38,920 nucleotides of DNA, taken from Caldimonas manganoxidans ATCC BAA-369 (GTDB taxonomy: Bacteria; Pseudomonadota; Gammaproteobacteria; Burkholderiales; Burkholderiaceae_C). Location of the stretch: positions 1 to 38,920 of the forward strand of contig NZ_KB905955.1 of NCBI RefSeq assembly GCF_000381125.1. The letters run 5' to 3'. The notes beneath the pieces were generated by a model. The model did no database searches. It saw only the letters and a list, made by a program, of their open reading frames with translations, and was not told the DNA's origin. This document shows positions 1 through 38,920 of this stretch, piece after piece. A program made the translations under genes and the position numbers. Position 1 is the stretch's first letter, and the number at the start of each line of letters is the position of its first letter.

Positions 1-149
1 CTGCGCCCGCGCCGGTCCTTGCGCGCCAGCAGCGGCGCTACGCTCGCTTCGATCTGCTGCCACGGCATACGCGTGGCCAGCACCGCCAGCGGGTGGCGCA
101 GGTCGATCATCTGGTCCAGTCGGGCGCGGAAAAAGTCCGGCGTGCTCAT
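1..149 (-). CDS. IS5-type transposase, N-terminal part (cut by window edge)
   Basis: The 49 codons inside the window begin MSTPDFFRARLDQMIDLRHP and continue through MPWQQIEASVAPLLARKDRR. This is the typical start of IS5-family DDE transposases, the region before the catalytic core. The ATG is at 147-149 and the gene runs off the left edge, so neither the DDE triad nor the far end of the element can be seen. No terminal inverted repeat could be recognised in 150-290, so the right boundary of the element is undefined. The copy may be intact or truncated. The family assignment is from remembered N-terminal wording and is fairly secure; completeness is unknown. Confidence 0.75.
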   Translation of the reverse strand, partial: MSTPDFFRARLDQMIDLRHPLAVLATRMPWQQIEASVAPLLARKDRRGR

Positions 150-289
150 CGAAATCCGTCCCCAAACCCCCAGGAATTCCCATCGAGCCGATTCATATTC
201 GGGAGTTCCAACCCCGCAACATCACCTCACCAACTCAGTGTCTATGCGGCTTGAGGTCGTTTTGCAGGGCCGACGAAGTCGCCGGCCGA

Positions 290-445
290 TGCCGCGTGCT
301 GGGGGCTTCCGTCGCCCTGTCCGAGGCCGAGGTTCATTGGCGCGCCCTCCTCGGCGGCCTGAGCCGGCGGGGCCGCTCGGGCGTCGAACTGATCCTCTCC
401 GACGACCCTGTCGGCCGCAAGGCCAGGCTTTGGGCGGTGGCTCGC
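290..445 (+). pseudogene. IS256-type transposase remnant
   Basis: One frame encodes VLGASVALSEAEVHW, then RALLGGLSRRG and GVELILSDDPVGRKA. This matches the part of IS256-family (mutator) transposases around the second catalytic aspartate, normally worded like V(L/A)GVSVSLSEAEVHWR followed by a GV-LV-SDDHAGLKAA stretch. Only about 50 residues are recognisable. There is no N-terminal half, no downstream QRCQFHLAQN-type motif and no usable start, so this is a decayed fragment. Together with the IS5-type gene to its left it shows that this flank has received several insertions. Confidence 0.6.
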
Positions 446-636
446 GATGCCCTGGGCTACGTGGGGGCACAGATGGGCCATGAACCGTGACGCGCCAAAG
501 GCACAGCCACGAGTCAACGGGCACGGCCACACGTCAGCGGCGTTGCCATGGCCCAATTCAGGCCACGCGTGGCATCTCGGAGTCGGCTGCAACCCAACCC
601 GATGTGCTCTCGGAAAAGCGCCAAGTCATCGCGATG
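446..636. other. Intergenic stretch without recognisable genes
   Basis: Between the transposase remnant and the tRNA I see no credible gene. It contains a perfect 12-bp palindrome, GCCACGCGTGGC, at 562-573. I see no convincing terminator for the tRNA, although a short T-run follows it on the minus strand near 610-616. No copy of the tRNA 3' end that would mark an attachment site was found in 1-636. Confidence 0.5.
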
Positions 637-712
637 TGGCGCGGCTGGCGGGGATCGAACCCACGACCTTCGGCTTCGGAGGCCGACACTCTATCCACTG
701 AGCTACAGCCGC
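637..712 (-). tRNA. tRNA-Arg (anticodon CCG)
   Basis: Read on the minus strand, the 76 bases fold as a standard cloverleaf. The acceptor stem GCGGCTG pairs with CAGCCGC, the D arm contains GCTCAGTGGATAGAG, the anticodon arm is TCGGC-CTCCGAA-GCCGA with anticodon CCG, and the T arm contains GGTTCGATCC. The 3' CCA is genome-encoded at 637-639 after discriminator G640. CCG decodes the arginine codon CGG. The 3' end faces the transposase debris at 1-445, the side on which integrating elements usually sit. Confidence 0.97.
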
Positions 713-742
713 GAGAACTCCGCATTCTAGCAGCCTTCGGTG

Positions 743-777
743 CCAGGGCATGAGCAGACCCTGGGCTCGCATATAAT
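743..777 (+). promoter_or_regulatory. Probable promoter of the cytochrome gene, with inverted repeat
   Basis: A perfect TATAAT lies at 772-777, about 73 bases before the cytochrome ATG. No good -35 hexamer sits at 16-18 bp. Instead a perfect 6-bp inverted repeat (CCAGGG at 743-748, CCCTGG at 759-764, 10-base spacer) covers the place where a -35 element would be. This may be an activator site or a chance repeat. The -10 call is better supported than the operator idea. Confidence 0.5.
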
Positions 778-849
778 CGATAGGTTTTGCGCTGCCGCGC
801 CGCTGTGGCGGGCGCGATGACGTCCGGTTCAAAGCCGAGGATTTCTTAC

Positions 850-1392
850 ATGAGCGACAACGCACACGCCCACGACGAACACGCCGCCCATGAAGGGCCG
901 GTCAAGACGCCCAAGCAGCTGGTTCTGGCGGTGGTCTTTTCCTTCCTGGTGCCCATCGTGGGCATCATTTTGTTGGTCAATTTCGTGGCCTCGGGGACCA
1001 AGTCGGGGGCGGGCAGCGATGGCTTCTCCGAAGAGGCGGTTGCCGCGCGCATCCGGCCGGTTGGCACCGTCGAGTTGCGCGATCCTTCGGCCCCGCGTGT
1101 GCTCAAAACCGGCCAGGAGGTCTACCAAGCCCAGTGCGTAGCCTGCCATGGCGCAGGCCTGGCTGGCGCGCCCAAGTTCGGCGATGCGGCTGCCTGGGCG
1201 CCGCGGGTGGCGCAAGGCTACGAGACGCTGCTGAACTCCGCCTTGAAAGGCAAGGGCGCCATGGGCGCGCAAGGGGGGGGCGAGTTCAGCGATCTGGAGA
1301 TTGGCCGCGCCGTGGTGTACATGGTCAACAACTCGGGCGGCAACTTGCCCGAGCCGGCCGCACCGGCGGCCGCCGCAGCGGCTTCGCAATAA
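850..1392 (+). CDS. Membrane-anchored c-type cytochrome (cytochrome c5-like)
   Basis: This 180-aa protein has a charged His-rich N-terminus, one membrane segment at about residues 22-45 and a periplasmic class I cytochrome c domain. The haem site is CVACH (C96, C99, H100). The likely distal ligand is M138, in a GKGAMGAQGGG stretch like that of cytochrome c5 proteins. The C-terminus is a Pro/Ala-rich tail. The protein probably carries electrons in the respiratory chain on the periplasmic face of the inner membrane. The ATG at 850 was chosen because it follows a GAGG element and gives the membrane anchor. The gene is monocistronic, between a TATAAT promoter and a strong terminator. The electron partner cannot be read from the sequence. 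Confidence 0.9.
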   Translation: MSDNAHAHDEHAAHEGPVKTPKQLVLAVVFSFLVPIVGIILLVNFVASGTKSGAGSDGFSEEAVAARIRPVGTVELRDPSAPRVLKTGQEVYQAQCVACHGAGLAGAPKFGDAAAWAPRVAQGYETLLNSALKGKGAMGAQGGGEFSDLEIGRAVVYMVNNSGGNLPEPAAPAAAAAASQ

Positions 1393-1438
1393 GCCGCGCG
1401 CCCGATGCGGCAGGGCAACGCAGGCCCTGCTGGAGCCG

Positions 1439-1461
1439 AGCCGGCCGCTGGCCGGCTTTTT
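1439..1461 (+). terminator. Rho-independent terminator after the cytochrome gene
   Basis: Perfect 8-bp arms, AGCCGGCC at 1439-1446 and GGCCGGCT at 1450-1457, enclose a GCT loop and run into five consecutive T residues (1457-1461). It lies 47 bases after the cytochrome stop and touches the stop codon of the convergent gene. The T-run exists only for plus-strand transcription. Confidence 0.88.
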
Positions 1462-2009
1462 CATGCCTGCGCGGCGGCGGCCTGGGGGCTGAGCACGTAG
1501 CCGTAGCGTTCGGGCAGCTCGGCCGATCGCACCTCCCGGGGCTGCCACCAGCCGTCTTCGATCGCCTGTGAGGCATCGTGCATGTCTTGGCTGTGCACCA
1601 GCCCCACGCCCAGCTCGGTGGCCAGGTACAGCCGGCCGGCCTCGTCGAGCAGGCAGTCGCGCACGTGGGTGGCCGCCAGGCCGGTGTGGCTGGTGATGGA
1701 GGGGGGGCGCTCGGGCCCGTGGCTGCGCACGCGCCACACCCAGGGCGTGCATTCCAGCTCCACGTAGACGCGCTGCGGGCCGTTTTGGAAATACCACTGG
1801 CCGCGTTCATCGGCCTCGTAGTTGCGGTGGATGAATTCGCGCAGCTTGTCGTGCGTGATCAGACTGCCTTTGACCCGCGGGAAGGGGCCGGCTGCCTGGG
1901 TGCGTTCGTCACGCATGTACCACTGGCCCCGGGCGTCCAGCGCCAGCCAGCCTCGGCAGGCGGGCACGTTGGGCCATTTCTTCAGTGCAGCTCTGACGAT
2001 GTCATCCAT
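1461..2009 (-). CDS. DUF2944-like conserved protein
   Basis: A 182-aa soluble protein starting MDDIVRAALKKWPNVPACRG. It has repeated tryptophan/tyrosine motifs (GWLALDARGQWYMRDE, ADERGQWYFQNGPQRVYVEL), as in a conserved proteobacterial family of unknown function that I remember as DUF2944; the number should be confirmed. No signal peptide, membrane segment or catalytic motif is evident. The ATG at 2009 leaves a 14-bp gap after the YheT-type hydrolase gene, so it is probably the last gene of the purU run. Its stop codon overlaps the terminator of the convergent cytochrome gene. The function is unknown. Confidence 0.75.
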   Translation of the reverse strand: MDDIVRAALKKWPNVPACRGWLALDARGQWYMRDERTQAAGPFPRVKGSLITHDKLREFIHRNYEADERGQWYFQNGPQRVYVELECTPWVWRVRSHGPERPPSITSHTGLAATHVRDCLLDEAGRLYLATELGVGLVHSQDMHDASQAIEDGWWQPREVRSAELPERYGYVLSPQAAAAQA

Positions 2010-2023
2010 GCGGCAATCATCAC

Positions 2024-3019
2024 TCAAAGCCGTTGGTGCAGCCAGTCCGTCACCGCCTGCGGCAGGGTCATCACATGGCCGGGCAGCGGGCCGGCGGCAA
2101 AGCCGACATGGCCGCCATGCGGGGGCTGCCACAGTGTCACGAAGCGGCCCACCTCCTGCGGCCGGGGCAGGCTGGCTGCCGGCACGAAGGGGTCGTTGAG
2201 GGCATTGAGCACCAGCGCCGGGATGCGGATGCGATGCAAATGGGGTTTGGCCGAGGCGCGCGACCAGTAATCCTCGGTGTTGCGAAAGCCATGCAGCGGG
2301 GCGGTGAAGACATTGTCGAACTCGTAGAGGTCGCGCGCGGCCAGCAGCCGCTGGCGGTCGAACAGCCCGGGATACTGGGCCAGCTTGCGCAATGCCTTGG
2401 GCTTCATGGTGCGCAGGAACATGCGCGTGTAGACCAGCCGGTTGAAGCCGCGGCCGATGGCCGCGCCGCCGGCGGCCAGGTCCAGCGGCGAGCTGATGGC
2501 GCACACCGCGCGCACGGTCTGCGCGGCTGTCTCACCGGCTTCTTCGGCCCAGCGCAGCAAGGCATTGCCCCCCAGCGACACGCCCACGGCCAGCAGCGGG
2601 CCGCGGTGCGAGCCGCGCAGACGCTGCAGGATCCAGCCGACTTCCTCGTAGTCGCCCGAATGGTAGGCCCGTGGCGCGAGGTTGAGTTCGCCCGAGCAGC
2701 CTCGGAAGTGCGGCACCGCATAGTGCCAGCGACGCTGCCGCGCCCAGTGCGCGAATGCCTCGGCGTAATGGCTGCGTGAGGAGCCTTCCAGACCGTGAAA
2801 GAGCACGAGCAAGGGCGCCTCGGGGGCCGGGGGTTCGGCCGTCCAGGTCAGGCGGTCCACGTCGATGAAATCATGGTCCGGGGTGGTCCAGCGCTCTCGG
2901 GTGTACGCCGGCCGCGGCCCCAGGAAGCGGCGTGAGAACAGCGCCGGCCAGATGGTTTGAGCATGGCTGCCGAGCGGACCGGCAGCGGCCAGCCAGCGCG
3001 GGGCGCGGTAGGTCTCCAT
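2024..3019 (-). CDS. YheT-type alpha/beta hydrolase
   Basis: This 331-aa protein belongs to the YheT branch of the alpha/beta-hydrolase superfamily. It carries the N-terminal GSHAQTIWPALFSRR segment, an oxyanion-region LFHGLEGSS, the HFRGCSGE motif and a nucleophile elbow GVSLGGNALLRW. The acid is likely in LNALNDPFVP and the histidine in PHGGHVGF, completing a Ser-Asp-His triad. No signal peptide is seen, so it is predicted cytoplasmic. Family members are ester hydrolases with poorly defined physiological substrates. It lies 6 bp after the SnoaL-like gene and 14 bp before the DUF2944-like gene on the same strand, suggesting co-transcription with purU. Confidence 0.9.
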   Translation of the reverse strand: METYRAPRWLAAAGPLGSHAQTIWPALFSRRFLGPRPAYTRERWTTPDHDFIDVDRLTWTAEPPAPEAPLLVLFHGLEGSSRSHYAEAFAHWARQRRWHYAVPHFRGCSGELNLAPRAYHSGDYEEVGWILQRLRGSHRGPLLAVGVSLGGNALLRWAEEAGETAAQTVRAVCAISSPLDLAAGGAAIGRGFNRLVYTRMFLRTMKPKALRKLAQYPGLFDRQRLLAARDLYEFDNVFTAPLHGFRNTEDYWSRASAKPHLHRIRIPALVLNALNDPFVPAASLPRPQEVGRFVTLWQPPHGGHVGFAAGPLPGHVMTLPQAVTDWLHQRL

Positions 3020-3025
3020 CGGCGG

Positions 3026-3463
3026 TCAGTGCAAGGTGGTGGGCGCTTCGCCCGCCTCGGTGGGCTCGTGCGGCGAGCCGGGGCTTGCATGGTGGCACAC
3101 CATGCGCCAGCCCAGGGCGGTCTTCACGTAGACGTTGGTGGCCACCACCAGCACCGACCGCGGCCCGTCTTCGGTCATGACGCGCACTTGCTCGATCACG
3201 CTGTGCACCGCGCTGTCATGGGCGTGCATGCGCCGCACGCGTTCGGGTTGGGCCTGGATGCTGCCATGGGCGAACAGGGCTGCGAACTGGGCCCGGATCG
3301 CGCTGAGCCCCACCAGCCGCGGCCCACCCGGGTGGATGCACACGACGTCTTCATCGTCGGCCCATACGGCCATCAGCTTGTCGATGTCGCCTTGCTGCAG
3401 GGCCTCGTAGAACTGGGCCTCGGTATCGTCGGGAGAGGCCAGGGGCGCGAGCGGGCGGGGCAT
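3026..3463 (-). CDS. SnoaL/DUF4440-like protein (NTF2 fold)
   Basis: A 145-aa protein with the NTF2-like pattern: an opening helix TEAQFYEALQQGDIDKLMAVW, then DDEDVVCIHPGGPRLVG, and a final strand NVYVKTALGWRMVCHHAS. Members of this group are small cone-shaped proteins found as isomerases, hydrolases or ligand-binding subunits, so no reaction can be assigned. The ATG at 3463 is preferred to longer upstream reading because it leaves a 13-bp gap to purU and begins just before the conserved helix. It is the second gene of the purU transcription unit. Confidence 0.82.
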   Translation of the reverse strand: MPRPLAPLASPDDTEAQFYEALQQGDIDKLMAVWADDEDVVCIHPGGPRLVGLSAIRAQFAALFAHGSIQAQPERVRRMHAHDSAVHSVIEQVRVMTEDGPRSVLVVATNVYVKTALGWRMVCHHASPGSPHEPTEAGEAPTTLH

Positions 3464-3476
3464 GGGTGTTGCGGGT

Positions 3477-4361
3477 TTACTTGAACACGACGGTCTTGTG
3501 GCCGTTGAGCAGCACGCGGTGCTCCACATGCCAGCGCACCGCGCGGGCCAGCACCACGCATTCGACGTCGCGGCCCACGGCGGTGAAGTCCTCCGGACTG
3601 AGCGTGTGGTCCACGCGCTCGACGTCTTGCTCGATGATGGGGCCTTCGTCGAGGTCGGCGGTGACGTAGTGGGCGGTGGCGCCGATGAGCTTCACCCCGC
3701 GGTCATGGGCCTGGTAATACGGCTTGGCCCCCTTGAAGCTGGGCAGGAAGCTGTGGTGAATGTTGATCGCCCGACCTTTGAGGAATTCGCAGAACTCGGG
3801 GCTGAGGATTTGCATGTAGCGCGCCAGCACCACCAGATCGATGCCGTGTTCGGTGATGAGTTGCTCGATCTGTCGCTCTTGCGCCCGCTTGGTGTCGTGC
3901 GAGGCCCCGGTGGGCAGCGGCAGGTGGTGGAAGGGGATGCCGTAGCTGGCGGCCAGTTCTGCGAAATCGGGATGATTGGAGACGATGGCCGGCACCTCGA
4001 TGGGCAGCAGGCCCGAGCGGTGACGGAACAACAAGTCGTTGAGACAGTGGCCGTGCTTGCTCACCATGATGAGCACGCGCGACTTGCGCGACAGCGCATG
4101 GAAAGCCGCTTGCATGCCGAACTGCTGGCGCACGTGGGCAAACAGCTTGTCCAGCGTGGCCACGTCGGCCAAATGTTCGGGCGCTTCGAAGTGCACCCGC
4201 ATGAAGAACAGGCCCGTGCCGTCGGGGCTTTGCACGTCGCCGAATTGCTGGGAGTCCAGGATGTTGCAGCCGGCCTGGTACAGCAGACCAGAGACCGCAT
4301 AGACCACGCCCTTGGTGTCTTGACAGGACAGGGTGAGGATGAATTCGCGGGAAGTGTTCAT
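3477..4361 (-). CDS. purU: Formyltetrahydrofolate deformylase PurU
   Basis: PurU hydrolyses 10-formyltetrahydrofolate to formate and tetrahydrofolate, balancing one-carbon pools and feeding formate to purine synthesis. The 294-aa protein has an N-terminal ACT domain (residues 1-85, from EFILTLSCQDTKGVVYAVSG) and a C-terminal formyltransferase-fold domain. The catalytic residues are visible as N200 and H202 in INIHHSFLPSF and D238 in ADLDEGPI; the 38-residue spacing is the same as in PurN. The length is normal for the family. It is the first gene of a four-gene minus-strand run. The upstream 71 bp are shared with the divergent sigma-factor gene. Family members respond to methionine and glycine through the ACT domain. 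Confidence 0.96.
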   Translation of the reverse strand: MNTSREFILTLSCQDTKGVVYAVSGLLYQAGCNILDSQQFGDVQSPDGTGLFFMRVHFEAPEHLADVATLDKLFAHVRQQFGMQAAFHALSRKSRVLIMVSKHGHCLNDLLFRHRSGLLPIEVPAIVSNHPDFAELAASYGIPFHHLPLPTGASHDTKRAQERQIEQLITEHGIDLVVLARYMQILSPEFCEFLKGRAINIHHSFLPSFKGAKPYYQAHDRGVKLIGATAHYVTADLDEGPIIEQDVERVDHTLSPEDFTAVGRDVECVVLARAVRWHVEHRVLLNGHKTVVFK

Positions 4362-4382
4362 GATGGCTTTCAGACCTTGCCG

Positions 4383-4419
4383 ATTGTACGGAGGCTGTAC
4401 GCTGGCCGTCGGCGACGGC
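4383..4419 (-). promoter_or_regulatory. Candidate purU promoter in the divergent region
   Basis: On the minus strand a TACAAT hexamer (forward 4383-4388) lies 22 bases before the purU ATG, so the transcript leader would be about 15 bases. No clear -35 hexamer is present. A perfect 6-bp inverted repeat (4405-4410 and 4414-4419, GCCGTC/GACGGC, 3-base loop) sits upstream and could be an operator. The same 71-bp gap must also hold the promoter of the plus-strand sigma-factor gene, which I cannot identify. Confidence 0.35.
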
Positions 4420-4432
4420 ACAATGCGCCGCC

Positions 4433-5062
4433 ATGACCATGTCGTTGCCGGATTCGCCTTGGAGTGAGCGCAGCCAGGAGCTGGGCCGCCTGCTGGCGCA
4501 GACCGCCTTGGGTCAACGGGCCGCCTTCGCGCAGCTGTACCGGCTCACCGCGGCGCATCTGCTGGGCGTGATTCTGCGTATCACCGGGGAACGCAGCCAG
4601 GCCGAGGACGTGTTGCAGGAGGTCTACCTGGCGGTCTGGAAGGCCGCAGGCAGCTTCGATGCCGCCCGCAGCCAGCCGATGACTTGGCTGACCAGCATCG
4701 CCCGACATCGGGCCATCGACAGCCTGCGGCGAGCCCAGGCGCGACCGCGCTTCAGCGATGAGGGGGCGGTCGATGATGAGCAGGATCCCAGCGGCGTGTA
4801 CGACGATCATCCCGACCCTCACCCCGGCCCGTCCGAGCTGCTGCAGCGCGCCGTCGAAGCGCGGCTGCTGCGGCACTGTCTGGCCGAGCTGTCGCCCGAG
4901 CAGCAGCACAGCTTGGCGCTGGCCTATTACCAGGGGCTGTCGCACAGTGAGGTGGCCCGGCAGTTGGGGCAGCCGCTGGGGTCGGTGAAGTCATGGATCC
5001 GACGGGCGTTGCTGTCGCTGAAGGGCTGCTTGGAACGGCTCGCGCCAGGAGGGCTGACATGA
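4433..5062 (+). CDS. ECF-family RNA polymerase sigma factor
   Basis: A 209-aa sigma factor with only regions 2 and 4. Region 2 (about residues 30-100) contains EDVLQEVYLAVWKAAGSF and the DNA-melting helix MTWLTSIARHRAIDSLRR. Region 4 (about 150-200) ends in the promoter-reading helix HSEVARQLGQPLGSVKSWIR. The acidic linker between them (DDEQDPSGVYDDHPDPHP) is long. Its stop overlaps the anti-sigma start as ATGA, so the pair is translationally coupled. Two in-frame ATGs (4433, 4439) are possible. Pairing with an RskA-type anti-sigma factor suggests the SigK/RpoE-like ECF groups that respond to envelope or oxidative stress. The actual signal is unknown. Confidence 0.93.
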   Translation: MTMSLPDSPWSERSQELGRLLAQTALGQRAAFAQLYRLTAAHLLGVILRITGERSQAEDVLQEVYLAVWKAAGSFDAARSQPMTWLTSIARHRAIDSLRRAQARPRFSDEGAVDDEQDPSGVYDDHPDPHPGPSELLQRAVEARLLRHCLAELSPEQQHSLALAYYQGLSHSEVARQLGQPLGSVKSWIRRALLSLKGCLERLAPGGLT

Positions 5063-5739
5063 GGGCTCTGCGTGCGGAGGTGGTCGAGCGGCTGGCGGCC
5101 GAGTACGTGCTGGGCACCTTGCGCGGTGGTGCGCGTCGGCGATTCGAAACCCTGATGATGGCGCATCCGAGCCTGCGCGAGGCCGTGGCTGGCTGGCAGG
5201 ACCGGTTGCAGCCGCTGTCCGAGGCGGTGCCGCCGGTGGCGCCGTCCGAGCGGGTGTGGCGCGCGATCGAGGCCCGGCTGGACGGCGCGGCACCCGCGGC
5301 CGATGCGCGCCGCAGCCCGTGGGCGCGGCTGAACTTCTGGCGTGGCTGGTCGGTGCTGGCCAGCGCCGCCGCAGTGGTGATGGCCGTGCTGCTGCTGCGG
5401 CCCACGCCGATGCCGCCACCGCTGGTGGTGGTCTTGGCCGCGCCGCAAGGCCCCAGCACCTTCGTGGCCGGGCTCAGCCCCGATGGCTCGAGCCTGGTCG
5501 TGCAGCCGGTGGCGGCCGTCCCCGTGGAGGCCGGGCGGGTGTTGGAACTGTGGGCCGTGCCCGGGCAAGGGGCGCCGCGTTCCTTGGGCGTGATCCGGGC
5601 CGACCGGCCCACGCGGCTGCAGCGCCGCCTGGAACTGCCCGGCACCGCGGCGCTGGCGGTCAGTCTGGAGCCGCCCGGCGGCTCGCCCACCGGCGCGCCC
5701 ACCGGGCCCATTCTCTACACCGGCCGCGTGTCGTTGTGA
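5059..5739 (+). CDS. RskA-type anti-sigma factor
   Basis: The 226-aa protein has a cytoplasmic N-terminal anti-sigma segment (AAEYVLGTLRGGARRRFETL), one membrane helix at about residues 98-115 (VLASAAAVVMAVLLL) and a periplasmic C-terminal RskA domain containing LELWAVPGQGAPRSLGVI. It lacks the HxxxCxxC zinc motif of ZAS anti-sigma factors, as is usual for RskA proteins. It should hold the adjacent sigma factor inactive at the membrane until regulated proteolysis or a conformational change releases it. The ATG at 5059 overlaps the sigma stop by four bases. The DUF3455 lipoprotein gene follows 103 bp downstream on the same strand. Confidence 0.9.
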   Translation: MRALRAEVVERLAAEYVLGTLRGGARRRFETLMMAHPSLREAVAGWQDRLQPLSEAVPPVAPSERVWRAIEARLDGAAPAADARRSPWARLNFWRGWSVLASAAAVVMAVLLLRPTPMPPPLVVVLAAPQGPSTFVAGLSPDGSSLVVQPVAAVPVEAGRVLELWAVPGQGAPRSLGVIRADRPTRLQRRLELPGTAALAVSLEPPGGSPTGAPTGPILYTGRVSL

Positions 5740-5842
5740 GCGTTTTCGCGCATCCGGAAGGCGGTGCGCTGCGTATGGAAGGCAAGCCGGGGCGAGACCC
5801 GGTCCCGGCGTCCTGAACCCCTCTGACCGATTGGAGACTTCC

Positions 5843-6388
5843 ATGCACAAGACCGTTTTGTCCAGCCTGGCTGGGTTGAGCCTGGCTGCCTGTGGATCGA
5901 TGACCTCCGCGCCCATGGCCTCTGCGCCGGTGGACAACATGAGCCTGCCGCCCGAGATCCGTGTGCCCGCCGGTGTGCGCCAGACCCTGCACACCGTGGG
6001 CAGGGGCGAGATCACGTATGAATGCCGGGCCAAGGCCGGTGCGAGCGGCGTTTACGAATGGGTGTTCGTCAGCCCCATGGCCACGTTGTACGACCGCCAG
6101 GGCAAGGTGGTGGGCAAGTACTACGGGGGGCCGACTTGGGAGGCCCAGGATGGTTCGAAGGTCACGGGCAAGCAAGTCGCGGTGGCACCGGCCGGCGCCG
6201 GCCACATTCCTTTGCAGCTCGTCCAGGCCGAGCCGTCCATGGGCATGGGCTTGCTGCAGGGCACGGCCTACATCCAGCGCCTCAATACCCGCGGTGGTGT
6301 GGCGCCGGCGCCCGCCTGTACCGCGGACCAACAGGGACAGCGCCGCCAAGTGCCTTACCAGGCCGACTACGTGTTCTACGCTCGCTGA
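5843..6388 (+). CDS. DUF3455 family lipoprotein
   Basis: A 181-aa protein with a short signal sequence and lipobox LSLAACGS (lipidated Cys at residue 17), so it is probably anchored in the periplasm or outer membrane. The body carries DUF3455 features: LPPEIRVPAGVRQTLHTVGRG, YECRA, YEWVFVSP, TLYDRQGKVVGKYYGGPTWE and a C-terminal VPYQADYVFYAR. The ATG at 5843 follows a GGAG element at 5833-5836 with good spacing. DUF3455 proteins have no established biochemical role. Its position 103 bp after the sigma/anti-sigma pair suggests it is part of that regulon, either as output or as envelope sensor; this is inference. Confidence 0.85.
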   Translation: MHKTVLSSLAGLSLAACGSMTSAPMASAPVDNMSLPPEIRVPAGVRQTLHTVGRGEITYECRAKAGASGVYEWVFVSPMATLYDRQGKVVGKYYGGPTWEAQDGSKVTGKQVAVAPAGAGHIPLQLVQAEPSMGMGLLQGTAYIQRLNTRGGVAPAPACTADQQGQRRQVPYQADYVFYAR

Positions 6389-6389
6389 G

Positions 6390-6707
6390 TCAGGGCCGCA
6401 GCACGATGGCGCTGGAGTCGCAGCCGCGTCCTGCGGCGATCCAGCGCTTCAGCCACGGGGCGATCCAGGGCCATAGCGGCTGTGCAACCCGGGGCAGGTG
6501 GCGCCCAGGCTGCGTCAGGGCCCCACAGCGGTACCTTTGCTCGGCGGGCTCCCAGTGCAGGGCCCGGCAGCGGCCGCGGCGGCGCCGGCTGAGCACTTGC
6601 CCCAGGGGGCAGGGCTCGGCGGCGCAGCACACGCCGCAGCCATTGCACGGCTGTCCGGGGAGGGGTTTGCTGGGAGCTCGAGCTTGCAACAGGATGACGC
6701 GCGCCAT
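6390..6707 (-). CDS. Small cysteine-cluster protein (YkgJ-like metal site)
   Basis: A 105-aa protein with a dense N-terminal cysteine cluster, PCNGCGVCCAAEPCP (C21, C24, C27, C28, C33), and two further cysteines near residues 47 and 61. The spacing resembles the YkgJ/CxxCxxCC class proposed to bind zinc or an iron-sulphur cluster. The C-terminal half is rich in Trp, Pro and Arg. There is no signal peptide. The ATG at 6707 was chosen because the cluster follows closely; upstream in-frame starts add only basic residues. It ends one base after the stop of the convergent DUF3455 gene and is divergent from the ParA-like gene. The function is unknown. Confidence 0.7.
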   Translation of the reverse strand: MARVILLQARAPSKPLPGQPCNGCGVCCAAEPCPLGQVLSRRRRGRCRALHWEPAEQRYRCGALTQPGRHLPRVAQPLWPWIAPWLKRWIAAGRGCDSSAIVLRP

Positions 6708-6791
6708 GCTGGCATCATCGCGGTTGGAACGCCGGTGCGATCGATGGATCAACCCGACGCCACCGGCTCAAATCACAAGGAGAGCGACCGC

Positions 6792-7520
6792 ATGACGCAG
6801 ATCCCGACCCTGGAAGTTGCGCCCAAGTCCATCATCCACCTGGTCGGTGGTGAGAAAGGCGGCGTGGGCAAATCCCTCGTCTCGCGCCTGCTGGCTCAGT
6901 ACTTCATCGACCACAACCTGCCGTTCGTCGGCTTCGACACCGACCGCTCGCATGGCACGTTCATGCGTTTTTATGCGGGCTATGCCTCGCCGATGGCGGT
7001 GGAGCGTTACGAGGCACTGGACGCCATGATCGAGTCGGCCATCGAGCAGCCCGGCCGGCGGGTGCTGGTGGATCTGGCCGCCCAGACCCATGCGCCGCTG
7101 GTGAAATGGATGGACGAATCCGGCGTGCTGGACTTGGCGGATGTCTCGGACCTGGCCATCCACTATTGGCATGTGATGGATGCCGGCAAGGATTCGGTGG
7201 ACTTGCTGAAAAAACTGCTCGACCGCTTTGGCCGTCGGTTGCAGTATGTGCTGGTGCTCAACCAGCTGCGCGGTGACGACTTCAGTCAGCTGGAAAGCTC
7301 AGGCGAGCTGGAGCGCGCCCTGGCGCTGGGGGCGCGACAGATCACGCTTCGCAAACTGCACGAGTCGGTGGCGCAGAAGATCGATGCGGCCAACATGAGT
7401 TTTTGGTCCGCCCGCAACACCAGCGGCGGCGACGGCAGCAGCCTGGGCCTGATGGAGCGCCAGCGGCTGAAGCTGTGGATGAACCATGCGTATGCCGAGC
7501 TCGACACCTTGCGCATCTGA
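6792..7520 (+). CDS. Orphan ParA/MinD-like P-loop ATPase
   Basis: The 242-aa protein has a deviant Walker A motif GGEKGGVGKS (residues 19-28, signature lysine K22), a switch-like GFDTDRSHGTF and a Walker B-type RVLVDLAAQTH. This places it in the SIMIBI class with ParA, MinD and CobB-type ATPases. Such proteins use ATP-dependent dimerisation to position DNA, protein clusters or machines. There is no ParB, MinC, cellulose or flagellar partner nearby, so its cargo cannot be inferred. Similar chromosomal proteins in Burkholderiales are sometimes labelled mobilization proteins. The ATG at 6792 has a strong AAGGAG eight bases upstream. An earlier in-frame ATG at 6744 is less likely. Confidence 0.85.
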   Translation: MTQIPTLEVAPKSIIHLVGGEKGGVGKSLVSRLLAQYFIDHNLPFVGFDTDRSHGTFMRFYAGYASPMAVERYEALDAMIESAIEQPGRRVLVDLAAQTHAPLVKWMDESGVLDLADVSDLAIHYWHVMDAGKDSVDLLKKLLDRFGRRLQYVLVLNQLRGDDFSQLESSGELERALALGARQITLRKLHESVAQKIDAANMSFWSARNTSGGDGSSLGLMERQRLKLWMNHAYAELDTLRI

Positions 7521-7544
7521 GCGTCTCCTCGGCATGGCACCAAG

Positions 7545-7566
7545 GCCCCATGCGCGTGCATGGGGG
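7545..7566. terminator. Hairpin between convergent genes, possible terminator
   Basis: Arms CCCCATGC (7546-7553) and GCATGGGG (7558-7565) pair perfectly around a GCGT loop in the 76-bp gap between the ATPase stop and the convergent zinc-finger gene. No T-run follows on either strand, so Rho-independent action is doubtful. It may act as a processing barrier or a bidirectional attenuator. Confidence 0.3.
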
Positions 7567-7596
7567 CGTCGCCGGCCGGCGATGGCCGCTTCAGGC

Positions 7597-7806
7597 TCAG
7601 TGGCCGTGGACTTTCTCGCCGGCCTTGAGCCGGTAGACCGTGCTGCAATAGGGGCACTTGCCCTCGCCGGTGGTGGCCACGTCGATGTACACCTTGGGAT
7701 GGGCGCTCCACAGCGGCATTTGGGGGTGGGGGCAAAACACCACCCCATGGCCCTGGAGATCCCGGGCCGACAGTTCCACGACAGGGAGGGGTTGGTTGCT
7801 GCTCAT
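7597..7806 (-). CDS. CHCC zinc-finger protein
   Basis: A 69-aa protein whose second half holds the zf-CHCC arrangement: CPHPQMPLWSAHPKVYIDV followed by GKCPYCSTVYRL. One Cys, one His and the two cysteines of CPYC are the presumed zinc ligands. The fold is that of the small NADH-dehydrogenase-associated zinc subunit (NDUFS6-like); the role of free bacterial versions is not established. The ATG at 7806 is preferred over the adjacent GTG at 7809. It starts 10 bp after the ilvE stop on the same strand, so it is probably co-transcribed with ilvE. Confidence 0.88.
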   Translation of the reverse strand: MSSNQPLPVVELSARDLQGHGVVFCPHPQMPLWSAHPKVYIDVATTGEGKCPYCSTVYRLKAGEKVHGH

Positions 7807-7816
7807 CACTGCGACC

Positions 7817-8740
7817 TCAGACCCGTGTCAGCCATTGCGCGTACTTGGGATTGCGGCCATTGACGATGTCGAAGAAGGCCGTTTGGATCTTTTCGGTGAT
7901 CGGGCCGCGCTCGCCGGCACCGATCTGGATGCGATCGAGCTCGCGGATCGGCGTGACCTCGGCGGCCGTGCCGGTGAAGAAGGCCTCGTCGGCGATGTAG
8001 ACCTCGTCGCGCGTGATGCGCTTTTCGATGAGGTCGATGCCCAGGTCGCGGCAAATGGCGAAGATGGTGTTGCGCGTGATGCCATTGAGCGCCCCGGCTG
8101 ATAGATCGGGCGTGTAGACCACGCCGTTCTTGACGATGAAAAGATTCTCGCCAGCGCCTTCGGAGACGAAGCCGGCCGCATCGAGCAACAGGGCCTCGTC
8201 ATAGCCATCGTCGGTGGCTTCCATGTTGGCCAGGATGGAGTTGGTGTAGTTGCTCACCGTCTTGGCCTGCGTCATCGTGATGTTGACGTGATGACGCGTG
8301 TAGCTGCTGGTCTTGACGCGAATGCCGCGCTTCAAGCCTTCTTCGCCCAGGTAGGCGCCCCAGGCCCAGGCGGCGATCATCAGGTGGATGGTGTTGCCCT
8401 TGGGGCTGACGCCCAGTTTTTCCGAGCCGATCCAGGTCAGTGGGCGGATGTAGCAGCTGTCGAGCTGGTTGGCGCGCACGACTTCTTTCTGAGCCTCCAT
8501 CACCTGTTCGACGGTGTAGGGGATCTTCATGCGCAGGATCTTGGCGCTGTTGAACAGGCGCTCGGTGTGCTCGCGCAACCGGAAGATGGCCGTGCCTTGG
8601 GCGGTGTGGTAGGCACGCACGCCCTCGAAGGCGCCGCAGCCGTAGTGCAGCGTGTGGGTCAGCACATGGATCTTGGCGTCGCGCCAGTCCACCAAGCGGC
8701 CATCCATCCAGATTTTGCCGTCGCGGTCTTCCATGCCCAT
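7817..8740 (-). CDS. ilvE: Branched-chain amino acid aminotransferase
   Basis: IlvE interconverts leucine, isoleucine and valine with their 2-oxo acids using glutamate/2-oxoglutarate and PLP, the last step of branched-chain amino acid synthesis. The 307-aa fold-type IV protein shows LTHTLHYGCGAFEGVRAY, the PLP lysine K160 in AKTVSNYTNS, and ALLLDAAGFVSEGAGENLF. This wording and the lysine position match E. coli IlvE rather than D-amino acid transaminases. The ATG at 8740 follows an AGGAG element. The gene is in a same-strand series: BCCT transporter, 134-aa membrane protein, ilvE, CHCC zinc finger. Confidence 0.96.
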   Translation of the reverse strand: MGMEDRDGKIWMDGRLVDWRDAKIHVLTHTLHYGCGAFEGVRAYHTAQGTAIFRLREHTERLFNSAKILRMKIPYTVEQVMEAQKEVVRANQLDSCYIRPLTWIGSEKLGVSPKGNTIHLMIAAWAWGAYLGEEGLKRGIRVKTSSYTRHHVNITMTQAKTVSNYTNSILANMEATDDGYDEALLLDAAGFVSEGAGENLFIVKNGVVYTPDLSAGALNGITRNTIFAICRDLGIDLIEKRITRDEVYIADEAFFTGTAAEVTPIRELDRIQIGAGERGPITEKIQTAFFDIVNGRNPKYAQWLTRV

Positions 8741-8777
8741 GCAAGGCTCCTCGGAAATTCGGGGTAAAGCGGCGATT

Positions 8778-9182
8778 TTACGGGGGTGAGGGCGCATCCG
8801 CGCCGGCGGCGTCGGGGCGCCACAGCGTCCAGCGCACGAGCTTGCCGCCGCGCAGCTCCAGCGTGACGTGGGAGCCGCCGGGGTCGGTCCAGCGGTAGGC
8901 TTCCGGCTCGTCGCTGACCTTCTGGCCCAGGCTGCGCGTCATCATCACGATCTGGAGCATCGGCAGGCCCTTGCGTAGCTTGGCATTGAGCATCACGGCG
9001 CTGTCGATGTAGCCGATGGGGGCGCTGCCGGCCTGGCGCATCACGCGCACGGCCTTGTTGAACTGCAATAGCAGCCAGAAGGTGATGGCCGAAAAGGCGA
9101 ACAGCAGGCCTTGCCAGCCATACTGTTGCCAAGCCAGCAGGGTGAACAGGGCCGCCAAGCCCCAGCCGATCCAAGGATTCAT
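8778..9182 (-). CDS. Conserved small membrane protein, unknown function
   Basis: A 134-aa protein beginning MNPWIGWGLAALFTLLAWQQ. Its two closely spaced hydrophobic segments (about residues 4-18 and 23-42) are followed by a basic cytoplasmic stretch (NKAVRVMRQAG) and a mixed soluble tail containing RWTDPGGSHVTLELRGGKLV. I do not recognise the family beyond a general impression of a conserved Burkholderiales hypothetical. It begins 10 bp after the BCCT gene stop and ends 37 bp before ilvE on the same strand, so co-transcription is likely. Confidence 0.7.
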   Translation of the reverse strand: MNPWIGWGLAALFTLLAWQQYGWQGLLFAFSAITFWLLLQFNKAVRVMRQAGSAPIGYIDSAVMLNAKLRKGLPMLQIVMMTRSLGQKVSDEPEAYRWTDPGGSHVTLELRGGKLVRWTLWRPDAAGADAPSPP

Positions 9183-9192
9183 GGGCGTGATC

Positions 9193-10764
9193 TTAGGGGC
9201 TGCGCCCCGGCGGCGGCTGCGTAGTGTCCGCAATCTCGGCGGCTGAGGGCTGGCCGGCCAGCTCCCGCATGCGCTGGCGCAGGGCGCGTTCGCGACGTTG
9301 TTCCAAGCGCCAGTCTTGGCGCACCGCCAGCCACAGCGACACCGCCATGCCCACGATGACCACGGTGAAGGGCAGGGCGAAGACGATGGTGGCCGTCTGC
9401 ACCGCTTGCACCCCGCCGGACATCAACAGCGTGATGGCGATGCCGGCCACCAGCACGCCCCAGATCAGCTTGACGCGGGCGCTTGGATTGGGCTGGCCCT
9501 GGGTGCTCATCATGCCCAGCACCAGCGTGGCCGAGTCGCCCGAAGTGACGAAGAAGATCAGCACCAGCACGGTGGCCGCCAGCGACATCACCATGCCCAA
9601 CGGCAGCGCGTCGAACATGGCGAACAGGGCGGTGGAGACATCGGCTTTGACCGCCTCGGCCACCGGCACGCCCTGGAAGATCTCCAGGTGCAAGGCCGTG
9701 CCGCCGAAGACGGCGAACCAGACGAAGCCGGCCAGCGTGGGCGCCAGCACGGTGCCGATGACGAACTCGCGGATCGTGCGCCCCCGCGAGACCCGCGCGA
9801 TGAACAGGCCCACGAAGGGGGACCAGCTGACCCACCAGGCCCAGTAAAACACCGTCCAGCTGCTCACCCAGTTGCTGTCGCGAAAGGGTGTGGTGCGCAG
9901 GCTCATGCGGACGAACTCGCTGAGATAGGCCCCCAGCGTGGTCGTGAAGGTGTCGATGAGCGCCACGGTGGGCCCCAGCAGGAAGACCATCAGCGCCAGC
10001 GCGCCGGCCAACACGAGGTTGGCGCTGGACAGCCATTTGATGCCGCGAGTCACGCCGCTGAGTGCCGAGGCAAGGAAGATCGCCGTCACCCCCAAGATGA
10101 TGGCCACCTGCACGGCCTGCCCCACCGGCACACCGAAGACGGTGTGCAGTCCGCTGTTGATCTGCAGCGCGCCAATGCCCAGTGAGGCCGCCACGCCGAA
10201 GGCCGTGGCCACCACGGCCAGCACGTTGACCACGGGCGACAGCCGCCGCAGCGGCTGCCAAGGCAGGGCGTCGGTGGACGCACTCACCAGGGCGGGCGCC
10301 CCACGGCGAAACTGGAAGAAGGCGATGCTCAAGCCGACCACCGCATACACCGCCCAGGGGTGCAGGCCCCAATGGAAGAAGGCGTAGCGCATGGCTGCAT
10401 GGGCGGCCTCGGGGGTGCGCGGCGCGATGCCCGGCGGCGGCGAGGTGTAGTGGGAGATCGGTTCGGCCACGCCCCAGAACACCAGGCCGATGCCCATGCC
10501 CGCGGCAAACAGCATCGCAAACCAGGCGCCGATGGAGAACTCGGGCTCGTCATCTTCGGCGCCGAGCTTGAGCTCGCCATAGCGGCTGAAGGCCAGCAGC
10601 AAGGCCAGCGTCACCAGTCCCAACACCACCCACAAATAAAACCAGCCGAAGTTGTGGGTGATGCGGCTCAGGGCGGTGTCGAAGAACGCGCCCAGCGAGG
10701 TCGGCGCCAGCAGGCCCCACAACACGACGGCCAGGATCAGTCCGGCCGAGACGATGAGTTGCAT
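9193..10764 (-). CDS. BCCT-family betaine/carnitine/choline transporter
   Basis: A 523-aa inner-membrane carrier with about 12 hydrophobic segments. The family signatures are GMGIGLVFWGVAEPISHY near residue 90 and the tryptophan-rich WTVFYWAWWVSWSPFVG around residues 305-325, which lines the quaternary-amine site. BCCT proteins take up glycine betaine, choline or carnitine with Na+ or H+, mainly for osmoprotection. The C-terminal tail is short and charged (RLEQRRERALRQRM), not the long regulatory domain of BetP. The ATG at 10764 has a GGAGGA ribosome site. An own promoter with an overlapping inverted repeat lies upstream. Substrate and coupling ion are not determinable here. Confidence 0.93.
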   Translation of the reverse strand: MQLIVSAGLILAVVLWGLLAPTSLGAFFDTALSRITHNFGWFYLWVVLGLVTLALLLAFSRYGELKLGAEDDEPEFSIGAWFAMLFAAGMGIGLVFWGVAEPISHYTSPPPGIAPRTPEAAHAAMRYAFFHWGLHPWAVYAVVGLSIAFFQFRRGAPALVSASTDALPWQPLRRLSPVVNVLAVVATAFGVAASLGIGALQINSGLHTVFGVPVGQAVQVAIILGVTAIFLASALSGVTRGIKWLSSANLVLAGALALMVFLLGPTVALIDTFTTTLGAYLSEFVRMSLRTTPFRDSNWVSSWTVFYWAWWVSWSPFVGLFIARVSRGRTIREFVIGTVLAPTLAGFVWFAVFGGTALHLEIFQGVPVAEAVKADVSTALFAMFDALPLGMVMSLAATVLVLIFFVTSGDSATLVLGMMSTQGQPNPSARVKLIWGVLVAGIAITLLMSGGVQAVQTATIVFALPFTVVIVGMAVSLWLAVRQDWRLEQRRERALRQRMRELAGQPSAAEIADTTQPPPGRSP

Positions 10765-10798
10765 GGTGTGTCCTCCGCAGAACCGCAAAAAGGGCGCG

Positions 10799-10832
10799 AT
10801 CCTAGGCGCTTCGTTACATTGAGACAAATGTA
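10799..10832 (-). promoter_or_regulatory. BCCT transporter promoter with operator-like inverted repeat
   Basis: Read on the minus strand, TTGTCT (forward 10822-10827) and TAGGAT (10799-10804) are separated by exactly 17 bp and make a plausible sigma-70 promoter, with transcription starting about 30 bases before the ATG. A 6-6-6 inverted repeat TACATT/AATGTA (10815-10820, 10827-10832) overlaps the -35 box. The 9-mer TACATTTGT in it recurs in the same orientation at 10896-10904, 72 bp further upstream. A regulator binding both copies is plausible. Confidence 0.5.
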
Positions 10833-10913
10833 TGGCCCGAAAGCCGCACCGCCGTGCTGCGAATTGTGTCCCCGGCCAGCAAGGACATCTTTAGCACAAA
10901 TGTAGCTTGAAGG

Positions 10914-12281
<1,368 letters not shown>

Positions 12282-12303
12282 GGGGGGCGATTGTGGCCCC
12301 GTC

Positions 12304-12675
12304 TCAGCGCAGGAAGAACAGCGCGACCACTGCGCCGGCCAGCAGCGTGCTCACCCCCATCAGCACCCGGGTGCGCAGCCGCAGGGTGTCGACGGCGGCC
12401 ACCAGGCGTTCGTTGTGCTGGGCCAGGGCCTGGATCAGCTCGCTGGAGGCCACGGCCTCGCGGCTGAGTTCGGCCACGCGCTGTTCGAGCTGGGCCAGCC
12501 GGGCTTCGGGGGAGATGGGAGTGGCGGCCGCATCTTGCATCGCCGAGGCGGCGGCGGAGTCGTCCTGGCGCACTTTGCTCCACAACTGCTTGGCCCCCCG
12601 CACGATGGTCGGTGTGGCTTCGATGACATCCTTCCAGGGGATGATCTTGAAGGCGGTGATCCAGGGAAAAGCCAT
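12304..12675 (-). CDS. Small coiled-coil protein with C-terminal membrane anchor
   Basis: A 123-aa protein starting MAFPWITAFKIIPWKDVIEA. It has a central coiled coil (about residues 58-100, EARLAQLEQRVAELSREA onward) and one C-terminal transmembrane helix (about 103-121, LMGVSTLLAGAVVALFFL). The architecture is that of a tail-anchored protein with its bulk in the cytoplasm. The family is a conserved hypothetical that I cannot name. It lies between the thioesterase and radA genes with 12- and 22-bp gaps, suggesting co-expression. The function is unknown. Confidence 0.75.
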   Translation of the reverse strand: MAFPWITAFKIIPWKDVIEATPTIVRGAKQLWSKVRQDDSAAASAMQDAAATPISPEARLAQLEQRVAELSREAVASSELIQALAQHNERLVAAVDTLRLRTRVLMGVSTLLAGAVVALFFLR

Positions 12676-12687
12676 GGCAAGCTCCGC

Positions 12688-13167
12688 TCAGGCGTTCTTG
12701 ATGCCCAGGTAGCGCTGCTCGAGCTCCCGGCGCAGCTGCTTGCGCAGCAAGGCGGCCTGGTGGCGGCGCTGTTCGTCCGGCGTGGTCGGGGTCAAGGGCG
12801 GCACCGGCGTGGGCCGGCCTTGGTCATCGACGGCCACCATCGTGAAAAAGCAGCTGTTGGCGTGGCGCACGACCTGGGTGCGAATGTTCTCTGCCACCAC
12901 CTTGATGCCGACTTCCATCGAGGAGTTCCCGGTGTAGTTCACCGACGCGAGGAAGGTGACCAGCTCGCCCACATGGATGGGCTGGCGGAAGATCACCTGG
13001 TCGACCGAGAGGGTGACCACGTAGCGTCCGGCGTAGCGGCTGGCGCAGGCATAGGCCACTTGGTCGAGCAGTTTGAGGATGGTGCCGCCGTGGACATTGC
13101 CGGAAAAATTGGCCATGTCCGGCGTCATCAGCACGGTCATCGTGAGTTGGTGGCTGGGCAGGTCCAT
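12688..13167 (-). CDS. Acyl-CoA thioesterase, hot-dog fold (YciA-like)
   Basis: A 159-aa single hot-dog protein of the YciA/acyl-CoA hydrolase group, which cleaves acyl-CoA to free acid and CoA. The start MDLPSHQLTMTVLMTPDMAN, the active-site segment NFSGNVHGGTILKLLDQVAY and DQVIFRQPIHVGELVTF are characteristic. The C-terminus is an Arg/Leu-rich helix (RKQLRRELEQRYL). The ATG at 13167 is 4 bp after the antiporter stop, indicating translational coupling. Chain-length preference cannot be read from the sequence. Confidence 0.9.
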   Translation of the reverse strand: MDLPSHQLTMTVLMTPDMANFSGNVHGGTILKLLDQVAYACASRYAGRYVVTLSVDQVIFRQPIHVGELVTFLASVNYTGNSSMEVGIKVVAENIRTQVVRHANSCFFTMVAVDDQGRPTPVPPLTPTTPDEQRRHQAALLRKQLRRELEQRYLGIKNA

Positions 13168-13171
13168 GCAG

Positions 13172-14245
13172 TCAGTGCGATCGCGAGGGGAAGGGGCGAC
13201 GAATCACCATCACCGCCAGGGTGACGATGGTCAGGGGGATCACGAAACTCATCATGACGGTGGAATAGGCCCCCAAGGCCTCATGGTGTTGGGCCGCCAG
13301 AACGAGGTAGGCCGTGTAGGCGCCATAGTAGGCCAGCAGCACACCGCCTTCCCAGCGCGCGATCTGGCGGCCGGTCATGAAAATCGGCAGGCAGGCCAAC
13401 AAGGTGGCCATCATCACCCACAGGTCGAAGTTGCGCACGGCCTCGGGAATGGGCAGGCCGCCGTCGGCCACGACGCCGGCCAGGCCCAGGCAGCCCAGGA
13501 TGTTGAAGAGGTTGCTGCCGACCACATTGCCCACGGCGATGTCGCGCTGGCCACGCAAGGAGGCGGTGACCGAGGCGGCCACCTCCGGCAACGAGGTGCC
13601 GGCGGCCACGATGGTCAGGCCGATGACCACATCGCTGACGCCCAAGGCGCTGGCAAAGGCGGTGGCCGCCTGCACGAGCCAGCGCGAGCCCAGCACCAAC
13701 GCGGCCAGTCCGACCAGCACCAGCAGGATCTGCACGCTCCAATGCCGATCCCACTGGCTGGCCGGTGCGTCGGCCGCGAACTCGCTTTGTTCTTGCGCCG
13801 GCGCGCGGCGTGCCTGCACGATCAGAAAGATGGTGTAGCCCAGCATCAGCGCCAGCAGCAGCGCCGCCTCGGGCCTCGAAATGACGCCGTCCAGGGCCAT
13901 GGCCACCAACACGAGCCCGGCGGCCAACATGAGGGGCACTTCTTGCCGAATGACTTGCACGTGCACGACCAGTGGCGCGATCAAGGCCGACAGGCCCAAG
14001 ATGAACAGCACATTGAACACGTTGCTGCCCACGACATTGCCCACGGCCATCTCGGTGGCGCCTTGCGCGGCCGCGCCGACGGAGACGGCCATCTCGGGTG
14101 CGCTGGTGCCGAAGGCCACCACGGTCAGTCCGACCACCAGCGGGGAAATGCCCCAGGACAGCGACAAGCGCGAGGCCCCGCGCACCAAGGCTTCGGCGCC
14201 CGCGACCAAGGCCATCAGGCCGGCGATGAAGGTGACGATGGACAT
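13172..14245 (-). CDS. Calcium/sodium antiporter (CaCA family, YrbG-like)
   Basis: A 357-aa inner-membrane cation exchanger with about ten hydrophobic helices and the two inverted alpha repeats of the CaCA superfamily. Repeat 1 carries VAFGTSAPEMAVSV and GNVVGSNVFN; repeat 2 carries VAAGTSLPEVAAS and GNVVGSNLFN. The conserved acidic residues in the two PE motifs are the cation ligands. It exchanges Na+ or H+ against Ca2+. The ATG at 14243-14245 is preferred over upstream in-frame codons because it begins directly with the first helix. It is the first gene of the antiporter-thioesterase-coiled-coil-radA run and is divergent from the XRE-methyltransferase gene. Confidence 0.93.
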   Translation of the reverse strand: MSIVTFIAGLMALVAGAEALVRGASRLSLSWGISPLVVGLTVVAFGTSAPEMAVSVGAAAQGATEMAVGNVVGSNVFNVLFILGLSALIAPLVVHVQVIRQEVPLMLAAGLVLVAMALDGVISRPEAALLLALMLGYTIFLIVQARRAPAQEQSEFAADAPASQWDRHWSVQILLVLVGLAALVLGSRWLVQAATAFASALGVSDVVIGLTIVAAGTSLPEVAASVTASLRGQRDIAVGNVVGSNLFNILGCLGLAGVVADGGLPIPEAVRNFDLWVMMATLLACLPIFMTGRQIARWEGGVLLAYYGAYTAYLVLAAQHHEALGAYSTVMMSFVIPLTIVTLAVMVIRRPFPSRSH

Positions 14246-14305
14246 GCTCCTGCCTCCATGAGTTGCCGCCATGGTGCCATGACCGGCGGCCCCCCGGAGG
14301 CATCC

Positions 14306-14331
14306 TTGCAGGCAAGGCCGTTCGATATAAT
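14306..14331 (+). promoter_or_regulatory. Probable promoter of the XRE-cupin-methyltransferase gene
   Basis: A perfect TATAAT lies at 14326-14331, 52 bases before the ATG. The nearest -35-like hexamer, TTGCAG at 14306-14311, is only 14 bp away, which is short; at 17 bp the sequence is a poor TCCTTG. Weak basal recognition with an activator or autoregulator would fit a HTH-regulator gene, but this is inference. Confidence 0.45.
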
Positions 14332-14382
14332 GGACGCCACGCGCCGGCTCAGGGGGGCGAGTATTCACTCAGGGAGGGCGAC

Positions 14383-16368
14383 ATGGCATCGGTGCAGACG
14401 ATCGGCCGCGCGCTGCAGCGCTTTCGCCACCAGCGCGGGCTCAGCCTGGCGGGCTTGTCCGAGCGCAGTGGTGTGGCCAAATCGACGCTGTCGCAGCTCG
14501 AAAACGGCGAAGGCAACCCCACGATCGAAACCCTGTGGGCGGTGGCCAATGCCTTGGGCGTGCCTTTCGGTGTGCTGATCGACGACGGCGGCGGCGAGCA
14601 GCCCGCCTGGGGCGGCCCTGGCGTGCATGTTCGATTGATCGAACGATCGCGCGACGATCCCGAGATCGAGGTCTACACGATCGAACTGTTGCCGGGTTGC
14701 CGCAAGGAGTCGGCTCCGCATTTGCACGGCGTGAAAGAACGGGTGACGGTGCTGGCCGGGACGATGTTGGCCGGGCCGGCGGATCGCCCGCGCTTGCTGC
14801 GTTCGGGCGAAACCCATGTGTTCGAAGCCGATGTCTCCCATGTGTATGCGGCCCATGAGCATGGTGCGCGGGCCTTGGTCTTGATCGAGTATCCGCCCAA
14901 GGCCTATGGCGGCTGTGCCTCCACACTGTACGTGCCCCAGCCCGCCGATGCGGCGGCGTGGGAGGGCTTGCTCGGGGTGTTGGAGCGGGCCTTGTTGGAG
15001 GTGTCCAATGGCTTGGGCGTGCGCTTGTTGCGCTTGCGCGGCGAGCCCGAGCCCGGACGGGACGGGCGGCAGCTGTGGGCGCAGGCCCTGGCCGAGCTGC
15101 AAGCCGGTCCGTGGCCTTGGCCGGTGCATGCCTTCGTCGAGGAGGATGCGCAAGGGCCGTTCATCGGCCTGGTGCCGATGCTGGCCTGTTCGGCCTTTTT
15201 CGGCGAATGGGCGCCGCAGGCCTGGTCGGCCCAGCCCTTGCCCCAGCGATGCCTGCGTTTGGCCCGGTGGGCGCAATCGCCCACGACCCCTTTGGGCGAG
15301 GACGATGTGCGTTCGTTGGTGGCGGACCTGGAGTCGCCCTCGTGGGTGCTCAATGGGTTGGCGCTGGAGGTGTCGCTGCAGCGTGGCCAACGGCGCTTGC
15401 CGCGCGTCTTGCGGGCCGGCTTGCCCGAGGGGGCGTCCTGCCCCGAGCGAAGCGGGCCGCTGGGCAGCCGCATCGATGTCGAGCAGTACGATGCCTTCGA
15501 GTTGCTGCACCCGGCCTATGCGCGTCAGGTGGTGGCCGCCGCGCAGGACATCGCCAGCGCGGCATCGGCGCCACCGTCGGGCTTGGTCATCGACGTGGGC
15601 AGCGGCCCTGGGCTGCCCTTGTTGATGTTGCGCGAGCTGCACCCGTCATTGGAGTTCTTGGCCGTGGAGCCCGATGAGGCGGCCTATGCCTGCTTGCAGC
15701 GCCGCACCGGCCAGACGCCGGGCATCGAGACCCATCGGGGCGATTTCCTGGCCTTGGAGTGGCCGGCAGCGCGCACGTCCTTGATCACGTCCTTCGGGGC
15801 CTCGCATCACTTGAACACCGCCTTCATGTTGCACAAGGCCGCGGCGTTGTTGCAGCCCGGAGGCTTGTTGGTGGTGGCCGATGAGTTCCTGCCCGAATTC
15901 ACCAGCGTCGAAGAACGCCATGCGGCCTTGGTGCGGCATCACGGGGCGTATTTGCTGGCCAGCATGGCCTGGGTGGGCGAGCCGTGGCCCCAGGCCCATG
16001 GGGAGGACGCGCGGCTGTACCGGGACTTCCGTCGCACGGTGTTGATGGCCTCGATGGCCGCCGCCGAAGGGCGGGGCGCCCAGGCCGTGGGCATGTGCCG
16101 TCAGCTCTACGCCCGCCTGTGCGACTCCGAGGTGCGCCGCTGGCCGCAAGACGAGTTGGGCGCCTTCGTGCGGTTTTATTGGCTGGAGCTGCAAGCCATG
16201 GTGGCCGGCTTCGACTATGAAGTCGAACGCAAAACCTTTGCGCGGCGCTTTGCCGGTTTGGCGGCTTTGGCCGGTTTGGAATTGGTGCGTCACCGCCGGG
16301 TGTTCGCGACCGTGGGGCAAGACGATTGGGGCGGTGGCACGCATGTGTTCGCGTTCCGCAAGCCATAG
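14383..16368 (+). CDS. XRE regulator-cupin-SAM methyltransferase fusion protein
   Basis: A 661-aa single-frame protein. Residues 5-62 form an XRE helix-turn-helix (IGRALQRFRHQRGLSLAGLS, SGVAKSTLSQLENGEGNPTI). Residues 105-175 form a cupin with a complete first metal motif (H113, H115, E119, then LAG) and a second-motif histidine in SHVYAAHEHG. Residues 180-390 are a region I do not recognise. Residues 398-520 are a class I methyltransferase with SAM motif VIDVGSGPG (402-410), EPDEAAY, a GDFLALEW acidic strand and LQPGGLLVVADEF. The C-terminus (to 661) is helical, with no membrane segment. The first two domains look like a normal cupin-type repressor of AzlCD exporters; the methyltransferase is the unusual addition. 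The ATG follows AGGGAGG. Leucine is often TTG, more so than in neighbouring minus-strand genes. azlC starts 5 bp after the stop. Confidence 0.88.
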   Translation: MASVQTIGRALQRFRHQRGLSLAGLSERSGVAKSTLSQLENGEGNPTIETLWAVANALGVPFGVLIDDGGGEQPAWGGPGVHVRLIERSRDDPEIEVYTIELLPGCRKESAPHLHGVKERVTVLAGTMLAGPADRPRLLRSGETHVFEADVSHVYAAHEHGARALVLIEYPPKAYGGCASTLYVPQPADAAAWEGLLGVLERALLEVSNGLGVRLLRLRGEPEPGRDGRQLWAQALAELQAGPWPWPVHAFVEEDAQGPFIGLVPMLACSAFFGEWAPQAWSAQPLPQRCLRLARWAQSPTTPLGEDDVRSLVADLESPSWVLNGLALEVSLQRGQRRLPRVLRAGLPEGASCPERSGPLGSRIDVEQYDAFELLHPAYARQVVAAAQDIASAASAPPSGLVIDVGSGPGLPLLMLRELHPSLEFLAVEPDEAAYACLQRRTGQTPGIETHRGDFLALEWPAARTSLITSFGASHHLNTAFMLHKAAALLQPGGLLVVADEFLPEFTSVEERHAALVRHHGAYLLASMAWVGEPWPQAHGEDARLYRDFRRTVLMASMAAAEGRGAQAVGMCRQLYARLCDSEVRRWPQDELGAFVRFYWLELQAMVAGFDYEVERKTFARRFAGLAALAGLELVRHRRVFATVGQDDWGGGTHVFAFRKP

Positions 16369-16373
16369 ACCGC

Positions 16374-17069
16374 ATGAGATCGGGGGTGTTCAGCGGCTTG
16401 GCCGACAGCGTGCCGATCGCGGCCGGCTATGTGCCGGTGGCTTTTTCTTTCGGCTTGGCTGCGGTGCAGATGGGGCTGGGCGCCGCTTGGGCGGTGGCCA
16501 TCTCGGCCTTGGTGTTTGCCGGGGCCAGCCAGTTCGTGCTGCTGTCGTTGTGGGCCGCGGGGGGCGCGCCACTGGCGGTGGTGCCCACGGTGTGGCTGCT
16601 CAATGCGCGCCACTTGCTCTACGGCCAGGTGGTGGCCGAGCAGCTGGCGCAGGCGCGGTCGGCCCGGGTGTCGTCCACGCTGGCGTTTGGCTTGACGGAC
16701 GAAGTCTTCGCCTGCGCAGCCACGCGTCTGCCCGGTCTGCCCCCCGAGCGACGGGCCGGCTGGCTGGCCGGTCTTCAGGCCGGGGCCTATGGTGCCTGGA
16801 TCGCCGGGACCGCGCTGGGGGCCGCCGCAGGGGCTCAGTGGGTCGATCGGTTCCCGCTGCTGCGCGAGGCCTTGCAATTCATGTTGCCGGCGCTGTTCCT
16901 GTCCTTGCTGTTGCAGATGGGCGTGCGCGGCCGGGCCATGGGGCTGGCGGCGGCCGCGGGCATCACGCTGCTGGGGCTGGCGCTGGCGTCGGCGTCCGTG
17001 GCCCTTCCGGCTGGCATGCTGGCCGGTGCGGCTTTCCAGTCGTTGCGAGCGGGCAGCGAGCATGACTGA
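16374..17069 (+). CDS. azlC: Branched-chain amino acid exporter, large subunit AzlC
   Basis: A 231-aa inner-membrane protein of the AzlC family, the large subunit of a two-component exporter of branched-chain amino acids and some analogues. The family signature GYVPVAFSFGLAAVQMGL, AGASQFVLLSL and the NARHLLYG motif are present, with about seven hydrophobic helices. The ATG at 16374 is 5 bp after the fusion-regulator stop, and the gene overlaps azlD by 8 bp, so the three genes form one operon. AzlCD pairs are often controlled by an adjacent XRE-cupin or Lrp-type regulator, consistent with the upstream HTH-cupin domains. Confidence 0.93.
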   Translation: MRSGVFSGLADSVPIAAGYVPVAFSFGLAAVQMGLGAAWAVAISALVFAGASQFVLLSLWAAGGAPLAVVPTVWLLNARHLLYGQVVAEQLAQARSARVSSTLAFGLTDEVFACAATRLPGLPPERRAGWLAGLQAGAYGAWIAGTALGAAAGAQWVDRFPLLREALQFMLPALFLSLLLQMGVRGRAMGLAAAAGITLLGLALASASVALPAGMLAGAAFQSLRAGSEHD

Positions 17070-17412
17070 GGCGGGCTGGACGTTGCTGCTGACGGTGCTG
17101 GCCTGCGGGCTGGGCACCTTCGTCCTGCGCGCCTTGCCGTTTTGGTGGCGCTTGCGGCGCCGCGGCGCGTCGGGCTCGCAGTCGATCCGCCGCTGGTCTT
17201 CGGCCATGGGCCCGGCGGCCCTGGCGGCTTTGCTGGTGGCCTCGCTCCATCCGCTGGTGTGGCCGGCGGCCGGCCCGGCTCGAATCCTGCCGGTGGCCGC
17301 CGCTGTGGCCGCGGTGGTGGTTTGGCAGCGTCTGTGCGGGGGACTGGTCGGTCCCACGCTGTGGGGGACGGCGGTGTATGCCTGGATGGTGTGGGTGGAC
17401 GGCGGGCCTTGA
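17062..17412 (+). CDS. azlD: Branched-chain amino acid exporter, small subunit AzlD
   Basis: A 116-aa membrane protein with three to four hydrophobic helices. It contains GLGTFVLRALPFWW near residue 15, an AMGPAALAALLVASL helix and the terminal GPTLWGTAVYAWMVW. AzlD is the small partner of AzlC and is needed for export. It starts 8 bases inside the azlC end, indicating translational coupling. The ATG at 17062 has no strong ribosome site of its own, in line with re-initiation. The convergent alr gene ends 18 bp downstream, and no clear terminator is visible between them. Confidence 0.9.
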   Translation: MTEAGWTLLLTVLACGLGTFVLRALPFWWRLRRRGASGSQSIRRWSSAMGPAALAALLVASLHPLVWPAAGPARILPVAAAVAAVVVWQRLCGGLVGPTLWGTAVYAWMVWVDGGP

Positions 17413-17429
17413 GTCGGCTGATGGTCGGC

Positions 17430-18560
17430 TTACGCGGCCTGCGGCCCCAGATCGCGGACCGTCACCGGCACGCGCGCAGCCAGCGCGCACATCAATTCAT
17501 ACGCCACGGTGTGGGCCGCCGCAGCCACTTCGTCGATGGGCAGCAGGCTGCCGTGCGGGCCCTGGCCCCACAAGGTGACTTCCGCGCCGAGGCCGGCGTG
17601 GCGACCGGCTTGCTCGACCGGCGTGAGATCCACCGTGAGCATGTCCATGGACACGCGGCCCACCACACGGGTGCGCACCCCATCGACCAGCACCGGTGTG
17701 CCGGTGCCGCAGTGGCGCGGGTAGCCGTCGGCATAGCCGCAGGCCACCACACCGATGCGCATGGGCTGCGGCGCGGTGAAGGTGCTGCCGTAGCCGACGC
17801 AGTCGCCCGCCTCCAAGGACTGCACGGCGATCAGGCGCGATCGCAGGGTCATGGTCGGCAGCAGGCCCCAGTGGCGCGCGGTGTGGGCAGGAAAATCAGG
17901 GGCCGAGCCGTACACCATGATGCCAGGGCGCACCCAGTCGGCGCGCACGTCGGGATGGTCGCCCGCGTAGCGCAAGGTGGCCGCGCTGTTGCAGAGTGAG
18001 CGCTCACCGGGCAAGTCGGTGGTGGCGGCTTGGAAGGCCGCCATCTGATGTGCGATGCCGCGTTCGTTGTCGGCATCGGAAAAATGGGTCATCAGCGAGA
18101 TCTCCTCGACTTGCGTGAGGCCGCTCAAGCGCATCCAGGCCGTGCGGAAGGCGTCGCGCTTGAAGCCCAGCCGGTTCATGCCGGAATTGAATTTGAGAAA
18201 AACCCGGTGCGGCCAGGTGGTTTTGTGGGTGGCCAGCCAGTCGATTTGCTGCTCGGTGTGCACCACATGCCACAGGTTCAAGCGCGAGCAGGCTTCGAGG
18301 TCGCGGGCCTCGAAGCAGCCTTCGAGCAGCAGAATGGGGCCGCGCCAGCCCAAGGCACGCACGCGTTCGGCCTCGGCAATGTCCAGCAGGGCAAAGCCAT
18401 CGGCCCCTTGCAGTCCGGCGTAGGCGCGTTCGATGCCGTGGCCGTAGGCATTGGCTTTGACGACGGCCCAGACCTTGGCGTCGGGGGCGGCCGCGCGGGC
18501 GCGCTGCAGGTTGCGTGCGAGGGCGTCGGGGTGGATGATGGCTTCGATGGGACGGGGCAT
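17430..18560 (-). CDS. alr: Alanine racemase
   Basis: Alr makes D-alanine from L-alanine with PLP, for peptidoglycan. The 376-aa fold-type III enzyme shows the PLP lysine K35 in [13 protein letters not shown], the LMTHFSDAD and [10 protein letters not shown] barrel motifs, RPGIMVYG, and the second catalytic residue Y257 in CVGYGSTF from the C-terminal beta domain, with GRVSMDM following. The length is normal. The ATG at 18560 was chosen over a longer in-frame reading because [18 protein letters not shown] matches the usual N-terminus. It stands alone on the minus strand, convergent with azlD and divergent from lplT. Whether it is the biosynthetic or a catabolic (DadX) copy cannot be told; no dadA is near. 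Confidence 0.94.
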
Positions 18561-18695
18561 GGCCGCTAGGCTCCGGGGCAATCCCGCCGATTCTGCCAGC
18601 CGGGCGGCCGCATCCGATGCGATGTCAGGCCGTCTTGGGCGCAGCATTCACGGGTTTTCCGGTCGGCGCCGGGGGATCGCCGCATGCTATAAACC

Positions 18696-18725
18696 CGCTC
18701 GCTTCCCGCGACGAGGAAGCAAGCG
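18696..18725. repeat. Imperfect inverted repeat between alr and lplT
   Basis: Arms of 11 bases (CGCTCGCTTCC at 18696-18706 and GGAAGCAAGCG at 18715-18725) with one mismatch enclose an 8-base spacer in the 225-bp divergent region. In minus-strand RNA the mismatch becomes a G-U pair. A TATAAA lies just upstream at 18688-18693 but has no matching -35. It may be an operator or a leader hairpin for lplT. Confidence 0.4.
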
Positions 18726-18785
18726 TTGTCTGTCGTTTCAAGGATGTCACCCTGCCCGGAAGCCGGCGCCCAGCGAGCCCAGTGA

Positions 18786-20066
18786 ATGAAAAAAGGCTTC
18801 TACACCATCATGTCGGCGCAGTTCTTCAGCTCGCTGGCCGACAACGCATTGTTCGTCGCGGCCGTGGAGCTGTTGCGGCTGTCGGGCGCTGGGGAGTGGC
18901 AGCGCGCGGCCTTGGTGCCGATGTTCGCGCTGTTTTATGTGGTGTTGGCGCCGTTCGTGGGGGCGTTTGCGGATTTCTTGCCCAAGGGCAAGGTGATGTT
19001 CGTCTCCAACAGCGTCAAGGTGCTGGGCTGCTTGATGATGCTGTTCGGCACCCATCCGCTGATGTCGTATGCGATCGTGGGCTTGGGCGCTGCGGCCTAT
19101 TCGCCGGCCAAGTACGGCATCCTCACTGAGCTGCTGCCGCCGTCACAGCTGGTCAAGGCCAATGGCTGGATCGAGGGCCTGACGATCGCCTCGATCATTC
19201 TGGGGGTGTTGTTGGGCGGGCAGTTGGTCGGCCCGGTGTTGGGGCCGTGGTTGTTGTCGGTGGACTTGCTGCCGGGCTGGGACACCGGCATCGAGACCGC
19301 GCCGCAGGCGGCGATCGCCTCGATCATCGTGTTGTACGTCTTGGCCGCGGTCTTCAATTGGTTCATCCCACGCACCAGCGCGACGCTGCAGCCGCTGCCG
19401 GCCTCGCCGCTGGAGCTGTGGCGAGACTTTCGCACCTGCAATCGCCGGTTGTGGCGCGACCGGCTGGGGCAGATTTCTTTGTCGACCACCACGCTGTTTT
19501 GGGGGGTGTCGGGGAATTTGCGCTACATCGTGCTGGCCTGGGCTGCGGCCGCTTTGGGCTATTCGACCACGCAGGCGTCTTCCCTGGTGGGGGTGGTGGC
19601 CGTGGGCACGGCGGTGGGGGCGATGGTGGCCTCGGTCTACATGCGCCTGGATCAGGCCACGCGGGTCATTCCCTTGGGCATCGCCATGGGGGTGTTGGTC
19701 ATCGGCATGAACTTCATCGACAACGTCTGGGTGGCCGCGCCTTTCTTGATCGTGTTGGGCGGGCTGGGCGGCTTCCTGGTGGTGCCGATGAATGCGCTGC
19801 TGCAGCATCGGGGCCACAACCTGATGGGCGCGGGGCGCTCGATCGCGGTGCAGAACTTCAATGAGCAGGCCTGCATCTTGGGGCTGGGCGCGTTCTACAC
19901 CGGGATGACCAAGCTGGGCTTGTCGGCGTTTGGGGCTATCACGGCGTTCGGGCTGGTGGTGGCCGGCACGATGTGGGCGATCGGGCGCTGGCATGCGCAC
20001 AATCTGCGCCACCATGCCGAGGAGGTGGAGCACTTGCTCGAGATCGCGCGCAGCGACCGTCATTGA
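18786..20066 (+). CDS. lplT: Lysophospholipid transporter LplT
   Basis: LplT is an MFS carrier that flips lysophosphatidylethanolamine across the inner membrane for re-acylation. The 426-aa protein begins MKKGFYTIMSAQFFSSLADN, the characteristic LplT opening with the ADNALF motif. It has about twelve hydrophobic segments, including YSPAKYGILTELLPPSQLVK and NALLQHRGHNLMGAGRSIAV, both typical of LplT. In enterobacteria lplT is followed by aas; here the next gene is instead an EamA-type permease 10 bp downstream, and no acyltransferase is visible in the window. No strong ribosome site precedes the ATG at 18786. Confidence 0.92.
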   Translation: MKKGFYTIMSAQFFSSLADNALFVAAVELLRLSGAGEWQRAALVPMFALFYVVLAPFVGAFADFLPKGKVMFVSNSVKVLGCLMMLFGTHPLMSYAIVGLGAAAYSPAKYGILTELLPPSQLVKANGWIEGLTIASIILGVLLGGQLVGPVLGPWLLSVDLLPGWDTGIETAPQAAIASIIVLYVLAAVFNWFIPRTSATLQPLPASPLELWRDFRTCNRRLWRDRLGQISLSTTTLFWGVSGNLRYIVLAWAAAALGYSTTQASSLVGVVAVGTAVGAMVASVYMRLDQATRVIPLGIAMGVLVIGMNFIDNVWVAAPFLIVLGGLGGFLVVPMNALLQHRGHNLMGAGRSIAVQNFNEQACILGLGAFYTGMTKLGLSAFGAITAFGLVVAGTMWAIGRWHAHNLRHHAEEVEHLLEIARSDRH

Positions 20067-20076
20067 GGGCCGCGGC

Positions 20077-21021
20077 ATGGTGTGGCCCACGCTGGCGTTG
20101 CTGTTCAATGCGGCCGTTTGGGGCCTGTCGTGGTGGCCTTTGCGGCTTTTGCGCGACATGGGCGTGCATCCGCTGTGGGCCAATGTCGGGCTGTTTTCGA
20201 TCGGCTGCGCGGTGCTGCTGCTGTGGCGGCCGCAGGCCCTGGGACAAGTGCGGCGCACGCCGGTGCTGTGGGCCATGGCCTTGGCCTCGGGCGGGGTCAA
20301 TGCGGCCTTCAACTGGGGGGTGAGCATCGGCGAGGTGGTGCGCGTGGTGTTGTTGTTCTACCTGATGCCGGTGTGGACGGCGCTGTTGGCCTGGCTGTGG
20401 CTGGGCGAGCGTCCGGGACTGGGAGGGCTGCTGCGGGTGGGGTTGGCCTTGGGCGGGGCGGCCCTGGTGTTGCAGCCCGAGGGTGGGGCTTGGCCGCTGC
20501 CGCGCAGCCTGGCCGACGTGCTGGGGCTGTTGGGCGGCCTGGGCTTTGCCTGCAACAGCGTGCTGGTGCGGCGCTTTGCACCGGTCACGCGCGACGAAGG
20601 CCGCGCCTTGGCGATGCTGATGGGCTGTGTGGGTGTGTCTTTGGTCTTGGCCTTGGCGTTGGGGCCGCTGACCGGGATGCACTGGGTGCCGGCGTTGCCG
20701 CCGGTGCAGCCGCCGTGGATGGCGCTGCTGGGGCTGACGGCCTTGGCTTTCTTGGCCGGCAATTTGGCCTATCAGCATGGGGCGTCGAGGCTGCCGGCCA
20801 ATGTCACGGCGGTGGTGATGCTCACCGAAGTGGTGTTTGCGGCGCTGTCGGCGGTGTGGATCGGCGCAGAGCCGCTGTCGGGGCGCACGCTGCTGGGGGG
20901 TGGGCTGATCGTGATGGCCGCCTTGCTGGCCACGCTGGCTCCTGCGCGGGTCGGTCGGGGTGCTCAGCCTGCGGCGAAGGCCAACCGGCGCACTTCGGCC
21001 AGCAGCTCGGCTTCTTCGTAA
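20077..21021 (+). CDS. EamA/DMT-type permease
   Basis: A 314-aa membrane protein with ten hydrophobic helices in two EamA repeats: WGLSWWPLRLL and LPVWTALLAWLWLGERP in the first, and YQHGASRLPANVTAVVMLTEVVFAAL, preceded by a LAGNLA turn, in the second. DMT transporters export amino acids, metabolites or drugs; no substrate can be assigned. It follows lplT by 10 bp. The last 20 or so residues (after APARVG) are hydrophilic, Ser/Ala-rich and read antisense through the 3' end of the convergent CheA gene, with a 58-bp overlap. This tail may be recently acquired by loss of an earlier stop. Confidence 0.85.
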   Translation: MVWPTLALLFNAAVWGLSWWPLRLLRDMGVHPLWANVGLFSIGCAVLLLWRPQALGQVRRTPVLWAMALASGGVNAAFNWGVSIGEVVRVVLLFYLMPVWTALLAWLWLGERPGLGGLLRVGLALGGAALVLQPEGGAWPLPRSLADVLGLLGGLGFACNSVLVRRFAPVTRDEGRALAMLMGCVGVSLVLALALGPLTGMHWVPALPPVQPPWMALLGLTALAFLAGNLAYQHGASRLPANVTAVVMLTEVVFAALSAVWIGAEPLSGRTLLGGGLIVMAALLATLAPARVGRGAQPAAKANRRTSASSSASS

Positions 21022-23768
21022 GGCTTGGTGAGGAAGACATCCACGCCAGCGTCTTCGGCGCTGCGCACATGCTTGGGGGTGGCGCGCGAGGTGAGCATGA
21101 CCACCGGCAGGGTCTTCCATAGGCGCGATTCGCGCAGACGGCGGGTCAGCTCCAGGCCGTCGAGATTGGGCATTTCCAGGTCGGTGAGCACGACGTCGGC
21201 CTGGCGACGGATCAGCGCATCGAGTGCCTCGAAGCCGTCGCGCGCCGTGGTGACTTCATAGCCCGCATCGCCGAGGAGCTGGGCCAGGGTCTGGCGCACC
21301 GACAGGGCATCGTCGACCACCAACACATGCTTGCGTTGGACCTGCATGCGCCGACGCAGGCGCTCGGCGGCCTGGCGGCGCACGGGGGATGCGTACGCTC
21401 GCTCCAGGGCTTCGAGGTCGAGCAGGAACACGAGCCGGCCGTCGGCGCGAAACGCGCCGCCGGCCACGCCGCGCAAACGGCGCAAGTAGCGCCCGATGTC
21501 TTGCAGGATGAGTTCACGCGAGTCGAGGATGCGGTCCACTTCGAGCGCGAGGTCGCGTCCGCCCACGCGCGCCAGCACCACCGCAGGGGTCGCGACGGTG
21601 GACTCCGGCGGCGGCAGGCCCAGCCAGGCACCGAGCCGTTGGTAGGGGTACAGGCGCTGCGCATGGCGGAACTGCGTGCCTTGGGGGCCGACGACGACTT
21701 GCCCTTGGCCCGGGGCCAGCGCCAAGCTCAGGCCCTCGCTGGGCAGGGCATAGACCTGACCGCTGACTTCGACCATCAGCGCGTGTTGCAGTCCGGTGGT
21801 GGCCGGCACCGTGAGCACGAAGCGGCTGCCCGAGCCCGGGCGGCTGTCGATGTCGATGCGGCCTTTCATCGATCGCAGGCGGTCGGCCACCACGTCCAGG
21901 CCGACGCCGCGACCGGAGATCTCGCTGACTTCGCTGCGGGTGGAAAAGCCGGGCAACAGGATGAGCCGGACCAACTCGGCTTCGGTGATGGGATCGTCGC
22001 GGCGCAGCAGCTCCAGTTCCAGCGCGCGGGCATGGATGGCCGCCAGATCCAGGCCACGGCCGTCGTCCTGGCACTCGACGGTGACGGTGCGGCTGTCACG
22101 TGCAAAGCGCAGCCACACGGTGCCGCAGGGCGGCTTGCCCGCGGCCAGGCGGTCGGCGCTGGGCTCGATGCCGTGGTCGACCGCATTGCGCAGCAGGTGC
22201 AGCAAGGGCTCCGTCAGGCGGTCCAGCACCTCGGTGTCCAGCGGCACGTCGTCACCCTCGATGCGCAGCTCGACTTCTTTGCCGGTGAGGCGTGCGGTTT
22301 GCGCCACGTTGCGCTTCAGCCGCGCGACGATCTGACGCACGGGCACCAGGCGTGCGCCGATCAGCTCGCGATGCTGCTCGACGAGCTCGTGCCCCTGCTT
22401 GCGCAGGGCCTGTACGGCGGCTTGGACCTGGGCACGCGCGGCGCGGGTGTGTTCGGCCTCGTCGGCCAGCGTTTCCGTGGTGAAACGCACGAGTGATTGC
22501 AGTTCGTTGTAGCGGTCCAGCTCCAGGCTGTCGAAGCCCGCGGCCTGGCTGGATGCCGCTGGCGACTGGGCGTGCACCTGTCGGTCGATGGCCAGCTCGA
22601 GGTCGCGCAGGCGGTCTTGCAGCGCGCGCTGGGCCCGCTCGATCTGCGCCAGCCGGTCTTCGACCTGACGCACCATGTCCTCAGCGCGGCCCTGGTGCAC
22701 CAAGGCTTGGGCGGCTCGCCGCACCAGGCGGTCCAGCCGCTCGGCGGGGATGCGCAGCGTGGCGCGCACCGTCTCGTCTGGCGTGGGCACGTGGAGGGCC
22801 GGCGCGGCCGGCGGGCCACCGGGGGCCGCAGGGGGAGCCAGCGGGATGGGCTGGGTCGGCTCGGCCAGGGCCTCGGCGCAGCCGTCGTGGAGCGCCTGCA
22901 CCCAGCGTTCCAACCGCTCCAGGCAGTGTGGCGCGTCCAGTGGCGGGTCTTCTTCGCCACGCAGGGCGTAGACCATCTGGTCCAGGCAGGCGACGGCCTG
23001 CTCCAGGTCGCGCGCCACGGCGTGGGGCAAGCAGCCTTCTTGCTGGACGGCATGGTCCAGCACGTCCTCGATGCGGTGCGCCAGCCGCCCGATGCCGCGG
23101 ATGCCGATGATGTGGCCACTGCCTTTGAGCGTGTGGGCGACGCGCCGGGCTTCGTGCAGGCAGGCCGCATCGGCGCGGCCGGCGGTCAAGGCGCGCACGG
23201 CCTCGGCCAGCGTGGCCACTTGGCCCGGGGCGTCGTCGAGAAACGCTTCGTACAGCGCGGCGTCCACGTCGGCGGGCACTTCGAGCGACATTGCATCGGC
23301 ATCGGGGTCGTGCGGCACGGGCGCGGCGAGCGCGTCCACGCCCGCGTCCGCGGGGCGGTGGAGCAGCGCCTCGCGCAGGGCTTGCAGCGAGTCCGGCGGC
23401 AGCCCCAACGGTCCGCTGCGCAGAAAGTCGATCAGCGCCTGGGTGGCTGTCGTGCTGGCCGGCTGATCGAGGTAGTCCTGCACCGGCGGCTGCCACTGTG
23501 CCAGCCAGCCCAGGGCGGTTTGACGGTCGAGCCGGTCCAGGGTGGCCAGGGTGCTGATGCCATCGCGCAGCAGCTCCAACACCGCGGCCAGTCCGTCCAG
23601 GCCGACGACGCGGCAGGCTTGGTTCAAGCGGTCGAACAGCGTGGCTGCCTCGGCCGCCGCAGCCGCATCGTCCGGGTTGCTGAGCCAGCGCAGCAAGGCG
23701 TCGTCGACGTCGGGGGCCGCCAGCGCGAATTCCTCGCGCAGCACCTCGAGCAAGTCGTCGGTCTTCAT
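20964..23768 (-). CDS. Hybrid CheA-type histidine kinase with receiver (Pil-Chp-like)
   Basis: A 934-aa soluble kinase. Residues 1-130 look like a degenerate Hpt bundle without the phosphorylatable histidine (LFDRLNQACRVVGLDGLA). A true Hpt follows with H212 in VAHTLKGSGHIIGIRG. A Pro/Ala linker leads to a dimerisation region, an HATPase domain (N-box N528 in LLRNAVDHG, DDGRGLD, GRGVGLDVV), a CheW-like domain and a C-terminal receiver with D863 (VLTDLEMPNLDG) and TKPYEE. This resembles ChpA/PilL kinases of twitching-motility systems, but is much shorter than Pseudomonas ChpA. The ATG at 23768 is 7 bp after the receptor gene. The kinase should autophosphorylate at H212 and pass phosphate to its own receiver or to the response regulator at 25815-26714. 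Confidence 0.92.
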   Translation of the reverse strand: MKTDDLLEVLREEFALAAPDVDDALLRWLSNPDDAAAAAEAATLFDRLNQACRVVGLDGLAAVLELLRDGISTLATLDRLDRQTALGWLAQWQPPVQDYLDQPASTTATQALIDFLRSGPLGLPPDSLQALREALLHRPADAGVDALAAPVPHDPDADAMSLEVPADVDAALYEAFLDDAPGQVATLAEAVRALTAGRADAACLHEARRVAHTLKGSGHIIGIRGIGRLAHRIEDVLDHAVQQEGCLPHAVARDLEQAVACLDQMVYALRGEEDPPLDAPHCLERLERWVQALHDGCAEALAEPTQPIPLAPPAAPGGPPAAPALHVPTPDETVRATLRIPAERLDRLVRRAAQALVHQGRAEDMVRQVEDRLAQIERAQRALQDRLRDLELAIDRQVHAQSPAASSQAAGFDSLELDRYNELQSLVRFTTETLADEAEHTRAARAQVQAAVQALRKQGHELVEQHRELIGARLVPVRQIVARLKRNVAQTARLTGKEVELRIEGDDVPLDTEVLDRLTEPLLHLLRNAVDHGIEPSADRLAAGKPPCGTVWLRFARDSRTVTVECQDDGRGLDLAAIHARALELELLRRDDPITEAELVRLILLPGFSTRSEVSEISGRGVGLDVVADRLRSMKGRIDIDSRPGSGSRFVLTVPATTGLQHALMVEVSGQVYALPSEGLSLALAPGQGQVVVGPQGTQFRHAQRLYPYQRLGAWLGLPPPESTVATPAVVLARVGGRDLALEVDRILDSRELILQDIGRYLRRLRGVAGGAFRADGRLVFLLDLEALERAYASPVRRQAAERLRRRMQVQRKHVLVVDDALSVRQTLAQLLGDAGYEVTTARDGFEALDALIRRQADVVLTDLEMPNLDGLELTRRLRESRLWKTLPVVMLTSRATPKHVRSAEDAGVDVFLTKPYEEAELLAEVRRLAFAAG

Positions 23769-23775
23769 GGGGGGC

Positions 23776-25137
23776 TCAGGGGTGTTGCGCAGGTGGCAAT
23801 CGGAACTGTCCGACGGCTTCGGACAGGCGTCGGGCGTAGTCGACCAGGGTGGCCGTCGATTCGGTTTGCTGTTCGATGGCCAAGATGGTTTGGGCCGATC
23901 CGCGGTCGAGCTGCTCCACCGACAGGCGCAGCTCTTGGGCCAGCGTGCTTTGGGCCTGCGAGAACGCGGCGATTTGCTGCACCAGGCTCACCAGCTGGGC
24001 CGTGGTTTGCCGCGTTTGCGCCATTTGCGCGCCGGCTTGGCGGGCTTGTTCGGACTGGCGCACCACTTCGGCGATGAGGCGGTTCATCGTGAGCAAGGTG
24101 TCGCCCGTCTCGACCTGGATGCTTTGCACGAGCTGGGCGATTTGCGCCGTGGCTGCCCGCGCGGATTCGGACAGGCGCTGCACTTCTTCGGCCACCACCA
24201 CGAAGCTGCGTCCGGCTTCGCCTGCGTTGCTGGCTTGCATCGAGGCATTGAGCGAGAGGACGTGGGTGCGCTCGGCAATCGCATGGATGAGGTTGACGAT
24301 GGTGGAGATCTCTTGGCTGCGCTCGCCCAAGCGCTTGAAGCGCTTTTCGGTCTCGGCCATGGTGCCGCGCAGCGCTTCCATGCCACGCACCGTGGCGTCC
24401 ACCGCATGCAGGGCAGCGTCGGTGGCGGCACTGGCCAGCTCGGCGGCTTCGCTGGAGGAGGTGGACAGCGCAGCCATCTGGGCGAGCTGGTAGGTGGCTT
24501 GGCCGAGATGGGCGGCCATGCCCTCCAGCGCGGCGCGTTCTTGTTGGGCGGTTTCATCCACGCGCAGCGCTTGCTCCCCGACGAATTCGCAGGCGCTGCG
24601 CACTTGATCGGCGATGTCTTGCACTTCTTGCAGGGTGCGGCTGGTTTCTTCGCCGAGTTGATTGATCGAGGCCGACAGGGTGCCGATGATGTCCTCGGTC
24701 ACCTCCGCACGGGCGGTGAGGTCTTTGTTCGACATCTGGAACACCGTGTGCAGCAGGCCCACGACCGAGCGATTGAGACTTTCGTTTTCCTGCGCGATGC
24801 GCTGCAGGCGTTGGCCCCGCTCATCGAGCACGCGGTCCAGTGCGGCGCCCAGAGCGCCCCATTCGTCATGGCGCTGCAGCCGGGCGCGGATCTGGGTGTC
24901 GCCGCCAGCGGCGCGCTCCAGGGTGTGGCGCAGCTGGTGCAAGGGCGCTTGCCAGCGCCGACCGAGCTGCGCCATCAGCAGTGCGCCCAGCAACGCGGCC
25001 AGCCCGAGGGCGAGCACCAGGGGCCAGGGCATGCCTTGCCCGGGCGGGGGCGCCCAATGCAGGGCCGCCCAGGCCGACACCCCGCCCAGCACGGCGGTGA
25101 GGGCTCCGCCCAGCAGCAGCTTCAGGCTCAAGTTCAC
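23776..25137 (-). CDS. Methyl-accepting chemotaxis protein, PilJ-like, without sensor domain
   Basis: A 453-aa receptor with two hydrophobic helices near the N-terminus (about residues 5-27 and 38-60), separated by only about ten residues (PPPGQGMP), so there is almost no periplasmic domain. A HAMP-like segment follows (RRWQAPLHQLRHTLERAAGG), then a long signalling coiled coil. The tip motif SLNASMQASNAGEAGRSFVV (about 290-315) and VAEEVQRLSESAR resemble PilJ more than Tar-type receptors. It probably senses through the membrane or cytoplasm, or via a partner protein. It lies 39 bp after the cheW-like gene and 7 bp before the cheA-like gene. Confidence 0.9.
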   Translation of the reverse strand: MNLSLKLLLGGALTAVLGGVSAWAALHWAPPPGQGMPWPLVLALGLAALLGALLMAQLGRRWQAPLHQLRHTLERAAGGDTQIRARLQRHDEWGALGAALDRVLDERGQRLQRIAQENESLNRSVVGLLHTVFQMSNKDLTARAEVTEDIIGTLSASINQLGEETSRTLQEVQDIADQVRSACEFVGEQALRVDETAQQERAALEGMAAHLGQATYQLAQMAALSTSSSEAAELASAATDAALHAVDATVRGMEALRGTMAETEKRFKRLGERSQEISTIVNLIHAIAERTHVLSLNASMQASNAGEAGRSFVVVAEEVQRLSESARAATAQIAQLVQSIQVETGDTLLTMNRLIAEVVRQSEQARQAGAQMAQTRQTTAQLVSLVQQIAAFSQAQSTLAQELRLSVEQLDRGSAQTILAIEQQTESTATLVDYARRLSEAVGQFRLPPAQHP

Positions 25138-25176
25138 ACGAGGCTCCTGAGTGAGTCCATCACGCGCAGGTCGGCT

Positions 25177-25653
25177 TCACGCCAGACTGAGCTCGGCCGC
25201 CCAGGCTTCGAGCAGGGCCGCCGCGTCGATCACCGCCCAGGGCTGCCCTTGGGCATCGACGGCGGCGCCGCGCACGAACTCGGCCAGGGCCGGCGGCACC
25301 CCGGGGGCGGCGCCGGCGACAGGGTGCACCGGGGTGGGCAGACCGCGGAAGATCAGGCCGGCCACCTGGTCACCGTCGCCCCCCAGGAGCATCCGGCTGC
25401 CGGGGCCGGTGGGCGTGCCTTGCGCCGGATCCAGCCAGCGCAGCAGGTCGAACACCGGCACGACCGAGCCGTCCACGTTGGCCGCACCCAACAACCAGGC
25501 CGGCGCGTGCGGCACCTCCGACAGCTCGATGTCTTCGACGAACGTGCGCGCCCAGCTGTAGGGAAAGGCCAGCGCCCAAGGGCCGCAGCGCAGGCCCTGG
25601 GCCTGGGCGGGGGCAGTCGCGTGGCGGGAGGGAAGGTCGGCGGGCGGGCTCAC
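25177..25653 (-). CDS. CheW-like coupling protein (PilI-like)
   Basis: A 158-aa protein with a diverged CheW domain: FVEDIELSEVPHAPAWLLGAANVDGSVVPVFDLLRWL corresponds to the CheW core in which a GxxNxRG turn precedes PV-DL. CheW couples receptors to the CheA kinase in the signalling array. The start is a GTG at 25653; no in-frame ATG lies upstream, and the ribosome site is weak. The likely promoter (25677-25706) would give a leader of only about 17 bases. It is the first gene of a three-gene unit with the receptor and kinase. Confidence 0.83.
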   Translation of the reverse strand: MSPPADLPSRHATAPAQAQGLRCGPWALAFPYSWARTFVEDIELSEVPHAPAWLLGAANVDGSVVPVFDLLRWLDPAQGTPTGPGSRMLLGGDGDQVAGLIFRGLPTPVHPVAGAAPGVPPALAEFVRGAAVDAQGQPWAVIDAAALLEAWAAELSLA

Positions 25654-25676
25654 GTCGAAGGCATCGGTGTCGGGCT

Positions 25677-25706
25677 AGTGTAGAGGCGCATCGGCTTCGA
25701 AAGAAA
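25677..25706 (-). promoter_or_regulatory. Candidate promoter of the cheW-receptor-cheA unit
   Basis: On the minus strand TTTCTT (forward 25701-25706) and TACACT (25677-25682) are separated by 18 bp, within sigma-70 limits. The predicted start is near 25670, about 17 bases before the GTG. This would let the three-gene unit be expressed separately from the response regulator, which ends 109 bp upstream of the promoter. Confidence 0.4.
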
Positions 25707-25795
25707 GCCCGGCCTGCCCGGTGCGGCGCCGACACGGGGGGAGACCGACGGCGTTGGCGGTTCGTCGGCGGCTGTCGGTGGTCCGTGGGCGGTGA

Positions 25796-25823
25796 GTTGG
25801 CAGTCAGTTGGCAGTCAGTTGGC
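25796..25823. repeat. 11-bp tandem repeat at the response-regulator stop
   Basis: GTTGGCAGTCA occurs twice in succession (25796-25806, 25807-25817) with a third partial copy GTTGGC (25818-25823). The third copy and the end of the second contain the last Asn codon and TGA stop of the response regulator (minus strand), so the extra copies follow the stop and duplicate it. Confidence 0.75.
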
Positions 25824-26714
25824 GGCGGTGTTCTCGAACCCCCGCTGGAAGGCCGCGTCATAGCGGCTGATGACCCGCACCAGTTCGTCCTCGGACAGCG
25901 GTTTGGTCAGGTAGGCATCGCAGCCGGCCAGGGTGCCACGGATGCGATCGACCGGCCCGGCGCGGCTGGTGAGCATCACCACCACCGGCACGCGGCGTCC
26001 CGGCGACGGGGGCTTGCGTTTGATGGCCTTGCAGGTCTGGTAGCCATCCATCCCGGTCATCATCACGTCGAGGAAGACGAATTCGAACTGTTGTTGGGCG
26101 ATGCGCTGCAGCGCCTCCTCGCCGCTGCGCGCCAGATGGACCTTGAAGCCGAAGCGCTTCAGGCGCGCTTGCATGAAGCGCAGCGCGATGTCGGAGTCGT
26201 CCACCACGAGGATGTGATCGAAGCGCTCGTCCCCATCGACGGTGACGGAATTGGAGAAATCACTGCTGCCGGAAAAATCAGGCCGGCTGGGTGACATGGC
26301 GCGGGCGCGGCCCGAGGCGGCCGCCGGCATGGCCTCCAGTGCCAAGGGGGCGGCTGCGGTCGGGCGAGAGGGGGCTGCGGACAGGGCCGAGCGCTGCGGC
26401 GCGGCACCGGGCTGGCTCATTTCGTCCAGCATGCGCAGCACGTTCATCAGATTGATCGGCCGTGGCAAGCGGCCCAGTCCGGCGCCCACGTCGTGCGCGC
26501 CGATGAACAAGCAGCGTGGCAGCCGGCCGGCCTCGCGCACGGCCGACACCGCCGCCGGCTGGTCGGCGTCGGCGATCACCAAGTCGGCGCTGCGCAAGTC
26601 CTCGACCAAGTCGTAGGCCGGCTGGCGTCGGGCGGCCAAGCGGAAGAACGACTGAAAGGTGGAGCGTTCGAAGGCGCTGAAGCCTTGGAGGGCCACCCGA
26701 TATCGCATGCTCAT
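25815..26714 (-). CDS. Response regulator with extra N-terminal domain (PilG/PilH-like)
   Basis: A 299-aa protein. The C-terminal receiver (about residues 166-292) is canonical: VVDDSD acidic pocket, phospho-acceptor D216 in EFVFLDVMMTGMDG, the T/S switch in MLTSRAG and K in AYLTKPLSE. The N-terminal 105 residues (MSMRYRVALQGFSAFERSTF, then ADLVIADADQPAAVSAVREA) look like a degenerate receiver-like fold without the aspartate site. A Pro/Ala/Ser linker joins the two. There is no DNA-binding output domain. The ATG at 26714 is favoured by an AGGAG element about nine bases upstream. It is upstream of the cheW-receptor-cheA unit on the same strand, so it is the likely phosphate target of that kinase. 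Confidence 0.87.
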   Translation of the reverse strand: MSMRYRVALQGFSAFERSTFQSFFRLAARRQPAYDLVEDLRSADLVIADADQPAAVSAVREAGRLPRCLFIGAHDVGAGLGRLPRPINLMNVLRMLDEMSQPGAAPQRSALSAAPSRPTAAAPLALEAMPAAASGRARAMSPSRPDFSGSSDFSNSVTVDGDERFDHILVVDDSDIALRFMQARLKRFGFKVHLARSGEEALQRIAQQQFEFVFLDVMMTGMDGYQTCKAIKRKPPSPGRRVPVVVMLTSRAGPVDRIRGTLAGCDAYLTKPLSEDELVRVISRYDAAFQRGFENTAAN

Positions 26715-26735
26715 GGGAACGAGGCTCCTGACGGC

Positions 26736-26769
26736 CGCCTCGGCGCCCCGGGCCGGGAGCGCCGAGGCG
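26736..26769. repeat. Perfect 11-bp inverted repeat upstream of the response regulator
   Basis: CGCCTCGGCGC (26736-26746) and GCGCCGAGGCG (26759-26769) are perfect complements around a 12-base GC-rich spacer. In the response-regulator transcript this would form a very stable hairpin 21 bases before the start codon, close to the AGGAG ribosome site. No T-run follows on either strand. It could be a leader hairpin, a transcription-stopping remnant or a palindromic operator. Confidence 0.55.
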
Positions 26770-26927
26770 CGGCTGCATGCGCCGATGTTCGGCCCCGCCT
26801 GTGGGGGCGTCAAGCCCGGAAACGTGGGGCGATAGGCTGGCGCAGGGGGGCGATGCGCCGGCCGTGCTTGGGCCCACGGCGGGCTCGGCGTACCATGTGC
26901 GGCTGGTTGACCCCGCTGAGTTGCGAC

Positions 26928-27431
26928 ATGACTTCGCCCCAGACCCGCAGCGTGTATGACTTCGAAGCCCAGGCCATCGACGGCCGCGTGGTGCGGCTGG
27001 CCGACTACCGCGGCAAGGTGCTGTTGATCGTCAATACGGCCAGCCGGTGCGGCTTCACGCCCCAATTCGCTGGGCTGGAGGCGCTGTGGCGCAAATATGC
27101 GGTTCGCGGCTTGGTGGTGCTGGGCTTTCCGAGCAATGAGTTCGGCGCTCAGGACCCGGGCAGCAACGAGGAGATCGCCAACTTTTGTCAGGTGAACTAT
27201 GGGGTGAGCTTTCCGATGATGAGCAAAATCAAGGTCAACGGTGCGCAGGCGCATCCGCTGTACCAATGGCTCACCGCCCAGGCGCCGGGCTTGCTGGGCA
27301 CCAAGGCGATCAAATGGAACTTCACCAAGTTCCTCGTCGATCGCCACGGCCAGGTGCTCAAGCGCTATGCGCCCACGGACCGGCCCGAGGCCATCGAGCG
27401 CGACATCGAGGCGGCGCTCGCGGCCGACTGA
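26928..27431 (+). CDS. Glutathione peroxidase, thioredoxin-dependent Cys type
   Basis: A 167-aa peroxidase reducing hydrogen and lipid peroxides. The catalytic tetrad is complete: C41 (TASRCGFT), Q75 (FGAQDPG), W130 and N131 (KWNFTKF). The active residue is cysteine, not selenocysteine. C87 ([13 protein letters not shown]) matches the resolving cysteine of thioredoxin-type enzymes such as yeast Gpx3. The cysteine usual in the FPCNQFG motif is Ser here (FPSNEFG). There is no signal peptide, so it is cytoplasmic. The ATG at 26928 starts just before the conserved SVYDFEAQ. It is divergent from the response regulator and 47 bp before the aminotransferase. Confidence 0.94.
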
Positions 27432-27478
27432 GGGGCAGGCGATCGATAATCCGGCCATCGCGCATCGAAGGAGCTCTC

Positions 27479-28675
27479 ATGTTTCAACACGTCGACCCTT
27501 ATGGCGGCGACCCCATCCTGACCCTGAACGAGAACTTCCAGAAGGACCCCCGGCCGGGCAAGATCAACCTGAGCATCGGGGTGTATTTCGACGACGACGG
27601 CCGTCTGCCGGTGATGCGCGCGGTGCGGCAGGCCGAAGCGGCCCTGCTGCAGGACATCGGGCCACGGCCGTACCAACCGATGGAAGGAGCGGCCAATTAC
27701 CGGCAAGCCGTGCAGCACTTGATCTTTGGCGCCGACCATGAAGCCGTCCGCAGCGCCCGCATTGCCACCATCCAGACCCTGGGCGGCTCCGGCGGGCTGA
27801 AGGTGGGGGCGGATTTTCTGAAGCGCTACTTCCCGCAGTCCGAGGTATGGGTCAGTGACCCCACGTGGGACAATCACCGCGCCATGTTCGAAGGTGCGGG
27901 CTTCACCGTCCACACCTATCCTTACTATGACGCGGCCAGCGGCGGCTTGCGCTTCGACGCGATGCTGGCGGCACTGCAGGACATGCCCGAGCGCAGCATC
28001 GTGCTGCTGCATGCCTGCTGCCACAACCCCACGGGCGTGGACCTCACGCGCCAGCAGTGGGCGCAGCTCATCCCGGTGATCCAGTCGCGCCGGCTCATTC
28101 CCTACGTGGACATTGCCTACCAGGGCTTTGGGGATGGCATCGAGGAGGATGCTCATGCCATTCGCGCGCTGACCGATGCGGGCGTGAGCTTCTTCTGCGC
28201 CAGTTCGTTTTCCAAGAGCTTTTCGCTGTACGGCGAGCGCTGCGGCGCGCTCAGCGTGGTCTGCCCCTCGGCACACGAGGCCGAGTTGGTGCTGGGTCAG
28301 CTCAAGGCGGCGATCCGTCGCAATTACTCCAGCCCACCCACACATGGCGGCCAGATCGTCGCGCGCGTGTTGCAAACGCCCGAGCTGCGCCAAGCCTGGG
28401 CCGAGGATCTCGACGCGATGCGCGCACGCATCCAGCAAATGCGCCGTCGCTTGCATGCGGTGCTGTCGGCCCAGCTGCCTGGGCGCAATGTCGATTACTT
28501 CCTCACCCAGCGCGGCATGTTCAGCTACACCGGTCTGAGCCCCGAGCAGGTGGACCGCTTGCGCGAGGAGCATGGGGTCTACCTGGTGCGCACTGGCCGC
28601 ATGTGCGTGGCCGGGCTGAACCAGCACAATGTCGAAGCCGTGGCCAAGGCCATGGCCGCCGTGTTGGCCCAGTGA
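27479..28675 (+). CDS. Aromatic/aspartate aminotransferase (TyrB/AspC family)
   Basis: A 398-aa fold-type I PLP enzyme transferring amino groups between aromatic or dicarboxylic amino acids and 2-oxo acids. The N-terminus [20 protein letters not shown], the [12 protein letters not shown] motif, [21 protein letters not shown], and the PLP lysine K246 in [15 protein letters not shown] define the class I-alpha aminotransferases. C-terminal [11 protein letters not shown] carries the substrate-carboxylate arginine. The ATG at 27479 follows AAGGAG. TyrB and AspC differ only subtly in sequence, so substrate preference is not certain. The ABC-permease gene starts 10 bp after the stop. Confidence 0.94.
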
Positions 28676-28685
28676 AGTCACGGCC

Positions 28686-29648
28686 TTGGGCGCCTTCTTG
28701 CTCAAGCGCTTGGTCAGTGGCATCGCCACCTTGCTGGCGGCCTCGGTGGTGGTGTTCGTCGTGCTGGAGGTCCTGCCGGGCAATGCCGCCGAAGTGCGCT
28801 TGGGGCCCACGGCCACGCCCGAGCAAGTGGCTGCGCTGTCGGCGCAGCTGGGGTTGGATCGTCCGGCGTGGGTGCGCTATGTCGAATGGGTGGGCGGCGC
28901 CTTGCGCGGCGATTTTGGGGTGAGCGTGGCCTATGACACACCGGTGTGGACCCTCATTGCCGAACGTCTGCGCGTGAGCCTGCCACTGGCCCTGTTGGCC
29001 ATGGGGCTGACCGTGGTTGCGGGCCTGTGCCTGGGCGTGTATGCGGCCGCGCGTCACAATCGCTTGGGCGACTTGGGTGTGATGACGCTCAGCCAGCTCG
29101 GCTTGGCCATTCCCAATTTCTGGCTGGCCATCTTGCTGATCCTGGTCTTTGCGGTGCACCTGCAGTGGTTTCCGGCCGGCGGTTTTCCGGGCTGGACGCA
29201 AGACGAAGGCGGCAGTCTGTGGGCTGGCCTGAAGGCCCTGGTGCTGCCGGCCGTGGCGCTGGCGGCCGTGCAGTCGGCCATCCTGGCGCGCTTCACGCGC
29301 TCGGCCGTGCTCGACACGCTGCGCGAAGACTATGTGCGCACCGCGCGCGCCAAGGGGCTCAGCCGCCGGGCCACCTTGTGGCGCCATGTGCTGCGCAACG
29401 CGATGATTCCGGTGCTCACCATCATGGGCCTGCAGTTGGGCAATTTGCTGACCGGCGCCATCGTGGTGGAGAACGTCTTCGTGTTGCCCGGCCTGGGCCG
29501 CCTGGTCTTTCAGGCCATTGCCAACCGCGATCTGGCCGTGGTGCGTGACGTCATCCTGCTGTTGGTGGCGGCCGTCATTCTGATCAACTTCGTCGTCGAC
29601 GTGCTCTATGCCTGGATCGATCCGCGACTGAAAGGGGTCGATGCATGA
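28686..29648 (+). CDS. Dpp/Opp-type ABC transporter permease 1 (DppB-like)
   Basis: A roughly 320-aa inner-membrane permease with six hydrophobic helices. Features are the family opening LLKRLVSGIATLLAASVVVF, the PGNAAEVRLG loop, and the EAA motif region DYVRTARAKGLSRR...LRNAMIPVLTI that docks the ATPase, followed by VENVFVLPGLGRL. The start is uncertain: the best candidate is TTG at 28686, giving MGAFLLKRLV, with only a weak ribosome site. An in-frame ATG at 28629 would add 19 unusual residues overlapping the aminotransferase gene. It is the first of seven tightly packed genes; the next gene overlaps its stop as ATGA. Confidence 0.9.
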   Translation: MGAFLLKRLVSGIATLLAASVVVFVVLEVLPGNAAEVRLGPTATPEQVAALSAQLGLDRPAWVRYVEWVGGALRGDFGVSVAYDTPVWTLIAERLRVSLPLALLAMGLTVVAGLCLGVYAAARHNRLGDLGVMTLSQLGLAIPNFWLAILLILVFAVHLQWFPAGGFPGWTQDEGGSLWAGLKALVLPAVALAAVQSAILARFTRSAVLDTLREDYVRTARAKGLSRRATLWRHVLRNAMIPVLTIMGLQLGNLLTGAIVVENVFVLPGLGRLVFQAIANRDLAVVRDVILLLVAAVILINFVVDVLYAWIDPRLKGVDA

Positions 29649-30469
29649 GGGCCGCCTTCGGGCGCCGCAGCTTCGTCTTGGGGGCCGTGCTGGTGCTGGC
29701 CTTGCTGCTGGCGGCCGCACTGTCGCTCGTGTGGACGCCCTATCCGCCCGAGGCCATCGACATTGCCCAGCGCTTGCAGCCGCCGTCGGCCGCTCACTGG
29801 CTGGGCACCGACAGCCTGGGGCGCGACATCGCCACGCTGCTGCTGGTGGGGGCGCAGAACTCCATCCTCGTGGGCGTGGTGGCGGTGGGCATGGGGCTGG
29901 TGTTCGGCGTGAGCCTGGGCCTGTTGGCCGCGGCGCGGCGCGGATGGGTGGAAGAAGTGGTGATGCGTTTGTCCGACTTCGGCTTCGCCTTCCCGGCCTT
30001 GCTCACGGCCATCATGCTCACCGCGGTGTATGGACCCGGGCTGTTCACTTCCATCGTCGCGATCGGCCTCTTCAACATCCCGGTGTTCGCCCGACTGACG
30101 CGCGCTGCGGCCAAGGCCGTGGGCGCGCGCGAGTTCATTGCGGCTGCGCGCGCCTGCGGCAAGGGCAGCTTGCGCATCACGCTGGAGCACGTGCTGCCCA
30201 ACATCGCCTCGGTGATCATCGTGCAGGCCACCATCCAATTCGCCACGGCCATCTTGGCCGAGGCGGCGCTGTCTTACCTGGGCCTGGGCACCCAGCCGCC
30301 CCAGCCGTCCTGGGGGCGCATGCTCAGCGAGGCGCAAACCCAATTGTTCCAGGCGCCGCAACTGGCGCTGTACCCCGGCATCGCGATCGCGCTGTCGGTG
30401 CTGGGGTTGAACCTCTTGGGCGACGGGCTGCGCGACCTGCTCGACCCGCGTCTGGCGAGGCAGCGATGA
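29645..30469 (+). CDS. Dpp/Opp-type ABC transporter permease 2 (DppC-like)
   Basis: A 274-aa permease with six hydrophobic helices. The DppC-type marker HWLGTDSLGRDI is at about residues 51-62 and the EAA loop in GAREFIAAARACGKGSLRI; the C-terminal GLNLLGDGLRDLLDPRL is standard for this subunit. It pairs with permease 1 to form the membrane channel of a peptide-type importer. It starts in an ATGA overlap with permease 1 and ends in an ATGA overlap with the first ATPase, so all three are translationally coupled. Confidence 0.94.
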   Translation: MRAAFGRRSFVLGAVLVLALLLAAALSLVWTPYPPEAIDIAQRLQPPSAAHWLGTDSLGRDIATLLLVGAQNSILVGVVAVGMGLVFGVSLGLLAAARRGWVEEVVMRLSDFGFAFPALLTAIMLTAVYGPGLFTSIVAIGLFNIPVFARLTRAAAKAVGAREFIAAARACGKGSLRITLEHVLPNIASVIIVQATIQFATAILAEAALSYLGLGTQPPQPSWGRMLSEAQTQLFQAPQLALYPGIAIALSVLGLNLLGDGLRDLLDPRLARQR

Positions 30470-31440
30470 GCCGCAGCCTGCTGGAGGTGCGCGATTTGCG
30501 GGTGACGCTGCGCACCGCGCGCGGGCCGGCCGAAGCGCTGCGCGGCCTGAGTTTTTCGCTGCAACGCGGGGACACGCTCGGCGTGGTGGGCGAGTCGGGC
30601 TGCGGCAAGAGCCTGCTGGCACTCACGCTGATGGGCCTGCTGCCCGATGGCGCCCGGGTGTCGGGCTCTGTGCGCTTGGACGGCCGCGAGCTGTTGGCGC
30701 AGGACGAAGCCGCCTGGTGCCGGCTGCGGGGCCATCGCATCGCGATGGTCTTCCAAGAACCCATGACGGCGCTCAACCCACTGCAGCCCATCGGTCGCCA
30801 AGTGGCCGAGCCGCTGCGCCTGCACCGCGGCCTGGATGCCAAGGCCGCGCGCGCCGAGGCCCTGCGTCTGCTGGAACAGGTGCGCATGCCGCAGGCCGCA
30901 CGCCGGCTCGATGCCTATGCGCACCAGCTCTCCGGCGGCCAGCGCCAGCGGGTGCTCATTGCGATGGCCCTGGCTTGCCAGCCCGACCTGCTCATCGCCG
31001 ACGAACCGACCACCGCGCTGGACGTGACCTTGCAGCGCGAGATCCTGCAACTCATGGCCGACCTGGTGGCGCAGCGCCACATGGCCCTGATGCTGATCTC
31101 GCACGATCTGGCGGTGATCGCCCGCAATGTGCGCCGCGTGCTGGTGATGTACGGCGGCCTGGGCGTGGAACAGGGGCCGGTGGACCAGGTGCTGCGCCGG
31201 CCCCTGCATCCCTACACGCGCGGTCTGCTGGCCGCCCGCCCGCGGCTGGGCGCCTCGCGCAGTCAACGGCTGCACACCATCCCCGGCCGCGTGCCGGAGC
31301 TTGCGGACCTGCCGCGCGGCTGCCCCTTTGCCGACCGTTGTGCGCATCGTGCGGCGGTGTGTGACGATCGCCCCATGCCGCAGGCCGCCTCCCCGCAGCA
31401 CGAGGTGGCCTGCGTGCGCTGGGCAGAACTGATGGCCTGA
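30466..31440 (+). CDS. Dpp/Opp-type ABC transporter ATP-binding protein 1 (DppD-like)
   Basis: A 324-aa ABC ATPase with Walker [12 protein letters not shown]-loop [11 protein letters not shown], signature LSGGQRQRV, Walker [14 protein letters not shown] and switch histidine in ISHDLAVI. The C-terminus has the oligopeptide-transporter extension with [14 protein letters not shown], whose cysteines are typical of DppD/OppD proteins and may bind an iron-sulphur cluster in some relatives. It energises import with ATPase 2. The start overlaps the permease 2 stop as ATGA, and the stop is 2 bp before the next gene. Confidence 0.95.
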
Positions 31441-31442
31441 CG

Positions 31443-32231
<789 letters not shown>

Positions 32232-32255
32232 GGGGCGCTGGCGATTGCCCGCTCG

Positions 32256-32269
32256 CACCATTCATGGTG
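32256..32269 (+). repeat. Short hairpin in the gap before the binding-protein gene
   Basis: CACCAT (32256-32261) and ATGGTG (32264-32269) pair perfectly around two bases in the 85-bp gap between the second ATPase and the binding-protein gene. Such intercistronic hairpins often protect the downstream, highly expressed binding-protein message. No T-run follows, so it is not a terminator. Confidence 0.35.
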
Positions 32270-32316
32270 GAATGGCAGCGCAGGCTTTGCTTCCCGTTCG
32301 TTCCAGGAGGGTCTCC

Positions 32317-33801
32317 ATGAAGTGGCATCTTCGCCTCGTCGGCGCCTTGGCCCTTGGTGCCTGGGCGGTGTGCGCCACCGCGCAGGCGCGCAAGGACGGC
32401 GTCGTCATCGGCATGACGCTGGAGCCGCCAGGGCTGGACCCGACGACGGCGCCGGCGGCGGCCATCGGCGAAATCGTCCACTACAACATCCTCGAAGGCC
32501 TCACCAAGATCCACATGGACGGCAAGGTGGGCCCGCTGCTGGCCGAAAGCTGGACCATCTCGCCCGATGGGCGCAGCTATGTCTTCAAGCTCAAGCGCGG
32601 CGTGAAGTTCCACGATGGCGAGGACTTCGACGCCTCCGACGTGAAATTCAGCTTCGAGCGGGCCAAGGCCGAGGGCAGCACCAACAAGGCCAAAAAAGCG
32701 GTGTTCGACAACATCACGCGCATCGACACCCCCGATGCCTACACCGTCATCCTCACGCTGGACAAGGCCGACGGGACCTTTCTGTTCCGCCTGGGCGAGA
32801 ACACCGCCGTGATCCTCGACCCCAAGAGCGCGGCCACCACCAGCACGCGCCCCATCGGCACCGGTCCGTTCAAATTCGACAATTGGGTCAAAGGCTCGTC
32901 GGTGACGATGAGCAAATGGCCGGGCTACCGGGATGCGGCCAGCGTGCGACTGAACCGCGTGACCTTCCGCTTCATCAACGATCCGGCCGCCCAGGTGGCC
33001 GCGTTGCTGGCTGGCGATGTGGACGCCATCCCGCGCTTCCAGGCCACCCAAAGCGTGGGCCAGTTCCGCAACGACCCGCGCTTCAAGGTCGAAGTCGGTG
33101 GCACCGAGGGCAAGACCATTCTGAGCATCAATCATCGCCGCAAGCCCTTCGACGACGTGCGCGTGCGCCGCGCCGTGGCCCATGCCATCGACCGCCAGGC
33201 GCTCATCGCCGGTGCGATGGACGGCTTCGGCACCCCCATTGGCAGCCACATGGTGCCCAGCGATGCCGGCTACGTGGACCTCACCGGCATGTATCCCTAC
33301 AACCCCGAGCGCGCGCGTGCATTGCTCAAAGAGGCCGGCGTGAGCACCCCCTTGAACGTCACCCTCACGCTGCCGCCACCGGCCTATGCACGGCGCGGCG
33401 GCGAGATCATCGCGGCCCAACTCGCCCAGGTGGGCATCCATGCCAAGATCGAGAACGTCGAGTGGGCGCAGTGGCTCTCGGGCGCTTTCAAGGGCCAGTT
33501 CGACCTGACCATCGTCAGCCATGTCGAGCCCTTGGACATCGCCATCTATGCCAACCCCGACTACTACTTCGGCTACGACTCCAAAGCCTTCCGCAGCCTG
33601 CTGGCCAAGTTCAACGAAACCACCAGCGACACCGGCCGCCTGGCCGTGCTGGGCGAGATGCAGCGCCTGCTGGCCACCGATGCCGTCAACGCCTTTTTGT
33701 TCCAGCTGCCCCACATCGCCGTGAGTCGCCGCGGCCTGCAAGGCATCTGGAGCAGCTCGCCCATTTTCGCCAACGACATGGCCGCGGTGCGCTGGCAATG
33801 A
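32317..33801 (+). CDS. ABC transporter periplasmic substrate-binding protein (SBP family 5)
   Basis: A 494-aa secreted protein with signal peptide MKWHLRLVGALALGAWAVCA cleaved near ATAQA. The family 5 (peptide/nickel) signatures are present: GMTLEPPGLDPTTAPAAAIG, YNILEGLTKI, LKRGVKFHDGEDFDASDVKFS and RRAVAHAIDRQALI. It captures the substrate and delivers it to the permeases. It may bind peptides, glutathione-like compounds, opines or other amides; the linked amidase favours an amide-containing ligand. The ATG has a strong AGGAGG site. Its stop overlaps the amidase start as ATGA. Confidence 0.95.
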   Translation: MKWHLRLVGALALGAWAVCATAQARKDGVVIGMTLEPPGLDPTTAPAAAIGEIVHYNILEGLTKIHMDGKVGPLLAESWTISPDGRSYVFKLKRGVKFHDGEDFDASDVKFSFERAKAEGSTNKAKKAVFDNITRIDTPDAYTVILTLDKADGTFLFRLGENTAVILDPKSAATTSTRPIGTGPFKFDNWVKGSSVTMSKWPGYRDAASVRLNRVTFRFINDPAAQVAALLAGDVDAIPRFQATQSVGQFRNDPRFKVEVGGTEGKTILSINHRRKPFDDVRVRRAVAHAIDRQALIAGAMDGFGTPIGSHMVPSDAGYVDLTGMYPYNPERARALLKEAGVSTPLNVTLTLPPPAYARRGGEIIAAQLAQVGIHAKIENVEWAQWLSGAFKGQFDLTIVSHVEPLDIAIYANPDYYFGYDSKAFRSLLAKFNETTSDTGRLAVLGEMQRLLATDAVNAFLFQLPHIAVSRRGLQGIWSSSPIFANDMAAVRWQ

Positions 33802-35201
33802 AGTCCGAGACCCCGACCGCCCTGCACGACCTCTCAGCGACCGAGCTGCTGCGGCAATACGCCCGCGGCGCGCTGTCACCGGTCGAAGTGACCCGCGCCC
33901 TCATCGCCCATGTCGAGCGCTGGGAGCCGCACCTCAAAGCCACCTATGCCTTCGACCCGGACGGCGCGCTGGCGATGGCGCGCGCCTCGGAAGCACGTTG
34001 GCGCCGTGGCGAGGCCCGGGCACTGGACGGCGTGCCGGTGATGATCAAAGAAAACATCGCCACCCGGGGCGTGCCCACCCCGCTGGGCACGGCGGCCACC
34101 GAGCTCGTGCCGGCCGAAGACGACAGCCCTCCTGCGGCACGGCTGCGCGAGGCCGGCGCGGTGTTCCTCGGCAAGACCACCATGCCCGACTACGGCATGC
34201 TGTCCTCGGGCTTGTCGAGTTTCCATCCGCTCACCCGCAACCCCTGGGACTTGCGCAAAAACCCGGGCGGCTCCAGCGCCGGGGCCGGGGCGGGCGTGGC
34301 CGCCGGCTATGGCCCGTTGCACCTGGGCACCGACATCGGCGGCTCGGTGCGCCTGCCTGCGGGCTGGTGTGGCATCGTCGCGCTCAAGCCCAGTTTGGGG
34401 CGCATCCCCATCGACCCGCCCTATCCGGCCCGCGTGGCCGGGCCCATGACCCGCAGCGTGACCGATGCGGCGCTGATGATGGGCCCGCTGAGCCGACCCG
34501 ATGCGCGCGACCACATGAGCCTGCCTTGGCAGGACCTGGCCTGGCTCGACCTCGACCGCGACCTCAAAGGCCTGCGCCTTGGCTTGCACCTGGAAGCCGG
34601 CTGGGGCCAGCCCGTCGATCCCGAGGTGCGTGCCGCGGTGGAGGCCGCGGCGCGGGCCTTCGAAGCGGCTGGTGCCCATGTCGAGCCGCTGGCGCCGTGG
34701 TGCGACCGCGGCATGATCGAAGGGGTGGACCGCTTCTGGCGCACCCGGTTCTGGGTCGAGATGCGCAAGCTCCCGGCCGAACGGCGAGAGCGCATCCTGC
34801 CCTTCGTGCGTGCCTGGGCCGAAGGCGGTGCCGGCTGGAGCGGCGAAGACCTCTACGAGGCCTACAGTCAAACCCTGGTCCTTCGCAAAGCCACGGTGGA
34901 CGCCACCCAGCCCTACGACTATGTGCTGTCGCCCACCGCGCCGATGGCGGCTTTCGAGGCCGAGCTGCCGTGCCCAACCAACGACGTGAGGCGACCTTTC
35001 GAGCACATCGCCTTCACCTTGCCCTACAACATGAGCGAACAGCCGGCGATCTCGATCAACGCGGGCTACACCGCCGAGGGCTTGCCGATCGGCCTGCAAA
35101 TCGCCGGTCGCCGCTTCGACGATCTGGGCGTGTTGCGCATGGCCCGCGCCTGGGAACGCCTGCGGCCGGCCCAGCGCCCCTGGCCGCAGCCGCCCGCCTG
35201 A
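33798..35201 (+). CDS. Amidase (amidase-signature family)
   Basis: A 467-aa amidase-signature hydrolase with the complete Ser-cisSer-Lys triad. K84 is in GVPVMIKENIAT, cis-Ser S159 in GGSSAGAGAG, and nucleophile S183 in GTDIGGSVRLPAGWCG; the 24-residue spacing of the two serines equals that of FAAH. There is no signal peptide, so it acts in the cytoplasm on the imported substrate. No GatA partners are present, and it is not the GatA subunit of the tRNA amidotransferase by context. Translational coupling to the binding protein (ATGA) strongly implies a shared substrate pathway. The released acid and amine or ammonia cannot be identified. Confidence 0.94.
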   Translation: MKSETPTALHDLSATELLRQYARGALSPVEVTRALIAHVERWEPHLKATYAFDPDGALAMARASEARWRRGEARALDGVPVMIKENIATRGVPTPLGTAATELVPAEDDSPPAARLREAGAVFLGKTTMPDYGMLSSGLSSFHPLTRNPWDLRKNPGGSSAGAGAGVAAGYGPLHLGTDIGGSVRLPAGWCGIVALKPSLGRIPIDPPYPARVAGPMTRSVTDAALMMGPLSRPDARDHMSLPWQDLAWLDLDRDLKGLRLGLHLEAGWGQPVDPEVRAAVEAAARAFEAAGAHVEPLAPWCDRGMIEGVDRFWRTRFWVEMRKLPAERRERILPFVRAWAEGGAGWSGEDLYEAYSQTLVLRKATVDATQPYDYVLSPTAPMAAFEAELPCPTNDVRRPFEHIAFTLPYNMSEQPAISINAGYTAEGLPIGLQIAGRRFDDLGVLRMARAWERLRPAQRPWPQPPA

Positions 35202-35205
35202 GGCC

Positions 35206-36525
35206 ATGCGAGACCATCGCGGCTGCCCGGTCGGCACCGCCAGCGCGGCGGCGCTGGATCATCTCGAACGGGCGCTGTGGCGCCTGTCGTCCTTCTATGG
35301 CGACCCCTTGGCAGATTTGGAGGCCGCCAGCGCAGCCGACCCTGACTGGATGCTGCCGCACGTGATGCGCGCCGGCTATCTGCTCACACTGACCGAAGCC
35401 CCCCTGCGGGGCCCGGCCCGCCAGGCCCTGGAGACTGCGGCGCGCTGTCGCGGCCACCCCCGCGAGCAGGCCCACCTCGGGGCCGCGTGGCGCGCCTGGG
35501 CGGGCGATTGGCAAGGCGCGTGCGCCCAGTGGGAACAGCGGCTGCTCGAGCACCCCTGCGACCATTTGGCCTTGCAGCTGGCCCATTTGTTCGATTTCTA
35601 TCGGGGCGATGCGCGCGAACTGCGGCTGCGCGTGGCGCGTGTGCTGCCCGAATGGCCGCGCGACGACGCGCTCTATCCCTATGTGCTGGGCATGTACGCC
35701 TTCGGGCTGGAAGAAAACCATCTCTACCCCCAGGCCGAGGCCGTCGGCCGCGAGGCCCTCGAAGGAGGCGCCCGCGTGCCCTGGGCCGTGCACGCCGTGG
35801 CCCATATGATGGAGATGCAAGGCCGCCATGACGAGGGTCGCGCCTGGTTGCAGTCGCAGCGGCGCAACTGGTCGGACGATGGCAACGGCCTGCGCGGTCA
35901 CAACGCCTGGCATCTGGCGCTGTTCCATCTGGAAGCGATGGACCTGGACGGGGCCTTGCAAATCTACGACCTCGAGCTCGCCCCGCTGATCGAAGGCGGC
36001 CTCACGCTCCAGCGCTTGGATGCAGCTGCGCTGCTGTGGCGACTGCACTTGTTGGGGGCCGAGGTCGGCCACCGATGGCACGTGCTGGCCTCGTGCTGGG
36101 CCGGTCAGCCCCAGGGCACCGGGTACTACGCCTTCAACGACGTGCATGCGCTGATGGCCTGCCTGGGAGCCGCAGACAGGGCCGCAGCCCAAGCCCTGCT
36201 GGATCGCGCGAGCGCGCAGGCCGAGCTCGCCGCCCCCTTGCAACGCGCCATGGCCCGCGAGGTGGGCCTGCCACTCATGCGCGGGCTGATCGCCCATGCC
36301 ACCGAAGACTGGGACACCGTCGTGACCCAACTCGGCCCCTTGCGCGCCGTGGCGCACCGCTTCGGCGGCAGCCATGCGCAACGCGACCTCATCGACCTCA
36401 CGCTGCTGAGCGCCTGCGCGCACGGCAGCCACCGCGCCTTGGGCCGCGCCCTGTTGAACGAGCGGCAGCTGGCCAAAGGACCCACGCCGCTGATCGCCCA
36501 TTGGCGCAGCCGGCTTGGCTGCTGA
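35206..36525 (+). CDS. TTC38-like tetratricopeptide-repeat protein
   Basis: A 439-aa helical-repeat protein without signal peptide or membrane segment. It resembles the TTC38 family known from animals and bacteria: ALWRLSSFYGDPLADLEAA near the start, LAHLFDFYRGD, LYPYVLGMYAFGLEE, WAVHAVAHMMEMQGRHDEG and GHNAWHLALFHLE with family-typical histidines, and ADRAAAQALLDR. TTC38 proteins have no proven biochemical function. It starts 4 bp after the amidase stop and is the last gene of the transporter-amidase operon, so it may organise or regulate that pathway. Confidence 0.87.
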   Translation: MRDHRGCPVGTASAAALDHLERALWRLSSFYGDPLADLEAASAADPDWMLPHVMRAGYLLTLTEAPLRGPARQALETAARCRGHPREQAHLGAAWRAWAGDWQGACAQWEQRLLEHPCDHLALQLAHLFDFYRGDARELRLRVARVLPEWPRDDALYPYVLGMYAFGLEENHLYPQAEAVGREALEGGARVPWAVHAVAHMMEMQGRHDEGRAWLQSQRRNWSDDGNGLRGHNAWHLALFHLEAMDLDGALQIYDLELAPLIEGGLTLQRLDAAALLWRLHLLGAEVGHRWHVLASCWAGQPQGTGYYAFNDVHALMACLGAADRAAAQALLDRASAQAELAAPLQRAMAREVGLPLMRGLIAHATEDWDTVVTQLGPLRAVAHRFGGSHAQRDLIDLTLLSACAHGSHRALGRALLNERQLAKGPTPLIAHWRSRLGC

Positions 36526-36529
36526 TCCC

Positions 36530-36544
36530 GCGCCTAGACGGCGC
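36530..36544. terminator. Small hairpin between two convergent stops
   Basis: GCGCC (36530-36534) and GGCGC (36540-36544) pair around TAGAC, filling the 20-bp gap between the TTC38-like stop and the lipase stop. No T-run follows on either strand, so it is at best a weak bidirectional signal. Confidence 0.25.
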
Positions 36545-36545
36545 C

Positions 36546-37913
36546 TCACAAGCCAGCCATCTGGACTTGCTGGAAGAAGCCACGTATCAGCGCCATGCAA
36601 AACGGCGGCACCAGCGTGCCGTGGTATTCGGCGGCGACATTGTTGGATTGGGTTTTGGCGTTTTGGAAGCCGGCATAGAGTGCGTCGCCCACCGAGCCGG
36701 CCGGCAAGGTGTCACGGTCTTCCAGGTCGAAACTGATCGCTTGCAGCGAGGCGGGCAGGCGGCTGTTCAGGTCGTCACGCATCGCAAACTGGTTGATGCT
36801 GGCAGGCACCACCGGGTCTTGCGAACCCGTGCACATCGCCACCGGGCGGGTGGGTGTCCAGCCCAGCAAGGTGTTGCGCGCCATCGCACGCCGAAAACCG
36901 TTGTTGGCATTGTTGACATAGTCCTGCCGGTAGCTGTCCAGGATCAGGCCGTCGGGGTGGGTGTCGTTCTGGAACAGCTTGGCCGTGAACGTGGGGTCGT
37001 TGGGCAGGCGGCCTTGCATCACCAGGGTGTCGATCGAGGACGTGCTGGGCAACAGCGACTCGATGGTTGCTGCATACAGCGCGTTGTAGGCTTGCGCCGG
37101 GCTGGTGTAGAGATCGCCATAGGAGCGCTGATAGCTCGTCAGCAACAACGGCGTGAAGAGCACGGCGCCCGCGTTGATCACCTGGTCCTCGTTGATCCGG
37201 CGTCCGAACTCGGCCAGGTTGTACGGCCCGGCCATCGGCCCCGAGGCGGCCACCGTGAACTCGCCGGCATGATCCCGCTGCAGGGCGCGGTGGGTGGCCA
37301 TGGCCACGTGGCCGCCTTGCGAGTAGCCGGTGACGAACAGCGGGCCGGTTGGCTGCGCACCCCCGGCAGCCTGCAGCGCCCGGCGCGCCGCGCGCAGACC
37401 GTCGATCATGTCCACCGCCTGCGCCTCGGCATTGAGATAGGGGTGCCAGCTCAGCGAAGAGCCGGCGTAGCCCAGGTAATTGGGCGCCACCACGATGTAG
37501 CCCTGGGCGGCGAACATGGCCAGCACCAGCTGCACCTCGGGGTCACCAAGATTGGCCATGTTCTTGTTGCGATCGAAGCTGGTGCCGTGCGCATACAAGA
37601 CCACCGGGCGGCTGCCGGTGCAGGCCGCTGCAGTGCCCGTGGGCACCAACACGCCGGCCGAGGCCTCGGCCTCGTCACCGTGCGGGTCGCGCGTGACATA
37701 CCGCACTTGCAGCGCCGACACGGCGCATTGCGCCGTGCCGGACAAGGCTTGCAAGCCCGAAGACTGCGTGGCCGCGTCGATCTGCGCGGCGCTGAGGCTG
37801 CCCGTGGGCGTGGACTGCAGCAAGGCCCCGCGCGGCGCATCGCCCCCGCCGCAAGCCGACAACAACAACGAAGCCGCCACAGCCAAGGCGGTCAGGGATC
37901 TCGACAGCATCAT
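36546..37913 (-). CDS. Lipoprotein lipase/esterase (alpha/beta hydrolase)
   Basis: A 455-aa exported hydrolase. The N-terminus has a lipoprotein signal with lipobox LLLSACGGG. The alpha/beta-hydrolase core contains VVLYAHGTSFDRNKNMANLG (oxyanion region), nucleophile elbow GYSQGGHVAMATH with S198, and an acid/histidine region near MCTGSQDPVVP. The long insert after the nucleophile (AGPYNLAEFGRR onward) resembles secretory lipases (LIP family) and related bacterial esterases. It is probably anchored to the outer membrane or periplasmic face and acts on esters outside the cytoplasm. Two adjacent ATGs exist (37913, 37910); an AGGAGG site fits 37913. Confidence 0.88.
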   Translation of the reverse strand: MMLSRSLTALAVAASLLLSACGGGDAPRGALLQSTPTGSLSAAQIDAATQSSGLQALSGTAQCAVSALQVRYVTRDPHGDEAEASAGVLVPTGTAAACTGSRPVVLYAHGTSFDRNKNMANLGDPEVQLVLAMFAAQGYIVVAPNYLGYAGSSLSWHPYLNAEAQAVDMIDGLRAARRALQAAGGAQPTGPLFVTGYSQGGHVAMATHRALQRDHAGEFTVAASGPMAGPYNLAEFGRRINEDQVINAGAVLFTPLLLTSYQRSYGDLYTSPAQAYNALYAATIESLLPSTSSIDTLVMQGRLPNDPTFTAKLFQNDTHPDGLILDSYRQDYVNNANNGFRRAMARNTLLGWTPTRPVAMCTGSQDPVVPASINQFAMRDDLNSRLPASLQAISFDLEDRDTLPAGSVGDALYAGFQNAKTQSNNVAAEYHGTLVPPFCMALIRGFFQQVQMAGL

Positions 37914-38073
37914 CAAAGGCCTCCTGGACCAACAGTCACACGACGGGACCGACGAAAACGAACGACCGTTCACAATTCCAGGCCCCACTATAGAAACCGC
38001 GCTGCCGCGCATCCACCGGGCAAAACCCTGCCCAGGGCTTGCCCTAGGGGCCCCCGATCTTGCGCTTGGCCGG

Positions 38074-38092
38074 GGCCTGGCCGTCCCAGGCC
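38074..38092. repeat. Hairpin downstream of vapC
   Basis: GGCCTGG (38074-38080) and CCAGGCC (38086-38092) pair around CCGTC, just past the vapC stop, in the 186-bp gap before the lipase gene. There is no T-run. It may reduce read-through between the two minus-strand units. Confidence 0.3.
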
Positions 38093-38099
38093 TAGACGC

Positions 38100-38503
38100 T
38101 CAGTTGTCCACCATTGCCGAACGCAACCCCAGATACTCAACGAACGGATCGAAATCCCGATCGCTGTAAAGCAAAGGCAGGTCGTCCTCGATGCACCGCG
38201 TCGCGATGATCGTGTCCATGGTTTTGCGTATCGTCACGCCTTGCGCTCTCAGTGCGCGGCAGTTCCGGGCAGCCTGCAGCGCGACCTCTTGCCCGCCCAG
38301 CGTGATCACCTCCAGGGATGTCATCAGCCTTCTCGGGTCTGGTTGAAGTCTTTCTCCGTGCTAAAGCCCTGCAGCACTTCGGACGGGATTAAATCCCCAA
38401 CCGCGAGCGGCTCGATACCCAACAGCGAATCGAGCCGCTCGGTCTGCGGCGTCACCACCCCGCGGAAGAAATCAATCCAAACGCGATAGTCCACGACAAT
38501 CAC
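38100..38503 (-). pseudogene. vapC: VapC-type PIN ribonuclease toxin, frameshifted
   Basis: Two overlapping frames together encode a full PIN toxin. The first, from GTG 38503, reads VIVVDYRVWIDFFRGV to SEVLQGFSTEKDFNQT and stops at TGA 38324-38326. The second reads from ATG 38324: MTSLEVITLGGQEVALQAAR, RKTMDTIIATRCIED, LLYSDRDFDPFVEYLGLRSA. The four PIN acids are all present but split: D5 and E42 in the first, the D of MDTII and of YSDRD in the second. The total length of 404 nt is one base short of a normal 134-aa VapC, so a 1-nt deletion near 38327-38341 is the simplest reading. The halves share a TGATG junction, so coupled translation of two fragments is formally possible. Confidence 0.82.
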
Positions 38504-38690
38504 TCGTCGGTCCTCATGGCGTTCAGGTCGCCCTCCCACTGCAGCTTGCCGCGGAAGCGCCGCAGCTCTTCTTGCTGAGTCTCACCAGCGTGCGCAGCCC
38601 CAACTCGACAGCCTCCTTCTTGGTCTTCAGGCCCGTCAAGCGAAGGGCATCGCCCATCAACTTGTCGTCGATCTCAATGTTTGTGCGCAT
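38500..38690 (-). pseudogene. vapB: VapB-type antitoxin, frameshifted
   Basis: From ATG 38690 the frame reads MRTNIEIDDKLMGDALRLTG, LKTKKEAVELGLRTLVRL, the opening of VapB antitoxins (ribbon-helix-helix DNA-binding half). It then goes off frame and stops at 38523 after 55 residues. A neighbouring frame gives QQEELRRFRGKLQWEGDLNA ending MRTDE at TGA 38500-38502, which is the normal VapB toxin-binding tail and overlaps the vapC GTG as GTGA. The combined length of 191 nt is one base short of 64 codons, so a 1-nt deletion near 38573-38583 explains it. The DNA-binding half could still be made, the toxin-binding half not. Confidence 0.8.
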
Positions 38691-38692
38691 GA

Positions 38693-38720
38693 TGTGTACC
38701 AATCGTGCATTTGGTACACA
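38693..38720 (-). promoter_or_regulatory. vapBC operator (perfect 10-bp inverted repeat)
   Basis: TGTGTACCAA (38693-38702) and TTGGTACACA (38711-38720) are perfect complements around an 8-base spacer and end only two bases before the vapB ATG. VapB-VapC complexes repress their own promoter through such palindromes. There is no Shine-Dalgarno sequence between operator and ATG, so the message may be leaderless or the ribosome site is replaced by the operator. I cannot place the -10/-35 boxes with confidence. Confidence 0.75.
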
Positions 38721-38920
38721 CCCTAGTTAGTACCTTGTCATCATCGCTGCAAACGTCTTTGACCGCAGCTGCGCCTAAGGAAACGCTGATCAAGTCCTGC
38801 GCCTGGCAGTAGTCCGTCTTGTCGCCCTGGTGATGGGCGGCGATGATTACGGTCATGAAGCAGATGACCTTGGCAGCGGCGGCCGATGCGTCCGCGGGAT
38901 TCGAGCGTTTTCGCAAGCCC
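38721..38920. other. Unassigned right end
   Basis: No recognisable gene is seen in these 200 bases. A minus-strand open frame runs from the window edge (KVICFMTVIIAAHHQGDKTD in part) through the operator but has no family resemblance and no ribosome site. It could be the 3' end of a gene or element that begins outside the window. Confidence 0.4.

Follow-up and report, generated by a model that had tools for sequence, protein, structure and literature searches.

Why should a DNA-binding regulator with a small-molecule sensor also carry a methyltransferase, and what would such a protein do beside an AzlCD-type exporter? The question is raised by one gene of Caldimonas manganoxidans ATCC BAA-369, located in the 38,920-nucleotide stretch of DNA analyzed here (contig NZ_KB905955.1, positions 1 to 38,920; the window). 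Our preferred reading, to which we assign a probability of roughly one-half, is that the protein is a local autorepressor of the AzlCD operon with an appended, catalytically competent small-molecule methyltransferase, likely acting on the ligand of the repressor or on a toxic relative of that ligand.

Domain organization of the 661-residue protein

The protein is encoded by a single frame with no internal stops in translation, and its domains are arranged, from the N to the C terminus, as an XRE helix-turn-helix (HTH), a cupin, a conserved middle region, and a class I SAM methyltransferase:

14383..16368, + strand: XRE-cupin-methyltransferase protein, 661 aa (translation, Pfam, AlphaFold2 model)
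14401..14580, + strand: XRE HTH, residues 7 to 66 (Pfam HTH_3, E = 5e-15)
14623..14898, + strand: cupin, residues 81 to 172, with invariant H113, E119, and H153 (match to 1Y9Q)
14938..15420, + strand: middle region, residues 186 to 346 (model; present in a stand-alone Streptomyces module)
15469..16365, + strand: class I SAM methyltransferase, residues 363 to 661 (Methyltransf_25, E = 8e-10; phmmer to CysG; Foldseek)
15586..15612, + strand: SAM motif I VIDVGSGPG, residues 402 to 410 (D404, G406, G408, and G410 in 14 of 14 proteins)
15805..15810, + strand: H475-H476, aligned to the HH of the CysG HHD metal site (H475 in 14 of 14 proteins, H476 in 13 of 14)
16186..16236, + strand: C-terminal signature, residues 602 to 618, around D611, E613, K617, and T618 (each in 14 of 14 proteins)

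Translation and the HTH_3 match, which is above its cut-off on residues 12 to 64, confirmed the single 661-aa frame with an XRE HTH that a sequence-only reading of this DNA had described. The cupin was assigned on the basis of two matches to the XRE-cupin protein 1Y9Q: in phmmer, the N-terminal 191 residues matched it over residues 7 to 175 (E = 4.8e-17), and in a Foldseek comparison of the whole-protein AlphaFold2 model (built from 12 sequences; mean pLDDT, 81.4; pTM, 0.70) with the PDB, 1Y9Q came out on top, ahead of cupin epoxidases and class I methyltransferases. The Pfam Cupin_2 match on residues 101 to 161 is weak (E = 0.005) and below its cut-off. The cupin had been read as having intact H113, H115, and E119; the first and the last of these are indeed present in all 14 aligned proteins, but H115 is a histidine in only one of the 14 and so is no conserved cupin residue, the third conserved histidine being H153 (14 of 14). 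An NCBIfam search with the window protein gave PRK08154 as the top match, far below its cut-off and on residues 5 to 76 only. The concern that the frame could be an assembly join of two genes was settled by 20 intact full-length loci (the window and L002 to L014, L017, L045, L052, L066, L067, and L068, among which L003 to L006 are near-copies of one another), which exclude an assembly or fusion artefact and identify the frame as one gene.

The azlCD operon, its candidate operator, and related regulators

The surroundings of the gene contain the following elements:

14320..14335, + strand: candidate operator GTTCGATATAATGGAC, consensus GTTC-N8-GAAC with one mismatch (comparison of 16 loci)
14326..14331, + strand: TATAAT, candidate -10 element lying within the operator (sequence)
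14372..14378, + strand: GGGAGGG, probable ribosome-binding site (sequence)
16374..17069, + strand: azlC, exporter large subunit, 5 nt past the regulator (PF03591, E = 3e-36)
17062..17412, + strand: azlD, exporter small subunit, with an 8-nt overlap with azlC (PF05437, E = 5e-8)

The two exporter genes lie immediately downstream of the regulator gene, on the same strand, in all 20 intact loci, which bears out the link to AzlCD made in the sequence-only reading. The window azlC scored 68 bits against the NCBIfam equivalog TIGR00346 and did not reach its cut-off of 332. As described in the available part of PMC8140960, proteins of the LIV-E family (AzlCD/BrnFE/YgaZH) are exporters of Leu, Ile, Val, and Met and confer resistance to 4-azaleucine. 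Positions 8391 to 20066 of the window are colinear with the C. caldifontis locus (L002) at ~81 to 83% nucleotide identity. When neighboring ORFs of 11 loci were clustered, only genes common to the window and L002 recurred beyond the regulator, azlC, and azlD, and no further conserved operon members were found; this clustering used crude greedy longest-ORF calling, which missed true genes such as the window azlC and the L045 regulator. Comparison of the loci shows the regulator, azlC, and azlD to be an operon; that this operon is a self-contained three-gene efflux unit is part of our overall reading, held with the same even odds.

Directly after azlD, on the opposite strand, lies an alanine racemase gene (window 17430 to 18647), which among the 11 loci compared is in place only in C. 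caldifontis; a D-amino-acid link from it to the D-methionine of 1Y9Q would be speculation. A sodium/calcium exchanger gene (window 13172 to 14245; Pfam Na_Ca_ex) is divergent from the operon, and what seems, by eye, to be the beginning of this exchanger gene is present upstream in L002 and L003.

We compared the 120 bp ahead of the regulator gene in 16 loci (all intact ones except the near-copies L004, L005, L006, and L067) and identified there the sequence GTTC-N8-GAAC, an element that the sequence-only reading had not named. Eight of the loci have it in exact form and 13 have it with at most one mismatch, compared with 0.03 and 0.58, respectively, expected from dinucleotide shuffles; the motif had been noticed in the same sequences, and the test was thus not blind, but the margin is large. 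No site within one mismatch was found in the 120 bp upstream in L013, L045, and L052, and the L012 site, the center of which is not AT-rich, is doubtful. In the 13 loci, the best site begins about 21 to 63 nt ahead of the start codon, with some of the starts placed by alignment only. This comparison points to GTTC-N8-GAAC as an operator common to the fused-regulator loci, and the candidate operator at 14320 to 14335 is most likely the site at which the XRE-cupin-methyltransferase protein binds and represses. A scan of positions 14200 to 14450 with the sigma-70 consensus gave no complete promoter and no fitting -35 element.

The pattern GTTCNWWWWWNNGRAC, which was chosen after the sites had been seen, has one match in the 3.53-Mb genome, at the 14320-14335 locus; since the backward-read control also has one, the count is to be read as local control and not as enrichment. 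A loose operator pattern gave 60 sites in the same genome versus 177 in the backward control, and the genome counts therefore give no indication of a wider regulon. A perfect palindrome, CCTTGCAGGCAAGG (CCTTGC-AG-GCAAGG), lies shortly before the operator, at 14304 to 14317 of the window. It was rejected as a conserved element, being absent from the palindromes listed for the relatives.

The fused protein is rare and patchy in its distribution. Scanning of genome contigs yielded 14 relatives, of which 13 are intact, practically full length, and 41 to 68% identical and 1 (L015) is frameshifted; among the 13 relatives in the alignment, identity to the window protein is 38 to 68%. The carriers that could be named are Caldimonas, Tepidimonas, a Hydrogenophaga MAG, Candidatus Thiobius, Halomonas/Vreelandella, Stenotrophomonas, Acidithiobacillus, an unclassified proteobacterial MAG, and Cereibacter, with an intact copy on a plasmid in Cereibacter azotoformans. 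With its own genome counted in each case, the full-length fusion was detected in 3 of 40 relatives and, with only the three or four top candidates of each genome scored, in 6 of 299 family genomes and 3 of 369 class genomes; a search with the module profile, counted and limited in the same way, gave full-length matches in 1 of 398 phylum genomes. Other apparent fusions of ~430 to 680 aa in family genomes were rejected as over-extension of the frame ahead of ordinary XRE-cupins, as judged from the printed sequence for L071, L082, and L085 and from the match position for L074, L080, and L090. On a Cereibacter sphaeroides plasmid (L046, 5899 to 10481), an IS21 element interrupts the regulator gene, and azlCD is kept. 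In Halomonas olivaria (L015, 6001 to 7966), the operon seems decayed, as the regulator copy is frameshifted and there is no azlC or azlD within the fetched stretch.

Eight short XRE-cupins without a methyltransferase, found in other genomes by the N-terminal match of a full-protein profile and picked for their grouping with the fused proteins, were placed in a tree built from the HTH-cupin portions of 55 proteins. There, these eight join the 16 fused proteins in a group of 24 members, separate from 31 other XRE-cupins (support, 100/97); the bootstrap had not settled, some long branches meet, and rows L025, L029, and L062 were left out. A single origin of the fusion was neither rejected nor established (p-AU, 0.31). 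GTTC-N8-GAAC within one mismatch was present in the 150 bp upstream of seven of the eight short proteins, a set counted with no shuffle control, and azlC adjoins seven of the eight, downstream on the same strand in five and on the opposite strand with weaker scores in two. The tree grouping, the shared upstream site, and the azlC neighbors together place the fused proteins within a branch of XRE-cupin regulators that are mostly linked to AzlC; the methyltransferase appears to have been gained or lost in some of these. Upstream of the short regulators in L096 and L100, two exact GTTC-N8-GAAC sites stand head to tail within 32 bp, a tandem pair that suggests a dimer-of-dimers operator in the methyltransferase-free operons. 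None of the eight short-regulator genomes has a full-length module elsewhere (two have generic core matches), and methylation is therefore not needed for AzlCD operons in general.

The middle region and the methyltransferase

A stretch of about 200 residues between the cupin and the methyltransferase had been left unassigned in the sequence-only reading. The middle region is indeed without a Pfam match (0 of 12 members), and its modeled fold (pLDDT, 75; pTM, 0.48) had its best PDB match to KhpB at an E value of 0.24, with none at E ≤ 0.001, but the stretch is no free linker and belongs to the methyltransferase module. This follows from a protein encoded on a plasmid of Streptomyces sp. NBC_01237 (L047, 5641 to 7083), in which the middle region and the methyltransferase occur alone, at 34% identity and without the HTH or the cupin, placing a module boundary near residue 186, with the middle region on the enzyme side. 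The Streptomyces gene has no azlCD beside it; it overlaps by 4 nt the next gene, the product of which has a PGM1_C domain (above cut-off) together with an ATP-grasp match that narrowly misses its cut-off. This pair of genes, the stand-alone module and the PGM1_C (ATP-grasp-like) gene (L047, 5641 to 8582), could belong to a cluster for a peptide natural product.

In the C-terminal region, Pfam Methyltransf_25 matched residues 402 to 494 above its cut-off, the SAM motif had been correctly read and placed at residues 402 to 410, and both the AlphaFold2 model and Foldseek gave a class I methyltransferase fold, as the earlier Rossmann assignment had predicted. Across the 14 proteins, invariant columns number 59 of 299 in the methyltransferase, 15 of 92 in the cupin, and 10 of 60 in the HTH. 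Among the invariant methyltransferase residues are, besides motif I, H475, D500, E501, H519, H520, D611, E613, K617, T618, H637, T653, and H654, of which D611, K617, and T618 are kept in the Streptomyces stand-alone protein and E613 is Asp there. The enzyme does not stand out by conservation alone, since the mean column identity of the methyltransferase (0.66; 14 proteins) is about that of the cupin (0.63) and below that of the HTH (0.75). A domain that only binds SAM would not obviously need invariant residues beyond motif I, and from the conserved SAM-site and other residues, as well as from the stand-alone occurrence beside an ATP-grasp-like gene, we infer that the middle region and the methyltransferase form an active small-molecule methyltransferase.

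The same residues bear on an alternative in which binding of SAM or SAH by the methyltransferase domain would serve solely to adjust DNA binding, so that a surplus of methionine or SAM would lead to methionine export with no catalysis needed. The intact SAM motif, the ability of AzlCD family members to export methionine (PMC8140960, available part), and the D-methionine held by the cupin of the Vibrio cholerae protein 1Y9Q (PMC7901475, available part) would all suit such a sensor, which we nevertheless consider improbable, because the invariance of residues outside the SAM site in 14 proteins and the occurrence of the module on its own, lacking both HTH and cupin and next to an ATP-grasp-like gene, point to catalysis. 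The earlier proposal that transcription is tied to the SAM level alone likewise appears less likely, as the invariant methyltransferase residues reach well beyond the SAM site.

The closest solved sequences to the methyltransferase part in phmmer were CysG variants (E, about 4e-7), with RHHGAYLLAS of the window protein aligned to RQHEAHVLAS of CysG and the His-His pair of CysG falling on H475-H476. A His-His pair is also common in the wider methyltransferase superfamily. The likeness to CysG may serve as a lead to the class of ligand or substrate and not as a sign of membership, because H476 is Arg in L013, the Asp of the metal site is not aligned (the CysG alignments end before D191; D611 of the window protein is invariant in 14 of 14), and phosphoethanolamine methyltransferases score similarly, near CysG in profile searches and above it by Foldseek E value. 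According to the available parts of PMC11408123 and PMC11427300, CysG and BelI transfer the methyl group to the C1 carboxyl of acids of the 3-isopropylmalate type and have a His-His-Asp calcium site. A biosynthetic role could accordingly be imagined, in which the methyltransferase would esterify a branched-chain, 3-isopropylmalate-like carboxylate as CysG does, and AzlCD, members of whose family move branched-chain amino acids (PMC8140960, available part), would export the product or relieve the pool. The sequence proximity of CysG and the aligned stretch speak for this role, whereas the modest E value and a Foldseek identity of 15 to 16% within a huge superfamily, the near-equal phosphoethanolamine methyltransferases, the third HHD ligand that is not alignable, and the Arg in L013 speak against it, and we regard it as unlikely.

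Motif IV of DNA amino-methyltransferases, (D/N/S)PP(Y/F/W), was not found after strand 4, where the window protein has TSFGASHH and the aligned relatives have no PP (by eye). A DNA methyltransferase or defence gene was rejected on this ground and because the PADLOC matches cover only the HTH or the methyltransferase core, that of mad2 being confined to residues 387 to 517. The lack of an NPPY-type motif also counts against tethering without functional coupling, i.e., a repressor merely fused to a drifting or macromolecule-directed methyltransferase. The rarity of the fusion (3 of 369 class and 6 of 299 family genomes, counted as above) and the short regulators that manage without the module are in line with such tethering, but the XRE-cupin-middle-methyltransferase-azlC-azlD order is kept in distant bacteria at 38 to 68% identity (13 aligned relatives) and many enzyme residues are invariant, so that we hold it to be rather improbable.

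Proposed mechanism and comparison with known systems

In the autorepressor reading that we prefer, the HTH would bind GTTC-N8-GAAC at its own promoter, in the window across TATAAT, and the bound protein would presumably shut off its own gene and azlCD. In the available part of PMC7901475, XRE-cupins of Pseudomonas are local repressors that leave the DNA when the cupin senses a substrate of neighboring enzymes or transporters. By analogy with these characterized proteins and with 1Y9Q, a small amino-acid-like ligand in the cupin would release the repressor, and the exporter and the methyltransferase would then be made together. The methyltransferase may methylate the ligand or a toxic relative, after which AzlCD would export the product or the signal would be cleared. 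This is the weakest step, and methylation of the ligand or its relative seems most likely because the enzyme would be made together with the exporter. It is plausible that the enzyme modifies the substrate exported by AzlCD, as the sequence-only reading had suggested, and the turnover of a methylated small molecule, also suggested there, is a variant of that reading. As leads to the ligand or substrate, methionine and branched-chain amino acids are indicated by the 1Y9Q cupin with D-methionine and by the AzlCD family, and a related carboxylate is indicated by CysG being closest by sequence.

A more specific and doubtful version is a self-resetting repressor, in which the cupin would sense an amino-acid-like inducer and the fused methyltransferase would consume the same inducer with SAM; if true, one polypeptide would detect, mark, and clear the molecule that is expelled by the co-transcribed exporter. 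Irrespective of this version, the locus is a compact, conserved case of a transcription factor, a sensor, and a modifying enzyme in one chain beside a dedicated exporter, and the recurrence of the three-gene set in distant bacteria suggests that one small molecule may be sensed, chemically modified, and exported by a single unit. What the methyl transfer contributes can be put directly to the test with the operator, the stand-alone module, and the sister operons that have no methyltransferase, and the system could bring to light a methylated amino acid or carboxylate, so far unrecorded, that leaves the cell through AzlCD-type transporters.

Fusions of a regulator to an enzyme are, as such, nothing new. 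BzdR-type XRE regulators, which have a shikimate-kinase-like C terminus and to which the sub-cut-off PRK08154 match belongs, resemble the window protein in that an XRE domain is fused to an enzyme-like domain, but the enzyme fold differs. In the open-licence papers searched, we found no description of the XRE-cupin-methyltransferase architecture or of its link to AzlC. XRE-cupin regulators such as V. cholerae 1Y9Q and Pseudomonas ErfA, PauR, and PsdR share with the window protein the HTH-cupin order and, as far as the available part of PMC7901475 goes, the apparent local control of a neighboring transporter operon, and 1Y9Q also shares the H113/E119/H153 pattern; however, 1Y9Q (192 residues) and the short relatives (mostly 175 to 250 residues) have no enzyme domain, whereas the window protein adds a module of ~470 residues. 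The stand-alone Streptomyces protein is similar in this module only. CysG and BelI are O-methyltransferases (PMC11408123, available part) with the same class I fold, and an HH pair and an RxHxAxxLAS stretch can be aligned with CysG; CysG is a stand-alone biosynthetic enzyme, whereas the window protein has the additional middle region and, as judged by length and model, extra helices at residues 541 to 580. AzlCD/BrnFE/YgaZH systems of the LIV-E family have the same AzlC and AzlD Pfam families and a regulator beside the exporter, but that regulator is Lrp-type in the available part of PMC8140960, whereas in the window it is an XRE-cupin-methyltransferase protein.
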